A stretch of 64,000 nucleotides of DNA from Amycolatopsis sp. DSM 110486 (lineage in GTDB: Bacteria > Actinomycetota > Actinomycetes > Mycobacteriales > Pseudonocardiaceae), in assembly GCF_019468465.1 (NCBI RefSeq), contig NZ_CP080519.1, positions 4,603,001 through 4,667,000 of the forward strand, read 5' to 3'. Numbering within the stretch: the first letter of the stretch is position 1; every line of letters begins with the position of its first letter. The notes under the pieces were generated by a model. It made no database searches. It saw only the letters and a program-made list of their open reading frames with translations, and was not told the origin of the DNA. A program made the translations under genes and the position numbers. This document shows positions 1-64,000 of this stretch, piece after piece.

Positions 1-161
1 TGCGCCTGCTCGCGCGCGGCTACGCGTACAAGGAGATCGCGTCGGAGCTGTTCATCTCGGTCAAGACGGTGGAGACGCACGTGTCGAGCGTCCTGCGCAA
101 GACCCAGCTGTCCAACCGCTACGAGCTCTCCCGCTGGGCCTCGGACCGCCGGCTCGTCTAG
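1..161 (+). CDS. LuxR-type response regulator, C-terminal end (partial)
   Basis: The window opens inside this gene; only the last 52 codons are present, in the frame beginning at base 3. They encode a LuxR/GerE helix-turn-helix: the segment GYAYKEIASELFISVKTVETHVSSVL contains the usual scaffold and recognition helices (EIA...L..S.KTVETHVS). In two-component response regulators this domain sits at the C-terminus and binds promoter DNA after receiver phosphorylation. The tail ends RRLV and the stop TAG overlaps the end of the convergent exporter gene. The N-terminal receiver is outside the window, so the target regulon cannot be judged. Confidence 0.85.
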   Translation, partial: RLLARGYAYKEIASELFISVKTVETHVSSVLRKTQLSNRYELSRWASDRRLV

Positions 162-1075
162 GCGGCGGGCTCCGCGGCCACCAGCGGCTTCGGGGCCACG
201 GCCTTCTTCCGCTGCACCCGCGTGAGCGCGACGCCGCCCAGCACCACGACCATGCCCGCGATCACGCGGAAGCTCAGCTGCTCGTGCAGGAAGATCGCGC
301 CCAGGGCCACCGACACGATCGGCAGCAGGTACCCGACCACCGACGCCGCGACGGCGCCTTCGCTGGCCAGCAGCTGGTAGTTGAGGGCAAACGCGATCCC
401 GGTCCCGCCGATGCCGAGGATCACCACGGCGAACGCGGCCAGCGGCGTCAGGTGCACCGGCGACAGCCCGCCGAACGGCACCACCAGCACGAGGAACCCG
501 GCGGCGATCATCATCTGCCCGCCCGACAGCGCGTAGGGCGAGTCGCCGGTGTCCGAGAGGTAGCGGCCCTCGTAGACGAACGCGAAGCCGTAGCTCGCCG
601 CCGCCGCGAGGCAGGCCAGCGCGCCCCAGCTCAGCAGGCCGGACGCCTCCCACGGCGCGAAGATCAGCAGGATTCCCGCCAGGCCCACCACAAGTCCGGC
701 CGCGCGCATCGCCGTCATCCGGTGGCGGACCCCGAGGAACGGCGCCACCACGAGCACCCACAGCGGCGTCGTCGAGTTCAGCACGCCGGTGATGCCGGAG
801 TCCACAGTGGTCTCACCGATCGCGAAGAGCAGGAACGGCAACGCGTTGTGGAAGAACGCGGCCACGGTGAGGTGGCGCCACGTGCGCTTGTCCGTCGGCA
901 GCCGGCGGCGACCGAGCCGGCACAGCGCCACGAGCACCACGGCGCCGAGCACCAAGCGCGCCAGCACCAGCTGCACCGGCGAGAACGCCGCGAGCCCCAG
1001 CTTGATCCAGAAGAAGCTCGAACCCCACATCAGTGCCAGCGCGGCAATCCTGAGCAAGGTCTTCGTCTCGCCCAC
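158..1075 (-). CDS. EamA/DMT-family membrane exporter
   Basis: Probable drug/metabolite transporter of the EamA (DMT, RhaT-like) family in the cytoplasmic membrane. The 305-residue product has about ten hydrophobic segments in two homologous halves, beginning with TLLRIAALALMWGSSFFWIK, the typical first helix with the W-G-S-xF motif. A longer frame runs to 1132, but I place the start at GTG 1075 because AAGGAGG lies 7 bases upstream and the family usually begins just before helix 1. The gene is divergent from a LysR regulator 104 bases away, the common arrangement for a regulator and the exporter it controls. The substrate is unknown. The last 4 bases overlap the end of the LuxR gene. Confidence 0.88.
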   Translation of the reverse strand: MGETKTLLRIAALALMWGSSFFWIKLGLAAFSPVQLVLARLVLGAVVLVALCRLGRRRLPTDKRTWRHLTVAAFFHNALPFLLFAIGETTVDSGITGVLNSTTPLWVLVVAPFLGVRHRMTAMRAAGLVVGLAGILLIFAPWEASGLLSWGALACLAAAASYGFAFVYEGRYLSDTGDSPYALSGGQMMIAAGFLVLVVPFGGLSPVHLTPLAAFAVVILGIGGTGIAFALNYQLLASEGAVAASVVGYLLPIVSVALGAIFLHEQLSFRVIAGMVVVLGGVALTRVQRKKAVAPKPLVAAEPAA

Positions 1076-1152
1076 CCCGGTTCCTCCTTCTCGGCCGAAG
1101 TTCAGCCTGACCCCGCCCAGACGTAAGGACAAGCGAAAATAACTGCAGGAAC

Positions 1153-1173
1153 GCTTAAGCAGAGCTGTAGAAT
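1153..1173 (+). promoter_or_regulatory. Promoter/operator region of the LysR gene
   Basis: A TAGAAT -10 hexamer at 1168-1173 ends 6 bases before the ATG at 1180, so the regulator is probably read from a leaderless mRNA. Just upstream the palindrome GCTTAAGC (1153-1160) lies between the divergent genes and could be part of a LysR binding site. This is inference from position and symmetry. Confidence 0.45.
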
Positions 1174-1179
1174 TCGGCC

Positions 1180-2082
1180 ATGCTCGACGTGCGGCGAATG
1201 CAGGTACTGCGCGCGGTGATCACCAGCGGGTCGATCACCGCCGCGGCGCGGAACCTCGGGTACACCCCGTCGGCGATCAGCCAGCAGCTCTCGGTCCTCG
1301 AACGCGAGGCGGGCACCGAGCTGCTCGAACGCGTCGGCCGCGGCATCCGGGCCACGCCCGCGGGCGTGCTGCTGTCGGAGCACGCCGAGACGCTGAGCGC
1401 GGAGCTGGCGCGCGCCGAAGCGGCGTTGACGGAGCTCAAGGAGGGGCGCACCGGCAAGCTGGCCATCCGCTACTTCGCCACAGCCGGCGCTTCGGTGATC
1501 CCGCACGCCGTGGCCGCCGTCCGCCGCGAGCACCCCGGCGTGTGGCTCGACCTCAAGCTCGTCGACCCCGACGACCCGATGCCCGAGGTGGAGGAGGGCC
1601 GCGCCGACGTCGCGATCGTCGTCTTCCCCCGGCCCGCGCCGCCGGCGAAGGGGATCGAGCTCGTGCACCTGCTCGACGACCCGTACCGCGCGGTGCTGCC
1701 CCGCGCGCACCCGCTGGCGCGCAAGCGCGTGCTCGACCTGACCGACCTCGCCGACGAGCCGTGGGTGGGCGTGGACCCGATGCCCGGGATGTGCCGCGCG
1801 ATCCTCGACGGCGCGTGCGCTTCGGCCGGGTTCGCGCCCAACATCGTGGTCGAGTCGGAGGACTACCTCACGGCGCAGGGCTTCATCGCGGCTGGGCTGG
1901 GCGTGGGGCTGGTGCCGGAGCTGGGTGTCGGGCCCGCGCACCCGGGCGTGGCCGTGCGGCGGATCCGCAACCCCGAGCCGTGCCGGATCATCCACGCCGC
2001 CATCGCCGCGCGGGCCGTCGGAAATCCGGCTGTGCGGACGCTGATCGACGCGATGCGTCAGGCGACGGCGAAGGTCGCCTGA
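1180..2082 (+). CDS. LysR-family transcriptional regulator
   Basis: A 300-residue LysR-type regulator. Residues 1-60 form the winged HTH (RMQVLRAVITSGSITAAARNLGYTPSAISQQLSVLEREAGTELLER), with the standard A.xL..SQPAIS-like recognition helix. Residues 90-295 are the periplasmic-binding-protein-like effector domain. It is divergent from the EamA exporter, so by the usual LysR logic it probably controls that gene and itself in response to the exported compound. The ATG start is supported by the HTH beginning at once and by a -10 hexamer placed for leaderless transcription. The effector cannot be deduced. Confidence 0.9.
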   Translation: MLDVRRMQVLRAVITSGSITAAARNLGYTPSAISQQLSVLEREAGTELLERVGRGIRATPAGVLLSEHAETLSAELARAEAALTELKEGRTGKLAIRYFATAGASVIPHAVAAVRREHPGVWLDLKLVDPDDPMPEVEEGRADVAIVVFPRPAPPAKGIELVHLLDDPYRAVLPRAHPLARKRVLDLTDLADEPWVGVDPMPGMCRAILDGACASAGFAPNIVVESEDYLTAQGFIAAGLGVGLVPELGVGPAHPGVAVRRIRNPEPCRIIHAAIAARAVGNPAVRTLIDAMRQATAKVA

Positions 2083-2104
2083 CGGCTCAAACGACTCTGA
2101 CTGC

Positions 2105-3250
2105 TCAGACGAAGAACAGCTCGGAAACGCCGATCCCGATCAACACCGCGCACAGGATCGCGGCGACCATGAGGATCAACTTCCGGCGGGCGGCCGCCTT
2201 CTGCCGCACCTCCGCGGCCGACACCGCCTGCTGAGCCGCCGACGGCACGAACCGCGCGGACGGCGGCTGCAGGGGCTGCTGCTGCACCGGCTGCTGCTGG
2301 GGCGGGATCTGCTGCGTGGGCTGGGCGGCCATCGGCTGCTGCATGGGCTGCGGTGCGGCCGGCGCGTAGGGCACCTGCTGCACCGGCATCTGCATCAACG
2401 GCCCCGGCTGGCCCGGCTGCTGCGGGGGCAGCGGCCACGACGCGGGCATGGTCGGCATCGCGGGTGCCGTCGGCGGGATGAACGCGGTCTGCTCTCGGCC
2501 CTCGGTGATGGCGCTGAGCGCGGCCACCGTGTCGGCCATCGTCGGACGTGCCGTCGGGTCCATCCGCAGCATCTTGCGCAACGCGGCGGCGAGCACCCCG
2601 GAGTTCTGCGGCGGCCGCTCGGACGCCTCGCCGTCCTCACCGAACGGCGGCACGCCCTCCACGGCCGTGTACAGCGTGGCGCCGAGCGAGAACACGTCGG
2701 CGGCCGGCGAGGCCGGGGCACCGCGGGTCACCTCGGGCGCGCGGTAGGCAGGGTGCGCCCCGCCGCCGGTGATGCCGATGTCGGTGAGCTTCACGCCGCC
2801 GTCGTCGGCCAGCAGCACGGTGCCGGGTTCGAGCGTGCGGTGCACGATGCCGGCCGCGTGGATCGCCGCCATCGCGTCGCCCAGCATGATCCCGAGCGAC
2901 GCCGCCTGCTCGGGCGTGAGCCGTCCGTGCTCGGCGAGGAACGACGCCATCCCGCGCGACGGGATGTACTCCATCACCAGCCAGACGTCAGGTCCGTCGG
3001 GCAGCACGTCGTACACGGTGATCGCGCTCGCGTGATCCACGCGCGCCGCGTCCTTGCCCTCCTGCATCACCGCGGCGCGCGCTTGCTCGGCGCGGTCCGG
3101 CGGCAGGCCGACGGGCAGGTACATGCGCTTCATCGCGACCGTGCGGAACAGCCGCGTGTCGAACGCTTGCCACACGATGCCCGCGCGGCCGCGGCCGATC
3201 GGCTGGTCGAGCCGGTACCGGCCGCCGACGATGGTGCCTTCTGAACTCAA
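2105..3250 (-). CDS. Ser/Thr protein kinase-like protein, probable pseudokinase
   Basis: A 381-residue membrane-anchored Hanks-type kinase fold. It keeps the glycine loop (GRGRAG, about residues 18-23), the ATP lysine (VAMK) and the DVFSLG subdomain IX motif. The catalytic loop HRDxKPxN is instead HRTLEPGT: the catalytic Asp is Thr and the Lys and Asn are also lost. DFG is DIG, and only about 12 residues separate it from the APE-like APEV, so the activation loop is almost absent. A Pro/Gln-rich linker (about 245-345) leads to one C-terminal membrane segment (KLILMVAAILCAVLIGIGVS) with almost no outer domain. The start is TTG 3250 with AGGA upstream. It lies 13 bases behind an active kinase gene, probably in one operon. 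It likely acts as a scaffold or allosteric partner rather than an enzyme. Confidence 0.88.
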   Translation of the reverse strand: MSSEGTIVGGRYRLDQPIGRGRAGIVWQAFDTRLFRTVAMKRMYLPVGLPPDRAEQARAAVMQEGKDAARVDHASAITVYDVLPDGPDVWLVMEYIPSRGMASFLAEHGRLTPEQAASLGIMLGDAMAAIHAAGIVHRTLEPGTVLLADDGGVKLTDIGITGGGAHPAYRAPEVTRGAPASPAADVFSLGATLYTAVEGVPPFGEDGEASERPPQNSGVLAAALRKMLRMDPTARPTMADTVAALSAITEGREQTAFIPPTAPAMPTMPASWPLPPQQPGQPGPLMQMPVQQVPYAPAAPQPMQQPMAAQPTQQIPPQQQPVQQQPLQPPSARFVPSAAQQAVSAAEVRQKAAARRKLILMVAAILCAVLIGIGVSELFFV

Positions 3251-3263
3251 ATCTGTTCCTGGA

Positions 3264-4907
3264 TCAAGGGTTGGCCGGCGGCGAACTCGGGATGTTGGAC
3301 GACGACGGCGGGTTGTCCGAGGACGTCGGCTCGTCCGGAGTCGACGTCGGAGTCTTCGTCGGCCTCGAGGTGGTTTCCCGCGACGAAGTCGTCCGGGGCG
3401 TGCTTCGGCGAGACGACGACGTCTCGCGTGAAGAGGACTCCTCTGAAGAGGACGTCTCTTCCTCGCTCGTGGTTGCTTCCTCGCTCGAAGGCGCCGTGCC
3501 CGTGGTCGGAACCACGTTCGACGACGTCGCCGGGGGAGCGGGCTGCTGCGAAGCGTCGGGCGGGTTGTTCGAGCTCAGCAGCCACACGCCGAGCGCCACC
3601 AGGCCGACCACCACGATCGCGCCGATGATCGCCGGCTTCTTCCACGCGCCGGGCTTCTCGTCCTCGTCGTCGGTGGGGCTGGTCTGGGCCCGCGGGGGCG
3701 GCGGCTCGTCGTAGCCGTCGTCATACCCGTCGTCGTACTGGTCGTCGTACTGGTTGTAGGCGTCGTGGGTCGGCACGGACCGGGTGGCGGCCAGGCCGTT
3801 GCGCCCCGGGTCGCCGTACAGCGGCGGCTCGCCCTGGTATTGCTGGTCGTACCGGTCGTAGTCGTTCTCGGGATACGCGGCGGCCGCGGGGTACTCGGCC
3901 TCGTCGTCGTAGTACTGCTGCGCCGGGCCGGGCGCGTCGAGCAGCGTGCCAGAGTGCGCGGCGTCGTCCATGTCCTCTTCGGGGAACAGGTGCGTGGCGG
4001 CCGCGCCGGCCACGGCGGCAGCGCCCAGCGTGCCGGCCGAGGCCACCATCACGGTCTCGCCGGCCGGTCCGCCCAGCGGCGTTTCGCCCCGTGCGACGGA
4101 GGCCAGCAGCTCTTCGCACTCCTCGGCGGTGGGCCGGTGGTGGATGTCGGGGTGCAGCAGCACGGCGAGCACGCTCGCGAGCGGGCCCGACTGGCGCGGC
4201 GGGTTGATCTGCCCCGCGGCCACGGCGTGCAGCAGGCTCAGCGTGTTCTCCGACAGCCCGAACGGCGGCTGGCCCTCGCACGCGGCGTACAGCGTGGAGC
4301 CCAGCGAGAACACGTCGGACTCGGGGCCGGGGTCACCGCCGATCGCGACCTCGGGCGCGAGGTAGGCGGGCGTGCCGGCGATCATCCCGGTCTTGGTGAC
4401 CGTGACGTCGTCCTTGGCGCGCGAGATGCCGAAGTCGGTGATCTTCACGGTGCCGTTGCCGGCCAGCAGGATGTTGCCCGGCTTGATGTCGCGGTGGACG
4501 ATGCCGACGGCGTGCGCCTCGCGCAGCGCGGCGGCCACCTGCGCGCCGATCCGCGCGACCTCCAGCGGCGGCAGCGTGCCGCGCTCCTGCAGGACCTGGG
4601 CCAGGCTCGTGGAGTTGAGGTACTCCATGATCAGGCACGGCTGCCCGTTGTCGTCGGTGACGACGTCGAACACCGAGATCGCGTTGGGGTGGTGCAAGCG
4701 CGCGGCGATGCGGCCCTCGCGCATGGTGCGCTGCCGGGCGTCTTCGGCGTCGTGCTCATCGAGGCCCGGCTGCATCAGCAGCTGCTTGACGGCCACCGTG
4801 CGGCCCAGCACCTCGTCGTGTGCCTGCCAGACGGCACCCATCGCGCCCGAGCCGATCCGGCCGATGATGCGGTACCGGCCGGCGACCAGACGACCCTCGT
4901 CGCTCAC
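3264..4907 (-). CDS. Ser/Thr protein kinase, single-pass membrane
   Basis: An eukaryotic-like kinase of 547 residues with a complete active site: GSGAMG loop, VAVK lysine, HRDIKPGN catalytic loop, DFG, a normal activation loop with several Thr (DVTVTKTGMIAGT) and the APEV motif. The kinase domain (1-275) is cytoplasmic. A variable acidic/Tyr-Asp-rich linker follows, then one membrane helix (AIIGAIVVVGLVALGVWLLS, about 430-450) and an outer tail of about 95 residues made almost only of Ser, Thr, Pro and Glu. There are no PASTA repeats, so it is not a PknB orthologue by architecture. The start is GTG 4907 after GGGAGG. It leads an operon with the downstream pseudokinase; the two may form a signalling pair. 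Confidence 0.93.
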   Translation of the reverse strand: MSDEGRLVAGRYRIIGRIGSGAMGAVWQAHDEVLGRTVAVKQLLMQPGLDEHDAEDARQRTMREGRIAARLHHPNAISVFDVVTDDNGQPCLIMEYLNSTSLAQVLQERGTLPPLEVARIGAQVAAALREAHAVGIVHRDIKPGNILLAGNGTVKITDFGISRAKDDVTVTKTGMIAGTPAYLAPEVAIGGDPGPESDVFSLGSTLYAACEGQPPFGLSENTLSLLHAVAAGQINPPRQSGPLASVLAVLLHPDIHHRPTAEECEELLASVARGETPLGGPAGETVMVASAGTLGAAAVAGAAATHLFPEEDMDDAAHSGTLLDAPGPAQQYYDDEAEYPAAAAYPENDYDRYDQQYQGEPPLYGDPGRNGLAATRSVPTHDAYNQYDDQYDDGYDDGYDEPPPPRAQTSPTDDEDEKPGAWKKPAIIGAIVVVGLVALGVWLLSSNNPPDASQQPAPPATSSNVVPTTGTAPSSEEATTSEEETSSSEESSSRETSSSRRSTPRTTSSRETTSRPTKTPTSTPDEPTSSDNPPSSSNIPSSPPANP

Positions 4908-5119
4908 GCGACCTCCCTTTGGGGCTCCGACTGCCCGGAGCGGGACGTGCCCACCCCGAAGATGCGACCTCGAACCGGCCGCAGCACCGCAGCGTAGGCA
5001 CCTGTCGTGGGCCGTGTGCCGGTTTTCCCGAGACCGGCCCGTGACAAGGCTAGGCGTTCACTCTGTGCACACACACTCGGCACGGTCTGATCGTCTACCC
5101 GGAACAGGATCGTCGCAGG

Positions 5120-6013
5120 TCACGAGAATGCGACGGCGGAGAGCAGTCGCGCTTCGGAGATGACGTCGCGCTCCACGACGTCGAACAGCTGCGTGACGCG
5201 GAGCAGTGTTCCGTCGGCCTGGTGCAGCACCGCGACGGCGACCACCGAGCCGTCGTCCTGCACGCGGGCCTCCTGAACGTCGATCGAGCGGGCCGCGCTC
5301 CACGCGCGGACCAGGCTGCCGGCTTCGCCCTGGGCGAGCCCGGGGGCGAGCAGCGCCAGCGCGCTGTCGGGGTTCTTGTCGATCGAGGCGTAGAAGGCCT
5401 TCACGGCCTTCAGCTTGTCGGCGTCGGACGCGGTCTCCGCGCTCGTGGACTCGGTGTGCTCCGACGGAGGCGTGCTGCTCGGCGCGGACGTGCTGGGCGT
5501 GCCGGCCTGCTCCGTGGTCGAGCCGATGTCGTGCGTGGGCTGCGTGGTGCCGGCGCCAGACTCGGCCTGCGTGCCCTCGCGGTGCCCGGACGTGGTGCCG
5601 CCGGAGCCGTGCTCCTGCGAGCCGGGCACGGCCTGGCCGCCGAGCGCGGCGGCGCCGCTGAAACCGGTGGGGATGGTGTCCTCGGCGACCGGCGTGGTCG
5701 GCCGGGGCCCGCCGCTGAGCAGCGCCGCGGTGACCACGGCGCCCGCGACGAGCGCGCCGGCGCCGACGAGGCCCGCCTGCTTGGCGCGGCGGGCGAAGCG
5801 GCTCTCGGGCTCTTCGGCCGGCTCGGCGGATCTGGCGGTCTCCGCGCGGTGCGACCGCGGCGGCAGGTACTTCTGCGGCTCGCGGAAGACCTGCTCGAGG
5901 TAGTCGCGGTCCGCGTCGCCGACGCCGTCGAGCAGCTCGGGAGGGATCACGTCCTCGACGCGGACGGCAGTGACCTCGCGGGTCTCACGCCGTGTGCGCT
6001 GCCGATCAAGCAC
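5120..6013 (-). CDS. Single-pass membrane protein with NTF2-like outer domain, unknown function
   Basis: I do not recognise a named family. From GTG 6013 the product has 297 residues: an acidic/basic cytoplasmic part, one membrane helix (AGLVGAGALVAGAVVTAALLSGG), a Ser/Thr/Gly-rich spacer and a C-terminal outer domain of about 95 residues (AVKAFYASIDKNPDSALALLAPGLA...VTQLFDVVERDVISEARLL). The alternation of a helix pair and long strands is reminiscent of NTF2-like folds. The next gene upstream has the same plan and a similar tail. The frame stays open to GTG 6142; I prefer 6013 because GAGG lies 6 bases before it and the extra residues look non-coding. It follows the kinase operon promoter region by about 210 bases. 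Confidence 0.75.
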   Translation of the reverse strand: MLDRQRTRRETREVTAVRVEDVIPPELLDGVGDADRDYLEQVFREPQKYLPPRSHRAETARSAEPAEEPESRFARRAKQAGLVGAGALVAGAVVTAALLSGGPRPTTPVAEDTIPTGFSGAAALGGQAVPGSQEHGSGGTTSGHREGTQAESGAGTTQPTHDIGSTTEQAGTPSTSAPSSTPPSEHTESTSAETASDADKLKAVKAFYASIDKNPDSALALLAPGLAQGEAGSLVRAWSAARSIDVQEARVQDDGSVVAVAVLHQADGTLLRVTQLFDVVERDVISEARLLSAVAFS

Positions 6014-6302
6014 GAAAGTCCTCACTCTGGGGTTCGGGGGGACGACGGTACGGCCGTTCGGTCGTACGCCGCTGGTCCGGACGGCCGACTCGTGGTCGGA
6101 TCCAGACCTGCTGTCGCCAGGTAACCCTGTGGCGACGGGCACCCGCCAGGCTCAGTCGCCGGAATGCCGTCGTCATACGACGAGCGGCAGCTTATGTCAC
6201 CCACCCGGACCAAGTTCAACCGCTTACCGCACCGCACGTGCATCGGAACGGGCAGTTTGCACCTGCACGAAACGCGCGCCCATGCCGGACGATCATGCCT
6301 GG

Positions 6303-8315
6303 TCAGGCGCCGTCGTCGGCGATCTTCTCGTCGTCGCCGAAGGTGAGCGTGCGCTGCTCGATGGTCTTGGTGCCATCAGTGTGGGTCACTTCGAGCGTGT
6401 TGACCGTGGTGTTGTTGTCCGGGTCGATCTCGACCTTCTTGACCTCGAAGTACGCGACGTTCGCGTAGCGCTGGCGCAGGCCCTGCGAGCCCTCCTGCTT
6501 GAGGTCCCCGGTGGTGACGGCCGCGGCCTCCGAGGGGTCGGTGGTGACGTTGTTGAAGAACCTCTCCGTGTTGTCCCCCATCGCCTTGGGGTCCGGGGAG
6601 GTCTCGTAGAAGACGTTGGTCGGCGAGGTCTCGCGCTGCGCCGGGGTGACCGGCGGCTTCGCGGGCGGCCGCGCCGGCGTCGATGTCGGCCCGGTGGTGA
6701 TGGGATCCGACGAGTCTCCGCTGGACGAGGAGTCCGTCGGCGACTCGTCTTCGCTGGTCTCGGAGCCCACGGCGTTCTGCGGGTGCGTGTCCGGGGCGTC
6801 GTCCCGGGTGCCGGAGCGCCCGCCGCCGGAGCTGCTGCTGTCCTGCGGGTCGCCGCCCGCGCCGCCCGTGCCGCCCTGCTGGCCGAGCGACGGGTCCGGG
6901 AGGATCAGCGGGTTGCCGCCGTTCTGCCGGCCCGGCCAGCCGCCGCCGAGCGCGTCGGTGGTCGTGGTGGGTCCGCCGACGAGGAAGGTCCCGGCGAACA
7001 GCAGCCCGACCACCACCGCGCCCGACGCGCCGGTCGCGAACCACGCTGCCTTCCGCCACGTCTTGGGCGGGGTTACCGACGCGGGCACGGAGCCGAGGTC
7101 GAACTTGCCGAGCCCGTCGAGCAGGGGAGCGGCGTACACGCGCACTTCGTCGTCTTCGTCGAGCGAGGCCTCGTCGAACGGACCGCGCACCCGCGGCTTG
7201 GCCGGGGCCCGCAGCGTGACGCGCTGGCGCCGCGGGGGCTCGGGCTTGGCCGGCTGCTCGGCGGCGGGCTCCGGCGGCGCGCTCAGCTCGATGTGTTCGC
7301 GGGCGAGCTCGGCCTCGTCGTGCTCCGGGGGCTGCGGCTGGGCCAGCGTGGCGGCGGTCGCCGCGACCCGCTCGCGCCGGCTGCGGCGCACCTGCGGCCG
7401 GCCGAGTCCGTCGTGCATCGGCATGTCGGCGAGCGAACGCGTGGTCCCCGGCGCCGCCCAGGCGCGGTCGATCTCGCTCATGGGCTGGGGATCAGGCACC
7501 ACGGCCTGTCCGGTGGGCAGGCGCCGCTCGTCCTGCGCGAACTCCGGTGCGCCCTCGCCGGACTCCGGCAGCACTGCTTGCCCGGCGAACGCACGCGGTT
7601 CTGCCTCCGGACGGGGCTCGGCGAGGTCGTCGGTCCGCGGAAGCACGGTGTGTCCGGCGAGCCCCTGTTGTTCGGCCTGCGGGGACTCCGGCCCCGCCGC
7701 GTCGGCGAGGTCGCCGGACTGAGTTCCGCTCCAGAGCGACTCGGGTTCGGGCGGGCCGTCGATCGGGCCGGCCTCGTCGAGGCGGCCGGCGGTGAAGCCC
7801 CGGTCACCGTGGCCGGGCTGGGGCAACTCGGTGCGGCCTCGCGTCGGCGGTGCGTACGGCCCGCGCCCGTTCAGCGCGTGCTCGGGGAGCGCGTCGTAGG
7901 CGCGATAGTCCTCATGGACGCGGTGCTCGTCGCGCGGCTCGTCCGGCCTGCGCGTCGGCTGCGGGAGCGGGATCGGGCGGCGCGGGTGCGTCTGCCGGGC
8001 CTGCTGGGGCTGCGGCAGGAGCACGCCGGGCCCTGGCACGGGCAGAGTCCCGTGCGTCGGCGCGAACGTCGAGCGCGGATCGGCCGCTCGCCGGCGAGGT
8101 GGGGGCAACGGCAGGGCGCCGGCCGGGGCGTCGATGTGCTCGCCGCCGGGCCGGTGGCGGTGGTGACCTCCGCCGTGTGGCGGGACCACGGGCGTCCACG
8201 TGTCCGTGTCCTGAAGACTGCGAGCCCGGTGCCTGCCCGGCACCGTGACCTCCGCGGCCGTCACCGTGTCCGGGTGGCTCGAGCTTCTCGACCCACCCAT
8301 CGCGTTTCCCGTCAT
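6303..8315 (-). CDS. Large proline-rich single-pass membrane protein with NTF2-like outer domain
   Basis: A 670-residue protein of unknown function. Residues 1-410 are a low-complexity, Pro/Glu/Arg-rich cytoplasmic region. A single membrane helix (AWFATGASGAVVVGLLFAGTFLVGG, about 415-440) is followed by a Gly/Ser/Thr/Pro-rich spacer and a folded C-terminal domain of about 100 residues (NVFYETSPDPKAMGDNTERFF...TVNTLEVTHTDGTKTIEQRTLTF). This tail resembles the one in the neighbouring 297-residue protein, so the two are probably paralogues. The ATG at 8315 has GGGAGGGG 11 bases upstream. The position next to a kinase pair suggests an envelope-sensing or phospho-regulated role, but that is only context. 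Confidence 0.8.
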   Translation of the reverse strand: MTGNAMGGSRSSSHPDTVTAAEVTVPGRHRARSLQDTDTWTPVVPPHGGGHHRHRPGGEHIDAPAGALPLPPPRRRAADPRSTFAPTHGTLPVPGPGVLLPQPQQARQTHPRRPIPLPQPTRRPDEPRDEHRVHEDYRAYDALPEHALNGRGPYAPPTRGRTELPQPGHGDRGFTAGRLDEAGPIDGPPEPESLWSGTQSGDLADAAGPESPQAEQQGLAGHTVLPRTDDLAEPRPEAEPRAFAGQAVLPESGEGAPEFAQDERRLPTGQAVVPDPQPMSEIDRAWAAPGTTRSLADMPMHDGLGRPQVRRSRRERVAATAATLAQPQPPEHDEAELAREHIELSAPPEPAAEQPAKPEPPRRQRVTLRAPAKPRVRGPFDEASLDEDDEVRVYAAPLLDGLGKFDLGSVPASVTPPKTWRKAAWFATGASGAVVVGLLFAGTFLVGGPTTTTDALGGGWPGRQNGGNPLILPDPSLGQQGGTGGAGGDPQDSSSSGGGRSGTRDDAPDTHPQNAVGSETSEDESPTDSSSSGDSSDPITTGPTSTPARPPAKPPVTPAQRETSPTNVFYETSPDPKAMGDNTERFFNNVTTDPSEAAAVTTGDLKQEGSQGLRQRYANVAYFEVKKVEIDPDNNTTVNTLEVTHTDGTKTIEQRTLTFGDDEKIADDGA

Positions 8316-8651
8316 GCCCGTCCGACCCCTCCCCGGTGTGGGCGTGACGGCGCCGGCACTCCGATCAACCCGATCGGAGCAGAGGCGCGAACGGAGTCAC
8401 TTGCGACCACACTTGCGAACTCCCGCGCATCTGCACGCGCACGCGGCAGTGGGCGCGCGGAGCCGCAGCTACCGCGCGTCCTCCGGGCGTCGCCCGACCC
8501 AGACGCAAGGGTCCTCACGAACCCAAGAGTAGGAAACCGCCAGGCGAAAGTCTCTGGGCAACCTGCAACTTGCACAGGTTTCACTCTGTCGGGGACGACC
8601 GAACGGGCGTGGGGTCACGCTACGCAGTGCAATCGCCCCAGGTAGAGCAGA
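8316..8651. other. Intergenic stretch without a gene
   Basis: 336 bases upstream of the proline-rich membrane protein and downstream of the next gene. No convincing coding frame or RNA gene was seen. The only structure noted is an inverted repeat, AACCTG at 8560-8565 and CAGGTT at 8575-8580, which could be a regulator site or chance. Confidence 0.5.
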
Positions 8652-8957
8652 TCACCCTCCGCTGCGGTACTTCTCTCGGGTCGTCTGGAGAGCCTTCGTC
8701 GCCACAGCACCGCTACCGATAGCAATCACAATGGCGATGACGTCGGCTACGCCTGACCCGGAAGTGAGCAGCCACGCGAACAGTGATGCCGCCGTGGTAC
8801 CACCGGCGACCGCCCAGCGGCTGCGCACGTACTGCGCGACGGGCGCACCGCCGGCCCGCTTACCCGCTGCGTTGTTCAGCAGCGCCAGGTACCCGACATG
8901 GCCCAGTGCCGCCAGCACGCTCGCGATCGCGATGATGACGGCGATGACGTTAATCAT
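8652..8957 (-). CDS. Small hypothetical membrane protein
   Basis: A 101-residue protein with about three hydrophobic helices: residues 2-28 ([20 protein letters not shown]), 48-68 and 70-88 ([20 protein letters not shown]), ending in a basic tail. No family is recognised. The gene has good third-position G/C bias and an ATG 6 bases after a CAGACT hexamer, suggesting a leaderless transcript. It lies 63 bases downstream of chorismate mutase in the same direction and could be read through from it. No catalytic motif is visible. Confidence 0.65.
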
Positions 8958-9020
8958 GGGTCCAGTCTGCCCGTTTTTGCGGACCGGCGGATCGGGGAAG
9001 TCCCCGATGTGGCCGGAAGT

Positions 9021-9317
9021 TCATCGGCCGAGGCGGCCGCGGCCCAGGTTGAGCAGCGCCATCGCGAGCTGGCGGCCTTCCGGACCCAGCTCGCGGTAGC
9101 GCGCGAGCACGTCCATCTCGCGGTTGTAGACGATCCTCGTGCCGCCGGCGGCCATGCGGGCCGCGCCGATCGTCTGCGACACCTCCACGCGACGTTTGAC
9201 CAGCCGCAGGATTTCGGCGTCGAGCCAGTCGATCTCCTTGCGCAGCGAGGAGATGTCCTCGCCGGCGGCGGTGTTCTCGGCGGGCTGTCCGTCGGCGTTC
9301 TGAGTCTGCGCGTTCAT
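9021..9317 (-). CDS. aroQ: Chorismate mutase, AroQ type (intracellular)
   Basis: Converts chorismate to prephenate, the branch step to phenylalanine and tyrosine. The 98-residue, all-helical product matches the short actinobacterial AroQ form: EDISSLRKEIDWLDAEILRLVKRRVEVSQTIGAARMAAGG with conserved Arg (LRKEID), Lys (LVKRR) and a C-terminal GR-GRLGR tail. In M. tuberculosis the equivalent enzyme (Rv0948c, from memory) is activated by binding DAHP synthase; the C-terminal residues involved there seem present here. There is no signal peptide, so it is cytoplasmic. It is divergent from pcrA with one DUF1707 gene between, the same neighbourhood as in mycobacteria. Its 5' region carries a leader peptide and alternative hairpins (separate entries). 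Confidence 0.93.
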   Translation of the reverse strand: MNAQTQNADGQPAENTAAGEDISSLRKEIDWLDAEILRLVKRRVEVSQTIGAARMAAGGTRIVYNREMDVLARYRELGPEGRQLAMALLNLGRGRLGR

Positions 9318-9365
9318 CGGGACCTCTCTGAAGTCCGGACTCCCAGTGGCCCCTGGGACGGCGAA

Positions 9366-9440
9366 AGCCCCGGGTCCGTGGACTCCGGGGCTGCGGGTGA
9401 TGGCGGGTGGGGCACTACGCGATCACGGGAGCCGGAGTCC
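9366..9440 (-). promoter_or_regulatory. Transcription attenuator (antiterminator/terminator) of chorismate mutase
   Basis: On the minus strand the segment GGACTCCGG (9440-9432, inside the end of the leader ORF) is perfectly complementary over 9 bases to CCGGAGTCC (9388-9380). The second segment is also part of the left arm of an 8-bp perfect hairpin, AGCCCCGG (9392-9385) with CCGGGGCT (9373-9366), followed by TTTCG. The two pairings cannot form together. A ribosome held at the Phe-Phe-Tyr codons (9456-9448) would cover the region that otherwise pairs with segment 2, favouring the antiterminator; free passage would favour the terminator. The T run is short, as is common in actinobacteria. Confidence 0.72.
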
Positions 9441-9477
9441 GGGTCCCGTAGAAAAATCGCTCACTACTGTGCCGCAT
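9415..9477 (-). CDS. Leader peptide with Phe-Phe-Tyr, chorismate mutase attenuator
   Basis: A 20-codon ORF reading MRHSSERFFYGTRTPAPVIA, between the DUF1707 gene and chorismate mutase. Codons 8-10 are TTT TTC TAC, i.e. the two end products made from prephenate. TTT is rare in this genome, which would strengthen stalling. There is no Shine-Dalgarno, but the ATG lies only 4 bases after the stop codon of the upstream gene (TGA at 9484-9482), so reinitiation could drive its translation; a CATACT hexamer 6 bases before the ATG alternatively allows a leaderless start. The ORF is followed by mutually exclusive hairpins. Confidence 0.75.
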   Translation of the reverse strand: MRHSSERFFYGTRTPAPVIA

Positions 9478-9481
9478 GCGG

Positions 9482-9916
9482 TCAGTATGGCACAGGAGTT
9501 TCACCGCGCCGCCGGAAACTCCGCACCCGCGCGTGCACCACGAGGGTGACGAACAGCCAGAACAACGGCATCGCCGGCCAGAAGAACCCGACGCCCAGCA
9601 CCGCCCACCGCACGATCAGCAGCACCGCCAGCGCCACGACGATCGCGGCGTGGATCCGCAGCGCCGGGTGCTCGCGCAACGCGGCGCGGGTGAGCGGCCA
9701 GCCGGATCCCGGCCGTCGCGCGACTTCGGGGCGGGGCAGGTCGGTGGTGAGCGCGCCGAGCTCGTCGACGTAGCGCGTCGCGTAGACCGTGCCGAGTCGT
9801 TCCTCCACCTCCTCGAGCGTGAGCCGGCCTTCGGAACCGGCGGACTGGATGGTCGTGGCGACGCGTTCTCGGTCGCTGTCGGATGCCCTCAACCGGGCGG
9901 GGATCTTGTCGTCCAT
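9482..9916 (-). CDS. DUF1707 (SHOCT-like) domain membrane protein
   Basis: From ATG 9916 the product has 144 residues. Residues 4-60 match the DUF1707 pattern: ARLRASDSDRERVATTIQSAGSEGRLTLEEVEERLGTVYATRYVDELGALTTDLP. Two hydrophobic helices follow (AAIVVALAVLLIVRWAVLGVGFFW and AMPLFWLFVTLVVHA). The function of the domain is unknown; it is frequent at the N-terminus of actinobacterial membrane proteins. The frame extends to 9970 but the domain normally starts within a few residues of the methionine, and GGAG precedes 9916. It is divergent from pcrA and directly upstream of the chorismate mutase leader, so the two probably share a transcript. Confidence 0.85.
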   Translation of the reverse strand: MDDKIPARLRASDSDRERVATTIQSAGSEGRLTLEEVEERLGTVYATRYVDELGALTTDLPRPEVARRPGSGWPLTRAALREHPALRIHAAIVVALAVLLIVRWAVLGVGFFWPAMPLFWLFVTLVVHARVRSFRRRGETPVPY

Positions 9917-10026
9917 ACCGTTCGATGCTCCGCGCGCGAACGCCCCGGCGCGTCGGACGGGAGGCGACACCGCGGCGTACGTCGACAGGCGCAGTTGCCT
10001 CTGACGAACCTGTCGTACCCCAGGGG

Positions 10027-10032
10027 TAGCGT
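10027..10032 (+). promoter_or_regulatory. -10 element of pcrA
   Basis: TAGCGT ends 9 bases before the pcrA ATG (10042), giving an almost leaderless mRNA. The same hexamer precedes several other genes in the window at the same distance. Confidence 0.5.
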
Positions 10033-10041
10033 GGACAGGCG

Positions 10042-12459
10042 ATGGACACCCTCTTCGATCTCCCCGCAGAAAAGCCCGCGCCTGCCCGGAAGGCCGCCGC
10101 CGAGCTGCTCGAGGACCTCAATCCCGCGCAGCGCGAAGCGGTCATGCACGCCGGCGGGCCGCTGCTCGTCGTCGCCGGCGCGGGGTCGGGCAAGACCCGC
10201 GTGCTCACGCGCCGCATCGCGTACCTGTTGGCGGAGCGGGGGGTGCACCCCGGCGAGATCATGGCGATCACGTTCACCAACAAAGCCGCGGCCGAGATGC
10301 GTGAGCGCGTCGCGTCGCTCGTCGGCCGCCGGGCCAACGCGATGTGGGTGTCCACGTTCCACTCGATGTGCGTGCGGATCCTGCGCCGCGAGGCGAAGAC
10401 GCTGGACATGTCGTCGAGCTTCTCCATCTACGACTCGGACGACACCAAGCGCCTCATCACGCTCGTCGCGCGCGACCTCGACATCGACCCGAAGAAGTAC
10501 GCCGCGCGCACGCTCGCGGTGCACATCTCGAACCTCAAGAACGAGCTGACGGACCCCGACGCGGCCGTGGCGAACGCCGCCAACGACCTGGAGCGCCGCG
10601 TCGCCGAGGTCTACGTCGAGTACCAGCGCCGGCTCGAGGCGGCCAACGCGTTCGACTTCGACGACCTGATCATGCGCACGGTCTCGCTGCTGCAGGCGTT
10701 CCCGGACGTCGCGGAGTACTACCGCCGCCGGTTCCGCCACATCCTCGTCGACGAGTACCAGGACACGAACCACGCGCAGTACACGCTGGTGCGTGTGCTG
10801 GCAGGCACCGAAGCGACGGACACCGGGATCGACCCAGCCGAGCTGGTCGTGGTGGGTGACGCGGACCAGTCGATCTACGCCTTCCGCGGCGCGACGATCC
10901 GCAACATCGAGGAGTTCGAGCGCGACTTCCCCAACGCGCACACCATCCTCCTGGAGCAGAACTACCGCTCCACACAGACGATCCTGTCGGCGGCCAACGC
11001 CGTGATCGAGCGCAACCCCAACCGGCGCGCGAAGCGGCTGTGGACGGATTCGGGCGACGGCGAGAAGATCGTCGGCTACGTGTCGGACAACGACCACGAC
11101 GAGGCCGCGTTCGTCGCGGGCGAGATCGACGCGTTGGCGGAGAAGGGCGAGGCGGATTACTCCGACGTCGCCGTCTTCTACCGCACCAACAACCAGTCGC
11201 GGGTGTTCGAGGAAATCTTCATCCGGCTCGGCCTGCCGTACAAGGTCGTCGGCGGCGTGCGGTTCTACGAACGGCGCGAGGTGCGCGACATGCTCGCGTA
11301 TCTGCGTGTGCTGTCGAACCCGGACGACACGGTTTCCTTGCGCCGCATCCTGAACGTGCCCAAGCGCGGCATCGGTGACCGTGCCGAGGCCGTGGTGGCC
11401 ACGCACGCGGAGCGCGAGCGCATCACCTTCGCGGCCGCGTTGCGCGATGCCGTCGAGGGCAAGGTGGCGCTGCTGAACCCGCGCTCCGCCAAGGCGATCA
11501 CCGGGTTCGTGTCGCTGCTCGACGACCTGGGTGACCTCGCGGCGTCGGGTTCCGAGGTGCACGACCTGCTGGAGGCCGTGCTGGAGCGCACGGGGTACCG
11601 CGCGGAGCTCGAGGAGTCGGACGACCCGCAGGACGCCTCCCGCGTGGAGAACCTCACGGAGCTCGTCACGGTGGCGCGCGAGTTCGCGGAGTTCACCGCC
11701 GAGGTCCAGCAGGACGAGAACGCCGAGCTGGTGCTCGACGACGGCGTGCCCGCGCCCGGTTCGCTTCCCGCGTTCCTGGAGCGCGTGTCCCTGGTCGCCG
11801 ACGCCGACTCGATCCCGTCGCCCGACGGCGGCGACGAGGGCGACGGCGGCGCGGGGGTCGTCACGCTGATGACCGTGCACACCGCGAAGGGCCTCGAGTA
11901 CCCGGTGGTGTTCTGCACGGGCTGGGAAGACGGCGTCTTCCCGCACATGCGCGCCCTTGGCGACCCGACGGAGCTCGCGGAGGAGCGCCGGCTCGCGTAC
12001 GTGGCCATCACGCGTGCGCGGCAACGGTTGTACGTCTCGCGCGCGCTCGTGCGTTCGGCGTGGGGCCAGCCGCAGATGAACCCCGCTTCGCGCTTCCTCG
12101 ACGAGCTGCCGCCCGACTTGGTCGACTGGCGCCGGCTGGAGCCGTCTTCGCCTGGCTTCGGCAACTTCGGGTCGTCCTCGGGCTCATCGTCCTCGGGCCC
12201 GCGCGCGGCCACGACGTGGGGCCGGCGGTCCACTTCGTCGACTACGACGACGTCGTCTTCGCCGTTCGGCAAGGGCTGGAAGGACACGGTTGCCCTCAAG
12301 CTCGACGTCGGCGACCGCGTCAGCCACGACAAGTACGGCCTCGGCACCGTCATCTCCTGCGACGGCGTCGGCCCCCGCGCCACGGCCACCATCGACTTCG
12401 GCGCGTCCGGCAAGGTCCGCCTCATGCTGATCGGCAGCGTGCCGATGGTGAAGCTCTGA
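10042..12459 (+). CDS. pcrA: ATP-dependent DNA helicase PcrA/UvrD1
   Basis: An 805-residue superfamily 1A helicase that unwinds DNA 3'-5' in repair, replication restart and transcription-coupled repair. Visible motifs: Q motif LNPAQREAV, Walker A GAGSGKTRVLTRR (about residue 48), Ia TFTNKAAAEMRER, II DEYQDTN, III GDADQSIYAFRGA, IV QNYRST, V VTLMTVHTAKGLEYPVVF and VI EERRLAYVAITRAR. The C-terminus after a Ser-rich linker carries the VGDRVSHDKYGLGTVISCDG Tudor-like domain that in PcrA contacts RNA polymerase. Length and order are typical of the actinobacterial enzyme. It is divergent from the DUF1707/chorismate mutase genes. No LexA box is seen in front of it; the nearest lies just downstream and serves the next gene. 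Confidence 0.97.
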   Translation: MDTLFDLPAEKPAPARKAAAELLEDLNPAQREAVMHAGGPLLVVAGAGSGKTRVLTRRIAYLLAERGVHPGEIMAITFTNKAAAEMRERVASLVGRRANAMWVSTFHSMCVRILRREAKTLDMSSSFSIYDSDDTKRLITLVARDLDIDPKKYAARTLAVHISNLKNELTDPDAAVANAANDLERRVAEVYVEYQRRLEAANAFDFDDLIMRTVSLLQAFPDVAEYYRRRFRHILVDEYQDTNHAQYTLVRVLAGTEATDTGIDPAELVVVGDADQSIYAFRGATIRNIEEFERDFPNAHTILLEQNYRSTQTILSAANAVIERNPNRRAKRLWTDSGDGEKIVGYVSDNDHDEAAFVAGEIDALAEKGEADYSDVAVFYRTNNQSRVFEEIFIRLGLPYKVVGGVRFYERREVRDMLAYLRVLSNPDDTVSLRRILNVPKRGIGDRAEAVVATHAERERITFAAALRDAVEGKVALLNPRSAKAITGFVSLLDDLGDLAASGSEVHDLLEAVLERTGYRAELEESDDPQDASRVENLTELVTVAREFAEFTAEVQQDENAELVLDDGVPAPGSLPAFLERVSLVADADSIPSPDGGDEGDGGAGVVTLMTVHTAKGLEYPVVFCTGWEDGVFPHMRALGDPTELAEERRLAYVAITRARQRLYVSRALVRSAWGQPQMNPASRFLDELPPDLVDWRRLEPSSPGFGNFGSSSGSSSSGPRAATTWGRRSTSSTTTTSSSPFGKGWKDTVALKLDVGDRVSHDKYGLGTVISCDGVGPRATATIDFGASGKVRLMLIGSVPMVKL

Positions 12460-12493
12460 TTTTTGTCGGACCCCTCGGTTAGGCTCCCTCCAG

Positions 12494-12525
12494 TCGAACA
12501 CAAGTTCGAATGAATGGGGTAGGCT
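12494..12525 (+). promoter_or_regulatory. LexA (SOS) box and -10 element of the gene at 12567
   Basis: TCGAACACAAGTTCGA (12494-12509) is a perfect 16-bp match to the actinobacterial/Bacillus LexA operator TCGAAC-N4-GTTCGA. A TAGGCT hexamer follows at 12520-12525, so the box would cover the -35 region. It lies 35 bases after pcrA and points to the small gene downstream. Confidence 0.85.
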
Positions 12526-12566
12526 GGTGCTCGTTCGCCGGCCGCCTCGGGAGGGAGCATGAGGGT

Positions 12567-12926
12567 GTGGACGCGATCTTGTTTGGGGTCCTGGCCGCGG
12601 GGGTACAGGACTATTTACGGGGAGTTCTGGGCCCCTCGGGGGTTTCCGGCGGTTCTGCCGGCTCAGGGTGCGGCTCGGCGGAGCTCGGTTCGGCCGACTA
12701 TGCGGAACCCGGCTCCGGGTGTGCTTCGGGGGAAGCTCACCGCTTGGCCGCTGCGTGGCGCGCCCTGCTCCGCCACCACGACCTCGGCCCCGACGGCCAC
12801 TGCCAAACGTGCGGCGCGGGCCGCCTGGGCCGCTGGCCCCTCCGCCGCCGCCCGGCAAGCCTCTGCACGGTCTGGCAGGTCGCTGTCGCGTACTTCATCC
12901 GCCGCTCACCCACCGGGGAGCGCTAG
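12567..12926 (+). CDS. Small Cys-rich protein of unknown function, SOS-controlled
   Basis: I do not recognise a named family. From GTG 12567, preceded by GGGAGGGAG, the product has 119 residues. The N-terminal half is Gly/Ser-rich with less biased codons and includes a rare TTA codon. The C-terminal half is clearly coding and carries LLRHHDLGPDGHCQTCGAG followed by SLCTVWQVAVAYFI, a C-x2-C plus later Cys pattern that could bind a metal. A perfect LexA box and a -10 hexamer lie upstream, so it should be induced by DNA damage. The frame is also open from ATG 12510, but that codon lies upstream of the likely transcription start. An overlapping frame with ATG 12559 was considered; the C-terminal pattern favours the present frame. 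Confidence 0.6.
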   Translation: MDAILFGVLAAGVQDYLRGVLGPSGVSGGSAGSGCGSAELGSADYAEPGSGCASGEAHRLAAAWRALLRHHDLGPDGHCQTCGAGRLGRWPLRRRPASLCTVWQVAVAYFIRRSPTGER

Positions 12927-13060
12927 AGCTGTCTCCGGCGGTCGAGAGGATGCGTGGGCGCCGTAGCCGCTTCTTCGGGCAGTGCGTGGAACGGCTTGCG
13001 AAACGCACACGACCACGGAGAGCGCGGGGGGCGCTGACCGTGGCCGAGTGGAACAGTATT

Positions 13061-13114
13061 GAAACTGAAGAACAGAGTCGAAACCGAAAACAGAGTCGAA
13101 ACCGAAGAACAGTA
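13061..13114. repeat. Short tandem repeat, three 18-19 bp units
   Basis: Three near-identical units beginning GAAACYGAARAACAG start at 13061, 13080 and 13098. They lie between the SOS-controlled small gene and the end of the M23 peptidase gene, in a stretch that is less GC-rich than its surroundings. No coding role is apparent. Confidence 0.7.
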
Positions 13115-13132
13115 AGGAGCGCCAGCCGAAAC

Positions 13133-13963
13133 TCAGACGACGATGCCGCGAGCGGCGAGCCACGGGCGCGGGTCGATCTTCTTCGTGCCGTTCTGCCAGA
13201 CCTCGAAGTGCAGGTGCGGGCCGGTGCTCTCGCCGCGGTTGCCGATTTCGGCGATCTGCTCGCCGCACTTGACCTTCTGGCCTTCGTGGACGGAGAAGCT
13301 GTTCATGTGGCCGTAGACCTGGATGGTGCCGTCGTCGAGCTGGACGCGGACCCAGAGGCCGAAGCCGCTGGCGGGGCCGGCCTGGATGACGGTGCCGTCG
13401 GAGGCGGCGTAGATCGGGGTGCCGATCGAGTTCGCGATGTCGATGCCGAGGTGGCTGCTGCCCCAGCGGGCGCCGAAGCCCGAGGTGAACGTGCCGTGGG
13501 CCGGCAGGCAGGTCTTGGGGCGCTCGGCTTCTTCCTTGGCCTTCTGAGCGGCCGCGGCTTCGGCCTTCTCGCGGGCTTCGGTGACCTTCAGGCTGTCGGC
13601 CATGCGGGCGGCCTCGGCGGAGGCGTCCATCGAGTGGCCGGCGGGCAGCAGCTCGGGGGCTCCCCCTGAACCCGCGCTGCCGAGGGTGAACGAGGCGCTC
13701 GCGTCCTGGGCGTTGGCGAGCGGGGCGACGGCGGTGTCGGAGTCGGTCGTCACGGTCTTGAGGGTTTGGCCCGCGGCGGCGGCGGCGAACGCGCCGGCCG
13801 CGACAGCTGCGACCACGACCCGCCCACGCAGGGCGGAGGACGGCGGGGCGATGCGGTGCGAACCCCGCACGCGGATGACCGCACCGTCCAGTGCGTCCTT
13901 CAGCGCCGGGGAAGGGGCTTGGCCGCCGGGGGAGCGGTGTGAAGCCAAGACAGGGCCTTCCAT
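13133..13963 (-). CDS. M23-family metallopeptidase (LysM-less, secreted or anchored)
   Basis: A zinc endopeptidase of the lysostaphin/LytM type acting on peptidoglycan cross-bridges. From ATG 13963 the product has 276 residues: a basic N-terminus, a hydrophobic helix (GRVVVAAVAAGAFAAAAAG, about residues 45-63) acting as uncleaved signal or anchor, a helical linker, then the catalytic domain from about 165. Zinc ligands are visible: H in SHLGIDIA with its Asp, and HLHFE near the end. The frame is open to 14107, but ATG 13963 gives a normal type II signal. It matches M. tuberculosis Rv0950c by position between pcrA and sucC. It may cut cell wall itself or, like some actinobacterial relatives, activate other hydrolases. 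Confidence 0.9.
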   Translation of the reverse strand: MEGPVLASHRSPGGQAPSPALKDALDGAVIRVRGSHRIAPPSSALRGRVVVAAVAAGAFAAAAAGQTLKTVTTDSDTAVAPLANAQDASASFTLGSAGSGGAPELLPAGHSMDASAEAARMADSLKVTEAREKAEAAAAQKAKEEAERPKTCLPAHGTFTSGFGARWGSSHLGIDIANSIGTPIYAASDGTVIQAGPASGFGLWVRVQLDDGTIQVYGHMNSFSVHEGQKVKCGEQIAEIGNRGESTGPHLHFEVWQNGTKKIDPRPWLAARGIVV

Positions 13964-14912
13964 CGTCGGGGAGCCGGGTCGTCGCGTGACTACGGGCGGG
14001 GGATCCCGTTGAGCCGACCTCGGGGGTGGTTGGCTCGGCGTTGCGCTTCGTGACCTGACTGTAATGGGGACCGTGGGACAGTAACGAAGGGGAACCGTTG
14101 TGAGCAAGGTGCCCTCGCCGTTTCGGCCGAACGGGCGGTCCCCATCACGCTGCTAGCTGTAGGGATTACCCAAAGTTAACCCGAAACTACTCCAATCGGT
14201 GTGATCTCCGTTACAAGACTTTCGGGCATTCGCACCCCCAAACGGCCCCCCTTGCACCCCACCGAACGGCCCCACCGTTGAAATAAACGTTTGCGGTCCC
14301 GTGTTGAAGGAAATCCACGCCCGCGCATGTGGCGCCGGTCACTCGTCTCCTCGGGTGATCACCCGGTTGACCGATCAACCCGCCGACGCGGGCCGACGCT
14401 GCGCCGCCACCGGTTGCGACCCCGCGAAGCCGTGCCCCGCCGCCGCCCGCTGCCGTTCGCGACCCGCTCAACGTCTGGGTTCTCCAGCGCTGTCCGCTTC
14501 TTGCCGGCCGCCGACCTGCGAATGGCGACGCGTGCGGGGCCTCGCTCCGGCTCGCCTCAGCGCTCGCGGCCTTCCGCCCGCGAGCTGCGCTTGTTTCGGG
14601 CTGCGACCGTGCCGACTTGCTCGCAGTGGCCGAGCGGAGGTCAAGTGCTTGCTTCCTGCAGGCTGCCGGCCGGTGCCCGCATGCCGGTTCTCCACTGACC
14701 GGGCCACTCGGCCGCCGCGCTGCCGCAGCGGCCAGGCCGCTGTTCGTCGGCCCGGCCACTCGACCGCCGCGTGCCGTTGCCGCTGGCGCACCTCCCGCTC
14801 GCGGCTGGCACCTGCTCCACCAGCGCCCATGCCGGCCCTCGTCTTGCAAACCGCCCCGCCGCGGTCGCACTGCGGGGGCCGCGCGGTGTCCGACTTGCTA
14901 GCGTCGCGTCCG
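13964..14912. other. Gene-free stretch between M23 peptidase and membrane protein
   Basis: About 950 bases. The part near the peptidase (13964-14230) is AT-richer and probably holds its promoter; the motif GTGTGATCTCCGTTACA at 14199-14215 contains two GT-rich half sites 11 bases apart (GTGTG and GTTAC), reminiscent of MtrA sites that control cell-wall hydrolases, but this is tentative. The rest (14300-14890) is GC-rich with open frames on both strands that lack any protein-like composition. A TAGCGT hexamer at 14899-14904 is 8 bases before the next ATG. Confidence 0.45.
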
Positions 14913-17342
14913 ATGACTTCGTCCGAAGGACCCCACGACGGGGACTCCTCCCCGGCCCGTTCCGGCTCCGACCCGGACAGCCCCAGGCCGCCCGCCGGCG
15001 CTCGACGGCCCAGCCTCGCCGAGCGCAAGGCCGCCGCCCGCGAGCGCGCCCGCGCCGAGACCCGCCGTGAGCGCCGCACGAGCGGCCGCCGGCCCGTCGA
15101 CAGCCCCGGCGCCGCGGCCGACCGCGATGCCACCGGCGGCGTCTCGTCCCGCGCGAATGGCAACGCCCCCGCGAACGGCACGGCTCCCGCCGATGCCGGC
15201 GACCAGCCACCCGCCGCCCGCGGCGAGACGGCGACCTCGACCAGGAGCGCCCGCAGCGGCGAGTCGAGTGGCGACGAGCCGGCTGCCGCCCCCGGCGAGA
15301 CAGGGACCTCGGCCAGTAGCGACCGAGGCGCGGGCCGAGGGCAGAGCCCGGTGCGCGGCGAGGTCCGTGCCGGCGAGCCGAGCATCGCGACCGGCGGCAC
15401 CCACACCGGGCGGCAGCGAGAGCGCGGCAGCGCGCGCGATGAACTCGGCACGATCGATCGTGAGGCGAGTGCCGGGAGCGGAGCCGGGGCTGCGAGTCAA
15501 GGCAGCCATGGCAGTCGTGACAAGGAGAGCGCAGCAGTCAGTGGTGGCGTGACCCGCACCAACCCCGGCAGCGCCACGACCACCGAACCGGACCGGGCCC
15601 CCACCGCGCACTTCGACCTCGAATACACCGACCGCGCCCCCTCACCGCAGCTCAAAACCGCCGTCGCGCTCCTCAGCATCGGCGCCCTCGCCCTGACGGC
15701 CGGCGCGATCCTCCCCGTCTCACCCGACGCGAACCCGGGCTACCTCGCCTGGCCCCTCCTCGCCCTCCTCGCGCTGGTCCCCGCGGGCATCGTCGCCGCG
15801 GCGGCCTACAGCGGCAGGCACGGCCTGGCCGCCGGCCTCACCGCGGGCCTGGCCGCCCTCGCTCCCGGCCGCCTCCTCCTTGACCTGCAGTTCTTCGCCA
15901 ACGGCTCCAAAACCGTCCGCCCCGAGCTGTACCTCCCCGACCGCCTGCTGGACCGCAGTGCGGTCGGCGCGGGGTTCTGGCTGCTTCTCGCCGGCCACGT
16001 CCTCACGATCGCCGCCGGGATCGCGGCCGGGCAGGTGGCGCGGCAGCTCAACGAGGTCGCGGGCGACGACGGCGGACGACGGCGGTGGCGGCTGGTCGTG
16101 CCGCTGCTCACCATCGCCGCGGGCGTCGGGCTGTTGATGGCGCCCGTCATCTCGGACAACCCGTTCTTCCCGGCGTACTCGGCGTTCGAAGGTCCCGGTC
16201 TGGCGCTCACCGGCTACGTCGTCATCGCGGGTGCGCTGCTGCTCGCCGTCGTGCTCGGATTCGGCGCGGCGTCCGACGGCGTGGCGCGCGGGACGCTGGG
16301 CGGCGCGGCCGCGGCGACGTTCGCCGTGGCGCTGCCGCCGTTGGTCGGCGGGCTGGCGGTGGGCGGGCTGCATCTCGCGTGGGGTCCGGTCGTCGCCGTC
16401 GTGGCGATGCTGGTGGTGCTCGTTCTCGCGCCCCTCGCGACGCCGCAACTCGCCCAGGTCGAACGCACCGATCTGGCCGGCGAAGCACGCGTTCCGAGCC
16501 TCACGCTGTGGCGCACCGCCACGGCACTGCTCGCCTTGCTGACGGCAGTCGTCGGAGTCGTGGGCGCGCTCGCCCCGCAACTCGACACGGCCACCGCGAC
16601 CCAGAGCCCCGCCCGCTGGCTCCTGCTCACGGCCGCGATCCTCGTCGCCCTGCCGGCGCCGTTCCTGTTCGCGTTCAAAACCGCCCGCGGTATCCTCGCC
16701 GTCCTCTGGGCCGGCGTCGTCCTCGCCGGCACGGCCGTGCTCAGCACCGCGATCACCGCGTCGCAAGCGACCGGGCTGACGGGGCTCGACGGTCTCGGCG
16801 GCACCATCAGCTACCACCTCGGCGCCGGCGCCGTGTTCACCGCGATCGCGCTCGGCCTTGCCGGGCTCACTGCGCTAGCGGCCGCCATCACCGGCGTCGT
16901 CGAGCGCGACGACGAAGGCACCGAAGGTCCGCGCCCCCGGGTGCTGCTGCCCGTCGCCGCGGCCGCGATCCTGTCCGTCCTCGCCTTCGGCACGCCGGTG
17001 TTCACCGCGCCCGACTACCCGTCGCCCGGGCTCTGGTCCGATTTCGACACTCCGTCGTGGGGACTGCTCACCGCGCTGCTGGTCGTCCTCGGCGTGCTCG
17101 CGCTGAGCGTCCGCTCACGGCCCGGCGCCGCCGCGGCCGCGCTCACCGGGGCGGTGCTCGTGCTGGCTGTCCACGTGGCACAGCTGCCGCTCGTCGGGAT
17201 CGCCGGACGGACGCCCGCGCTCGGGTTCTGGTTCGGCCTCGCCGCGATCGTCGTCACGGCAACAGCCGCCGCGACGGCCGCCGCCGGGGGCGAAAAAACG
17301 GCCCCGGTGGGCGGACTCACACCCCCTGACCGCGCACGGTGA
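14913..17342 (+). CDS. Large multi-pass membrane protein, unknown function
   Basis: An 809-residue protein. Residues 1-235 are a hydrophilic, low-complexity region rich in Arg, Ala, Gly and Ser, starting MTSSEGPHDGDSSPARSG. Residues 240-800 contain about a dozen hydrophobic helices, the first LKTAVALLSIGALALTAGAILP. No transporter signature is seen. The open frame runs back to 14301, but that part has no protein-like composition and a TAGCGT -10 hexamer lies 8 bases before ATG 14913. It sits upstream of sucC with 117 bases between. The family seems restricted to this group of actinomycetes as far as I can judge. Confidence 0.75.
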   Translation: MTSSEGPHDGDSSPARSGSDPDSPRPPAGARRPSLAERKAAARERARAETRRERRTSGRRPVDSPGAAADRDATGGVSSRANGNAPANGTAPADAGDQPPAARGETATSTRSARSGESSGDEPAAAPGETGTSASSDRGAGRGQSPVRGEVRAGEPSIATGGTHTGRQRERGSARDELGTIDREASAGSGAGAASQGSHGSRDKESAAVSGGVTRTNPGSATTTEPDRAPTAHFDLEYTDRAPSPQLKTAVALLSIGALALTAGAILPVSPDANPGYLAWPLLALLALVPAGIVAAAAYSGRHGLAAGLTAGLAALAPGRLLLDLQFFANGSKTVRPELYLPDRLLDRSAVGAGFWLLLAGHVLTIAAGIAAGQVARQLNEVAGDDGGRRRWRLVVPLLTIAAGVGLLMAPVISDNPFFPAYSAFEGPGLALTGYVVIAGALLLAVVLGFGAASDGVARGTLGGAAAATFAVALPPLVGGLAVGGLHLAWGPVVAVVAMLVVLVLAPLATPQLAQVERTDLAGEARVPSLTLWRTATALLALLTAVVGVVGALAPQLDTATATQSPARWLLLTAAILVALPAPFLFAFKTARGILAVLWAGVVLAGTAVLSTAITASQATGLTGLDGLGGTISYHLGAGAVFTAIALGLAGLTALAAAITGVVERDDEGTEGPRPRVLLPVAAAAILSVLAFGTPVFTAPDYPSPGLWSDFDTPSWGLLTALLVVLGVLALSVRSRPGAAAAALTGAVLVLAVHVAQLPLVGIAGRTPALGFWFGLAAIVVTATAAATAAAGGEKTAPVGGLTPPDRAR

Positions 17343-17386
17343 CCGACTTCACCAGGTGCGGAGTCCCCTGCTCCTGCGCTGGTCGC

Positions 17387-17392
17387 TAACCT
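17387..17392 (+). promoter_or_regulatory. Probable -10 element of the sucCD operon
   Basis: TAACCT lies about 67 bases before the sucC start in the AT-richer spacer after the membrane protein gene. No clear -35 is seen. Position-based inference. Confidence 0.35.
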
Positions 17393-17459
17393 CGACTGGT
17401 CCGACAGCGCGGTTCGGTAACGGACCACCACAGTGGCGTGTCGTCAGGAGACTGGAGTA

Positions 17460-18629
17460 GTGGACCTCTACGAGTACCAGGCGAGGGATCTCTTCGCCGC
17501 CCACGGAGTACCGGTTCTGCCGGGCTCGGTGGCAAACACCCCCGAAGAAGCCAAGGCCGCCGCGGAGCAGATCGGCACCCAGGTCGTCGTCAAGGCGCAG
17601 GTGAAGGTCGGCGGACGCGGCAAGGCCGGTGGCGTCAAGCTGGCCCAGACGCCGGACGAGGCCAAGGAGAAGGCGGAAGCCATCCTGGGCCTCGACATCA
17701 AGGGCCACATCACGCGCCGCGTGCTCGTGGCGGAAGCGTCGGACATCGCGTCCGAGTACTACTTCTCCTTCCTGCTGGACCGCGCGAACCGCACGTTCCT
17801 GGCGATGGCGTCCTCCGAGGGCGGCATGGAGATCGAGCAGCTCGCGGTGGAGCGCCCCGAGGCGCTCGCGAAGATCCCGGTCGACTCGATCGCCGGTGTC
17901 GACAAGGCGAAGGCGCTCGAGATCCTGAAGGCCGGCAACTTCCCGGCCGACATCATCGACGAGGCCGCCGACGTGGTCGTGAAGCTCTGGGAGACCTTCG
18001 TCTCCGAGGACGCCACCCTCGTCGAGGTCAACCCGCTGGTGCGCGACCCCCAGGACAAGATCATCGCCCTCGACGGCAAGGTCACCCTGGACGAGAACGC
18101 TTCCTTCCGCCAGGCCGGGCACGAGGCCCTGGTCGACAAGGACGCCGAGAACCCCCTCGAGGCGAAGGCCAAGGCCAAGAACCTCAACTACGTCAAGCTC
18201 GAGGGCCAGGTCGGCATCATCGGCAACGGCGCCGGGCTCGTCATGTCCACTTTGGACGTGGTGGCGTACGCGGGTGAGAAGCACGGCGGCGTGAAGCCGG
18301 CGAACTTCCTCGACATCGGCGGCGGCGCGTCGGCGGAGGTCATGGCGGCCGGTCTGGACGTCATCCTCAACGACACCGACGTGAAGAGCGTCTTCGTCAA
18401 CGTCTTCGGCGGCATCACCGCGTGCGACGCGGTCGCCAACGGCATCGTCGAGGCCCTGAAGATCCTTGGCGACGAGGCCACCAAGCCGCTGGTCGTCCGC
18501 CTGGACGGCAACAACGTCGTCGAGGGTCGCCAGATCCTGGCCGACGCGAACCACCCGCTCGTCACCGTGGTGGACACAATGGACAACGCGGCCGACAAGG
18601 CTGCCGAGCTCGCCGCGGCAGGTGCGTGA
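17460..18629 (+). CDS. sucC: Succinyl-CoA ligase (ADP-forming), beta subunit
   Basis: Makes succinate and ATP from succinyl-CoA in the TCA cycle together with the alpha subunit. The 389-residue product starts [22 protein letters not shown], has the ATP-grasp domain ([19 protein letters not shown], about residues 42-60) and the C-terminal CoA-ligase domain with [11 protein letters not shown] and [20 protein letters not shown]. The start is GTG 17460 with AGGAG 10 bases upstream; the open frame begins a few codons earlier. One base separates its stop from sucD. Length matches the family. Confidence 0.97.
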
Positions 18630-18630
18630 G

Positions 18631-19518
18631 ATGTCGATCTTCCTTAACGAGAACAGCAAGGTCATCGTGCAGGGGCTCACCGGCTCCGAGGGCATGAAGC
18701 ACGCGACCAAGATGCTGAAGTCCGGCACGAACATCGTGGGTGGCGTCAACGCCCGCAAGGCCGGCCAGACCGTGAGCATCGAGGGCAAGGACCTCAAGGT
18801 CTTCGGCACCGTCGAAGAGGCGATCAAGGAGACCGGCGCCGACGTGTCGGTCATCTTCGTGCCGCCGAAGTTCGCCAAGGACGCGGTGCTCGAGGCCGTC
18901 GACGCCGAGATCCCGCTCGCCGTGGTGATCACCGAGGGCATCCCGGTGCACGACTCGGCCTACTTCTGGGCCCACGCCGTCGCCAAGGGCAACAAGACCC
19001 GCATCATCGGCCCGAACTGCCCGGGCGTGATCAGCCCCGGCAAGTCCAACGCCGGCATCATCCCCGCCGACATCTCGGGCCCGGGCCACATCGGCCTCGT
19101 CTCGAAGTCCGGCACGCTGACCTACCAGATGATGTACGAGCTGCGTGACATCGGCTTCTCCACCGCCGTCGGCATCGGCGGTGACCCCATCATCGGCACC
19201 ACCCACATCGACGCCCTCGAGGCGTTCGAGAAGGACGCCGACACCAAGGTCATCGTGATGATCGGTGAAATCGGTGGCGACGCCGAGGAGCGGGCCGCGG
19301 CATTCATCAAGGAGAACGTGACCAAGCCGGTCGTCGGCTATGTCGCGGGCTTCACCGCCCCCGAGGGTAAGACGATGGGTCACGCGGGTGCCATCGTGTC
19401 CGGTTCCTCCGGCACGGCGGCCGCGAAGAAGGAGGCCCTCGAGGCTGCCGGCGTAAAGGTCGGCAAGACCCCGAGCGAGACCGCCATCCTCGCGCGCGAG
19501 CTGTACAACAGCCTCTGA
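18631..19518 (+). CDS. sucD: Succinyl-CoA ligase, alpha subunit
   Basis: The CoA-binding and phospho-histidine subunit of succinyl-CoA ligase. The 295-residue product begins [29 protein letters not shown], with the CoA-binding Rossmann domain first ([15 protein letters not shown]), then [12 protein letters not shown] and the active His region [13 protein letters not shown], in which H is phosphorylated. It overlaps nothing: the ATG comes 1 base after the sucC stop, so the two are translationally coupled. A strong hairpin follows the gene. Confidence 0.97.
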
Positions 19519-19540
19519 CCTGCCTGAACGCGGGTCACAC

Positions 19541-19570
19541 GGGCCGGGCACCAGTATGGGTGCCCGGCCC
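19541..19570 (+). terminator. Terminator after sucCD
   Basis: Perfect 12-bp stem GGGCCGGGCACC / GGTGCCCGGCCC with a 6-base loop, 22 bases after the sucD stop. The following T run is weak. Confidence 0.75.
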
Positions 19571-19728
19571 GCGGCGTTTCCGGCCGCAACCGATCGGGCA
19601 TCCCGTGCGTCCAACGGCCCGGACGGGGGACCCTCGGATGCGCTAGCGTTCGGCGACGCGGCCGTCACGTGATTCGTCCGGGTGCCACCTTCCCCCGGAG
19701 TTGCCGGCGAACGACAGGAGAGCTTCCG

Positions 19729-20430
19729 ATGACCTTCCCCAGCGGCGGGCCTGGCTACCCCCAGCAGGGCGGTGGCCAGCAGCAGCCCCCTCAGGGACCG
19801 CCCCCGTCGGGCGGGTTCCCGCAACAGCAGCCGCAGCAGGGACCGCCGTCCTCGGCCGGGCCGGTGCTGCCGCAGAACCTCCCACTCGTCCTCGCGCTCG
19901 TGGTGACCGTGCTGGGCGTCGTCCAGTACTTCATCGGCTTCTCCGACGAGGCGGGTGACGTCGGCCAGGACACGATCTTCCTGCTCACCGGTGGCCTGCT
20001 CGCGGCGCTGCACGCGCTGCCGAAGGCGCCGCGCGTGCTTCCGTTCGCCGCGCTGTTCAGCGTGGTCGGCGCGCTCGGGACGCTCGACACGGTGGTGGCC
20101 GAGCAGAGCACGCCGGGCATCGTCACGGTGGTGCTGATCCTCGGCATCGTGCAGATGCTGGTCGCGGTGGCCGCGCTGCTGATGGAGTACGGCGTGCTCA
20201 AGCCGCCGGCGCCCAAGCCCGCGGTGCCGCACTACCAGCAGTACGGCCAGGCGGGGCCCTACCAGCCGCAGCAGCAGCCGGGCCAGTTCCCGCAGCAGCC
20301 GGGCGCGACGCCGCCGGGCCAGCAGGCGACCACGTACGCGCCGCAGCAGGGCCAGTTCTTCCAGCAGCCGCAGGGAGAGCAGGGCAAGCCCCCGGGCACG
20401 CCGCCGGGCGGCTTCGGCCAGCAGGGCTGA
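19729..20430 (+). CDS. DUF5336 membrane protein (34-kDa antigen-like)
   Basis: A 233-residue protein with a Pro/Gln/Gly-rich N-terminus (about 1-45), four hydrophobic helices between 50 and 165 (LPLVLALVVTVLGVVQYFIGF first) and a long Pro/Gln-rich C-terminal tail. This layout matches the DUF5336 family that includes a mycobacterial 34-kDa antigen, and the position after sucD matches M. tuberculosis Rv0954. The role is unknown; some relatives are linked to envelope or septum functions. ATG 19729 has ACAGGAG 8 bases upstream, and a TAGCGT hexamer at 19644-19649 probably marks its own promoter. Confidence 0.85.
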   Translation: MTFPSGGPGYPQQGGGQQQPPQGPPPSGGFPQQQPQQGPPSSAGPVLPQNLPLVLALVVTVLGVVQYFIGFSDEAGDVGQDTIFLLTGGLLAALHALPKAPRVLPFAALFSVVGALGTLDTVVAEQSTPGIVTVVLILGIVQMLVAVAALLMEYGVLKPPAPKPAVPHYQQYGQAGPYQPQQQPGQFPQQPGATPPGQQATTYAPQQGQFFQQPQGEQGKPPGTPPGGFGQQG

Positions 20431-20450
20431 CCCGGTGCCCGGCCCGACCG

Positions 20451-20499
20451 CCCCAACGTGGCGTTCGGTGCGTTGGGCGCACCCAATGCCGCGTTGAGG
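20451..20499. repeat. Imperfect palindromic intergenic element
   Basis: A 49-base near-palindrome: the left arm CCCCAACGTGGCGTTCGGTG and the right arm agree at about 18 of 22 positions when folded. It lies after the DUF5336 gene and before a separate terminator. It looks like a small dispersed repetitive hairpin of the kind I recall from Amycolatopsis genomes; only one copy was noticed here. Confidence 0.6.
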
Positions 20500-20517
20500 C
20501 GCTTGTCACCTCGTGAA

Positions 20518-20556
20518 AACACCCGCTGTGACTCTCCGTGTCACAGCGGGTGTTTT
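20518..20556 (+). terminator. Rho-independent terminator
   Basis: Stem AACACCCGCTGTGAC / GTCACAGCGGGTGTT, perfect over 15 bp, with a short loop and a run of six T. It closes the transcript of the DUF5336 gene. The palindromic A/T extension means it may work on both strands. Confidence 0.9.
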
Positions 20557-20659
20557 TTGTTGTCCGGGTGCCCCCGACCGGGTGGGTTAGCTTCGCCACG
20601 CCCGGGGCGGGCGGCGTGCCTCACCCGGACGGTCCAGCACGGGTGTCAAGGTGCGAAGC

Positions 20660-22297
20660 ATGCAGCAGCTCACCAGTTCTCAACGCCCGCCGGGCGGCGA
20701 GCCGGTGGGCGACACCGTCGAACTCGACGCCCAGGTCGCTCCGGCCACCCGGGTGCGGGTGTTGCTCACCACCGCCTTCGGCCCGCTGATCACGGAGTAC
20801 GCCGTGGTCGCGACGCTGGTCGCGCTCGTCGCGCTGACCGCCGAACGCACCGCGTTCTCCGCCGCCGGCGTGCTGCTCTCGGCCGGCCCCGGCTGGCTCG
20901 CGGGGTTCCAGGTGCAGCTCGGCATCGGCGGCCACCCGCTGGGTGTGCTGCCGCTGCTGCCGACGATCGGCGCCGTGCTGCTCGTGGCGCGCACCGCGTC
21001 CGGCGCCGCGCTGCGGCTCGGCTGCACGACGCTGCGGCAGGCCGTTCCCCTGATCTCCGTGATCGGCGCCGCGCACGCGTTGTTCGGCCTTCTGATCGGA
21101 CTGCTCTCGCTCAGCGCGCCGGTGCGGGTGAACCCGCTGCTGGCGTTCGTGGTGCCCGGCGTGTTCGCCGTGCTGGCGGCCACGGGCGGCGCGGTGCGTC
21201 GCTGCGGCCTGCCCGCGGCGGTAGCCGAACGGCTCGACCCGTCGGCCGTGCGCGGCCTGCGCGCGGGCGCGCTGGGGCTCGCGGCGCTGCTGGCGGTGGG
21301 CGCGATCGTGTTCACCGTCGCCACGGTGGTGTCGGTGTCCACTGTGGACGATCTGTTCGAGCCCTCGTTCGGCAACAGCTTCGGGCTGTTCCTGCTTTCG
21401 GTGGCTTACCTGCCCAACGCCGTGGTGGCGGCGCTGTCGTTCGTCAGCGGACCCGGTTTCACGATCGGCTCGCTCGACGTCAGCCTCGTCGGCTACCGCG
21501 GTGGCTCCGTGCCCGCGGTGCCGCTGCTCGGCGGCATCCCCGAGCACACCGCCGCGTGGTGGCCCGTGCTGCTGGTGCTGCCGGCGGCCGTCGGCGCGCT
21601 GGTCGGCTGGTCGGTGCGCCACGCGGACGACGACCCGGCCGGCCGGATCCGGATCGTCGCCGTCGCGGGTGCCGTGGTCGGGTTCGGCTGCGTGGTGCTG
21701 GGGACGCTCGCGGGCGGGCGCCTCGCCGACGGCCCGTTCGACCCGGTGAGCGTGCCGGTCGGGGTGGCGTCGATCGTGGCGTTCTGCTGGATCGTGATCC
21801 CGGGTGGGTTCGTGGCGTTCTTCGCCGGTGAGCACGCGCCGGCCGCGCCGCCGGACACGCTGGAGGTCGAGGACGCCGGCGAGTTCACCGACGAAGAGGA
21901 CCTGGCTGACGAAGACCTGGCCGAAGATTCCGACGAGTCCGAAGAGGACACGGACGAACCGGGCGAGGAAGACGTCGACGAGGTCGATCCCGACGAACTC
22001 GATCCCGAAGCGGCGCCGGCCGACGTCGACCCGGAAGAGCTCGACACCGACGCGTCCGACACCGAGTTCACCGAGCCGGAACCGGGGCCCGGAACCGCTC
22101 CCCAGCCCCGGCAGCCCGAGCCCGACTATGACGAGTACGACGCCGAAGCCGAGGCCGAACTGGGCCTCGAGCTGCCCGAAGACGTCGCGCTCGACCAGCC
22201 GGAAGCCGGCCCGGACCGGGCCTCCGACGGGCGCGGAGCTGTGACCGAGTCCACCGACGGCTCCGGTGAGGACGAGGGCCGCGAGCGCGACCGTTAG
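20660..22297 (+). CDS. DUF6350 multi-pass membrane protein
   Basis: A 545-residue membrane protein with about ten hydrophobic helices between residues 30 and 385 and an acidic, Asp/Glu-rich cytoplasmic tail of about 150 residues (EDAGEFTDEEDLADEDLAEDS). The architecture and the position upstream of purN correspond to the actinobacterial DUF6350 family (M. tuberculosis Rv0955). Function unknown; an association with cell division has been proposed for relatives. I use ATG 20660 with AAGG upstream; GTG 20651 is the alternative. A TAGCTT hexamer at 20587-20592 is a candidate -10. The stop codon TAG overlaps a TAGGGT hexamer that may serve purN. Confidence 0.85.
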   Translation: MQQLTSSQRPPGGEPVGDTVELDAQVAPATRVRVLLTTAFGPLITEYAVVATLVALVALTAERTAFSAAGVLLSAGPGWLAGFQVQLGIGGHPLGVLPLLPTIGAVLLVARTASGAALRLGCTTLRQAVPLISVIGAAHALFGLLIGLLSLSAPVRVNPLLAFVVPGVFAVLAATGGAVRRCGLPAAVAERLDPSAVRGLRAGALGLAALLAVGAIVFTVATVVSVSTVDDLFEPSFGNSFGLFLLSVAYLPNAVVAALSFVSGPGFTIGSLDVSLVGYRGGSVPAVPLLGGIPEHTAAWWPVLLVLPAAVGALVGWSVRHADDDPAGRIRIVAVAGAVVGFGCVVLGTLAGGRLADGPFDPVSVPVGVASIVAFCWIVIPGGFVAFFAGEHAPAAPPDTLEVEDAGEFTDEEDLADEDLAEDSDESEEDTDEPGEEDVDEVDPDELDPEAAPADVDPEELDTDASDTEFTEPEPGPGTAPQPRQPEPDYDEYDAEAEAELGLELPEDVALDQPEAGPDRASDGRGAVTESTDGSGEDEGRERDR

Positions 22298-22350
22298 GGT
22301 TGGGGTGACCTGGTGAAGCGTGGTGCGCCTGAGGTGCGCCGCCACCGTGC

Positions 22351-22365
22351 AAGGAGCCCGTTCTG
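22351..22365 (+). promoter_or_regulatory. Ribosome binding site of purN and possible CTG start
   Basis: AAGGAG at 22351-22356 is followed after 6 bases by CTG (22363-22365), in frame with purN. The TTG at 22375 lies 18 bases after the site. The spacing favours the CTG as initiation codon, which would add four residues (M-A-S-R). Confidence 0.45.
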
Positions 22366-22374
22366 GCCAGCCGC

Positions 22375-22992
22375 TTGGACCTGCCGACCCCGGTGAAGAT
22401 CGTCGTGCTCGCATCCGGTTCGGGCACGCTGCTGCAGGCGGTGCTCGACGCCGTTGCCCGCCCCGCCTTTCCGGCGCGGGTCGTGGCCGTGGGCGCCGAC
22501 CGCACGGGCATCGAGGCGCTGGCGCGGGCCGAGCGCGTGAGCGTGCCGTCGTTCACCGTCCGCGTCGCCGACCACCCCGACCGCGACGCGTGGGACAAGG
22601 CGCTCACCGACGCCGTGGCCGCGTACGAGCCCGACCTGGTGGTGTCGGCGGGGTTCATGAAGATCCTCGGCGCGCAGTTCCTGTCGCGCTTTGCGAACCG
22701 GGTGATCAACACGCACCCGGCCTTGCTGCCGTCGTTCCCGGGGATGCACGCGGTCGCCGACGCGCTGGCGGCCGGCGTGAAGGTGACCGGGTCGACCGTG
22801 CACTTCGTCGACGCGGGCGTGGACACCGGCCCCGTCATCGCCCAGGAGGCGGTGGTCGTGGAGGCCGACGACACCGAAGACGTCCTGCACGAGCGGATCA
22901 AGGCCGTGGAACGCAGGCTGCTGGTTGAAACGATCGAGCGACTCGGCCGTGGTGGCTGCACCGTGGACGGACGAAAGGTGAGGTTTTCGTGA
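22375..22992 (+). CDS. purN: Phosphoribosylglycinamide formyltransferase
   Basis: Transfers a formyl group from 10-formyl-THF to GAR in purine synthesis. About 205 residues. Visible motifs: [17 protein letters not shown] (substrate phosphate loop), SAGFMKILG, the catalytic block [16 protein letters not shown] with Asn and His, and [17 protein letters not shown] with the catalytic Asp. Length agrees with the family. The start shown is TTG 22375; a CTG at 22363 fits the ribosome binding site better, and GTG 22393 is another option. The last 4 bases overlap purH (GTGA), so the two purine genes are coupled. Confidence 0.95.
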
Positions 22993-24551
22993 GCACTCCA
23001 GAGGGACGACGCCCGGTCCGGCGCGCGCTGATCGGCGTCTCGGACAAGGCCGGCCTGCTCGAGCTCGCGACCGGTCTGCACGCTGCGGGCGTGGAGATCG
23101 TGTCGACCGGCGGTACCGCGAAGGTGATCGCGAACGCCGGGGTCCCCGTCACGCCGGTGGAGCAGGTGACCGGGTTCCCCGAGTCGCTCGACGGCCGCGT
23201 GAAGACGCTGCACCCGCGCGTGCACGCAGGCCTGCTGGCCGACCAGGACAACCCCGACCACGTCGAGCAGCTGCGGAAGCTCGAGATCGCGGCGTTCGAC
23301 CTGCTCGTGGTGAACCTGTACCCGTTCACGCAGACGGTGGCGTCGGGCGCGAGCCCCGAGGACTGCGTGGAGAACATCGACATCGGCGGCCCGGCGATGG
23401 TGCGCGCGGCCGCGAAGAACCACGGCAGCGTCGCGGTGGTCGTGGATCCGGCGCGTTACGCGTGGGTGCTGGAGCAGGTCACGGCGGGCGGCTTCGAGCT
23501 CGTCGATCGCAAGCGGCTCGCGGCGCAGGCGTACGCGCACACGGCGGCGTACGACGCGGCTGTCGCTTCGTGGTTCGCCAACGTGTACGCGCCCGCTGAC
23601 GACTCCGGTTTCCCCGACTTCCTGGGCGCCACCTGGGACCGCGCCGACGTGCTGCGCTACGGCGAGAACCCGCACCAGAAGGCCGCGCTGTACCAGAGTT
23701 CGCAGCCGGGCCTCGCGCACGCGGAGCAGCTGCACGGCAAGGCCATGTCGTACAACAACTACGTTGACACCGACGCCGCTCGCCGCGCCGCGTTCGACTT
23801 CGCCGACCCCGCCGTCGCGATCATCAAGCACGCCAACCCGTGCGGCATCGCGGTGGGCGTGGACATCGCCGAGGCGCACCGCAAGGCCCACGCGTGCGAC
23901 CCGGTTTCGGCCTACGGCGGCGTGATCGCCACGAACCGGCCGGTGACCGTGGACGCGGCGGAGCAGATCGCCGAGGTGTTCACCGAGGTCGTGCTGGCGC
24001 CCGACTTCGAGCCGGAGGCGCTGGAGATCCTGCAGCGCAAGAAGAACGTGCGGCTGCTGAAGCTGCCCGTGATCGAGAACCCGGCGCCCGTCGAGCTGCG
24101 GCCGATCTCCGGCGGCGTGCTCGTGCAGACCGTCGACGCGATCGACGCGCCCGGCGACGACCCCGCCAACTGGCAGCTCGCCACGGGCACGCCGGCCGAC
24201 TCGGCGACCCTGGCCGACCTCGCCTTCGCGTGGCGTGCGCTGCGTGCGGTGAAGTCCAACGCGATCCTGCTGGCCCACGACGGCGCGACCGTCGGCGTCG
24301 GCATGGGCCAGGTCAACCGCGTCGACTCGTCGCGGCTCGCGGTCGCGCGTGCGGGCGACCGGGCGAAGGGTTCCGTCGGCGCGTCCGACGCGTTCTTCCC
24401 GTTCCCGGATGGGCTCGAGGTCCTGCTCGAGGCCGGCGTGCGCGCCGTCGTGCAGCCCGGCGGCTCCATCCGCGACGCCGAGGTGATCGCGGCGGCCGAG
24501 AAGGCAGGCGTCACCCTGTACCTGACGGGGACGCGCCACTTCGCGCACTGA
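22989..24551 (+). CDS. purH: Bifunctional AICAR transformylase/IMP cyclohydrolase
   Basis: Carries out the last two steps to IMP. The 520-residue product has an N-terminal cyclohydrolase domain ([48 protein letters not shown]) and a C-terminal transformylase domain ([27 protein letters not shown] with catalytic Lys-His, [20 protein letters not shown]). GTG start overlaps the purN stop by 4 bases. A strong terminator follows. Typical length and motif order. Confidence 0.97.
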
Positions 24552-24561
24552 GGTTTTCTTG

Positions 24562-24597
24562 GGGGCCGGCTCTCTTTTCGAGGGCCGGCCCCTTTTT
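24562..24597 (+). terminator. Terminator after purNH
   Basis: Stem GGGGCCGGC / GCCGGCCCC with a 13-base loop and a TTTTT tail, 10 bases after the purH stop. It also lies at the end of the convergent GNAT gene. Confidence 0.9.
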
Positions 24598-25102
24598 ATT
24601 CACGAAGGCGCGCGTACACGACTTCGTCACGGTAGGCGCCGTCTCGCCAGGTCACCTGGCACATCAGGCCCTCACGGTGGAAGCCCGCCTTCTCCAGCAC
24701 GCGCTGCTCGGCGAGGTTCTCGCGGTCGGTGAACGCCTCGAGCCGGTGGGCGCGCGTGAAACGGAACAGGTGCTCGACCAGAAGACGGTGGGCCTTCGTG
24801 CCGAGGCCGTGGCCGCGGTGGTCGGGCAGCAGCGTCACCCCGATCTCGTAACAGCCACCCGCCGGCCCACCCCGATCGGCGGCCTCCCAGCTCGCCATCC
24901 CGGCCACCACCCCGTCCACGGTCACCGCGACGGCCGTCGACGCGTCCCCCACGAACCCGTCCTCGGCGAACCGCCGCCGGCGCTCCTGCGCGCTGCCGAA
25001 CCCGGCCCACTGGAACGCGCCCATCACGTCAGGCTCCACGGCGAACCGATCGAGCACCGGCAGATCTTCCTCGGCGAACGGCCGCAGGGCGAGGTGTTTC
25101 AT
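24596..25102 (-). CDS. GNAT-family N-acetyltransferase
   Basis: A 168-residue RimJ/RimL-like acetyltransferase. It starts MKHLALRPFAEEDLPVLDRF; the acetyl-CoA binding motif A is LLPDHRGHGLGTKAHRLLVEHLF (R-x2-G-x-G), followed by HRLEAFTDRENLAEQRVLEKAGFHREG, the conserved N...S.rvleK.GF block. Such enzymes acetylate small amines or ribosomal protein N-termini; the substrate is unknown. The open frame continues to 25348, but ATG 25102 is where the domain begins. It converges with purH. Confidence 0.9.
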   Translation of the reverse strand: MKHLALRPFAEEDLPVLDRFAVEPDVMGAFQWAGFGSAQERRRRFAEDGFVGDASTAVAVTVDGVVAGMASWEAADRGGPAGGCYEIGVTLLPDHRGHGLGTKAHRLLVEHLFRFTRAHRLEAFTDRENLAEQRVLEKAGFHREGLMCQVTWRDGAYRDEVVYARLRE

Positions 25103-25241
25103 GCTTGTCTCCACCAGCTTCGCTCGGACGTGGTACGGACCGGTGGCCCCGTTCGGCCCAGTGTATCGCGGACACCGAGCGTGTTGTGGTTGTCGCGCTT
25201 CGGGTTCTGTGGTTCTACTTAGGACGGTTGTGTGCGGCCGT

Positions 25242-25799
25242 TCAGTCGTTCTCGAAGTCCCACGGGTAGTCACGGCTGTCGGGTGGTGTGTCGTCCACGC
25301 CGGCGGCAAGCAGGTCGGCCGAGGTGAACACGAGGTCGCCGCGCTCACCGAGGAGCACGCCGAGCAGTTCCGCCAGGAGGTCGAGGTGGGCTTGGCGGGA
25401 CTGGTCGGTCAGCTGGGTGATCAGCTCGGATGCCTCGATGATCCGAACGCCCGCGGGGCCCAGTTCGCCGAGCCTGCGGTGCAACAGGCCTGCTTCCCGG
25501 TAGCTCGACCAGGGTGTTCGCAATGCCAGGCAGGAGCCGGCGGTGCTGGCGAACAGCATGAACAGCGGAGCCGCGCCGGGTGTGGAGCTGATCGATTCCC
25601 TGTCCAGCCTGAGCTGGAACAACGTCTGTAGTCCATCGAGCACGCGCTGGCGGTGTGCGCGTAGTGCGGTGTTGTACGCCGACTGTTCCTGCTGATACTC
25701 CCCGAAAGCATCGTCTTCGGATGCCCGCGCGAGCACGTACGCCTCAGCGAAGGCTCTCCGGTTGTAGGAGACCTCGCCGGCTGGGTTCGTCCTGTCCAC
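25242..25799 (-). CDS. Hypothetical protein, unknown function
   Basis: A 185-residue soluble protein that I do not recognise. It is mostly helical in appearance, with a basic N-terminal part, a middle hydrophobic stretch (APLFMLFASTAGSCLALRTPW, about 85-105) and a Leu-rich segment QAHLDLLAELLGVLLGERGDLVF. Codon use is visibly less GC-biased than in the neighbours, hinting at more recent acquisition. The GTG at 25799 lies 6 bases after a TAATGT hexamer, compatible with a leaderless mRNA. It is divergent from the SOS mutasome operon. Confidence 0.6.
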   Translation of the reverse strand: MDRTNPAGEVSYNRRAFAEAYVLARASEDDAFGEYQQEQSAYNTALRAHRQRVLDGLQTLFQLRLDRESISSTPGAAPLFMLFASTAGSCLALRTPWSSYREAGLLHRRLGELGPAGVRIIEASELITQLTDQSRQAHLDLLAELLGVLLGERGDLVFTSADLLAAGVDDTPPDSRDYPWDFEND

Positions 25800-25930
25800 T
25801 CGCCGACATTACCGAGCACGAGCGGCGGCGTTTCCCGTCTGGCTCGGCTGTCGCCTGGCTCGTGGCGCCGGCGACCGTGACAACAACGACCTGAAAGTGC
25901 GAACTATCGTCCGTCGACCCCAGACCCGGC

Positions 25931-25982
25931 TTGACACGGCTACCGGATCCCGGTCTACTTGAGGCATCGAACAGGTGTTCGA
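25931..25982 (+). promoter_or_regulatory. SOS promoter of the imuA'-imuB-dnaE2 operon with LexA box
   Basis: A perfect -35 TTGACA (25931-25936) is followed by a 17-base spacer and TCTACT (25954-25959). The LexA box TCGAACAGGTGTTCGA (25967-25982), a perfect 16-bp palindrome, sits on the predicted transcription start. LexA binding would block the promoter directly, as known for this cassette in mycobacteria. Confidence 0.9.
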
Positions 25983-26099
25983 TGCAGGGTGTCGAAGGCC
26001 GCCTTCCCCGCGGTGCGTCGGTGCTCGTCCTGTGGGGCCCTGGCCTGGGCCTGCGGTGAGGGTGGGCGCCGGCGTGTGCGTGGAGGGGAGGGGTGTGCG

Positions 26100-26822
26100 G
26101 TGACGGCAGTGGTGGAGCCCGTGGCTCGGCTCGCTGCGCTGCCCGGCGTGAGCACGGCGAGCCGGGTCGCGGAGCAGGCTGAGCACGCCAGGACGACGGG
26201 AAGGGTGCTCCCGGTGTCCCCGGCGTTGGCCGGCCTGCTGCCCGACGCGGGGCTCCGGCGCGGGAGCACTGTGGCGGTCCACCGCTCCCCGTCGTTGCTC
26301 CTCGCCCTGCTCGCCGAGGCCACCGCCGCCGGGTCGTGGGCGGCGGTGGTCGGCGTGCCCTCCCTGGGCATCGCCGCGGCGGCGGAGCACGGCGTCGAGG
26401 TGTCGCGCCTCGCCCTCGTGCCCCGCCCGGGCGCCGAGTACCCGTCCGTGGTCGCCGCCCTCCTCGACGGCGTCGACCTGGTGGTCACCGAGCCCCGCTC
26501 CGTCCGCCCCGCGGTCGCCCGGCGCCTTTCCGCCCGCGCCCGCCACCGCGGCACCGTCCTGCTCACCCTCGGCCCCTGGCCCGCGGCCGACGTGGAACTC
26601 CACTGCGTCCCGGGCGAGTGGACGGGGTTTCTCGGCTCTGGGGCGGGGTTTCTGCGCTCCCGGACCGCCGAGGTCCACGCTCGCGGGCGGGGTTCCGCTG
26701 CTCGGCCCCGGTCGGTTTCCGTCGCCTTGCCCGGCCCCGACGGCCGTGCGCTTCCGGTGGAGCCGCTCGCGGTTCCGGTGGGTCTTCCGCTGCAGCGGCT
26801 TGACGAGGAGGCTGTGGGATGA
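26100..26822 (+). CDS. imuA': ImuA', mutasome accessory protein
   Basis: A 240-residue RecA-fold-like protein of the mycobacterial ImuA' type that acts with ImuB and DnaE2 in damage-induced mutagenesis. Visible parts: LPGVSTASRVAEQAEHARTTGRVLPVSPALAGLLPDAGLRRGSTVAVH, the degenerate Walker-like region before SPSLLLALLAEATAAGSWAAVVG, and DLVVTEPRSVRPAVARRLSARARHRGTVLLTLGPWP. Start GTG 26100 with GGAGGGGAGGG upstream; the frame is open further 5'. A perfect LexA box and promoter lie 120 bases upstream. Identity rests on the domain pattern and on the following imuB and dnaE2. Confidence 0.88.
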   Translation: MTAVVEPVARLAALPGVSTASRVAEQAEHARTTGRVLPVSPALAGLLPDAGLRRGSTVAVHRSPSLLLALLAEATAAGSWAAVVGVPSLGIAAAAEHGVEVSRLALVPRPGAEYPSVVAALLDGVDLVVTEPRSVRPAVARRLSARARHRGTVLLTLGPWPAADVELHCVPGEWTGFLGSGAGFLRSRTAEVHARGRGSAARPRSVSVALPGPDGRALPVEPLAVPVGLPLQRLDEEAVG

Positions 26823-27073
26823 CTGCCGTCTGCGTTTCGCCGGGACAGCGACTACGCGATTCAGATCGTTTCGCTCCGGACTTCGTGCGGGATGGTCGTG
26901 CGAAGGCAGACCGGGGCCGTGGCGCCGCCTGCGCGGGTTTCGTGCTCGTCGTTGTGCCGCGTGGGTCGGCTTTACGCCGGCGTGCGCCCGGTTCGCACGT
27001 CCTTTCCTCTCCGGCGACCGCCGGAACTCGCGTGACATCCGTCCACATCAGACACCCCGAGGTGGCCGGATGA
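26819..27073 (+). CDS. Small ORF bridging imuA' and imuB, doubtful
   Basis: An 84-codon ORF whose ATG overlaps the imuA' stop (ATGA) and whose TGA overlaps the imuB ATG (ATGA). It exactly fills the 247-base gap in the operon. The product is basic, Arg-rich, without recognised motif, and third positions are less GC-biased than in imuA' or imuB, with one TTA codon. It may keep ribosomes moving between the two genes or be a relic of a longer imuA' or imuB end. Whether the peptide matters is unknown. Confidence 0.35.
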   Translation: MTAVCVSPGQRLRDSDRFAPDFVRDGRAKADRGRGAACAGFVLVVVPRGSALRRRAPGSHVLSSPATAGTRVTSVHIRHPEVAG

Positions 27074-28686
27074 CCATCACCGAAGAAACCCCCAGAACCA
27101 CCACCCTCCCCGCCCGGATGCTCGTCCTCTGGTGCCCCGACTGGCCCGCCGTCGCGGCGGTGGCCGCGGCCGGCGCACCGCTCACCAAGCCGGCCGCGGT
27201 GTTCCTCGCCAACCGCGTCGTGGCGTGTACCGCGGTGGCGCGCAAGAACGGCGTGCGGAGGGGGATGCGGCGGCGGGAGGCGGAGTCGAAGTGTCCCGAG
27301 CTGGGCGTGTTCGGCGTGGACGACGGGCGGGACGCGCGGCTGTTCGAGAACGTCGCGCGCGCCGTGGAGGAGCTGGTCGTCGGGCTGGAGGTGGTGCGGC
27401 CGGGGCTGATCGCGGTGCCCGTGGCGGGCGCGGCGGGCTACTTCGGCGGCGAGCATCCGCTCGCGGAGAAGCTGCTGGACCAGGTGGCCGCGGTGGCGGG
27501 CGTCGAGTGCCAGGTCGGGGTGGCGGAGGGGCTGTTCGGGGCCACGATCGCGGCCCGGCACGGTGAGTTCGTGCCGCCCGGGGAAACGAGACAATTCCTC
27601 GCACCCCTGCGCATCACCGAGCTCGACCAGCCCGACGTCGAGCGCAAGGAGCTCGTCGACCTGCTCACACGCCTGGGCCTCAAAACACTCGGGGCGTTCG
27701 CGGAGCTGACCGAACGCGACGTGATGTCCCGCTTCGCCCTCGACGGCGTGCTCGCCCACCGGCTGGCGCGCGGGCTGTCGGAGCGCCCTCCGCTGCGCCG
27801 CAAACCGCCGGCCGACCTCACACTCACCGAGGAGTTCGACCCGGTGCTGGAACGCGTCGACGTCGCGGCGTTCCTCGCCAAGAACCTCGGCGCGCGGTTC
27901 CACGCGGCTCTCGCCGACCGCGGCCTGGCGTGCACGCGCCTCGGCATCTACGCCACCACCGAGGGCGGCGAGCAGCTCGGCCGCGTCTGGCGCTGCGCGG
28001 AACCCCTGACACCCCAAGGGGTCGCCGACCGCGTGCGGTGGCAGTTCGAGGGCTGGCTGAAGGGCAACCGGCCCACCTCGGGCGTCGCGCGGCTGCGGCT
28101 GGAGCCGGAGGAAACGGTCGAGGGCAAGTCCCTGCAGCTCGGCCTCTGGCACGGTGGCAACCGCAGTGAGGACGACGAGCTCACCACCGAACGCGCCGCC
28201 CGCGCCTTCGTCCGCGTGCAGGGCCTGCTCGGCCCTGAAGGCGTCGTCACCCCGATCCTCGACGGCGGCCGCGACCCCGCCGGCCGCGTCCGCCTCATCC
28301 CGTGGGGCGACCCGCGCGAGCCCGTCTCGCCGCCGGACGCCACGTGGCCGGGCCGCCTGCCCGCGCCGTCACCCGCGACGGTGCTCGAACAACCCGTGCC
28401 GGTCAAGGTCGTCGACGAGCAGGGCATGCCCGTCGGCATCACCAGCCGCAAGCAGCTCACGGCGCCGCCGTGCCGGCTGAGCGTCGCGGGCGCCCCTCCG
28501 CGGATGGTCCTCGACTGGGCCGGCCCGTGGCCCGTCGCGGCCAGCCGTCGCGCGGCCACGCCGCAACAGGCCCGCCTGCAGCTGCTCCTGGCCGCCGCCG
28601 GAGGAGACGACGCCGACGAAGCCGTGCTCGTCCTGTGCTCCGGCACCGAAAATCCTGTGTGGACAGTGGAAGGAATCTACGACTGA
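27070..28686 (+). CDS. imuB: ImuB, catalytically inactive Y-family polymerase-like protein
   Basis: A 538-residue Y-family-fold adaptor that tethers DnaE2 and ImuA' to the sliding clamp. N-terminal palm-like region: RMLVLWCPDWPAVAAVAAAG, where active polymerases have D-x-D-x-FFAxVE, so the first catalytic carboxylate block is missing, as expected for ImuB. A helix-hairpin-helix-like stretch LLTRLGLKTLGAFAELTERDV follows. LQLGLWHGG (about residue 355) fits the QLPLWG-type clamp-binding motif described in mycobacterial ImuB. ATG 27070 overlaps the stop of the small upstream ORF. The stop TGA overlaps the ATG of another tiny ORF. Confidence 0.93.
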   Translation: MTITEETPRTTTLPARMLVLWCPDWPAVAAVAAAGAPLTKPAAVFLANRVVACTAVARKNGVRRGMRRREAESKCPELGVFGVDDGRDARLFENVARAVEELVVGLEVVRPGLIAVPVAGAAGYFGGEHPLAEKLLDQVAAVAGVECQVGVAEGLFGATIAARHGEFVPPGETRQFLAPLRITELDQPDVERKELVDLLTRLGLKTLGAFAELTERDVMSRFALDGVLAHRLARGLSERPPLRRKPPADLTLTEEFDPVLERVDVAAFLAKNLGARFHAALADRGLACTRLGIYATTEGGEQLGRVWRCAEPLTPQGVADRVRWQFEGWLKGNRPTSGVARLRLEPEETVEGKSLQLGLWHGGNRSEDDELTTERAARAFVRVQGLLGPEGVVTPILDGGRDPAGRVRLIPWGDPREPVSPPDATWPGRLPAPSPATVLEQPVPVKVVDEQGMPVGITSRKQLTAPPCRLSVAGAPPRMVLDWAGPWPVAASRRAATPQQARLQLLLAAAGGDDADEAVLVLCSGTENPVWTVEGIYD

Positions 28687-28769
28687 TGGACGACGAAACC
28701 GAAACCGCCTCCGTGCGCCGGGAACCCCCGCTCATCCCGGGGCCCCGCAGTTCCCCCGAAAACGACTAG
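28686..28769 (+). CDS. 27-residue ORF between imuB and dnaE2
   Basis: The ATG overlaps the imuB stop (TGATG) and the TAG stop is followed directly by the dnaE2 ATG. Codon third positions are strongly G/C, like the neighbours. The peptide is acidic at both ends (MDDETETAS... and ...SSPEND) with a Pro-rich middle. No motif is recognised. It could be a coupling ORF that sets the imuB:dnaE2 ratio. Confidence 0.45.
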   Translation: MDDETETASVRREPPLIPGPRSSPEND

Positions 28770-31700
28770 ATGGGCTGGAACAACCCGCCCGTCCCCTGGC
28801 AGGACCTCGCGCGGGCCCTGTCCGGCGACGGCGACGTGCCGCCCGGCGACCACGGCGACAGCCCGGCGTGGGGCCGCAAACGCGACGTCTACCGCCGCCC
28901 CGCCGACGTGCCGCCGCCGCGCAGCGAGGTCGAGTCCGGGCCGCGCGTGCCGTACGCCGAACTGCACTGCCACTCCAACTTCAGCTTCCTCGACGGCGCC
29001 AGCCACCCCGAGGAGCTCGTGGAGGAGGCCGCGCGGCTCGGCCTCGACGCCATCACGCTCACCGACCACGACGGCATGTACGGCGTCGTCCGCTTCGCCG
29101 AAGCCGCGAAGGAGCTGGGCGTTGCCACGGTGTTCGGCACCGAGCTGAGCTTCGGCCTCTCCGCCCCGCAGAACGGCGTCGCCGACCCCGAAGGCCAGCA
29201 CCTGCTCCTGCTCGCGCGCGGCGACGACGGCTACCGCAGCCTGTGCCGTGCCATCACCGCCGGCCAGCTGCGCGGCTACGACTGCGCTGTCGGCGCCGCC
29301 GGCGAGCAAGAGCGGGCCGAAAAAGGCCGTCCCGTCTACGACCTGCGCGCCGTCGCAGAAGAGGTCACCGGCCAGTGCGCCGTGCTCACCGGCTGCCGCA
29401 AAGGCTCCGTCAGGCAAGCGCTGCTGGGCGAAGGCCCGGCCGCCGCGGCCACGCAGCTGAGAAAACTCGTCGAGCTCTTCGGCCGCGACAACGTCTACGT
29501 CGAGCTTTTCGACCACGGCCAGCCCCTCGACAGCACCCACAACGACCTCCTCGCCGAGCTGGCGAACGACTTCGGCCTGCCCACTGTCGCCACCACCGCC
29601 GCGCACTACGCCCGTCCCGAACGCGGCCGTTTCGCCGACGCCGTCGCCGCGATCCGCGCGCGCCGCGGCATCGACGACCTCGAAGGCTGGCTGCCCAGCG
29701 ACGGCGCCGCTTTCCTGCGCTCCGGCACCGAAATGGCCGAGCGTTTCCGGCGGTACCCCGGCGCAGTCCAACGCTCGGCGCTGCTCGGCGTCGAATGCTC
29801 GTTCAAGCTGGAGCTCCTCGCGCCCGAGCTGCCACCGTTCGACGTGCCGGAGGGCCACACCGAGACGACGTACCTGCGCCACCTCACGATGAAGGGTGCC
29901 GAAGAGCGTTACCTCGGCAAGGAGGACGAAGCCGCCGCGTACGCCCAGATCGAGCACGAGCTGAAGATCATCGAAGACCTCGGCTTCCCCGGCTACTTCC
30001 TGATCGTCTGGGACATCGTGCGTTTTTGCCGCGACAGCACCATCCTCTGCCAGGGCCGGGGCTCGGCCGCGAACTCCGCCGTCTGCTACGCGCTGGGCAT
30101 CACCAAGGTCGACCCGGTGAAGTACAAGCTGCTCTTCGAACGCTTCCTCGCCCCCGACCGCGACGGTTACCCCGACATCGACCTCGACATCGAGTCCGAT
30201 CGCCGCGAAGAGGCCATCCAATACGTCTTCGCCAAGCACGGCCGCCTCAACACCGCGCAGGTAGCCAACGTGATCACCTACCGCGCCCGCTCCGCGATCC
30301 GCGACGCCGCCCGCGCGCTCGGCTACTCACCCGGCCAGCAGGACGCGTGGAGCAAGCAGATCGACCGCTGGGGAGCGTTGCGCAGCACCGAAAAGGACCA
30401 CGACCACGATATTCCGGACGACGTCGTGCAGCTCGCGTTCGCCCTCGAGGACTTTCCGCGCCACCTCGGGATCCACTCCGGCGGCATGGTGATCTGCCAG
30501 GAGCCGGTGAGCCAGGTCTGCCCGGTCGAGTGGGCGCGGATGGAGAACCGCAGCGTGGTGCAGTGGGAGAAGGAGGACTGCGCCGCGGCCGGGCTGGTGA
30601 AGTTCGACCTGCTGGGCCTGGGCATGTTGTCCGCGCTGCACTACATGCTCGACCTCGTCGAGGAGTACAAGGGCGAGAAGATCGACCTGGCCGAACTGGA
30701 TCTGAAGGACCAGAACATCTACCGGATGCTCTGCCGCGCCGACGCGATCGGCGTGTTCCAGGTGGAGAGCCGCGCGCAGCTGGCCACGCTGCCGCGGCTG
30801 CGGCCGGAGGAGTTCTACGACCTGGCCGTGGAGGTCGCGCTCATCCGCCCCGGGCCGATCCAGGGCGGCTCCGTGCACCCGTACATCCGGCGCAAGCAGG
30901 GGCGCGAGGAGTGGGAGTACGACCACCCGCTGCTGGAAAACGCGTTGCACAAGACCAAAGGCGTGCCGCTGTTCCAGGAACAGCTGATGCAGATCGCGCT
31001 CGACGTCGCGAACTTCACCGCGGCGGAGGCCGACCAGCTGCGCCACGCGATGGGGTCCAAGCGTTCCGAGCGGAAGATGGAGCTGCTGCGGCAGCGGTTC
31101 CTCGACGGCGCAGCAGCCAACGGCCTGGAGCCGGAGCTCGCGGAGAAGATCTTCCTGAAGCTCAAGGCGTTCGCGAACTTCGGTTTCCCGGAGAGCCACG
31201 CGCTGAGCTTCGCGTACCTGGTGTTCGCGAGCGCGTATTTCAAGTACTACCACCCGGACGCGTTCTGCGCGGGGCTGCTGCGCGCGCAGCCGATGGGGTT
31301 CTACTCGCCGCAGTCGCTGGTGGCCGACGCGCGGCGCCATGGCGTCACGGTGCTCGGCCCCGACATCAATCTCAGCCTGCCCCAGGCGACGCTGGAACCG
31401 TTGCCGGACAACGGAAAGCTGCGCGCGGTCCGCGGCGGCCTCGGCACCGTGCGGCTGATCGGCGACGAGCTGGCGGAGAAGATCGTCGCCGAACGGTCGG
31501 GCGTCCCGTTCGCGAGCATGTCCGACCTCGCCCGCCGCGTGCGGCTCACTGCGCCACAGCTGGAGGCCCTCGCTACGGCCGGCGCCTTCAGCTGCTTCGG
31601 CGGCGACCGCCGGCAGGCCCTGTGGTCCGCGGGCGCCGTAGCGCAGGACCGCCCGGAGAAGCTGCCGGGCACGGCTCCCGGCGCCGACGCCCCGACGCTG

Positions 31701-32120
31701 CCCGGCATGGACGACCTCGACCTCGCCGCCGCCGACGTGTGGGCCACGGGCCTCTCGCCGGACAGCTACCCGACGGAGTTCGTGCGCGACCACCTCGACA
31801 CCCTGGGCGTCGTCCCGGCCGCTCGCCTGCTCGACCAGCCCGACGGCGCCCGCGTCCTCGTCGGCGGCGCCGTCACGCACCGCCAGCGCCCCGCCACCGC
31901 CGGCGGCGTCACCTTCATCAACCTCGAGGACGAGACGGGCATGGTCAACGTCGTCTGCACCCTCGGCCTCTGGCAACGCTTCCACCGCGTCGCGCGCTCC
32001 AGCACCGCCCTGCTGGTCCGCGGCGTCGTCGAGAAGGCGGACGGCGTGGCGAGCGTGCGCGCTCAGAAGCTGGAGCCGCTGCCCTTGCGGATCACGGCGA
32101 AGTCGCGGGACTTCCGGTGA
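28770..32120 (+). CDS. dnaE2: Error-prone DNA polymerase III alpha subunit DnaE2
   Basis: SOS-induced translesion polymerase, 1116 residues. Domains in order: basic leader, PHP domain from about residue 60 (YAELHCHSNFSFLDGASHPEELVEEA, LTDHDGMYGVVRF), catalytic palm with GRGSAANSAVCYALGIT and the catalytic aspartates in GYPDIDLDIESDRREE, fingers, tandem HhH (LEALATAGAF) and the C-terminal OB domain (ARVLVGGAVTHRQRP...FINLEDETGMVNVVC). Length and the lack of the tau-binding tail fit DnaE2 rather than DnaE1. It is last in the imuA'-imuB operon under LexA. Its 3' end overlaps the end of a convergent gene fragment by 29 bases. Confidence 0.95.
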   Translation: MGWNNPPVPWQDLARALSGDGDVPPGDHGDSPAWGRKRDVYRRPADVPPPRSEVESGPRVPYAELHCHSNFSFLDGASHPEELVEEAARLGLDAITLTDHDGMYGVVRFAEAAKELGVATVFGTELSFGLSAPQNGVADPEGQHLLLLARGDDGYRSLCRAITAGQLRGYDCAVGAAGEQERAEKGRPVYDLRAVAEEVTGQCAVLTGCRKGSVRQALLGEGPAAAATQLRKLVELFGRDNVYVELFDHGQPLDSTHNDLLAELANDFGLPTVATTAAHYARPERGRFADAVAAIRARRGIDDLEGWLPSDGAAFLRSGTEMAERFRRYPGAVQRSALLGVECSFKLELLAPELPPFDVPEGHTETTYLRHLTMKGAEERYLGKEDEAAAYAQIEHELKIIEDLGFPGYFLIVWDIVRFCRDSTILCQGRGSAANSAVCYALGITKVDPVKYKLLFERFLAPDRDGYPDIDLDIESDRREEAIQYVFAKHGRLNTAQVANVITYRARSAIRDAARALGYSPGQQDAWSKQIDRWGALRSTEKDHDHDIPDDVVQLAFALEDFPRHLGIHSGGMVICQEPVSQVCPVEWARMENRSVVQWEKEDCAAAGLVKFDLLGLGMLSALHYMLDLVEEYKGEKIDLAELDLKDQNIYRMLCRADAIGVFQVESRAQLATLPRLRPEEFYDLAVEVALIRPGPIQGGSVHPYIRRKQGREEWEYDHPLLENALHKTKGVPLFQEQLMQIALDVANFTAAEADQLRHAMGSKRSERKMELLRQRFLDGAAANGLEPELAEKIFLKLKAFANFGFPESHALSFAYLVFASAYFKYYHPDAFCAGLLRAQPMGFYSPQSLVADARRHGVTVLGPDINLSLPQATLEPLPDNGKLRAVRGGLGTVRLIGDELAEKIVAERSGVPFASMSDLARRVRLTAPQLEALATAGAFSCFGGDRRQALWSAGAVAQDRPEKLPGTAPGADAPTLPGMDDLDLAAADVWATGLSPDSYPTEFVRDHLDTLGVVPAARLLDQPDGARVLVGGAVTHRQRPATAGGVTFINLEDETGMVNVVCTLGLWQRFHRVARSSTALLVRGVVEKADGVASVRAQKLEPLPLRITAKSRDFR

Positions 32121-32665
32121 CCCCGACAAAGCCCCGGCGGGCGACCTCGGCGCGCACGATCGGCGCCACCTCTGTACCCAGCAACTCGATGGCCCGCAGC
32201 AAATCCCGGTGCGAGACCGAGCCGATGCCCAGCTGCAGCAACGTGCGGTCGTGGCCGAAGAGCTCGTGCTGGTAAAGGATCTTCTCCGCCACGGCCGCCG
32301 GCGAGCCCACCGCGTAGGCGCCGGTGAGGGTGGTCTTCGCGGTGAACTCGGCGCGGGTCGTGGGTGGGATGCCGCGTTCGGCGAGGATGCGGTTCATGAC
32401 CGAGGCGTCGGCGGGGTAGTAGAGGTCGGCCGCGGCCTGCGAAGTGTCGGCGACGAAGCCGTGCAGCGTGATCGCCACGGGTTGCGGGGCGTGGCCGTAG
32501 TGGGTGAGCGCGCGGCGGTGGACGTCGATCAGCGGGGCGAACTGCGGCGCCTGCCCGCCGAGGATGCCGAGCGCGAACTGCAGGCCGAGCCGCCCGGCGC
32601 GGACCACGGACGCGGGGCTGCCTCCGACGGCGAGCCAAACCGGCAGCGGCGACTGCACCGGCTGT
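32092..32665 (-). pseudogene. LLM-class flavin-dependent oxidoreductase, 3' fragment
   Basis: About 180 residues matching the C-terminal half of luciferase-like monooxygenases: PVQSPLPVWLAVGGSPASVVRAGRLGLQFALGILGG, then ...HGFVADTSQAAADLYYP and GSPAAVAEKILYQHELFGHDRTLLQLGIGS. Such enzymes are about 340 residues; the N-terminal half with the FMN-binding strands is missing. Upstream, the reading frame enters sequence that is the antisense of a TetR gene. The gene has therefore lost its 5' end and promoter. The frame stays open to 32910 only because of the antisense open frame. Confidence 0.82.
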
Positions 32666-33225
32666 TTGCCGAGCGCGGCCTGAGCGTGCCGCTGCGCGAG
32701 GTCGCCGACGCGGCGGGCGTGGGCATCGCCACGCTCTACCGCCGGTTCCCCACCCGTGAAGACCTGATCACCGGCGTCTTCACCGAGAAGATGACGATCT
32801 ACGCCGAATCCGTCGAAACCGCCCTCGCCGACCCCGACCCGTGGCACGGCTTCTGCGGCTACCTCGAAACGCTCTGCGCGATGCAGGCCGAGGACCAGGG
32901 GTTCACCCATGTGCTCACGCTCTCGTTCCCCACGGCGAAGGCGTTCGAGGCCCAGCGCCGCCGCGCATACCAGAACTTCGCCCGGCTCATCGGCAAAGCG
33001 CAGGAATCGGGCCGGCTCAGGCCCGATTTCGTCGCCGAAGACCTGATCATGCTGCTCATGGCCAACGCCGGCGTGCTCGCCGCGACCGCCCAGACCGCGC
33101 CGAACACCTGGCGCCGCTTCCTCGCCTACATGATCGAGTCGTTCGACACGGCCGCGACCACCGACGAGCTCCCCGCGCCACCGTCGGCGCGGGCCATGTT
33201 CCGCGCCATGCGCCAGGCCCGCTGA
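32655..33225 (+). pseudogene. TetR-family regulator, 5'-truncated
   Basis: About 185 residues of a TetR regulator beginning LHRLFAERGLSVPLREVADAAGVGIATLYRRFPTREDLITGVF, i.e. from the second half of helix 1 onward. The N-terminal arm and the first part of helix 1 are absent and the frame runs upstream into the antisense of the oxidoreductase fragment. The C-terminal ligand domain looks intact. GTG 32689 is the first plausible start but would cut into the HTH domain. Both genes were probably a divergent regulator/enzyme pair joined by a deletion. Confidence 0.78.
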
Positions 33226-33247
33226 AGCCGTGTGACATCCTGTCGAG

Positions 33248-33835
33248 GTGATCGAGACCGGTGAGGACTACCGCGACGCCGTGCTTTCCGGGCAGTGGTG
33301 GGAAAAGCGTCAGTTCACGGGCTGCGACTTCACCGAGGCCGACCTGCGTGACCTGCGCACGCGCGGCTGCACGTTCGACAACTGCGACTTCACCAAGACT
33401 GACCTCGCCGGCTCGCGCCACGACGCCTCGGCCTTCCGCAGCTGCACGTTCGACCGCGCGGTGCTCGCCGACAGCCGGTGGTCGTCGTGCTCGCTGCTCG
33501 GTTCATCCTTTGTGGACTGCCGATTCCTCGGCATCGCGCTCACGGAGTGCGACCTGTCCCTGGTCTCCCTCGCCCGCGGCCGGCTGCGCAAGCTGCACCT
33601 GTCCGGCCTGCGCATGCGCGAGGCCAACCTCACCGAGGCCGACCTCACCGACACCGACCTGCGCGACTCCGACCTCACCGGCGCCCGCCTCCTCGGCGCC
33701 AAGCTCCCCGGCGCCGACCTGCGCGGCACCCGGCTCGACGCCAACGCCCTCGTGCAGGCCGACCTGCGCGGCGCCTACGTCGACGTCGAGACAGCCATCG
33801 GGTTCGCCGCCGCCCACGGCCTCATCGTCAAGTGA
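33248..33835 (+). CDS. Pentapeptide-repeat protein
   Basis: A 195-residue protein built of A(D/N)Lxx-type pentapeptides: CDFTEADLRDLRTRGCTF, NCDFTKTDLAG, and a long run ANLTEADLTDTDLRDSDLTGARLLGAKLPGADLRGTRL. These repeats fold as a right-handed quadrilateral beta-helix. Some relatives (MfpA, Qnr) mimic DNA and protect gyrase, and the length here is close to that of MfpA, but the function cannot be told from sequence. GTG start 33248, 22 bases after the truncated TetR gene. The C-terminus has a short non-repeat segment (VETAIGFAAAHGLIVK). Confidence 0.9.
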   Translation: MIETGEDYRDAVLSGQWWEKRQFTGCDFTEADLRDLRTRGCTFDNCDFTKTDLAGSRHDASAFRSCTFDRAVLADSRWSSCSLLGSSFVDCRFLGIALTECDLSLVSLARGRLRKLHLSGLRMREANLTEADLTDTDLRDSDLTGARLLGAKLPGADLRGTRLDANALVQADLRGAYVDVETAIGFAAAHGLIVK

Positions 33836-34090
33836 CACATCGAAGAAACCGGGCCTGAAACCCGACAGCGGCGTCGACCCGGCGATTCCTCGCCGAACGG
33901 CCGGCACTTGCCCGCGAGCTCTTCGGCGAACCCCGCATGCCGACGCTCGTGCAGTACGACCGCTGAGGGTGGCGGTGTTCACGGTGCCTGCGCCGGCCCG
34001 GGCCGAGGGCAGCCCCCCGCCCTCCTCCTGGGGGGCGTCCCCGTCCCAGTTTATCGTTACCAGGCCCCGAAAAGTGGCCACCGCGGAATC

Positions 34091-34129
34091 TGTGGACAAG
34101 TCGGGGCCCCCGCTGGCTGCTGTGGACAA
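34091..34129 (+). promoter_or_regulatory. Pair of DnaA-box sequences
   Basis: TGTGGACAA occurs at 34091-34099 and again at 34121-34129, exactly 30 bases apart in the same orientation. This is the complement of TTGTCCACA, the DnaA box consensus known from Streptomyces origins. The stretch is gene-free and follows a short AT-rich patch (CAGTTTATCGTTACC). Confidence 0.5.
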
Positions 34130-34431
34130 CTCAGAGCAAGGCACTTGACATCAGACCCGGCGTTGGCCGGCCATCGACCGTCGCCGCCACTTGCCCCAGC
34201 GCCGGACAGAACGACCGCGACCGGCTGCTGCGGATCACCGTGAAGCCGGCGCCCGGCCAAGGCGGTGACGCCGCGCTGCTCGCCACCTCGACCCGCGACC
34301 TGCTCCTGCGCCTCAACAGCGAGGCCACTACGTGCCCGCCGAACGGCAGCTGCCCGAGGTCGTCCTGCGGCCGGATGGCGATCCCGAATACTTCCTGCTC
34401 GCGTCAAGCACCGCTACGCCCGCGGGACGTG

Positions 34432-34464
34432 AAAGGGGCGGAACCCGCAGGCCCCGCCCCTTTT
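34432..34464 (-). terminator. Terminator of the TNT-domain gene
   Basis: Stem AAAAGGGGCGG / CCGCCCCTTTC-type, 10 to 11 bp, with A/T runs on both sides, 24 bases past the stop of the minus-strand toxin gene. Symmetric, so possibly bidirectional. Confidence 0.8.
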
Positions 34465-34487
34465 CAGCAAGCAACTCAATCAACAAC

Positions 34488-37400
34488 TCAGTCGATCGGC
34501 GGTTCACCCGGCTCCAGCTCGAGCAGGTCGCCCTCGGCCAGCAGTTCCTCGATCGAGGCGGGCAGCAGGTACGCCGAACCCCCGCCGGGCTGGTTGAACC
34601 ACGGGATCGCGACACCGGCGAGCGTCTCGAGCGGACGCTGCACGCGGTACACGTGGTACGGCCGGTTCACCCACTCCGGCACCAGCGAACGCTCCTCGAA
34701 CGGCGTCCCCGCGGCGTAGGTCAGGTTGCCGCTCGGGCCGCCGAAGCGGTCGAGCTCGCTGCCCGCGGGCAGTTCACGGATTTCCTTGCCGCGGAACAAC
34801 GTCAGCGGCGGCTCACCCGACAGCGGCCCGATCGGCCACTGGTTGTTGCCACCGCCACCGCCACCGGCGGCGGCTCGCGGCGCTCCGTTGGCCCGCGCCG
34901 GCTCCTCCCGGCGCGACGGCGCGACGGGCGCACCCGGTCCACCCGGTCCACTCGGTCCACCGGGGCCGGCCGGACCACCGAGACCAGGCCCACCGAGACC
35001 AGGACCACCGAGACCAGGACCACCGAGACCGGGTCCACCCGGCCCGCCGACGGGAGCACCCGGCGGCACACCGGGCCCAGTCGGCAAGCCCAGCCCGCCA
35101 CCCACAGGGGGAGCGGGGGGCATCGGCGGCTCCCGGCGCTGCAGCGGCTGAACCGGCGGGGTCACCTGCGTCGGCGGCTGCGGAGGCGGGGGCGGCGGGA
35201 CCTGTCGCTGCGGCGGCTCTTCGGCCTCGGGCTCGTCGCCCAGCAGCTCCTCGGCCGACGTGAACGCCGTCTGCTCCTGCGGCGGCACGGCCTCGCGCGG
35301 GCGCACCGGGAACGAACCCGTGGCGACCTCCGGCGAAAGCGTCGTCACCACCGGCGGCTTCGGGGCTTCGGCCACGGGCTCTGCCGGCGGTGCGGGCGGC
35401 TGCTCCTCGGCGGGCTCGTGGCCGTCGGGGTGCAGCAGGACCTTGCCGAGCATGAACGCGGCGGCGTCGTCGGAGTCGCCGAACACTGCCGGGTTGATCA
35501 GCTCGCCGTCGTACCAGCCGACGCGCCAGCCCTCGTCCACCTGCTCCACGGTCCAGCCGCGCTCGGTCGGCGTGCCCAGCTGGTAGGCGGCGTCCGGCAC
35601 GTCCAGCTCGTCGAGGCGCGTCTGCAGCTTCGCCAGCGCGGGTTCGGCCGGGAGATCGCGACGCGGCCGTCTCGGCGGCTGCTGGGGCTGCCGCTGCGGT
35701 TCCCCGGCCGGCTCCGGCCGGGCGCCGGCGCGCGGCGGCACGGGCAGCTCGGGCACCGGCAGGACACCCGGCACCCCCTCGTCGGGCGTGATCATCGCGG
35801 TCGGCGGGCCCGAGTCGAAGTCCGGTTCGCGGCCGGCGGGGCCGCCACCGTCGCGGGGCTGGTCGCCGTACTGGGACTCGCCGTACGGCTGCTCGTCGTA
35901 GTGCTCGTCGCCCTCGTACTGCTCGTCCTGGTACTGGCCCGACTGGTCGTACTGGCCGTCTTCGAAGTGCTGGCCGTCCTCGAACGACTGGCTGTTCTCG
36001 AACGACTGGCTGTTCTCGAACGTCTGCGTGTTCTCGAGCGGCTGGCCACCCTCAAACGACCGCGTGTCCTCGAACGACCGCGCCTCCTCGAACGACTGCG
36101 CGTTTTCGAAAGGCTCGGCTTCTTGGTACTGCTCCTCGCCGCGGTCGGCCGGGGCGTACAGCGCGGTGTGCTGCTCGGCCGGCTCCTCATGCCGCGAAGG
36201 TTCGTCAGTGTGAGTGAACAGCACCGGCTCTTCCTCGAGCGGCTGCTCGGCCGGAGCGGCGTCGACGGGCGCGTACAGCGCCGTCTGCTCGGCGTCCTCC
36301 TCCGGCGGGGCGGAGTTCGGGTCGACCGGCGCGTAGATCGCCGTGCGCTGCTGTTCTTCGTGCGCGGGTGGTGCGGCGCTGGGGTCGACGGGCGCGTACA
36401 TCGCCGTGCGTTGCTGCTCTTCGTGCGCGGGCGGTGCGGCGTTCGGGTCGACCGGCGGGTACATCGCTGTGCGCTGCTGCTCTTCGTGCGCCTGCCGTGC
36501 GGCGTTCGGGTCCACGGGCGCGTACATCGCGGTCCGCTCGGCCACCGGCGTCGGGTTGTCGGCCGCGGCGCCGTTCGGCGGCGCGCCCGCGTTCGACCCG
36601 GCGCCGTTGGGGGCCGGTTCGAAGTCCGAGTGCTGCTGGTCCTCGAAGTGGTCCTCGCCGCCGAAGCGGTCGCCGAACTCGTCGTAGCGCTCGTCCTGGT
36701 ACTGCTCGTTCTCGAAGCCCGGGCCGTCGTCATGCTGCGGGCCGGAACCGTCGAAGACCTGCTCGAACGGCGGTTCGGCCGGGGCCTCCGGCTCGGCGGG
36801 CGGCGTGTGCACGGCGAGCGGCACGTCGACCGGCGCGGGCGGAGCGGCTTCGGGAGCCGGGGCCGGCGGCGCCTGGGCGGCCGGGGGAGCAGGCGGCGTG
36901 GGCGGCTGCTGCTGTTGCGGCGGCGGGCCTGGACGCTGCTGCTGACTGCCCCGCGTGAGGTAGGCGGTGGCGCCCTGCAGCGCGAGGTCGTCGACCTGCG
37001 GCAGCTGGAAGCCGTTGGACCGGATGTGCTCCACCAGGTCGGGCTCGGGCGATACGCCGTACCGGCGCAGGTAGAAGTTCACGGCCGCGGGCCAGATCCA
37101 CTGCCCGTCGCTGTGGAAGGCCACGGGCACGGTCGCCTCGGGCGTCGGCGCGAGGCGGTCGATGTCGTAGCCGCGGTCCTGCACCACCACGGGCGCGTGG
37201 TCGAGGTAGTCGAGCAGGCGGTCCTGCTCGGCGACGTCGAGATCGGGCCGGTTGATGACCGGACGCCCGGCGGGACCGATCGTGTCGAAGATCCGCGCGA
37301 TGCGGAAGTGCGGGCCGGGCTGCTCGGGGCCGAGGCCGGACAGGCGCCGGATCAGCCACTCCGGCACGTTCTCCTCTGTCCGGGGGAACATGCGCAGCTC

Positions 37401-37766
37401 GTCCTGGTACGCCTGGGGTGGCGGCGCGAGGTGCCACGTGGGCTCCTCGCGGTTGTACTCGAGGTTGTAGCTGGACGGGTGGTCGAGCTGGTAGCGCGCG
37501 TTGAACCACGTGCCGCGGCCGTCGCGGTACATGCCCGCGCGCAGCCGGCCGAAGAGCGTCGCGATGTCGTGGGTGGCGACCCACTCCTGCCCGGTGCCGT
37601 CTTCGGTGCGGATCTCGCCCGTCAGCTCGTGGTACCTGCCGACGGCCCGATACTCCACCGTGACCTTGCGCCAGTCGCGTGGTGCTGCGCGCAGCAGGGC
37701 GAGTCCGATCTGCTTGACCAGTGTGTCCTGCTCGGTCGCGTTCAGCTGCGTCGTCGGTTGTGCCAC
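34488..37766 (-). CDS. TNT-domain NAD+ glycohydrolase toxin-like protein
   Basis: A 1,092-residue modular protein. The C-terminal 105 residues match the tuberculosis necrotizing toxin (TNT) fold: ELDRFGGPSGNLTYAAGTPFEERSLVPEW...YHVYRVQRPLETLAGVAIPWFNQPGGGSAYLLPASIEELL; such domains hydrolyse NAD+. The N-terminal 270 residues look globular (VEYRAVGRYHELTGEIRTEDG, TWFNARYQLDHPSSYNLEYN). The centre is repetitive: five MY-PVDP-A-type repeats, short F-E-N/D-repeats, and a collagen-like Gly-Pro-Gly-Leu run. No signal peptide, membrane helix or WXG100 domain is visible, so export is unclear. GTG 37766 lies 6 bases after a CAAAAT hexamer (leaderless). A perfect 16-bp palindrome precedes it. No obvious immunity gene lies beside it. 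Confidence 0.88.
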   Translation of the reverse strand: MAQPTTQLNATEQDTLVKQIGLALLRAAPRDWRKVTVEYRAVGRYHELTGEIRTEDGTGQEWVATHDIATLFGRLRAGMYRDGRGTWFNARYQLDHPSSYNLEYNREEPTWHLAPPPQAYQDELRMFPRTEENVPEWLIRRLSGLGPEQPGPHFRIARIFDTIGPAGRPVINRPDLDVAEQDRLLDYLDHAPVVVQDRGYDIDRLAPTPEATVPVAFHSDGQWIWPAAVNFYLRRYGVSPEPDLVEHIRSNGFQLPQVDDLALQGATAYLTRGSQQQRPGPPPQQQQPPTPPAPPAAQAPPAPAPEAAPPAPVDVPLAVHTPPAEPEAPAEPPFEQVFDGSGPQHDDGPGFENEQYQDERYDEFGDRFGGEDHFEDQQHSDFEPAPNGAGSNAGAPPNGAAADNPTPVAERTAMYAPVDPNAARQAHEEQQRTAMYPPVDPNAAPPAHEEQQRTAMYAPVDPSAAPPAHEEQQRTAIYAPVDPNSAPPEEDAEQTALYAPVDAAPAEQPLEEEPVLFTHTDEPSRHEEPAEQHTALYAPADRGEEQYQEAEPFENAQSFEEARSFEDTRSFEGGQPLENTQTFENSQSFENSQSFEDGQHFEDGQYDQSGQYQDEQYEGDEHYDEQPYGESQYGDQPRDGGGPAGREPDFDSGPPTAMITPDEGVPGVLPVPELPVPPRAGARPEPAGEPQRQPQQPPRRPRRDLPAEPALAKLQTRLDELDVPDAAYQLGTPTERGWTVEQVDEGWRVGWYDGELINPAVFGDSDDAAAFMLGKVLLHPDGHEPAEEQPPAPPAEPVAEAPKPPVVTTLSPEVATGSFPVRPREAVPPQEQTAFTSAEELLGDEPEAEEPPQRQVPPPPPPQPPTQVTPPVQPLQRREPPMPPAPPVGGGLGLPTGPGVPPGAPVGGPGGPGLGGPGLGGPGLGGPGLGGPAGPGGPSGPGGPGAPVAPSRREEPARANGAPRAAAGGGGGGNNQWPIGPLSGEPPLTLFRGKEIRELPAGSELDRFGGPSGNLTYAAGTPFEERSLVPEWVNRPYHVYRVQRPLETLAGVAIPWFNQPGGGSAYLLPASIEELLAEGDLLELEPGEPPID

Positions 37767-37781
37767 GGGAACATTTTGACT

Positions 37782-37797
37782 GTTCGCGCGCGCGAAC
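37782..37797. promoter_or_regulatory. Palindrome upstream of the TNT-domain gene
   Basis: GTTCGCGCGCGCGAAC, perfect over 16 bp, 16 bases before the GTG start and next to the predicted -10 hexamer. It is a candidate operator for a dimeric repressor. It is not a LexA box, since the half sites are in the opposite order. Confidence 0.5.
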
Positions 37798-38041
37798 GCA
37801 CCCCGCATAGGTCTTTTGCCACTCAGGGGCGGTCTGACCTCGGTCGACGCGCGATGCTCAAGATCACACACCCGTGCGGGCTGGGACTGGGCTCCGGCGT
37901 TGGGGTGACGACGAGTCTACGTCCGGTGGCCCTGCGCGTCCGATCACGACGCGCGGGCCGATCGGGTGGTGCGGCGAGCACGCTGCGTATGCGGCCTGGG
38001 CGAGATCCGGGCGCGGGCGGCGCTTTGCGAGAATGGTCACC

Positions 38042-38899
38042 GTGACGGCGAAGATTCTGGACGGCAAGGCCACGAAGGACGCCATTTTCGCGGAGCTGCG
38101 CCCGCGGGTGGCCGCGCTCGCCGAGCGGGGCGTGGTCCCCGGGCTGGGCACGGTGCTGGTCGGCGACGACCCGGGCTCGCACTCGTACGTGAAGATGAAG
38201 CACGCGGACAGCGCGAAGATCGGCGTCAACTCGATCCGCCGCGATCTGCCCGCCGACATCTCGCAGGAGAAGCTCGAGGCCGTCATCGACGACCTCAACG
38301 CCGACCCGGCGTGCCACGGCTACATCGTGCAGCTGCCCCTGCCCAAGCACCTCGACGCCAACCGCGTCCTCGAGCGCATCGACCCCGACAAGGACGCCGA
38401 CGGCCTCGCCCCCACGAGCCTCGGCCGCCTCGTCCTCGGCCAGCGCGGCCCGTTGCCGTGCACGCCGTACGGGATCATCGAGCTGCTCCGCCGCCACGGC
38501 GTGGTGCTGGACGGCGCCAACGTGACGGTGGTCGGCCGCGGCATCACCGTCGGCCGCACGATGGGCCTGCTGCTCACGCGACGCAGCGAGAACTCCACCG
38601 TGACGCTCTGCCACACCGGCACGCGCGACCTCGCCGCCGAGGTCCGCCGCGCCGACATCGTCATCGCCGCCGCCGGCGTGCCCGGCATCATCAAGCCCGA
38701 CATGGTGGCCCCCGGCGCGGCTGTGCTGGACGTCGGCGTCTCCCACGTCGACGGCAAGCTCACGGGCGACGTGGACCCGGGCGTGGCCGAGGTCGCGGGC
38801 TGGCTCTCACCGAACCCGGGCGGTGTCGGCCCGATGACCCGCGCGATGCTCGTGTCGAACGTCGTCGAAGCCGCCGAGCGCGCGGTCGCGAGCCGGTGA
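38042..38899 (+). CDS. folD: Methylene-THF dehydrogenase/cyclohydrolase
   Basis: Interconverts 5,10-methylene-, methenyl- and 10-formyl-THF, the donor used by purN and purH. The 285-residue product has [23 protein letters not shown], the catalytic Lys region [17 protein letters not shown] (YVxxK), [28 protein letters not shown] and the NADP-binding [16 protein letters not shown], ending [15 protein letters not shown] use GTG 38042, 7 bases after GAGAAT; ATG 38033 in frame is the alternative. It overlaps the next gene by 4 bases. Confidence 0.96.
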
Positions 38900-39207
38900 C
38901 CATGACCGCAGACCGGCCTCGCACGAAACGGTCGTGGACCGTCCACGTGCCGTTCGGGCTGGTCATGCTGCTGCTGCTCGCCGCGGCGCTGCGGATCCTG
39001 CAGTACCACTGGCGAGAGGGCGCGGTGCTGGTCGGCGCCGCGCTGTTCGTGGGCGGGTTGTTGCGGCTGCTGCTGCCGGAGGACCGCGTCGGGCTGCTGG
39101 CGATCCGCGGCAAGGTCGTGGACATCGTCACCTACTTCGCCCTGTGCGCTGCCGTGTTGTACATCGCCTTGACGATCACGGGCGGTCCGTTCGACGCCAC
39201 GTCCTGA
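38896..39207 (+). CDS. DUF3017 membrane protein
   Basis: A 103-residue protein with three hydrophobic helices: [37 protein letters not shown] and [21 protein letters not shown]. The pattern W...E(G)AVLVGAAL and the position next to folD are those of DUF3017, whose function is unknown. GTG 38896 overlaps the folD stop (GTGA), so I prefer it; ATG 38902 is equally possible and differs by two residues. A strong terminator follows. Confidence 0.88.
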
Positions 39208-39226
39208 CGGCTTGTAGTCCCGGAAC

Positions 39227-39269
39227 GCGAAGCGGCCCCGCACCGAGCACTGGTGCGGGGCCGCTTCGC
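39227..39269. terminator. Bidirectional terminator between DUF3017 and MFS genes
   Basis: Perfect 18-bp stem GCGAAGCGGCCCCGCACC / GGTGCGGGGCCGCTTCGC with a 7-base loop between two convergent genes. Confidence 0.88.
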
Positions 39270-39281
39270 GTCATCCGGGTG

Positions 39282-40466
39282 TCACGAAGCCAGGACCAGC
39301 TCCCGCTGCTCCTCGGCCCGCGCGTCGCGCCGGTCCAAGGTCCCGGAAACCGCCGCGATCGACAGCCCGAGCACGGCCAGCGTCGCGCCGACCCAGTTGG
39401 GCGCCACCAGCCCGAGGCCGCCGGCGATCACCAGTCCACCGAGGTACGCGCCGATCGAGTTCGCGATGTTGAACGCCGACTGCACGGCCGCCGACACCAG
39501 CGACGGAGTTCCGCCGGCCTTCTGCATGATCCGCGTCTGCATCATCGGGCCGATCATGAAGCCCGCGACACCGACGAAGAAGATCGTGATCGCCGCGCCG
39601 ACCTTCGAGTGGGCCGTCAGCGTGAAGATCCCCAGCACCACCGCCAGCGAAAGCATCGCCGCGTACAGCGAAGGCATCAGCGCGCGGTCCGCGAGCCGCC
39701 CGCCCAGGTAGTTGCCGACGGTCATCCCGACACCCGCCAGCGACAGCAGCAGCGTCACGTCTGCGGGCGAGTACCCGGCGACGTCCGTGAGCATCGGCGC
39801 GATGTACGACATGCACGCGAACACCCCACCGAGCCCGAAGGTCACGATCGCCAGCGCCAGCCACACCTGCGGTCGCCGGAACGCGCCCAGTTCACCGCGC
39901 AGCGTTGCCTCGGCGGGCCGGCCCTGGTGCGGCACCAGCTTGGCGATGGCGGCCGCGGCGAACAGGCCGATCACCGCGACCACCCCGAACGTCGCCCGCC
40001 AGCCCACCTGCTGGCCCAGCAACGTCCCGAGCGGCACGCCGACGACGTTTGCCAGCGTCAGCCCCATGAACATCATCGACACGGCCTTCGCGCGGTCGCC
40101 CGGCTTCACCAGGCTCGACGCGACCACCGCGCCGGCGCCGAAGAACGCGCCGTGCGGCAGGCCGGCCAGGAAGCGGAACGCGATGCCGAAACCCTGGTTC
40201 GGCGACAGCGCGAACAGGGCGTTGCCCAGCGTGAACAGGCCCATCATCGCGAGCAGCATGGTCTTGCGCGGCAGCCGCACGGCCACCGCGGTCAGCAGCG
40301 GTGCGCCGATCACGACACCGAGCGCGTAGGCGGAGATGAAGTAGCCGGCGGTGGGGATGTCGATGTGGAAGTCCGCGGCGGCCTGGGGCAGCACACCCAT
40401 CATCACGAACTCGGTGGTCCCGATGCCGAAGGCACCGATGGCGAGCGCGAGCAACGCGACGGGCAC
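39282..40466 (-). CDS. MFS transporter, drug/arabinose efflux type
   Basis: A 394-residue 12-helix major facilitator of the AraJ/DHA1 type. It begins MPVALLALAIGAFGIGTTEFVMMGVLPQAAADFHI, the typical first helix with the GTTEFV motif, has the loop 2-3 motif (RLPRKTMLLAMMGLF) and motif C-like GLTLANVVGVPLGTLLGQ. Probable proton-driven export of small hydrophobic compounds. GTG 40466 has GGAAGGAGAG 6 bases upstream. The gene faces the DUF3017 gene and is followed by a shared terminator. Substrate unknown. Confidence 0.92.
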   Translation of the reverse strand: MPVALLALAIGAFGIGTTEFVMMGVLPQAAADFHIDIPTAGYFISAYALGVVIGAPLLTAVAVRLPRKTMLLAMMGLFTLGNALFALSPNQGFGIAFRFLAGLPHGAFFGAGAVVASSLVKPGDRAKAVSMMFMGLTLANVVGVPLGTLLGQQVGWRATFGVVAVIGLFAAAAIAKLVPHQGRPAEATLRGELGAFRRPQVWLALAIVTFGLGGVFACMSYIAPMLTDVAGYSPADVTLLLSLAGVGMTVGNYLGGRLADRALMPSLYAAMLSLAVVLGIFTLTAHSKVGAAITIFFVGVAGFMIGPMMQTRIMQKAGGTPSLVSAAVQSAFNIANSIGAYLGGLVIAGGLGLVAPNWVGATLAVLGLSIAAVSGTLDRRDARAEEQRELVLAS

Positions 40467-40538
40467 GGCTCTCCTTCCTTGAGAAATCGATTACTCAGCC
40501 CGGGGCGACCCCGTTCTGAAGCGCTTTAGACGAGGGGC

Positions 40539-40582
40539 AAAAAACAAGACAGCCGTGCGGCCCCGACGCCGTCGTGCTGTCT
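40539..40582 (-). terminator. Terminator of the ArsR gene
   Basis: On the minus strand AGACAGC pairs with GCTGTCT across a larger GC-rich arm, followed by TTGTTTTTTG. It lies between the ArsR gene and the MFS gene downstream of it. Confidence 0.75.
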
Positions 40583-40656
40583 GCACCCAGTTCAACCGAT
40601 AGGGCGTGGTTTTGTCATCCCGGTATCCGGGTGAGGCTCTTCACGTAGGGCGACCG

Positions 40657-40980
40657 TCAGCGGCGCGCGGCGAGCACCCCGTCGAGCAAGCCTGGCGCCA
40701 GCTCGTCAAGATCGTTGCGGCGCAAGGAGTTGAACCGCGTCGTGCCTTCCTGGCGGCCGGCGATCACGCCCGCGGCACGCAGGATGCCGAGGTGGTGCGT
40801 GAGTGTGGACTTGGTCACCGGCACCTCGAGCCCGCCGCACGACACCTCGGCTTCGGTCCGGGCCAGTTGGCGCACGATCGCCAGGCGCACGGGGTCGGCG
40901 AGCGCGCGCAGCACCGACTCGACGGTCATCTCGTCGCACTCGGGGTGGACGAGCGGAGTCAGGTGCGTGGTGGCGGCCAT
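40657..40980 (-). CDS. ArsR-family transcriptional repressor
   Basis: A 107-residue winged HTH protein: MTVESVLRALADPVRLAIVRQLARTEAEVSCGGLEVPVTKSTLTHHLGILRAAGVIAGRQEGTTRFNSLRRNDL. The helix-turn-helix is VTKSTLTHHLGILRAAGVI. Metal-binding Cys pairs of ArsR/SmtB sensors are absent (single C in SCGG), so it probably senses an organic ligand. It is divergent from an MFS exporter, with two copies of a 16-bp repeat in between, one near each promoter; it very likely represses both. Confidence 0.9.
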   Translation of the reverse strand: MAATTHLTPLVHPECDEMTVESVLRALADPVRLAIVRQLARTEAEVSCGGLEVPVTKSTLTHHLGILRAAGVIAGRQEGTTRFNSLRRNDLDELAPGLLDGVLAARR

Positions 40981-40990
40981 GCGTCCATAG

Positions 40991-41057
40991 TACGACGTTC
41001 CTCGAAATTGTCGGGCCCGCGGTGTACGGTCGGCATCGAACTACGACGTTCGTCGAA
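40991..41057. promoter_or_regulatory. Duplicated operator between ArsR and MFS genes
   Basis: TACGACGTTCCTCGAA (40991-41006) and TACGACGTTCGTCGAA (41042-41057) differ at one base. Each contains the inverted half sites TTC-N2-GAA. One copy is 11 bases before the arsR-type start, the other 32 bases before the exporter start. Likely binding sites of the ArsR repressor. Confidence 0.75.
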
Positions 41058-41088
41058 CCAATCCCGTTCACCTCTTGGGGGCACCACC

Positions 41089-42288
41089 ATGTCCAGCGTC
41101 TCCACCTCGGGGAGCTCGCGTAACGCCGTGCTGGCGTTCGGGGCCTTCGGGGTCGGCACCAGCGGCTACATCGTCGCCGGACTGCTGCCGTCGCTCGTCT
41201 CGGAGCTGCACGTGTCGGCCACCGCCGCCGCGCAGCTCGTCACGTCGTTCGCCATCGCGTACGCGATCGGCTCGCCGCTGTTCGCCGCCGTCACCGGCCG
41301 CTGGGAGCGCCGGACGCTCCTGGTGGCCGCGCTCGTCGTCACCGGTCTCGGCAACCTGTTCGCCGCCGTCGCGCCTGGCTACACCACGCTGCTTCTCGCG
41401 CGGGTTGTCACGGCCGTCGGCGCCGCTGTCTTCACTCCGGCCGCCAGCGCCGTGGCCGCTGAGCTGACCACGCCGGAACGCCGCGGCCGCGCAGTCGCGA
41501 TGGTGTTCGGCGGGCTCACAGTCGCGTTGATCTTCGGGGTGCCGCTTGGCAGCCTGGTCTCGCAGCAGTGGGACTACCAGACTGCGTTCCTGCTCGTCGG
41601 CGTGCTGTCGCTGGCCGGCGCGGTCGCCGTGCGGCTCGTGCTGCCGCGGGTCGCGCCGCCGCCCGCGGTGCGGCTGGCCGAGCGCTTCGCGGTGGCGCGC
41701 GACAAGCGCGTGGTCGCGCTGCTCGTCACCACGGTGCTCGCGTGCCTCGGCGCGTTCATGGTCTACACGCTCTCGTCGCCACTGCTCGCCGTGACGGCCG
41801 GGATCACCGGAGGCACCGTCACTGTGCTGCTGTTCTGCTACGGCATCGGCGGCGCGCTGGGCAACTACCTTGGCGGCCGCGCGGCCGACCGGTGGGGCGC
41901 GCGCGTGCCGGTGCTCCTGGTGCTGGGCGGGATGACCGTCGTGCTGGCGCTGCTGCCGTTCACGTCGGTGACCGTGGCCGGCGCGGGCGTGACGTTCTTC
42001 GTGTGGGGCACGATCACGTGGGCGATCAACCCGCCGATGCAGCACCGGCTCATCGAGCTGTCGCCCGGGCACGCCGGGCTGGCCCTCTCGCTCAACGCGT
42101 CGGCGATCTACCTCGGCGTCGGGCTCTCCGGCATCGTCGGCGGCGCCGTGCTGACGTCGGCGGGGCCGACGGTGCTGCCGGAGATCGCCGCGGTGCTGAG
42201 CGCAGTCGCGATCGCGGTGATGGTTTTCTTCTGGGAGACGCGCCGCGCTCGTCGCGTGACGGCCCGGGAAGAAGTGGCCGTCGGCTAG
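41089..42288 (+). CDS. MFS transporter, Cml/Bcr-like drug exporter
   Basis: A 399-residue 12-helix MFS protein starting MSSVSTSGSSRNAVLAFGAFGVGTSGYIVAGLLPSLVSELHVS. Loop 2-3 motif A is TGRWERRTLLVAALVVTGL; motif C-like VALIFGVPLGSLVSQQWDYQTAF. Relatives export chloramphenicol, bicyclomycin or similar drugs. It is divergent from the ArsR repressor with duplicated operator sites, suggesting substrate-induced expression. ATG 41089 lies 31 bases after the second operator. The stop overlaps the end of the convergent DUF1918 gene by 4 bases. Confidence 0.92.
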   Translation: MSSVSTSGSSRNAVLAFGAFGVGTSGYIVAGLLPSLVSELHVSATAAAQLVTSFAIAYAIGSPLFAAVTGRWERRTLLVAALVVTGLGNLFAAVAPGYTTLLLARVVTAVGAAVFTPAASAVAAELTTPERRGRAVAMVFGGLTVALIFGVPLGSLVSQQWDYQTAFLLVGVLSLAGAVAVRLVLPRVAPPPAVRLAERFAVARDKRVVALLVTTVLACLGAFMVYTLSSPLLAVTAGITGGTVTVLLFCYGIGGALGNYLGGRAADRWGARVPVLLVLGGMTVVLALLPFTSVTVAGAGVTFFVWGTITWAINPPMQHRLIELSPGHAGLALSLNASAIYLGVGLSGIVGGAVLTSAGPTVLPEIAAVLSAVAIAVMVFFWETRRARRVTAREEVAVG

Positions 42289-42467
42289 TCGGTGACGATC
42301 TCGCAGTCGGGCCCGGGGTACAGCAGTGCTTCGTGTCCGTCGGCGAACCGGACCACGTACGGTGGTGAGCCGTCCGGGCCTCGCACCTCGAGGATCTCGG
42401 CGCGCTGCTCGGCAGCTCCCACCGTGCGGCCGTGGACCTGGATCTCGTCTCCTACCGTCGCGTGCAT
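42285..42467 (-). CDS. DUF1918 small protein
   Basis: A 60-residue SH3-like protein: MHATVGDEIQVHGRTVGAAEQRAEILEVRGPDGSPPYVVRFADGHEALLYPGPDC. The G-D-x-I...G...V..A.....EI.EV.G.DG.PPY.VRW.DGHE....PG.D pattern is that of DUF1918, abundant in actinobacteria and of unknown function. It converges with the MFS gene, sharing 4 bases. Confidence 0.92.
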   Translation of the reverse strand: MHATVGDEIQVHGRTVGAAEQRAEILEVRGPDGSPPYVVRFADGHEALLYPGPDCEIVTD

Positions 42468-42541
42468 GGGGTTTCACCTCCATGGTTGAGAGTAGGAGCG
42501 CTTCGCGGCCGCGTACAGGGCAGTTGTGCGAAGCTGACGGT

Positions 42542-43186
42542 GTGGCTGAGGTTCTGGACGTGGCCCGCGGGTTGGGCGGTGAGCTCGTGCTCCGTCGCGA
42601 AGGCGCGGCGCTCGAGGTGATCGAGAACGGTGTGTTCCTGATGGACACGCGAAACGGGGAATCCGAACGGCTTCTCGTGACCGAGGCCGCCGACCTGCTG
42701 GCGCCGGGCGCCCGTGTGCTCATCGGCGGCCTGGGGGTGGGTTTTTCATTGCGGGCGGCGCTGGATCACCCGAACGTCGGGTCGGTTGTGGTGGTGGAGC
42801 GCGAGCCGGCGGTGATCGCGTGGAACCGCACGGGCCCGCTTCGCGCGATGCACGGTGCGGCGCTGGAGGATCACCGAGTGTCGCTGGTGGAGGCGGATCT
42901 GGTGTCGTGGCTGCGTTCTTCGGGGGAAACCTTTGACGCCCTGTGCCTCGACACCGACAACGGTCCCGAGTGGACGGTGACCGAGGGCAACGCCTCGTTG
43001 TACGGCGAGTCCGGAGTGGACGGTCTGGCCCGCCTGCTGCGCCCGGGCGGCGTCTTGGCGGTGTGGAGTGCCGACGCTTCTCCTGCGTTCACGGATCGGT
43101 TGCAGGGGCGCTTCGCTGACGTACGCGTGGTGGAGGTCCCGGTGCCGCGCGGTGAACCGGACGTACTGTGGTTCGCCCGTTGCTGA
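42542..43186 (+). CDS. Spermidine synthase-like methyltransferase-fold protein
   Basis: A 214-residue Rossmann protein of the spermidine synthase-like group. Visible: LVLRREGAALEVIENGVFLMDTRNGESERLL at the N-terminus, the SAM/dcSAM-binding loop VLIGGLGVGFSLRAALD, VVVVEREPAVIAWNR (acidic end of strand 2), and FDALCLDTDNGPEW where polyamine synthases have the catalytic D...D. The N-terminal beta-domain is short. True spermidine synthase activity is doubtful. GTG 42542; the 3' end overlaps the next gene by 19 bases. Confidence 0.8.
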   Translation: MAEVLDVARGLGGELVLRREGAALEVIENGVFLMDTRNGESERLLVTEAADLLAPGARVLIGGLGVGFSLRAALDHPNVGSVVVVEREPAVIAWNRTGPLRAMHGAALEDHRVSLVEADLVSWLRSSGETFDALCLDTDNGPEWTVTEGNASLYGESGVDGLARLLRPGGVLAVWSADASPAFTDRLQGRFADVRVVEVPVPRGEPDVLWFARC

Positions 43187-43746
43187 GGGCGGCCGTTTCG
43201 GAGAACGCGGCGTGGTGCGACGTTTTCTGCCGCATCGGCGGAGTTTCCGGCGTCTTCGGCCCGCATGCGTGGACTTCGCCCGCGCGCACCCCGGAGTTCT
43301 ACCCCGACGCGGTGACCTTGTCGCCGGACGCCACCGCCGCCGACATCTTGCCGTTCGTGGACGCTTCGGCCGGCTGCTCGGTGAAGGACAGCTTCGCGTC
43401 GCTTGAGCTGCCGGGCTTCGAGGTGGTGTTCTCGGCGACGTGGTTGCAGTTCCCGGTGCTGTCGTCGTCGGGGTGGCCCTCGTCTGCGTCACCGGACCCG
43501 TCATTCGTCCACCTCCGTGGCGCGGCCATCGCCCACCGCGGCGCGACCGCGGTCGGCCTGTGGAACTTCACCGGCGACGACTGGGCCGGCGCGGTCGCCG
43601 GCGCCGCCGCCGCGTTCCCGGGCTTGCCGATCGTCGGCTACGAACACGGCGACGAGCTGGCCTCGGCGCTGGCCTACGGCGCCATCCCGCTCGGGGAGCT
43701 GCGCGTCTGGGTCGCGACCTGCCAAAATGGACCGCATGACGCGTGA
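43168..43746 (+). CDS. Hypothetical protein, unknown function
   Basis: A 192-residue soluble protein, overlapping the preceding gene by 19 bases and the following one by 11, so part of a tight operon. It contains AWCDVFCRIGGVSGVFGPHAWTSPARTPEFYPDAVTL, CSVKDSFASLELPGFEVVFSATWLQFP and AVGLWNFTGDDWAGAVAGAAAAFPGLPIVGYEHGDEL. Similar actinobacterial proteins of this length are annotated only as hypothetical as far as I recall. The last part (VGYEHGDELASALAYGAIPLGELRVWVAT) has a GNAT-like flavour but no clear acetyl-CoA motif. Confidence 0.75.
   Translation: MVRPLLRAAVSENAAWCDVFCRIGGVSGVFGPHAWTSPARTPEFYPDAVTLSPDATAADILPFVDASAGCSVKDSFASLELPGFEVVFSATWLQFPVLSSSGWPSSASPDPSFVHLRGAAIAHRGATAVGLWNFTGDDWAGAVAGAAAAFPGLPIVGYEHGDELASALAYGAIPLGELRVWVATCQNGPHDA
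43723..43728 (+). promoter_or_regulatory. -10 element of the HhH-GPD gene
   Basis: CAAAAT ends 7 bases before ATG 43736, inside the end of the preceding gene. It suggests an internal, leaderless promoter. The same hexamer precedes the TNT-domain gene. Confidence 0.45.
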
Positions 43747-44314
43747 AGTGCACCTGAGCGGCGACGCCGAGGCCGACAAGCTGCTGAGCGAGGACCCGGT
43801 CGCGCTGCTCGTCGGCATGCTCCTCGACCAGCAGATCTCCATGGAGGTCGCCTTCCTCGGCCCGCGCAAGATCGCCGACCGCATGGGCGGCTTCGACGTG
43901 CGGCGCATCGCCGAGGCGGACACCGAGGACTTCGTCGAGAAGTGTGTGACGCCGCCTGCCATTCACCGCTACGGCGGGTCGATGGCACGTCGGGTGCAGG
44001 CGCTGTGCCAGGTCATCATGGAGCACTACGACGGCAATGCCGAGGCGATCTGGACTGAGGGGCGGCCCAAGCCGGACGGGCCGGAGGTGCTGAAGCGGCT
44101 CAAAGCGCTGCCCGGGTATGGGGAGCAGAAGGCCAAGATCTTTCTTGCACTGCTGGGGAAGCAGTACGGTGTGCAGCCCAAGGGCTGGCGCGAGGCGGCT
44201 GGTGCCTACGGGGACCGCGGGTCCCGCCGTTCCATCGCGGACGTGGTGAACGCCAAGACGCTGGCGGAGGTCCGGGCGTTCAAGAAGGAGCAGAAGGCGG
44301 CGGCGAAGAAGTAG
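43736..44314 (+). CDS. HhH-GPD family base-excision repair protein
   Basis: A 192-residue member of the HhH-GPD superfamily found in actinobacteria. It has ALLVGMLLDQQISMEVAFLGPRKIADRMGG (as in DNA glycosylases) and the helix-hairpin-helix LKRLKALPGYGEQKAKIFLALLGKQYGV. The G/P...D of the usual catalytic loop reads RGSRRSIADV, so the catalytic Asp is at a similar place. Probable DNA glycosylase-like repair function, substrate unknown. Lys-rich tail. ATG 43736 fits the leaderless promoter; an in-frame ATG lies three codons earlier. Confidence 0.85.
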   Translation: MTREVHLSGDAEADKLLSEDPVALLVGMLLDQQISMEVAFLGPRKIADRMGGFDVRRIAEADTEDFVEKCVTPPAIHRYGGSMARRVQALCQVIMEHYDGNAEAIWTEGRPKPDGPEVLKRLKALPGYGEQKAKIFLALLGKQYGVQPKGWREAAGAYGDRGSRRSIADVVNAKTLAEVRAFKKEQKAAAKK

Positions 44315-44337
44315 CACCGCTGATCGTCGCGGCCGCG

Positions 44338-44826
44338 GTGTGCGTGGTCGGTACGGCGGGCGTCGCGGTGGCCCAGGCGGATCCGCAGGACGCTTTCACC
44401 TACACGTCCGAGGCCGGCGCGCACGCGTTCGTGGGCAGCTACTCGTGGGGTGCGGATCAGCTGACCGCGTGGGAGTACAACGGTGCCGTGAAGGTCGACG
44501 CCGACGGCGGCTGGGACTGGGCGCGCCTGGAGCTCAGTGCGCCCGCCGGCCGGCAACTGCAGGAAGGCTCCTACACCGGCGCACGGTTCCGGGACCAGTC
44601 TGCGCCGCAACTCGACACCCCGGGCTTCGCCGCCTTCCGTGGCACTCAGGCGGACGGCAACCAGGTCTGCGCAGACGTCGCGGACGACGCCACCGCCGAC
44701 TTCACCGTCACCCGCCTCGCCCGCGCCGCCGACGGCACCATCACCGACCTCGACACAACCTTCACCCTGCACTGCTCCGGCCCCACCGGTCCCGCCACGA
44801 CTGGTGCGGTCCATTTCCACCACTGA
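44338..44826 (+). CDS. Small secreted protein, unknown function
   Basis: A 162-residue protein with a signal-like start (VCVVGTAGVAVAQA then DPQDAF) and a beta-rich mature part containing WEYNGAVKVDADGGWDWARLELSAPAG and two Cys (VCADVADD, LHC) that could form a disulfide. The hydrophobic stretch begins before the GTG at 44338: an in-frame CTG at 44320 would give a fuller signal peptide, so the true start is uncertain. It lies 23 bases after the HhH-GPD gene. No family recognised. Confidence 0.65.
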   Translation: MCVVGTAGVAVAQADPQDAFTYTSEAGAHAFVGSYSWGADQLTAWEYNGAVKVDADGGWDWARLELSAPAGRQLQEGSYTGARFRDQSAPQLDTPGFAAFRGTQADGNQVCADVADDATADFTVTRLARAADGTITDLDTTFTLHCSGPTGPATTGAVHFHH

Positions 44827-44910
44827 TCGAACACAAGTTCCGCTTCGGCGGCCCCGGCCACCGGGCTTTGGTGGCCGGAGCCGCCGTTCCGATCAACCGC
44901 GGGTAAGCAG

Positions 44911-45510
44911 CTACCGAACCGCCCTCACCGCGAACACCGACCGCTCCCGTCCTCCGAGGTGGGCCTTCACCGTCTGACCCTCCGCCGACGAGAACCCCGC
45001 CGCCGTGGCCAGCGCGGCGGCCTCCTGCTCCGAGCCCGGAATCCGCAGGTCCCGGGGCATCAGCTCGGCCATCGGCCCGTCCCGCTTGAAGCGCGCCGAC
45101 GAAGAGATGCTGAACGCCAGCACCCCGCCCGGTCGCAGCACCCGCGCCCAGTCGGTCAGGGCTGTGGCGCCCAGGAAGTGCAGCGCCGACGCGCACACCA
45201 CCGCGTCGGCGGCGCCGTCGGCGACCGGCAGCGGCACGGCGGGACCCACCTGCCACGAGATCACGCCCGCCGGATCCAACGAAGTGGCCTTCGCGCGTGC
45301 CCGCTCGATCATCAAGGTGGAGAAGTCCACCCCGAGCACCGACGAGGGCGAAAGCCGGAGCGAAGCGAACGCTGCGGCGCCCGTGCCGGTGGCGGCGTCG
45401 ACGAGCAACGCGGGGCGCGGGGGCAGGAGGGAGATCAGGGTGTCCGCCACCAGGGGGTGGAAGAGATCGTCGTCGTAACTGGCGGCCTGTTCGTCGAAGA
45501 TTGAGGTCAC
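44911..45510 (-). CDS. Class I SAM-dependent methyltransferase
   Basis: A 199-residue methyltransferase of the UbiE/Methyltransf_11 type. The motifs are IFDEQAASYDDDLFHPLVADTLISLL, motif I LLVDAATGTGAAAFA, LGVDFSTLMIERARAKA (acidic Asp of motif post-I), and ADGAADAVVCASALHFL (motif II). ARVLRPGGVLAFSIS is motif III. Substrate unknown. GTG 45510 is preferred because the domain begins at once; GTG 45519 is in frame. It converges with the secreted-protein gene. Confidence 0.9.
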   Translation of the reverse strand: MTSIFDEQAASYDDDLFHPLVADTLISLLPPRPALLVDAATGTGAAAFASLRLSPSSVLGVDFSTLMIERARAKATSLDPAGVISWQVGPAVPLPVADGAADAVVCASALHFLGATALTDWARVLRPGGVLAFSISSSARFKRDGPMAELMPRDLRIPGSEQEAAALATAAGFSSAEGQTVKAHLGGRERSVFAVRAVR

Positions 45511-45544
45511 GACAAGCACCGTATCGGCTCTGACCAGCGGTTTT

Positions 45545-45907
45545 TCAGCGAAGTCGACGCCGCCCCGCGAAGCCGAGGTCGACGCGGTGGTACCAGGCGA
45601 GCTCGCGGTCGCCCTCGAGCCAGCAGAGCAGGACGTCGTCGCCGTCCAAGGACGCCGGGAAGTCGACCAGAAGGGGCGCGAAGCCCTTCAGCTCGGCGCC
45701 GGTGCGTTGGACGGTGGTCATCAGCTCGTCGAGGCGGGCCTGTGCGGCCTTCCACTCCGGCAGGCCGCCGAGGGGGGTGTCGCGGCCGCCCGGGCGCAGT
45801 GATGCGGCGAGCTCGGCGGCGTCGGCGCGTACGCGGACGAGCTCGGCGAGGACCGGGAGCAGCCGGGAGAGCTCGGCGCGCGCCTCGGCCACGGTGAACA
45901 GACCCAT
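45545..45907 (-). CDS. DUF2203-like protein
   Basis: A 120-residue soluble protein: MGLFTVAEARAELSRLLPVLAELVRVRADAAELAASL...ELKGFAPLLVDFPASLDGDDVLLCWLEGDRELAWYHRVDLGFAGRRRL. The two helices followed by the G..(D/P)FP....G..V.LCW..GE..I.W(Y/H)....GF..R pattern is DUF2203, a conserved family of unknown role. It lies 34 bases upstream of the methyltransferase gene in the same direction and may share its transcript. Confidence 0.88.
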   Translation of the reverse strand: MGLFTVAEARAELSRLLPVLAELVRVRADAAELAASLRPGGRDTPLGGLPEWKAAQARLDELMTTVQRTGAELKGFAPLLVDFPASLDGDDVLLCWLEGDRELAWYHRVDLGFAGRRRLR

Positions 45908-45939
45908 GTGACGATGTTCTCACTGCGCCCCGAACCCCA

Positions 45940-46419
45940 TCACCGCACAGGTCGCCGCCGCACCACCGTGGTCGCCAGACTCGTGCCGACCAGCAGGAAC
46001 CCGCTGGCGAGCAGTGCACCGGAGAACAACCACGACGTCAGCCCGAACGACAGCCCGCCGCGTGGCAGCACGTCGAGCAGGTCGAAGCCCCATTCCGGCA
46101 CAGCCAGCACGACGACGCCCGGCAACACACCCCACACGAGCCCGCCCAGCAGCGGACCCGACGACGACCACGCGCCCAGCGCCGCCACCAGCAGTAACAG
46201 GATCGCGCCGCCGGCGATCAGGGCGATGCCGAGTGCGTCGCGGCGCGTGCTCATCACCGCGATCAGCGTTTGCTGCCGGTAGCCGCCGTAGCTGAGCAGG
46301 CCGAGTGCGACGGGCGTGACCACGAGGCCCAGCAGCCCGCTCAGCACCCGGGGGACCGCGCGGCCGCGCGGCGGGACCGTGGCGGGTTCAAAGCTGGTGT
46401 ACGGGTCGGAATACGACAT
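45940..46419 (-). CDS. Hypothetical four-helix membrane protein
   Basis: A 159-residue membrane protein with four hydrophobic segments: VLSGLLGLVVTPVALGLLSYGG, LGIALIAGGAILLLLVAALGAW, LLGGLVWGVLPGVVVLAV and LTSWLFSGALLASGFLLVGTSLATTVV. The N-terminus is short and polar (MSYSDPYTSFEPATVPPRG), the C-terminus basic. No family recognised. ATG 46419 has GGGAGGTCACGCT upstream. It is divergent from icd with 230 bases between. Confidence 0.78.
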   Translation of the reverse strand: MSYSDPYTSFEPATVPPRGRAVPRVLSGLLGLVVTPVALGLLSYGGYRQQTLIAVMSTRRDALGIALIAGGAILLLLVAALGAWSSSGPLLGGLVWGVLPGVVVLAVPEWGFDLLDVLPRGGLSFGLTSWLFSGALLASGFLLVGTSLATTVVRRRPVR

Positions 46420-46649
46420 AGCGTGACCTCCCGGATGAATGGTTCCCCGATGGGATGGTCGCCGACCTCACCCGGTTCCGCGACTCGCGAACGCGTGGCG
46501 TGCCCACCCGTCGGAGCCTCGCGCCAGGGGTGGAGACTTGATGCCGACCACTTCTGGAACCATCCAGCTCCGGCAAGCAGTACGCTTGTACCGCTACCGA
46601 CGAAGTCGAAGAAATAACGCGAAGATCCGCGGAAGGAGCACCGCTGCTC

Positions 46650-47873
46650 ATGGCCAAGATCAAGGTCCAGGGCACCGTCGTCGAGCTCGACGGCGATGAG
46701 ATGACCCGCATTATCTGGCAGTTCATCAAGGACAAGCTGATCCACCCGTACCTGGACGTCAACCTGGACTACTACGACCTGGGCATCGAGGAGCGGGACC
46801 GCACCGACGACCAGATCACCATCGACTCCGCCAACGCCATCAAGAAGCACGGCGTCGGCGTCAAGTGCGCCACGATCACGCCCGACGAGGCGCGCGTGGA
46901 GGAGTTCGGCCTGAAGAAGATGTGGCGGAGCCCCAACGGCACCATCCGCAACATCCTCGGCGGCGTGGTCTTCCGCGAGCCGATCATCATGCAGAACGTG
47001 CCGCGTCTGGTACCGGGCTGGACCAAGCCGATCATCATCGGCCGTCACGCCCACGGCGACCAGTACAAGGCCACGGACTTCAAGGTCCCCGGCCCGGGCA
47101 CGCTGACGATGACCTACACCCCGGCCGACGGCTCCGAGCCGATGGAGTTCGAGGTCACCAACTTCCCCGAGGGCGGCGGCGTCGCCATGGGGATGTACAA
47201 CTACCGCAAGTCGATCGAGGACTTCGCGCGCGCGTCGCTGCAGTACGGCCTCGACCGCGGCATGCCGGTCTACCTCTCCACCAAGAACACGATCCTCAAG
47301 GCCTACGACGGCATGTTCAAGGATGTGTTCCAGGAGATCTTCGAGGCGGAGTACAAGGCCGACTTCGACGCCAAGGGCCTCACCTACGAGCACCGCCTCA
47401 TCGACGACATGGTCGCCGCGGCGCTCAAGTGGGAGGGTGGCTACGTCTGGGCCACCAAGAACTACGACGGTGACGTGCAGTCCGACACCGTGGCCCAGGG
47501 CTTCGGCTCGCTCGGCCTGATGACGTCGGTGCTGCGCACGCCGGACGGCAAGACCGTCGAGGCCGAGGCCGCCCACGGCACGGTCACCCGCCACTACCGC
47601 CAGCACCAGCAGGGCAAGCCGACCTCCACGAACCCGATCGCGTCGATCTACGCGTGGACCCGGGGCCTGGAGCACCGCGGCAAGCTCGACGGCAACGCGG
47701 AGCTCATCGGCTTCTCGAACACCCTCGAGCGCGTGGTCATCGACACCGTCGAAGGCGGCAAGATGACGAAGGACCTGGCGCTGCTCGTCGGCAAGGAGCA
47801 GGCGTGGCAGACCACCGAGGAGTTCCTCGGGACGCTCGACGAGAACCTGGCCAAGAAGATCGCCCAGGGCTGA
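46650..47873 (+). CDS. icd: NADP-dependent isocitrate dehydrogenase (homodimeric type)
   Basis: Oxidises isocitrate to 2-oxoglutarate in the TCA cycle. The 407-residue product starts [45 protein letters not shown], characteristic of the eukaryote-like subfamily. [23 protein letters not shown] carries the substrate-binding S-x5-R-x3-GG-x-[29 protein letters not shown] contains the metal-binding Asp and the tail [30 protein letters not shown] the NADP site. ATG with GGAAGGAG upstream. A perfect 17-bp terminator follows. M. tuberculosis icd1 is the likely orthologue. Confidence 0.97.
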
Positions 47874-47920
47874 TTCGAAGGCCGCACCAGCCACCGGCTG
47901 AACTGCCTTTCCCACCACCG

Positions 47921-47961
47921 CGAAGGGGCACCTCGGAGGAGTCTTCCGAGGTGCCCCTTCG
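47921..47961 (+). terminator. Terminator after icd
   Basis: Perfect 17-bp stem CGAAGGGGCACCTCGGA / TCCGAGGTGCCCCTTCG with a 7-base loop, 47 bases after the icd stop. Confidence 0.9.
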
Positions 47962-48109
47962 TCGTGACTACCGGTTGTCACCAGAGGGTGACGCTGTTGG
48001 CGCCTCCGGGTGGTCTGTCCGACCGGACCTGTCGGGCGGACCCACTCCGTGTCTACCCTGGTGGAGCCCGATTTTTCGCGACTGACGTTTTGGTGACGGA
48101 GGAGCGGCC

Positions 48110-48424
48110 GTGATCCTGGGGTTGATACCGAAGAAGACCCTGATCATCATCGGTGTGATCGTTGCCGTGATCGTGATCTACGTCCTGAACCAGAAGGGCC
48201 AGGCCGACGCCCAGGGTTCCCCGACCGGGTGCAAGGTCGCGGTGACCGCCGACGTCCTCAACGCCCGCGAAACCCCGGACGGCAACGGCAAGATCGTCGG
48301 CAAGTACCTCAACGGCGCCGAGTTCGACGCGATGCCGGTGCAGCAGAACGGATTCCGCGAGGTCGCCAAGGACAAGTGGGTGGCGAGCAGCTTCGTGAAG
48401 CCACTCGAGGGTTCGAAGTGCTGA
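48110..48424 (+). CDS. Membrane-anchored bacterial SH3-domain protein
   Basis: A 104-residue protein with one N-terminal membrane helix (TLIIIGVIVAVIVIYVL, residues 10-26) and a small outer domain CKVAVTADVLNARETPDGNGKIVGKYLNGAEFDAMPVQQNGFREVAKDKWVASSFV. The pattern V.A..LN.R..P...G.i.G....G.....G..W....W is that of bacterial SH3 (SH3b) domains that bind cell wall. GTG 48110 with GGAGGAG 8 bases upstream. Two Cys (about 41 and the last residue) might form a disulfide. Confidence 0.82.
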   Translation: MILGLIPKKTLIIIGVIVAVIVIYVLNQKGQADAQGSPTGCKVAVTADVLNARETPDGNGKIVGKYLNGAEFDAMPVQQNGFREVAKDKWVASSFVKPLEGSKC

Positions 48425-48454
48425 ATGGTTTCGGCGCGAACGGGCGCTGAAGGG

Positions 48455-49012
48455 CTAAAGGCCCGCGAAGTCCAGCGCCACCGTGATCACGCCTGAAAGC
48501 GCCGCGATCAGCGCCAGCGTGCGCGCCTTGCGCCGGTCGCGCTTCGCCGCGGCCCGCCAGTAGAGGCCGATCCCGACCACGAGCAGCAGGACTTCCACGG
48601 TCATCGACACCGCCGGCAGCCGCCACAGGCCGAAGCCGAACGTCGGCAGGTTGCCCGCGTTGCCGGGCAGGATCGGCAGGTCGGCGCGGTGCACGACGAG
48701 GTCGAGCAGCCAGTGCGAGAACGCCACCGCGCCGAGCGTGACGCCGGCGCTGCGCCCGAGCCACCGCGCCGCGACCAGGCCGAACAGGGCGGAGAGCACG
48801 AGCGCGCCGACGAGCGAGTGGGTGTAGTCGGCGTGGATCACGCCCTCGCCGTAGCCCGTGCCGCCCGACTGATCGATGGTCTCGATTCCGGTCAGGTAGA
48901 GCGGCGTGAACACGATGTCGAGCCACGCGGTCGCGAGCATCAGCGTCCACACGGGAATGGCGGGCCGGCCGGCTTTCACGGCGGCGGCGAGCCCGAAGTG
49001 CCCGGCGATCAT
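48455..49012 (-). CDS. Metal-dependent hydrolase-like membrane protein (YdjM/DUF457 type)
   Basis: A 185-residue membrane protein starting MIAGHFGLAAAVKAGRPAIPVWTLMLATAWLDIVFTPLYL, with HADYTHSLVGALVLSALFGLVA and FSHWLLDLVVHRADLPIL. The conserved H..D, THS and SHWLLDLVVH residues are those of the YdjM/DUF457 family, proposed to be membrane metal-dependent hydrolases. Five hydrophobic helices. The ATG overlaps the stop of a tiny upstream gene (ATGA), which follows a TetR regulator: the three form an operon. Confidence 0.85.
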   Translation of the reverse strand: MIAGHFGLAAAVKAGRPAIPVWTLMLATAWLDIVFTPLYLTGIETIDQSGGTGYGEGVIHADYTHSLVGALVLSALFGLVAARWLGRSAGVTLGAVAFSHWLLDLVVHRADLPILPGNAGNLPTFGFGLWRLPAVSMTVEVLLLVVGIGLYWRAAAKRDRRKARTLALIAALSGVITVALDFAGL

Positions 49013-49125
49013 CTGCCGACCTTGTTCTCGGCAGGCGTGGCCTTGGCCTTGGCCTGCCAGGGGAACCGCGCGTCGGGGATTCCCAGCGCGACGGTGAACA
49101 GCAGAACGGCGAGGACGAAGGACAT
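49009..49125 (-). CDS. 38-residue small membrane protein
   Basis: A short gene with a good ribosome binding site (GAGGAGA 5 bases before ATG 49125). It begins 8 bases after the TetR stop and its TGA overlaps the hydrolase ATG. The product is one hydrophobic helix (MSFVLAVLLFTVALGIPDA) and a short basic tail. No family recognised; the tight coupling on both sides argues that it is real. Confidence 0.65.
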   Translation of the reverse strand: MSFVLAVLLFTVALGIPDARFPWQAKAKATPAENKVGR

Positions 49126-49133
49126 GGTTCTCC

Positions 49134-49703
49134 TCAGCTGGCGTAGTCGGTGATGCCGCGGACGAGCATCGTTTTCAGGAGCGTGAAGCTGGCGTCGACG
49201 TCTTCGGGCCGGCCGAAGCCGCCGGACGCTTCGAGGCTCGCGAAGCCGTGCACGGCCGCGCGCAGGCACCGCGTCGCGTGCACGGTCTTCGCCTGGTCGA
49301 ACCCATACGGGCGAAGCACGGCGAAGGCGACTTCGGCGACGCCATGGGTGGCCTTCGCGAGCTCCTCGTCGCCCTCGTCGGGCGCGGTTTCCAGTGCGGC
49401 GACGCGGTGGGGGTGGGTGCGCAGGTACGCGCGGTAGGCGTCGGCGAGAGTCTCGATCGCGTCGTCACCGGAACGGCCGGTCGCCGCACCGCGCAACGCT
49501 TCGGTCATCTCGGCGACCACGCGCAGGTCGACCAGCCGGCGCAGGGCGGCGAGCCCGCCGACGTGCTTGTACAGCGAGGGCGTGGCGACGCCCGCGCGTT
49601 CGGCGACCTTGGCGAGGCTGAGCGCGTCGGCGCCGTCGGCGTCCACCACCTCGAGGGCGAGGGTGACGACGGCGTCCGGCGTGAGGCCGGCTCTAGGGGA
49701 CAT
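49134..49703 (-). CDS. TetR-family transcriptional regulator
   Basis: A 189-residue TetR regulator. HTH: PDAVVTLALEVVDADGADALSLAKVAERAGVATPSLYKHVGGLAALRRL. The C-terminal part (AYRAYLRTHPHRVAALETAP...FGFDQAKTVHATRCLRAAVHGFASLEASGGF) fits the WHG/TetR_C_33 class. It leads an operon with a 38-residue protein and a YdjM-like hydrolase. A nested palindrome directly upstream is a likely autoregulatory operator. ATG 49703 is close to the HTH as usual. Confidence 0.9.
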   Translation of the reverse strand: MSPRAGLTPDAVVTLALEVVDADGADALSLAKVAERAGVATPSLYKHVGGLAALRRLVDLRVVAEMTEALRGAATGRSGDDAIETLADAYRAYLRTHPHRVAALETAPDEGDEELAKATHGVAEVAFAVLRPYGFDQAKTVHATRCLRAAVHGFASLEASGGFGRPEDVDASFTLLKTMLVRGITDYAS

Positions 49704-49710
49704 CGGGTTG

Positions 49711-49746
49711 GCTAACTGTCATAGCTTTAAAGCTAATCCTGTTAGC
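49711..49746. promoter_or_regulatory. Nested palindromic operator upstream of TetR
   Basis: AGCTTTAAAGCT (49723-49734) is a perfect 12-bp palindrome. Around it GCTAAC (49711-49716) and GTTAGC (49741-49746) form a second, symmetric pair. The site is AT-rich, 8-43 bases before the TetR start, and its right edge touches the stop of the MBL gene. Likely bound by the TetR protein. Confidence 0.75.
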
Positions 49747-50486
49747 TAGTGGGCGTCAAGCTCGATGGTCAGGCCTTCGTCCGCGATGAGCACCTCGCCG
49801 TCGAACTCCCGGCGCGCCTCCGCGGCGGACACGGAACGGTCGGCGCCGGGCCAGAAGTGCGTCAGCAGCAAGGTCTGGACGCCCGCCTCGGCCGCCGTCC
49901 GCCCGGCCTCCGCGGCGGTGAGCAGGTGGCGCGGTTCGTCCGGCGGCTCGCCTTGGAGGGTGGCTTCGCAGATGAGCAGCTCGGCGTCGCGCGCCAGCTC
50001 CACGAGCAGCCGCGACGGGCCGGTGTCGCCGGAGTACGCGACGGTGCCGTGCGGCGAGCTCAGCCGCACGCCGTGGTTGGGCACGTGGTGGGGGAGCGGC
50101 GTGGAGGTGAGCTGCCAGGGGCCGACGGTTTCGGGCCGCGCGAAGGTGCGGATGTCGAAGATCGTGGCCGGGTGCGGGCGCGGCTCGGCGGCTTCGAGGC
50201 GGCGCAGGACGCCGGGGGCGCAGTGCAGCGGCAAGCGCTGGTCCTCGACGGTGTAGTGCCACGCGCGGCTGAGCGCGGTGAGGTCCGCGATGTGGTCGGG
50301 GTGCTCGTGGGTGATCACGACGGCGTCGAGGTCTCTCGCGGCGACGTGCGTGAAGAGCCGGCTCGCCGCGCCGTACCCGAGATCGAGCACGATGTGGTGG
50401 TTTCGTTGTGAGAGAAGGAATCCCGCGCACGCGCGGCCGGGTTCGGGCCAGGCGCCGCAGCTGCCGAGCACGGTGAGTCGCGCCAT
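49746..50486 (-). CDS. MBL-fold metallo-hydrolase (RNase Z-like)
   Basis: A 246-residue beta-lactamase-fold hydrolase. It begins MARLTVLGSCGAWPEPGRACAGFLL, has the metal-binding THEHPDHIADL (H-x-H-x-DH), H in LPHHVPNHGVRL, SGDTGPSRLL (bridging Asp) and LLLTHFWPG (last His). Similar proteins are close to RNase Z or phosphodiesterases but lack the tRNA exosite arm, so the substrate is open. Its end touches the TetR operator. It is divergent from exonuclease III. Confidence 0.92.
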   Translation of the reverse strand: MARLTVLGSCGAWPEPGRACAGFLLSQRNHHIVLDLGYGAASRLFTHVAARDLDAVVITHEHPDHIADLTALSRAWHYTVEDQRLPLHCAPGVLRRLEAAEPRPHPATIFDIRTFARPETVGPWQLTSTPLPHHVPNHGVRLSSPHGTVAYSGDTGPSRLLVELARDAELLICEATLQGEPPDEPRHLLTAAEAGRTAAEAGVQTLLLTHFWPGADRSVSAAEARREFDGEVLIADEGLTIELDAH

Positions 50487-50523
50487 GCGCGCAGTCTGGC
50501 ACAGGATTGTCGGACCCGGCGGG

Positions 50524-50529
50524 TAGCGT
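50524..50529 (+). promoter_or_regulatory. -10 element of xth
   Basis: TAGCGT ends exactly 7 bases before GTG 50537, consistent with transcription starting on the start codon. It supports the choice of GTG 50537 over the longer frame. Confidence 0.5.
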
Positions 50530-50536
50530 GCGCGGG

Positions 50537-51343
50537 GTGCTGACCGTCTCCACCGTGAATGTCAACGGCCTGAGGGCCGCCGTGAAGAAGGGCTTCGTCG
50601 AGTGGCTCGCCACCACGAAGGCCGACGTCGTCGCCTGCCAGGAGGTGCGGGCCGAGGCCGCGCAGCTGCCCGCGCACGTGGTCGAACCGGAGGGTTGGTT
50701 CGCCGCCCACGCGCCCTCGGTTGCGAAGGGGCGAAACGGCGTCTCGCTCTACAGCCGCGTCGAGCCCGACGAAGTGCGCGTCGGCTTCGGCGAGCCCGAG
50801 TTCGAGGACAGCGGGCGCTACCTCGAGATGCACTTGCCGGGCGTCGTCGTCGCGAGCCTGTACCTGCCGAGCGGCGATGTCGGCACCGAGCGCCAGGACG
50901 AGAAGGAGCGCTTCATGGCGGCCTTCCTGCCCTACCTCGGCGAGCTGCGCGCCAAGTCCGCCGCGGCCGGCCGCGAGGTCGTGGTGGTGGGCGACTGGAA
51001 CATCGCCTACGACACCGTCGACCTGAAGAACTGGAAGGGCAACCACAAGAATTCGGGCTTCCTGCCCGAAGAACGCGCCTGGCTCGGCCGCGTCTTCGAA
51101 GAGGCTGGCTACGCCGACGTGCAACGCCGCCTCCACGACGGCCCGGGCCCCTACACCTGGTGGTCCTACCGCGGCCAGGCCTTCGACAACGACTCCGGCT
51201 GGCGCATCGACTGCCAGCTCGCCACCCCGGCCCTGGCCGACGCCGTACAGTCGGTCGTCGTGGAGCGCGCCGCCACCTACGCCGAACGCTGGTCCGACCA
51301 CGCCCCCGTCACGGCGACGTACGACGTGCCTTTCCCGCGCTGA
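50537..51343 (+). CDS. xth: Exodeoxyribonuclease III (AP endonuclease)
   Basis: Cleaves AP sites and degrades DNA 3'-5' in base-excision repair. The 268-residue product begins VLTVSTVNVNGLRAAVKKGF (Asn of the metal site), with CQEVRAEA (catalytic Glu), the FEDSGRYLEMHLPG strand, VVGDWNIAYDTVDLKN (Asp/Asn catalytic pair), WRIDCQLATP and the final WSDHAPVTATYD (Asp-His). All key residues are present. Start at GTG 50537 from the leaderless promoter; the frame is open to 50507. It converges with a chitinase gene. Confidence 0.95.
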   Translation: MLTVSTVNVNGLRAAVKKGFVEWLATTKADVVACQEVRAEAAQLPAHVVEPEGWFAAHAPSVAKGRNGVSLYSRVEPDEVRVGFGEPEFEDSGRYLEMHLPGVVVASLYLPSGDVGTERQDEKERFMAAFLPYLGELRAKSAAAGREVVVVGDWNIAYDTVDLKNWKGNHKNSGFLPEERAWLGRVFEEAGYADVQRRLHDGPGPYTWWSYRGQAFDNDSGWRIDCQLATPALADAVQSVVVERAATYAERWSDHAPVTATYDVPFPR

Positions 51344-51426
51344 TCTCTCACCGAAGCGCGGTGCGGCCCCGGCCCCGGCGCCGGTTTCGCCGCCGCCGAG
51401 GCTGATTTCCTTACCTGCCAAGCAGA

Positions 51427-51456
51427 AGGGCCCCTCAGCCGCCACCGAGGGGCCCT
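51427..51456. terminator. Terminator between xth and chitinase genes
   Basis: Stem AGGGCCCCTC / GAGGGGCCCT, perfect over 10 bp, with a 10-base loop, between two convergent genes. Confidence 0.8.
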
Positions 51457-51475
51457 GCCGGCAACCTCGGCAGCG

Positions 51476-52195
51476 TCAGCAGCTGAGGTTGCCACCCGGG
51501 TCGACGCCCAGGATGCCGGTGATCTTGTTGTACGCGTCGATGCGGCTCTGGACCTGGGCGGGGTTGCCGCCGTTGCATTCGATGGAGCCGTTGATGCTGC
51601 GGATCGTCTCGCCGAAGCCGCGGCCGTTGACCATGGCGTCGTGCGGGGTCATGGTGCCGGGGCCGGACTGGGTGTTCCAGTACCAGAGGCCGGTTTTCCA
51701 GGCGACGGCCGAGTCGTTCTGCACGAGGTTAGGGTTGTTCAGCAGGTCGATGCCGAGCGCGTCGCCCGCGGCTTTGTAGTTGAAGTTCCAGCTGAGCTGG
51801 ATCGGGCCGCGCCCGTAGTACGCGGCGGTGCCCGCGGGGCAGCCGTACGACTGGCTCGTGTCGCAGTAGTGCGGGTAGTTCGCGGTGTTCTGCTCCACGA
51901 TGTACACCAGGCCACCGGTTTCGTGGCTCACGTTCGCGAGGAACGCCGCGGCTTCCTGCTTCTTCACGGTGTCACTGCCGGAATTCGCGAAGCCGGGGTA
52001 TGCGCCGAGCGCGTTGGTCAGTCCACTGTAGCTGTAGAACGAGTTCCGGCCCGGGAACATCTGGTTGAACTGCGACTCGCTGACTACGAAGCTCGCGGCC
52101 GGCGCGGCATTCGCAACCGTGGTGGCCGGCACGAGCACCGTGATCGCGGCCGCGGCGGCCATCCCGACGGCGGTGAGGATCCTTCGGAGAGACAT
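51476..52195 (-). CDS. Secreted GH19 chitinase
   Basis: An endochitinase of glycoside hydrolase family 19, 239 residues. A signal peptide (MSLRRILTAVGMAAAAAITVLVPATTVANA) ends at an A-x-A site near 30. The catalytic domain follows with no extra chitin-binding module: FNQMFPGRNSFYSYSGLTNAL, the catalytic Glu in VSHETGGLVYIVEQN, YYGRGPIQLSWNFNYKAAGDALG and the tail IDAYNKITGILGVDPGGNLSC. The compact form without loops resembles bacterial ChiG/ChiF types. Upstream are two TGGTCTANACCA-like sites, as in the DasR chitin regulon. ATG 52195. Confidence 0.95.
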   Translation of the reverse strand: MSLRRILTAVGMAAAAAITVLVPATTVANAAPAASFVVSESQFNQMFPGRNSFYSYSGLTNALGAYPGFANSGSDTVKKQEAAAFLANVSHETGGLVYIVEQNTANYPHYCDTSQSYGCPAGTAAYYGRGPIQLSWNFNYKAAGDALGIDLLNNPNLVQNDSAVAWKTGLWYWNTQSGPGTMTPHDAMVNGRGFGETIRSINGSIECNGGNPAQVQSRIDAYNKITGILGVDPGGNLSC

Positions 52196-52223
52196 GGGCT
52201 CACTCCTTTGTTCGCCCCTGAAG

Positions 52224-52250
52224 TGGTCTACACCACAGAGGTATAGACCA
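52224..52250. promoter_or_regulatory. Two DasR-like (dre) sites upstream of the chitinase gene
   Basis: TGGTCTACACCA (52224-52235) and AGGTATAGACCA (52239-52250) lie 15 bases apart in the chitinase promoter. The first matches the dre consensus TGGTCTAGACCA at 11 of 12 bases, the second at 10 of 12. DasR is the GntR-type regulator that links N-acetylglucosamine to chitinase expression. Confidence 0.75.
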
Positions 52251-52656
52251 ATCGCTCGGGAGAAAACAGGGCCCAGTGTCGTGATTCGGTCAAGAAGACG
52301 CGATCAGACCAACAAGGTTGGTTAATAACTTGCTGTCCGTAGTTCGTCGCCGCCAAACGGGTGAACGTTTTTCACATTTTGCTCGCGCCGCGCGACCGGA
52401 ACCGGACTAAGCCGACACTCGTGACAGCCGTTCGGGCGACCTCGGCGGCCCGAAAAACCGGCGAGAGAGCGCTGACCACCGGTGACACCGTCAGCCCGGG
52501 GGTGGTCACCTGCCCTCCCCGGACGGGCGCTAGTCTCGGCGCCCGAGTTGATCAGAACCGACAGGTCTTGACACGCTCGGTAGTTTTTTCACTGTATGAC
52601 TCATCCTTACGGGTGAGAGATCTCGCCAGGAACATCACTTCGCGGGAGGCACTCCG
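52251..52656. other. Intergenic region between chitinase and small secreted protein genes
   Basis: No gene seen. It holds a 15-bp palindrome ACCAACAAGGTTGGT (52308-52322), which may be another operator of the chitinase promoter. Towards the next gene there is a promoter with -35 TTGACA (52567-52572) and CTGTAT 18 bases later. Confidence 0.55.
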
Positions 52657-52989
52657 GTGCGCAACCCAGGTCATCTCCTGTTGCGGTGCACGCTGCGCTC
52701 GGCCCGGTCGGCGACGCTCGTCGTGCTGCCGGCCGTCCTGCTGCTCGCGGGCAGCGGCACGGCGCTCGCCGACGACAGCGTCGTCCGTGCGGAGACCCCT
52801 TCGGCAGGCTTCGGCATCCTCGGCCCCGTCGGGCTGGTCGCCGTGGCGCTGGGCATCGTCGGCATGGCCCTCGGCGTCCTGCGCCAGCGCCGCAAGACGC
52901 GCGCGGCGACCGCGACGGCCCTGCCCACCCCTGAGCCTGCCGACACCGAGGAGCCCACCCGGCCCCTCGCGCCGATCCAGCACCCCTAG
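52657..52989 (+). CDS. Small membrane/secreted protein, unknown function
   Basis: A 110-residue protein with an N-terminal signal (LRSARSATLVVLPAVLLLAGSGTALA, cleavage near 38) and a second helix FGILGPVGLVAVALGIVGMALGVL, followed by a basic stop-transfer RQRRKTR and a Pro/Thr-rich tail. The plan is that of a type I membrane protein with a short outer loop. No family recognised. GTG 52657 has GGGAGG 8 bases upstream, and a good TTGACA promoter lies 85 bases before. Confidence 0.7.
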   Translation: MRNPGHLLLRCTLRSARSATLVVLPAVLLLAGSGTALADDSVVRAETPSAGFGILGPVGLVAVALGIVGMALGVLRQRRKTRAATATALPTPEPADTEEPTRPLAPIQHP

Positions 52990-53072
52990 CAACGCCCTGG
53001 AAACGCCCTGGCACCCCGCCGGAAGCCCCACTGAGAACCCCCGCCGAGCGCTCCAGAGAGACCTCCCTGTGA

Positions 53073-54128
<1,056 letters not shown>

Positions 54129-54153
54129 TCGAGCTTTTGTCCGGGGGATAAAA

Positions 54154-54820
54154 GTGAAGACACGTCGGCCGGACCCGAACTCCGTCAACTTCGAGCGCAC
54201 CTACCTCGTGGGCGACGGCAAGGGTCCGCTCGACACCTCGGCCATCACGTACTCCAAGGCCGACGGGCTGGCGCTCAACAAGTGCGCCTACGCCCTGGAG
54301 TCGAAGGACGGCACGCTGCAGGAGAGCCTGGCCGTCGCGGTGTCGCAGCCCGCGTACGTGCCTCCCGTGGCCGACACGCCGGCTGCGTTCGCCGGCGCAC
54401 CGGCGAGCATCACGCTCGGCCCGGTCCACGCGTATTCGAAGCGCCGCCCGGTCCCAGCGCCCGATGCTTCGGGCCAGGTCACCGTGATCCTCGGCGACAC
54501 CGTGGCGAGCTTCGACTTCGACCTCAAGGGCAACGGCAGCGCCGGCAAGCTGCAGGACATCGCCAAGCGCGTGATGCAGAACCTCGAGAAGCAGGCAAAC
54601 GCGCCGGCCGGCCCGAGCATCGTCGGCTACTCGAGCCCGGTCTTCCCGGAACCCGGTCGCGCAGCCGTGCCCGCTGCTCACAGCCGACGTGGTGAGCCCC
54701 GCCATCGGCACCGACGCGTCGCCGCACGACGGCCACCCCAATGGCAGCACCCTCGCCGAGGCCAACAGCCTGCTGGTGCCCGCCGGCCAGAAGATCGCCC
54801 AGGGTTTTCAGGGGACGTAA
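54154..54820 (+). pseudogene. Frameshifted hypothetical gene
   Basis: From GTG 54154 (after GGGGGAT) the frame reads about 165 sensible residues (VNFERTYLVGDGKGPLDTSAITYSK...FDFDLKGNGSAGKLQDIAKRVMQNLEKQ...GPSIVGYSSPVF), then turns Arg/His-rich. Shifting by one base near 54645 restores a protein-like tail, NPVAQPCPLLTADVVSPAIGTDASP..., ending in GFQGT and TAA at 54818-54820. One extra base, or a sequencing error, would explain this. No signal peptide or recognised domain; the 222-residue protein is unknown. It directly precedes the kinase gene. Confidence 0.6.
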
Positions 54821-55333
54821 GTGCGACTGATCGTCCTCAACGGACCACCCGCCATCGGCAAGTCGACGTTGGCGGAGCGGTTCGCGGAGGACCACTCGCC
54901 GACGCTGAACCTCGACGTCGACCGCGTGCGCTCGCTCGTCGGCGGCTGGCGCGCGCAGCCGAAAGAGTCCGGCCTGGCGGCGCGCGCGTTGGCTCTCGCC
55001 GCCGCCCGCGCGCACCTCACCGCGGGCCACGACGTCGTCGTCCCGCAGCTGCTCGCGCGCGCGGATTTCCTGCTGCAGCTGGAAGAACTGGCCCACGACG
55101 TCGGCGCTTCGTTTCATGAACTCGTGCTCTGGGACACCCGCGAAAACGTCCTCAGCCGCTTCGCCTCGCGCATGCCCGGGCCGCATCACCACGACACGAC
55201 CGCGGCCGATGTCGCCGCGTTCTATGGCCGCCTCGAATCCCTCCTCGCCGACCGGCCGCGGGCACGGGTCATCACGACGTCGGCCGGTCGCGACGACGAC
55301 GCCTACCGAGCGGTGCTCGCCGCCCTGGACTGA
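54821..55333 (+). CDS. P-loop ATP-binding kinase-like protein
   Basis: A 170-residue AAA/zeta-toxin-like nucleotide kinase fold. Walker A is LIVLNGPPAIGKSTLAERFAED at the very start; a Walker B-like LNLDVDRVRSLVGGW follows, then GHDVVVPQLLARADFLLQLEELA and HELVLWDTRENVLSRF. The GTG immediately follows the TAA of the upstream frame, suggesting coupling. Substrate unknown; such proteins often phosphorylate sugars, antibiotics or nucleotides. Confidence 0.82.
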   Translation: MRLIVLNGPPAIGKSTLAERFAEDHSPTLNLDVDRVRSLVGGWRAQPKESGLAARALALAAARAHLTAGHDVVVPQLLARADFLLQLEELAHDVGASFHELVLWDTRENVLSRFASRMPGPHHHDTTAADVAAFYGRLESLLADRPRARVITTSAGRDDDAYRAVLAALD

Positions 55334-55376
55334 CCCCCGGGTACCCGCTCGCGTTGCGGCTATCACCCACCGTGGT

Positions 55377-55382
55377 TAGCGT
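55377..55382 (+). promoter_or_regulatory. -10 element of the yihY-like gene
   Basis: TAGCGT ends 6 bases before GTG 55389, again the leaderless arrangement. Confidence 0.45.
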
Positions 55383-55388
55383 TTTACG

Positions 55389-56402
55389 GTGGCGAACAAG
55401 ACTGGTGACCAGGAAAAGCTGCTGCCTCGGCTGCGGCGGAAGTACCCGTGGCTGGATCACCTGATCCGAGCCAACGAATCCTTCGGCGAGAACTACGGCA
55501 ACCACTACGCCGCCGCCATCACGTACTTCAGCGTGCTGGCGGTTTTCCCGATCTTCATGGTGGCGTTCGCGATCGTGGGCATGGTCGTGGGCGGCGACCC
55601 GGCGGTGATCGCCCAGATCACCAACGGCATCAAGAGTTCCGTGCCTGAGGCGTTGCAGGGGCTCGTGACGCAGATCGTCGACGCGGCGATCAAGTCGGGC
55701 AGCGGCATCGGGATCTTCGGTCTGCTCCTGGCGCTCTACTCGGGCATCGGCTGGATGTCGAACCTGCGCGACGCGCTCACGGCGCAGTGGGGGCAGGAGA
55801 AGAAGCCGCAGCCGATCGTGTCGACGACGATCAAGGACCTGCTGTCGCTCGTCGGGCTCGGCGTGGCGCTGATCGTGTCGTTCGCGGTGACCGCCGCGGG
55901 CGGCGGGGTGGGGCAGTACCTGCTCGAGCTCGTCGGCCTGGAGCACGAGACCTGGGCGGTCTGGGTGCTGCGGGTGGCCACGATCATCCTCGGCCTGGCG
56001 GCCAACACGCTCGTGTTCCTGTGGGTCATCGCGCGGCTGCCGCGCGAGCACGTGGCCATGCGCAGTGCGGTGAAGGGCGCGATCGTCGCCGCGATCGGGT
56101 TCGTCATCCTGCAGCAGGTGGCGTCGATCTACCTGGCGAGCGTGACGAAGTCGCCGGCGGCGGCGATCTTCGGGCCGATCATCGGTCTGCTCGTGTTCGC
56201 GAACCTCGTGTCGCGGTTCATCCTCATGGTCACGGCCTGGACCGCGACCGCGAAGGAGAACCAGCGCAAGGTCGTGCGGCCGCCGGCGCCGGTGCTGCTG
56301 GAGCCGCGCGTGACCGTCCAACGCGGGTTCGGTCTGGGCACGGCCGCGGGCGTGTTCGGCGTGGGTGCGCTGCTCGGCTGGGTGGGGCGCCGGCGGGACT
56401 AG
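55389..56402 (+). CDS. YihY/YhjD-family inner membrane protein
   Basis: A 337-residue member of the YihY/virulence factor BrkB family (not RNase BN). It starts MANKTGDQEKLLPRLRRKYPWLDHLIRANESFGENYGNHYAAAITYFSVLAVFPIFMVAFAIVG, where GN.YAAAITYFS.LA.FP is the hallmark. Five to six hydrophobic helices follow up to residue 290, then VRPPAPVLLEPRVTVQRGFGLGTAAGVFGVGALLGWV and a basic end. Related YhjD of E. coli and mycobacteria has been linked to lipid or LPS export; here the role is unknown. Orthologue of the gene beside trpS in M. tuberculosis. Confidence 0.93.
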   Translation: MANKTGDQEKLLPRLRRKYPWLDHLIRANESFGENYGNHYAAAITYFSVLAVFPIFMVAFAIVGMVVGGDPAVIAQITNGIKSSVPEALQGLVTQIVDAAIKSGSGIGIFGLLLALYSGIGWMSNLRDALTAQWGQEKKPQPIVSTTIKDLLSLVGLGVALIVSFAVTAAGGGVGQYLLELVGLEHETWAVWVLRVATIILGLAANTLVFLWVIARLPREHVAMRSAVKGAIVAAIGFVILQQVASIYLASVTKSPAAAIFGPIIGLLVFANLVSRFILMVTAWTATAKENQRKVVRPPAPVLLEPRVTVQRGFGLGTAAGVFGVGALLGWVGRRRD

Positions 56403-56409
56403 GCCCGAT

Positions 56410-57636
56410 CTACTGCTGGGCCTGCTTCTTGCGCTGGTGGCCGATCACGAACCCGCCGATGATGATCAGGGCGACCACCAGCGTGAGGATCCAGCCCGTG
56501 GTGCCGAACGGGTCTTCCTTCGCGGGCGCGGCCGACGATGCGGCGCCGGCGGCGACGTTCGCCGGGGGACCGGGCGGCGCCGTGGCCACGAGGGCCTCGT
56601 ACGCGATGCGCCCGACAGGCTCGGCGTGGTCGGCTTCGAGCGCGAAGCCGTAGTCGAGCAGCTTGCCCGCCTGGTCCACGACCTTCGTGGGCCGCTGCTC
56701 GGCGCGCATCATCACCACGGCGAGGCGGCGGCCGTCCTTTTCCGCGGCGCCGACGTAGGTGTGGCGGGCGTCGTCGGTGAAGCCCGTTTTGCCGCCGAGG
56801 AAGCCGGGATAGACGCCGAGGAGCTTGTTGTCGTTGTAGACCGGAATGGCGGGTTTGCCGCCCGCCGCCGGAATCGTGTACGACTTCGTGGCCACGGCCT
56901 GCGCGATCTCCTGCTGCTTCATCGCGTAGTGGAAGATCAGGCTCAGGTCGTAGGCCGAGGTCGACATTCCGGGCCCGTCGAGGCCCGACGGCGTCGCCGC
57001 GCGCGTATCCGTGGCGCCGATGCGCTTGGCCAGCAGGTTCATCTTCGTGGTCGCGATGTCGACCCCGCCGAGCGCGGTCGCGAACGCGTGGGCGACATCG
57101 TTGCCCGAGTGCATCAGCAGGCCGTGCAGCAGCTGGTCGACGGTGTAGCTCGCACCCGCCACGATGCCGACGCAGGTGCACTCCTGCTCGGCGTCCTCCT
57201 TCGTGGGCACCACGATCTGGTCGGGCTTCATCTCGCTGGTGACGACGAGCGCGAGCAGCGTCTTGATGAGCGACGCCGGCCGCTCCCGCGCGTGCGGGTT
57301 CTTCGCCGCGACGACGTCGCCGGTGTCGAGGTCCTGCACCACCCATGACGCGGCCGTGTTGCCGTCCGGTGGGTTGAGCGCGCCGTCGGGCAGGATCATC
57401 CCGCAGCCGCCCATGCGCAGCCCCCCGACGGGCTCCACGGGCACCGGCAAAGGCGGCGGGGTCGGCTGCCCGGGCGCCGGCTTCTCCGACGTGTCCACCG
57501 GCGCGGGCGGCGCGGCCTGGTCCTGACAGGGCTGAGCCTGGGCTACGGCTGCCGTCGGGCCGATTCCACCGCCGAACAGCCCAATGGCCACCACTGCGAC
57601 GAGAACCGGGAGCGACCGGGAGAAAACGCTGTGCAC
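56410..57636 (-). CDS. D-alanyl-D-alanine carboxypeptidase (S11, PBP5-like)
   Basis: Trims D-Ala from peptidoglycan stem peptides outside the membrane. The 408-residue product has a signal peptide (SLPVLVAVVAIGLFGGGIGPTAAVAQA), a Pro-rich linker, and the catalytic domain with SxxK in RPASLIKTLLAL, SxN in MHSGNDVAHA and KTG in LGGKTGFTDDARHTY. A C-terminal helix (GWILTLVVALIIIGGFVIG) anchors it, with a short basic tail. It converges with the yihY-like gene, 7 bases apart, and is divergent from an SCO4848-like gene, as in Streptomyces (SCO4847/4848, from memory). Confidence 0.95.
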   Translation of the reverse strand: MHSVFSRSLPVLVAVVAIGLFGGGIGPTAAVAQAQPCQDQAAPPAPVDTSEKPAPGQPTPPPLPVPVEPVGGLRMGGCGMILPDGALNPPDGNTAASWVVQDLDTGDVVAAKNPHARERPASLIKTLLALVVTSEMKPDQIVVPTKEDAEQECTCVGIVAGASYTVDQLLHGLLMHSGNDVAHAFATALGGVDIATTKMNLLAKRIGATDTRAATPSGLDGPGMSTSAYDLSLIFHYAMKQQEIAQAVATKSYTIPAAGGKPAIPVYNDNKLLGVYPGFLGGKTGFTDDARHTYVGAAEKDGRRLAVVMMRAEQRPTKVVDQAGKLLDYGFALEADHAEPVGRIAYEALVATAPPGPPANVAAGAASSAAPAKEDPFGTTGWILTLVVALIIIGGFVIGHQRKKQAQQ

Positions 57637-57679
57637 CCACGCAATCTAGCGGCGCGAGCCCGGTTGCATACTCAGGGGC

Positions 57680-57934
57680 ATGCGCATTTCGCGAGGTACT
57701 GCGGTCTTCCTGCTGTTGTTCGGCGTGTGGTCCTGGATCATCTGGATCACCTTCGCCAAGAACCTCTGGGCCAGCTCCCAGTCCTGGTCAGCCGATGGTT
57801 CCCCCACGGCGTACTTCATCGTGCACGCGGTGCTCACGGTGGTGTCCTTCGTGCTGGGCACGATCATCGGGGTGCTGGGCTGGCGCGCGCTGCGCTCCAC
57901 CCGATCGAAGGAACGATCTTCGGGCGATTCCTGA
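57680..57934 (+). CDS. SCO4848-like small membrane protein
   Basis: An 84-residue protein with two helices: RGTAVFLLLFGVWSWIIWITFAKNL and AYFIVHAVLTVVSFVLGTIIGVLGWRALRS. The W-S-W-I-I-W-x-TF-xKN-L-W pattern and a position divergent from the D,D-carboxypeptidase match the conserved actinobacterial SCO4848 family. Function unknown. ATG 57680, 43 bases from the carboxypeptidase start. Confidence 0.85.
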   Translation: MRISRGTAVFLLLFGVWSWIIWITFAKNLWASSQSWSADGSPTAYFIVHAVLTVVSFVLGTIIGVLGWRALRSTRSKERSSGDS

Positions 57935-58124
57935 GTCAGGGGCGGGTGGCTCGGCGGTCGCCGGATACGGCCGTCCGCCGGTATGACAGGGGAGCGCGAA
58001 TGGAGTAGTGTCAGCGCTCACGCGAGCCCTTCCAGCGTCGGCTCGCATTACCCGAATGGAATTTGTATGTCCGGCGGTTCCGAAACGGGTGGCAACTGAT
58101 CGGTTGTTCCGGTCGCACACCCGA

Positions 58125-58156
58125 AAAACCCGGAGTCCGCACTCCGGGTTTTTTTT
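58125..58156. terminator. Terminator of the membrane protein gene at 58164
   Basis: Stem AAAACCCGGAGT / ACTCCGGGTTTT with a 4-base loop and T/A runs on both sides, 8 bases beyond the stop of the minus-strand gene. Confidence 0.85.
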
Positions 58157-58163
58157 ATGACCG

Positions 58164-59087
58164 TCATAAATCGGGTGAATAGTCGGCGATGAACCCCATG
58201 TACTGAGCCATTTTCGGATTCGCCGCGGAGAACTCCACGATCACGTCCTTGCCCTGCCGGAGCCGCCGCAGTCCTTGTGCGCCCTGGTTTCGCACGACGA
58301 AGGCCGAGTCGCGCTTGACGTTGCGGAAGATCACCCGGTGCTCGAACTTGCTGATTTCTTTGCGGAACATCACGTCGAACGATTCCGGTTCGGCGCCCGA
58401 CATCAGGTCCACCGAGTACCTCGGCCAAATCCATTCCACGGTGACCACGTCGCCTTCCTGAACGATCGTGCCGAGGTGGATATAGATGTCCAGTTTCGGT
58501 TTTCCGTTCGCGGAGGTGGACCAGATCGAAGTCGCGTTGGCGCGGGTCTTCTGGTCGATGTCTTCGGGCCCGGCGTGGAAAGCCTTGTACTGCACCAATC
58601 GACGGGCCCGCTCGGACATCGGCGTGGTTCCGTAGTACACGAGATTCACGGACAGGTAACGCGGGACGTTGTCGTTCGCCTCGTGGAGCACGAGCACGCG
58701 CCGGCAGAACGCGTCGCCGTTGTCCTCAATGGTCACTTCCTGCATCCACTCCTGCACGGCGATGGGCTTGCGCGTGCGCCCGGCGAGCGCGTCGGCGTAC
58801 CGGTGCAGCAGCTCCTCACTGTGCTGCGCCTGGGTGCGGAGTTTGTGGGTGCCGGCGAAGGAGATCGCACTGGCGATCACGAACAGCCCACCCGCGATGC
58901 TGGCGAACGTCGTGCGCAACCACTCCATGCCGAGCACCTCGCCGAGCAGGCCCACGCTGCCGAGCATGGCGACCGCCGCCGCGAACACCCGCAAGTAGCC
59001 ATGTCGGAACACGAGTTCTTCGACATCTGCGATGAACCGTGCCAAGTGTTGGGAAAGCACCTTACGTAGTTCCGCACCAGCACTCAT
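58164..59087 (-). CDS. Hypothetical membrane protein, unknown function
   Basis: A 307-residue protein. Residues 30-80 contain two hydrophobic helices (GYLRVFAAAVAMLGSVGLLGEVLG and FASIAGGLFVIASAISFAG); the rest (about 100-307) is a cytoplasmic beta-rich domain with QEVTIEDNGDAFCRRVLVLHEANDNVPRYLSVNLVYYG and EGDVVTVEWIWPRYSVDLMSGAEPESFDVMFRKE. No family is recognised. Codon use is less GC-biased than around it, suggesting later acquisition. The gene stands alone, with its own terminator, upstream of the sdh operon end. It might be part of a small defence or stress module, but nothing beside it supports that. Confidence 0.7.
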   Translation of the reverse strand: MSAGAELRKVLSQHLARFIADVEELVFRHGYLRVFAAAVAMLGSVGLLGEVLGMEWLRTTFASIAGGLFVIASAISFAGTHKLRTQAQHSEELLHRYADALAGRTRKPIAVQEWMQEVTIEDNGDAFCRRVLVLHEANDNVPRYLSVNLVYYGTTPMSERARRLVQYKAFHAGPEDIDQKTRANATSIWSTSANGKPKLDIYIHLGTIVQEGDVVTVEWIWPRYSVDLMSGAEPESFDVMFRKEISKFEHRVIFRNVKRDSAFVVRNQGAQGLRRLRQGKDVIVEFSAANPKMAQYMGFIADYSPDL

Positions 59088-59214
59088 CTGTTCGTTCCCC
59101 GTCGCACGACCGTCCGAGTCATCGGTAACTCGTCAGGCTAGTCCCATCACGCACAGTCGCCCTAGCGCCGTTCAGGGGAGTTTTGTCCGCCTTGGCTGCA
59201 AATCGGCAACGAAA

Positions 59215-59246
59215 AGGCCCCCATCCGGCGAACCGGACGGGGGCCT
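59215..59246 (-). terminator. Terminator of the sdhCDAB operon
   Basis: AGGCCCCC-TCCGG-CGAA-CCGGA-GGGGGCCT, perfect apart from one mismatch, with a GNRA-like CGAA loop and TTTTC after it on the minus strand. 17 bases past the sdhB stop. Confidence 0.9.
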
Positions 59247-59262
59247 CTCCGCAACGAATTTC

Positions 59263-60033
59263 TCAGACGCGCTTGAACAAAAGTGCGCGCTTCACTTCCT
59301 GAATCGCCTTCGTCACCTGGATCCCACGTGGGCAAGCGTCCGTGCAGTTGAACGTCGTCCGGCAGCGCCACACGCCCTCGGAGTCGTTCAGGATGTCCAG
59401 CCGCTCCTCGGCCGCGTCGTCGCGGGAGTCGAAGATGAAGCGGTGCGCGTTGACGATCGCGGCCGGACCGAAGTACGAGCCGTCGTTCCAGTAGACCGGG
59501 CACGACGACGTGCAGCAGGCGCAGAGGATGCACTTGGTGGTGTCGTCGAAGCGGTCGCGGTCGGCCTGGGACTGGATGCGCTCGCGGGAGGGCTCGTGGC
59601 CGTAGTTGATGAGGTACGGCTTGACCGACCGGTAGGCCTCGAAGAACGGATCCATGTCGACGTAGAGGTCCTTCAACGTCGTCAGGCCCTTGATCGGGGC
59701 GATCGAGATGACGGTCTTCTTGCCGTCCTTCTCGAGCAGGTCCTTCATGAGCACCTTGCAGGCCAAACGGTTGATGCCGTTGATCTGCATGGCGTCGGAG
59801 CCGCACACGCCATGGGCGCACGACCGGCGGAACGAGAACGTGCCGTCGATGTAGTCCTTGACGTAGAACAGCAGGTTCAGCAGCCGGTCGGTGCGCTGCG
59901 CCGGGACGTCGTAGGACTCCCAGTGCGGCTCGGTGTCGACCTCGGGGTTGAAGCGCAGGATCTTCAGCGTGACCGTGATCGGCGTGTGGTCCTGCGAGGC
60001 CGCGGGTGCTTCTTCGGTGGTTGCCGCAGTCAT
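59263..60033 (-). CDS. sdhB: Succinate dehydrogenase iron-sulfur subunit
   Basis: Electron-transfer subunit of complex II, 256 residues. The N-terminal 2Fe-2S domain has RRSCAHGVCGSDAMQINGINRLAC (three of the Cys ligands and the later C). The C-terminal part has CILCACCTSSCPVYW for the 4Fe-4S and WRCRTTFNCTDACPRGI for the 3Fe-4S cluster. The ATG overlaps the sdhA stop (TGATG). It is last in the operon and followed by a strong terminator. Confidence 0.97.
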   Translation of the reverse strand: MTAATTEEAPAASQDHTPITVTLKILRFNPEVDTEPHWESYDVPAQRTDRLLNLLFYVKDYIDGTFSFRRSCAHGVCGSDAMQINGINRLACKVLMKDLLEKDGKKTVISIAPIKGLTTLKDLYVDMDPFFEAYRSVKPYLINYGHEPSRERIQSQADRDRFDDTTKCILCACCTSSCPVYWNDGSYFGPAAIVNAHRFIFDSRDDAAEERLDILNDSEGVWRCRTTFNCTDACPRGIQVTKAIQEVKRALLFKRV

Positions 60034-61787
60034 CAGTACTTCCGCTCCATCGGCTCGTAACGCGTGAAGGTCACCGGCTTGTAGTCGAGGCGGATGTCCG
60101 ACGACAGCCCCTCGCCCTGCTTGTAGGCCATGGTGTGGCGCATGAAGTTCGTGTCGTCGCGGTTGGGGTAGTCCTCGCGGGCGTGGCCGCCGCGCGACTC
60201 CTTGCGCGCCAGGGCGCCCACGATCAGGACCTCGGCCAGTTCGAGCAGGAAGCCCAGCTCAACGGCCTCGAGCAGGTCGGTGTTGTACCGCTTGCCCTTG
60301 TCCGACACGGTGATCCGCGTGTACCGCTCCTTCAGCGCCTGGATGTCGGTCAGCGCCTGCTTGAGCGTGTCCTCGGTGCGGTACACCGAGGCGTGCGAGT
60401 CCATCGTCTGCTGCATTTCCTTGCGGATGTCGGCGACGCGCTCGTCACCGTGCTCCGACAGCAGGCCCGACAGCTGCTCCTCGACCAGCTTGGTCGGCAG
60501 CTCCGGAAGCTCGACGTGCTCGTGGGCCAGCGCGTACTCCGCGGCCGCGATGCCGGCGCGGCGGCCGAACACGTTGATGTCCAGCAGCGAGTTGGTGCCC
60601 AGGCGGTTCGAGCCGTGCACCGACACGCACGCGACCTCGCCGGCCGCGTACAGGCCCGGGATCACGTTCTCGTTGTCGCGCAGCGCTTCGCCGTGGATGT
60701 TGGTCGGGATGCCGCCCATCACGTAGTGGCAGGTCGGGAACACCGGCACCGGCTCCTTCACCGGGTCGACGCCCAGGTAGGTGCGCGAGAACTCGGTGAT
60801 GTCCGGCAGCTTGGTCTCGAGGACCTCCACCGGCAGGTGCGTCACGTCGAGGACCACGTAGTCCTTGTTCGGGCCCATGCCGCGGCCCTGCAGCACCTCC
60901 TGGACCATCGAGCGGGCGACGATGTCGCGCGGCGCGAGGTCCTTGATGGTGGGGGCGTAGCGCTCCATGAACCGCTCGCCCTCGGAGTTGCGCAGGATCC
61001 CGCCTTCGCCGCGGACGGCTTCGGAGATCAGGATGCCCAGGCCCGCGAGGCCGGTCGGGTGGAACTGGAAGAACTCCATGTCCTCCAGCGGCAGGCCCTT
61101 GCGGAAGATGATGCCGAGGCCGTCACCGGTGAGGGTGTGCGCGTTCGACGTCGTCTTGAAGATCTTGCCCGCGCCGCCGGTGGCGAACACGATGGACTTG
61201 GCCTGGAACACGTGCAGCTCGCCGGTGGCCAGCTCGTAGGCCACGACGCCCGACGCGATCGGGTTGCCGTTCTCGTCCTCGCTGGTCACGAGGTCGAGCA
61301 CGTAGAACTCGTTGAAGAACTCCGTGCCGTACTTGACGCAGTTTTGGTACAGCGTCTGCAGGATCATGTGGCCGGTGCGGTCCGCGGCGTAGCAGGCGCG
61401 GCGCACGGCCGCCTTGCCGTGGTCACGGGTGTGGCCGCCGAAGCGGCGCTGGTCGATCTTGCCCTCGGGCGTGCGGTTGAACGGCAGGCCCATCTTCTCG
61501 AGGTCGAGGACCGCGTCGATGGCCTCCTTGGCCATGATCTCCGCGGCGTCCTGGTCGACGAGGTAGTCACCGCCCTTGACGGTGTCGAAGGTGTGCCACT
61601 CCCAGTTGTCCTCTTCGACGTTCGCCAGCGCGGCGCACATGCCGCCCTGCGCGGCGCCGGTGTGGGACCGCGTGGGGTACAGCTTGGTGAGGACCGCGGT
61701 GCGGGCGCGCTGGCCGGACTCGATGGCCGCGCGCATGCCGGCGCCGCCGGCGCCGACGATCACCACGTCGTACTTGTGGAACTGCAT
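60033..61787 (-). CDS. sdhA: Succinate dehydrogenase flavoprotein subunit
   Basis: Catalytic subunit that oxidises succinate to fumarate, 584 residues. FAD fold: YDVVIVGAGGAGMRAAIES. Covalent FAD His in YPTRSHTGAAQGG. Substrate loop: RRFGGHTRDHGKAAVRRACYAADRTGH and QFHPTGLAGLGILISEAVRGEGGIL (active Arg). C-terminal FGRRAGIAAAEYAL and RSRGGHARED-like ESRGGHAREDYPNRDD. I set the start at ATG 61787 where the family begins (MQFHKYDVV); the frame is open to 62012. It overlaps sdhB by one base. Confidence 0.97.
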   Translation of the reverse strand: MQFHKYDVVIVGAGGAGMRAAIESGQRARTAVLTKLYPTRSHTGAAQGGMCAALANVEEDNWEWHTFDTVKGGDYLVDQDAAEIMAKEAIDAVLDLEKMGLPFNRTPEGKIDQRRFGGHTRDHGKAAVRRACYAADRTGHMILQTLYQNCVKYGTEFFNEFYVLDLVTSEDENGNPIASGVVAYELATGELHVFQAKSIVFATGGAGKIFKTTSNAHTLTGDGLGIIFRKGLPLEDMEFFQFHPTGLAGLGILISEAVRGEGGILRNSEGERFMERYAPTIKDLAPRDIVARSMVQEVLQGRGMGPNKDYVVLDVTHLPVEVLETKLPDITEFSRTYLGVDPVKEPVPVFPTCHYVMGGIPTNIHGEALRDNENVIPGLYAAGEVACVSVHGSNRLGTNSLLDINVFGRRAGIAAAEYALAHEHVELPELPTKLVEEQLSGLLSEHGDERVADIRKEMQQTMDSHASVYRTEDTLKQALTDIQALKERYTRITVSDKGKRYNTDLLEAVELGFLLELAEVLIVGALARKESRGGHAREDYPNRDDTNFMRHTMAYKQGEGLSSDIRLDYKPVTFTRYEPMERKY

Positions 61788-61837
61788 AGGGATTGCTCCG
61801 CTTATCAGGAATCGAGCACTGTGTGTGGTGGGTGCGC

Positions 61838-62254
61838 CTAGCTGGCGGGCATCTCGGGGTCGAACGTGAAGATCACCAGCGTGCCGACGGCCAGGATCAG
61901 GACCATCGAGACGTACAGCAGGATCTTCAGCCAGAACCGCGTGGAGTCCTTGCGGGCGTAGTCGTCGATGATCGTGCGCAGGCCGTTGCCGCCGTGGATC
62001 TCGGCGAGCCACAGCATCGCGAGGTCCCAGAACTGCCAGAACGGCGAAGCCCAGCGGCCGGCGACGAAGCCCCAGTTGATGCGGTGCACACCGCCGTCGA
62101 GGATGTTCATGATCAGCAGGTGGCCCAGCACCAGGATGATCAGCGCGAGGCCCGAGATGCGCATGAACAGCCAGCTGTAGAGCTCGAAGTTGCTGCGGCG
62201 GGCCGCCGGGCGCTTCGGGGTGCGCGGCGATTCGATGACGAGCGAGTCGGCCAT
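61838..62254 (-). CDS. sdhD: Succinate dehydrogenase membrane anchor subunit
   Basis: A 138-residue anchor with three helices: YSWLFMRISGLALIILVLGHLLIMNIL (with haem-ligand His region GHL), WQFWDLAMLWLAEIHGGNGLRTIIDDY and WLKILLYVSMVLILAVGTLVIF. The RISG...H and HGxNGLR motifs are standard. ATG 62254 is 2 bases after the sdhC stop; 50 bases separate it from sdhA. Quinone and haem binding in complex II. Confidence 0.94.
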   Translation of the reverse strand: MADSLVIESPRTPKRPAARRSNFELYSWLFMRISGLALIILVLGHLLIMNILDGGVHRINWGFVAGRWASPFWQFWDLAMLWLAEIHGGNGLRTIIDDYARKDSTRFWLKILLYVSMVLILAVGTLVIFTFDPEMPAS

Positions 62255-62256
62255 GG

Positions 62257-62700
62257 TCAGTTACCCCCGAAGAGCGTCTCGACCGTGCGCTTCAGCATGA
62301 AGAACGCACCCGGAATCATCACGACGACCCACACGACACCGATCACCCACAGCATCGTCTTCTGGAACTTCGGGCCCTTGGACCAGAAGTCGATCAGCAT
62401 GACGCGGACGCCGTTGAGGGCGTGGAAGAGAACCGCGCCGACCAGACCGACCTCGAGCAGGTTCACGAGCGGCGTCTTGTACGTCTCGATCACCTGGTCG
62501 TAGGTGTTCGGCGACACGCGGACGAGCGAGGTGTCGAGCACGTGCACGAACAGGAAGAAGAATGTCAGCACGCCGGTGATGCGGTGCAGCACCCAGGACC
62601 ACATGCCGGGGTCGCCCCGGTAGAAGGTCCCCTGCCGGCGTGAGGCACCCGCCCGATCGCTCGCTCCTGCCTCGGTGGCAGTGCTCGCCGTGGTGGACAT
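62257..62700 (-). CDS. sdhC: Succinate dehydrogenase cytochrome b556 subunit
   Basis: First gene of the operon, 147 residues. After a polar start (MSTTASTATEAGASDRAG) come RRQGTFYRGDPGMWSWVLHRITGVLTFFFLFVHVLDTSLVRVS (with HRITG and the haem His in VHVLD), LEVGLVGAVLFHALNGVRVMLIDF and the third helix MLWVIGVVWVVVMIPGAFFML. ATG 62700 with GGAGGCC 9 bases upstream; the open frame reaches 63201 but upstream residues lack protein character. Confidence 0.95.
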   Translation of the reverse strand: MSTTASTATEAGASDRAGASRRQGTFYRGDPGMWSWVLHRITGVLTFFFLFVHVLDTSLVRVSPNTYDQVIETYKTPLVNLLEVGLVGAVLFHALNGVRVMLIDFWSKGPKFQKTMLWVIGVVWVVVMIPGAFFMLKRTVETLFGGN

Positions 62701-63387
62701 CGGTGAACGGCCTCCAACGTCATCTGTTGTGCCCGGCTGACCGGCGAGGTCCGCACCCGCTTCCGCGTCGGTCCACTGGGGACAACGCCGGCAGCGGTGC
62801 CGAGATCTAGGGCCATCGAGCGTGGATGAAAGGATGCTAGACCCGCCATCTGGACCCGGCTCACCTCCGGGTTCGTCTCTGTGATGGACCAGACACCCGG
62901 AGCGTCCCGCACCACTCGGACGTGTGGCGCCGGCCACGCGGCACGGGCGGTCCAGGGCGAATCCGACCTGGGGCTCCCGGCCCGGTCGATTCGATTCAGC
63001 AGGCCGGTACCGCTTGCGGCGGCGGGTGAAAAACCAGCCGGGCCCGAACGGTTTTCGTGATGTCCGCAACGCCCGGTCGGCCAGGCCCTCCGCCGGGGGT
63101 GGACGAAGATCGTCCGGACGGGTTTCACCGCGCGGCGACGACGGGCCGCGGGACCCCGGGCTGTGACAGCTGGTGAGTACCTTCCTGAACCAGTTGATCA
63201 CCGTAAGTACACGATCGGTCGCGAATCAGACCGCTGAGTAAACGTTTGTGTTACGTAGCGTGCCTTTCCTATGGCGGTTGTCTGGCTGTTGGGTACGGTC
63301 TGGCGGTTGAACTCGGCACCGAAGGAAGACACCGGTACCGGGTCGCTTCCACTTAGTCCGCTGGATCAGCGGGGAGGGAGACACACG
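62701..63387. other. Intergenic region between sdhC and the BMP lipoprotein gene
   Basis: About 690 bases without a convincing gene; open frames on both strands here are shadows of high GC. It must hold the divergent promoters of the sdh operon and of the lipoprotein gene. An AT-rich patch with GTAAACGTTTGTGTTACGTAG at 63237 onward (AAACGTTT palindrome) is the most promoter-like part. Confidence 0.45.
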
Positions 63388-64000
63388 TTGCGTCGCATGC
63401 GTGGAACCGCGCTGGCCGCCGCGACCATGGCCGGGGTCCTCACCTTGGCAGGGTGCGCGAAGGACACCGGCGGGGGCAGCAGCAGCAACACCGCCGCGGC
63501 TGGCAGCTCTGACACGAGCTGCGTCACCGCGCCGAAGCCGCCCGCGGCTCCGGCAGCAGCCACGACCAGCAGCTCGTCCGGCGAGAAGGTGGACGGCAGC
63601 AAGCTCAAGGTCGGCCTGGCGTTCGACATCGGCGGCCGGGGTGACGCCTCCTTCAACGATGCGGCCGCGGCCGGCGTCGACAAGGCGAAGTCCGAGCTCG
63701 GCATCACGACCGTCAACGAGAGCACGGCCAGCCCGAGCGAGAGCGAGTCGGCCAAGCAGCAGCGGCTCGAGCAGATGGCGTCGCAGGGCCTGAACCCGAT
63801 CATCGCGGTCGGTTTCGCCTACGCGCCGTCGGTCGCCGCCGTCGCGCCGAAGCACCCGAACACCCGGTTCGCGATCGTCGACGACGACACCATCAAGCTC
63901 CCCAACGTGACGCCGCTGGTGTTCGCCGAGGAGCAGGGCTCGTTCCTGGCCGGCGTCGCCGCCGTCTACAAGAGCAAGAACTGCCACATCGGCTTCGTCG
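63388..64000 (+). CDS. BMP-family ABC transporter substrate-binding lipoprotein (partial)
   Basis: The window ends inside this gene; 204 codons are visible. TTG 63388 is chosen because GGGAGGGAG lies 7 bases upstream; ATG 63397 is in frame. The lipoprotein signal is RGTALAAATMAGVLTLAGCAKD with the lipobox LAGC. A Ser/Ala/Thr-rich linker leads to KVGLAFDIGGRGDASFNDAAAAGVDKAKSELG, the start of a basic membrane protein (PnrA/Med-like) domain. Further on are LEQMASQGLNPIIAVGFAYAPSVAAVAPKHPNTRFAIVDD and FAEEQGSFLAGVAA. Such proteins bind nucleosides for ABC import. The transporter genes would lie downstream. Confidence 0.9.
   Translation, partial: MRRMRGTALAAATMAGVLTLAGCAKDTGGGSSSNTAAAGSSDTSCVTAPKPPAAPAAATTSSSSGEKVDGSKLKVGLAFDIGGRGDASFNDAAAAGVDKAKSELGITTVNESTASPSESESAKQQRLEQMASQGLNPIIAVGFAYAPSVAAVAPKHPNTRFAIVDDDTIKLPNVTPLVFAEEQGSFLAGVAAVYKSKNCHIGFV

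Follow-up and report, generated by a model that had tools for sequence, protein, structure and literature searches.

A predicted Phe/Tyr leader-peptide attenuator in front of the stand-alone chorismate mutase gene of Amycolatopsis and its relatives

The closest described precedent is the aroR-aroF system of Corynebacterium glutamicum, in which a Phe-Tyr-Phe leader stands before aroF, the gene of a DAHP synthase (Neshat 2014, as presented in PMC11802643 and PMC4046766). According to the account in PMC11802643, Phe limitation acts on this system, while Tyr availability is without effect. The C. glutamicum genes under attenuation control, the aro genes included, are described as responding to starvation as well. 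The system is like the locus presented here in that an actinobacterial leader with aromatic codons, attenuation upon Phe limitation and a downstream enzyme of the aromatic pathway come together, and it is unlike it in that the target is DAHP synthase and not chorismate mutase (CM); the likeness is drawn from published descriptions of aroR.

In E. coli, the pheA product fuses CM with prephenate dehydratase, and the pheA leader carries a ribosome-binding site. The pheL-pheA system, as outlined in PMC11802643, shares with our locus the Phe leader, the control by charged tRNA and the CM activity downstream. The two differ in that the enzyme here is a stand-alone AroQ-type CM, behind a leader that is probably leaderless and includes a Tyr codon as well. 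In Streptomyces lividans, trpL1 and other leaders are similar in their leaderless leader peptides, downstream hairpins and amino-acid attenuation, and none of the eight leaders tabled in that paper (Ala, Ile, Thr, two Trp, two Leu, Met) stands in front of a chorismate mutase (PMC8079986). The ilvB1 attenuator of Mycobacterium tuberculosis, which is backed by experiment, likewise has an upstream ORF with regulatory codons and a terminator/antiterminator pair, but its codons and its target belong to the branched-chain amino acids; the words “chorismate” and “aroQ” are absent from the main text of that paper, two extended-data figures of which show further loci (PMC13236596).

Candidate structures for Trp, Cys and Leu genes as well as ileS T-boxes were given by Seliverstov 2005, with none conserved before other amino-acid pathways in the available text (PMC1262725). 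In the accessible text on Rv0948c, “leaderless” refers to plasmid-encoded fusion enzymes, and neither “leader peptide” nor “attenuat” is found (PMC10520331). A literature search, mostly at listing level, gave no leader recognised before an actinobacterial chorismate mutase. As far as searched, the attenuator design is a known, classical one, while the CM target is unreported and its spread is wide. To our knowledge, the stand-alone AroQ chorismate mutase has been discussed mainly via protein-level feedback.

Leader, RNA elements and genes in the window

The window is the whole analysed stretch of 64,000 nucleotides from Amycolatopsis sp. DSM 110486. The element on its minus strand in front of the CM gene is very probably a ribosome-mediated transcription attenuator of that gene. 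A Phe/Tyr leader attenuator had been proposed at this place by the initial annotation, and comparison among genomes now supports it through conserved aromatic stall codons, through covarying and mutually exclusive protector, antiterminator and terminator helices, and through the CM found behind every inspected locus of the order that matched our covariance model R1. The parts are listed below.

9477-9415, minus strand: leader ORF of 20 codons, MRHSSERFFYGTRTPAPVIA, with ATG at 9477 and TAG at 9417-9415; probably leaderless
9456-9448, minus strand: stall codons TTT-TTC-TAC (Phe-Phe-Tyr), leader codons 8-10
9449-9425, minus strand: protector hairpin 1:2, ACGGGACCCGG-ACT-CCGGCTCCCGT, inside the leader ORF
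9440-9432, minus strand: region 2, GGACTCCGG, exact complement of region 3
9388-9380, minus strand: region 3, CCGGAGTCC, common to antiterminator 2:3 and terminator 3:4
9392-9366, minus strand: terminator-like hairpin 3:4, AGCCCCGGAGTCC/GGACCCGGGGCT, then UU; region 3 lies in its left arm
9426-9397, minus strand: small helix GTGAT (9426-9422) / ATCAC (9401-9397), which would sit within the antiterminator loop; modest support
9494-9484, minus strand: extended -10-like promoter element TGTGCCATACT, overlapping the DUF1707 stop codon; predicted transcription start at or next to the leader ATG
9317-9021, minus strand: AroQ-type chorismate mutase (CM) of 98 aa, the putative regulated gene (Pfam CM_2 PF01817, 40.4 bits, cut-off 27)
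9919-9482, minus strand: DUF1707 gene (PF08044) with its stop at 9484-9482, upstream neighbour outside the device

The 20-codon ORF with consecutive Phe-Phe-Tyr codons and the perfect nine-base pairing with the left arm of a terminator-like hairpin, both pointed out in the initial annotation, were confirmed (9 of 9 bases pair between regions 2 and 3). What that annotation lacked is the strong hairpin of the leader ORF itself, the protector 1:2. The segment 9477-9318 folds with z = -3.31, and none of 200 shuffles is equally stable. The top PDB match of the window CM is the M. tuberculosis CM Rv0948c (E 3.2e-29).

Two further observations concern the stretch between the terminator-like hairpin and the CM gene. 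Within 9344-9320 there is a second GGAGTCC copy, which could also meet region 2, and a hairpin GGACTTC-AGA-GAGGTCC (9336-9320), which covers the GAGAGG before the CM. These letters recur in the close relatives L003-L010.

Conservation and covariation across the order

To describe the element among relatives, we took the best 80 of 161 loci encoding a CM relative, hereafter the named loci. It turned out that 78 of these 80 have the leader motif FYGxRxP in an upstream frame of the CM, and in the two misses (L004 and L023) the element is present with one base changed or deleted. What is conserved among the named loci is the DNA itself, down to third codon positions; variation is mostly confined to the third base of the second Phe codon (TTC in 42, TTT in 36) and to the middle base of one codon. 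In L011 and L047, both named loci, the first stall position of the motif frame is ATT. For L011 this frame has no in-frame start, and the frame of its GTG keeps Phe-Phe. In 79 of the 80 named loci (L003-L082), as in the window, the 2 kb upstream of the CM include a UvrD/PcrA-like gene on the opposite strand. One of them, JOAA01000048.1 (L029), is titled Rhodococcus rhodnii and carries a Kibdelosporangium-like locus, and the record is probably mislabelled.

The covariance model R1, built from 50 rows, matched in 220 of 298 genomes of the order (E <= 0.01). In all 47 family genomes with both places listed, the match lies 38-119 nt (median 62) upstream of the CM on the same strand. We inspected 40 loci of the order chosen from the R1 matches, and both the leader and a downstream CM are present in 40 of 40 (a search with the window CM found it in 38, and searches with other CM proteins found it in L152 and L163). 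Besides, 16 genomes of the order were picked for having no R1 match; 15 of them gave a CM match. On inspection by eye, 5 of these 15 show such a leader (L246, L249, L250, L252, L253) and 10 show none. The most frequent leader length is 20 aa (74 of 133 CM leaders). The CM of L162 (family f8, g53) has 71 residues in common with Rv0948c over 87 aligned, from which its genome is taken to be a Mycobacterium. The element would then serve relatives of Amycolatopsis and also a genus whose CM closely matches Rv0948c of M. tuberculosis.

Scans of the own genome with R1 and with a further model, R2, gave no strong second copy of the element. The next-best matches, of 20.6 and 22.2 bits, are the antisense of the same hairpin, and the weak places L115 and L191-L196 were viewed as open frames only. 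These scans also covered a second chorismate mutase domain of this genome (G000:C1:4478619-4478822), which lies in a 219-codon open frame.

For the pairing analysis, 49 rows were aligned order-wide (the window, 8 named loci and the 40 inspected loci of the order). The 50 close rows alone offer almost no variation for such a test (covariation term 0.06). Three mutually exclusive helices, 1:2, 2:3 and 3:4, were found, of which 2:3 is weaker in families f4, f5 and f12. For helices 1:2 and 3:4 together, 88.0% of the cells are paired, and there are 71 double-change cells against 24.8 in shuffled alignments (reached by 0 of 500 shuffles, which do not remove relatedness). Taken alone, 1:2 has 90.0% of its cells paired with both-side changes at 4 of 11 pairs, and 3:4 has 86.0% with both-side changes at 5 of 11. 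For 2:3, 90.6% of the cells are paired, with 26 double-change cells against 7.4 shuffled (0 of 500, relatedness again not removed). Counting covarying pairs instead of cells weakens the signal: 9 against 7.0 for 1:2 and 3:4 (reached by 41 of 500 shuffles), and 5 against 2.9 for 2:3 (reached by 15 of 500).

When region 3 was swapped for that of other families, the native 2:3 duplex proved the stronger one in 44 of 49 rows, but in only 20 of the 25 rows outside the family, and families f12 and f4 show no average gain over this swapped control. One base bulges from the terminator stem. It is A within the family and C in two of the three f8 rows, and its pairing partner lies in region 2, not in region 4. 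The small helix has 91.8% of its cells paired and an A-U to G-C change at one pair in 13 rows. It reaches at least 5 bp in 36 of the 49 rows, with a mean of 5.18 compared with 4.19 in shuffles; its covarying pairs and pair types are no better than in shuffles, and the covariation score of a -3 slide is as high. Conservation within the element is concentrated in the stall codons, hairpin 1:2, region 3 and the terminator. In view of this comparison across genomes, a chance origin of the leader-hairpin arrangement is very unlikely.

All 49 rows have Phe as the first stall codon, and 43 have an aromatic codon at the second place. At the third, 48 have Tyr and one, L155, has Phe, a change that costs a 1:2 pair but leaves the codon aromatic. 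The first codon stays Phe across a TTT/TTC change, and the second is mostly Phe or Tyr. TTT makes up 47 of the 49 first stall codons against 10 of 391 Phe codons in the long open frames of the window (28 frames with at least 250 codons and GC3 > 0.88). The short ORF carries codons for the amino acids of the pathway that it would regulate. As a test, the initial annotation had named the conservation of the leader ORF, of its Phe/Tyr codons and of compensatory base changes in related genomes; all are present, and the attenuator reading was not refuted.

The near-invariant tail FFYGTRTPAPV within the family could also suggest a nascent-peptide arrest leader of the TnaC kind, in which the peptide together with free Phe/Tyr halts the ribosome and the codons are not simple sensors of tRNA charging. 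This invariance is seen at the DNA level, third positions too, and is explained by the hairpin in the same DNA. Beyond the closest relatives the tail differs (GYRSPVPV, GTGSPAAV, GDRASAAV), and in L023 and L179 frameshifts occur just after FFYG with the RNA largely kept. We consider peptide arrest very unlikely.

Leader start and proposed switch

To figure out where the leader transcript begins, we summarized the spacing between promoter-like boxes and the leader start in 132 loci (the window, the 80 named loci, the 40 inspected loci of the order and 11 of 20 loci outside the order, which fitted the anchor pattern). In 116 of the 132, a [CT]ANNNT box lies 5-8 nt before an in-frame ATG or GTG (6 nt in 81 and 7 nt in 32), against a mean of 5.0 and a maximum of 11 in 200 shuffled rounds. 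The hexamer of the window is CATACT (9489-9484) across the DUF1707 stop, which the generic sigma-70 scan does not call. The leader is probably a leaderless mRNA from its own promoter, with the predicted start at or next to the ATG.

The position of this ATG four bases behind the DUF1707 stop (9484-9482 and 9477) is as the initial annotation gave it; the suggestion drawn from it, a leader fed by reinitiation, is not supported. A DUF1707 gene lies upstream in 43 of the 80 named loci, and all of the 37 without a detected DUF1707-like gene match the leader motif. Together with the spacing of the -10-like box, this leads us to reject reinitiation behind DUF1707 as the general mechanism, and a probably leaderless leader with its own promoter has no need of it. 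The short distance rather suggests a promoter that overlaps the gene's end. The same 37 loci also bear on the notion that the hairpin simply terminates DUF1707 transcription and that the ORF above it is there by chance, for which its place directly after DUF1707 in the window and the 43 loci with that gene upstream can be cited. As the bulged stem base, moreover, has its partner in region 2 rather than in region 4, we find this notion scarcely credible.

Since the RNA of the 1:2 hairpin is very highly conserved, one may also think of a metabolite- or protein-binding RNA switch whose ORF is untranslated. The Phe codons speak against such a switch: they are not part of the helix and remain Phe despite the TTT/TTC change, with the second codon mostly Phe or Tyr. 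So does a start codon kept with its -10-like box at a nearly fixed distance. The codon content of the leaders also tracks the target gene (see below). Rfam (release 15) gave no gathering-score match in 7 loci, which speaks on T-boxes and riboswitches only as far as Rfam has them, and on 9000-10000 of the window only sub-threshold hits to MIR9657 (E 4.8) and Acido-1 (E 1.2), taken as chance. Altogether we regard an RNA switch as highly improbable.

For the attenuator, we infer the leaderless start, the stalling of the ribosome, the termination and the identity of the sensed amino acid, and the following course is proposed. Transcription would begin with the leader ATG or next to it, and initiation on the leaderless RNA would fall to a 70S ribosome. 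With charged tRNA-Phe and tRNA-Tyr, the ribosome would pass codons 8-10 and region 2; region 2 would then be masked or back in 1:2, region 3 would pair with region 4, and transcription would end before the CM. When tRNA-Phe (perhaps tRNA-Tyr) is uncharged, the ribosome would wait on TTT-TTC-TAC and cover the left arm of 1:2, so that the freed region 2 could pair with region 3 before region 4 is made and the polymerase would read into the chorismate mutase gene. In this way the stand-alone AroQ CM of a large order would gain a specific and testable control via charged Phe and Tyr tRNA.

A crude folding model, in which a ribosome footprint of 30 nt (an assumed size) is masked, gave a 2:3 pairing of 0.04 without ribosome at the moment when region 3 is out. 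The value is 0.83 with Phe8 and 0.72 with Phe9 in the A site, only 0.36 with Tyr10, and 0.00 with the ribosome at codons 15 and 17. With the ribosome at the stop codon, 2:3 stays at 0.74, which is against the simple picture and arises from the 14 nt between region 2 and the stop; pairing across a stop-codon ribosome looks sterically unlikely. At equilibrium the finished terminator wins in every ribosome state (0.92 or more), so that the device can only work kinetically, which is also the accepted mode of classical attenuators. The lack of effect of Tyr availability at aroR of C. glutamicum advises caution on Tyr sensing at the CM leader.

Hairpin 3:4 is strong, with a median of -22.6 kcal/mol in the 49-row alignment, and the window copy has three U only (9366-9364); generic terminator and sigma-70 scans of 9250-9600 called no site. 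Runs of TTTT or longer come after 3:4 in several other families. The short U run in the window, together with the local hairpin over the GAGAGG before the CM, would fit an attenuator that hides the ribosome-binding site and acts on translation rather than ending transcription. However, 48 nt separate the end of hairpin 3:4 from the CM start, the ribosome-binding site of the CM lies outside this hairpin, and the longer T runs elsewhere point the other way, too. Translational control is therefore, in our estimate, unlikely.

The DAHP synthase sister element

Beyond the order, model R2 matched in 124 of 394 genomes of the class (E <= 0.01), 32 of them in the own order, and in 29 of 246 genomes of the phylum (E <= 0.001), 17 of them outside the class; many of the weak matches among the uninspected loci may be chance. 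We inspected 40 loci outside the order, mostly better-scoring R2 matches, and found a downstream DAHP synthase in 23, a CM in 9 and neither in 8. The CM loci belong to families f33 (4), f46 (2), f50, f36 and f32 (1 each). Three of the 23 DAHP synthases were checked against Pfam, and all three have DAHP_synth_1 with a ferredoxin-like domain. The matches L209, L211, L231, L232, L233, L235, L237 and L238 look like plain terminators or chance and were set aside.

The codons of the two groups of leaders are different. Of the 24 DAHP-synthase leaders, 19 contain Trp codons; of the 133 CM leaders, 4 do. The Fisher value of 2e-16 for this difference is only indicative since the leaders are related. 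In none of the four Trp-containing CM leaders is Trp among the stall codons. For this count L011 was left out (no start) and L239 was not entered, and the leaders outside the order, as well as those from order genomes without an R1 match, were picked by eye. The leader codons fit the products of each enzyme, because CM serves Phe and Tyr only, while DAHP synthase serves all three aromatic amino acids. The contrast is a natural experiment on how leader codons follow the products of the controlled gene, and the covariance models could be rebuilt for annotating the element.

We give about even chances to a broader picture, in which the Actinomycetota would share an old pair of leaderless aromatic attenuators, one at CM with Phe/Tyr and hardly any Trp codons, the other at the type I DAHP synthase with Phe, Tyr and mostly Trp codons. 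It would be one RNA design tuned per branch point, and the two together would form the main charged-tRNA feedback of the phylum on aromatic amino acids, mycobacteria with the Rv0948c-type enzyme included.

The own genome has a type II DAHP synthase, upstream of which no leader was seen by eye, and a single DAHP_synth_1 gene (G000:C1:6239921-6240811; L241, reverse complement), which has upstream of it a second aromatic leader, the short ORF VQRYFWFTKPAPGGCGRVNLR. TAGCTT lies 7 nt before the GTG of this leader, and a GAGCCGG...CCGGCTC hairpin follows it. Leaders such as MSRSFGFWFFYGGRRPA and MQRYYWFFGTSGRPGAEAV also stand before DAHP synthase in the distant families f67, f68, f69 and f28 of the phylum (L220-L230, L234, L236).
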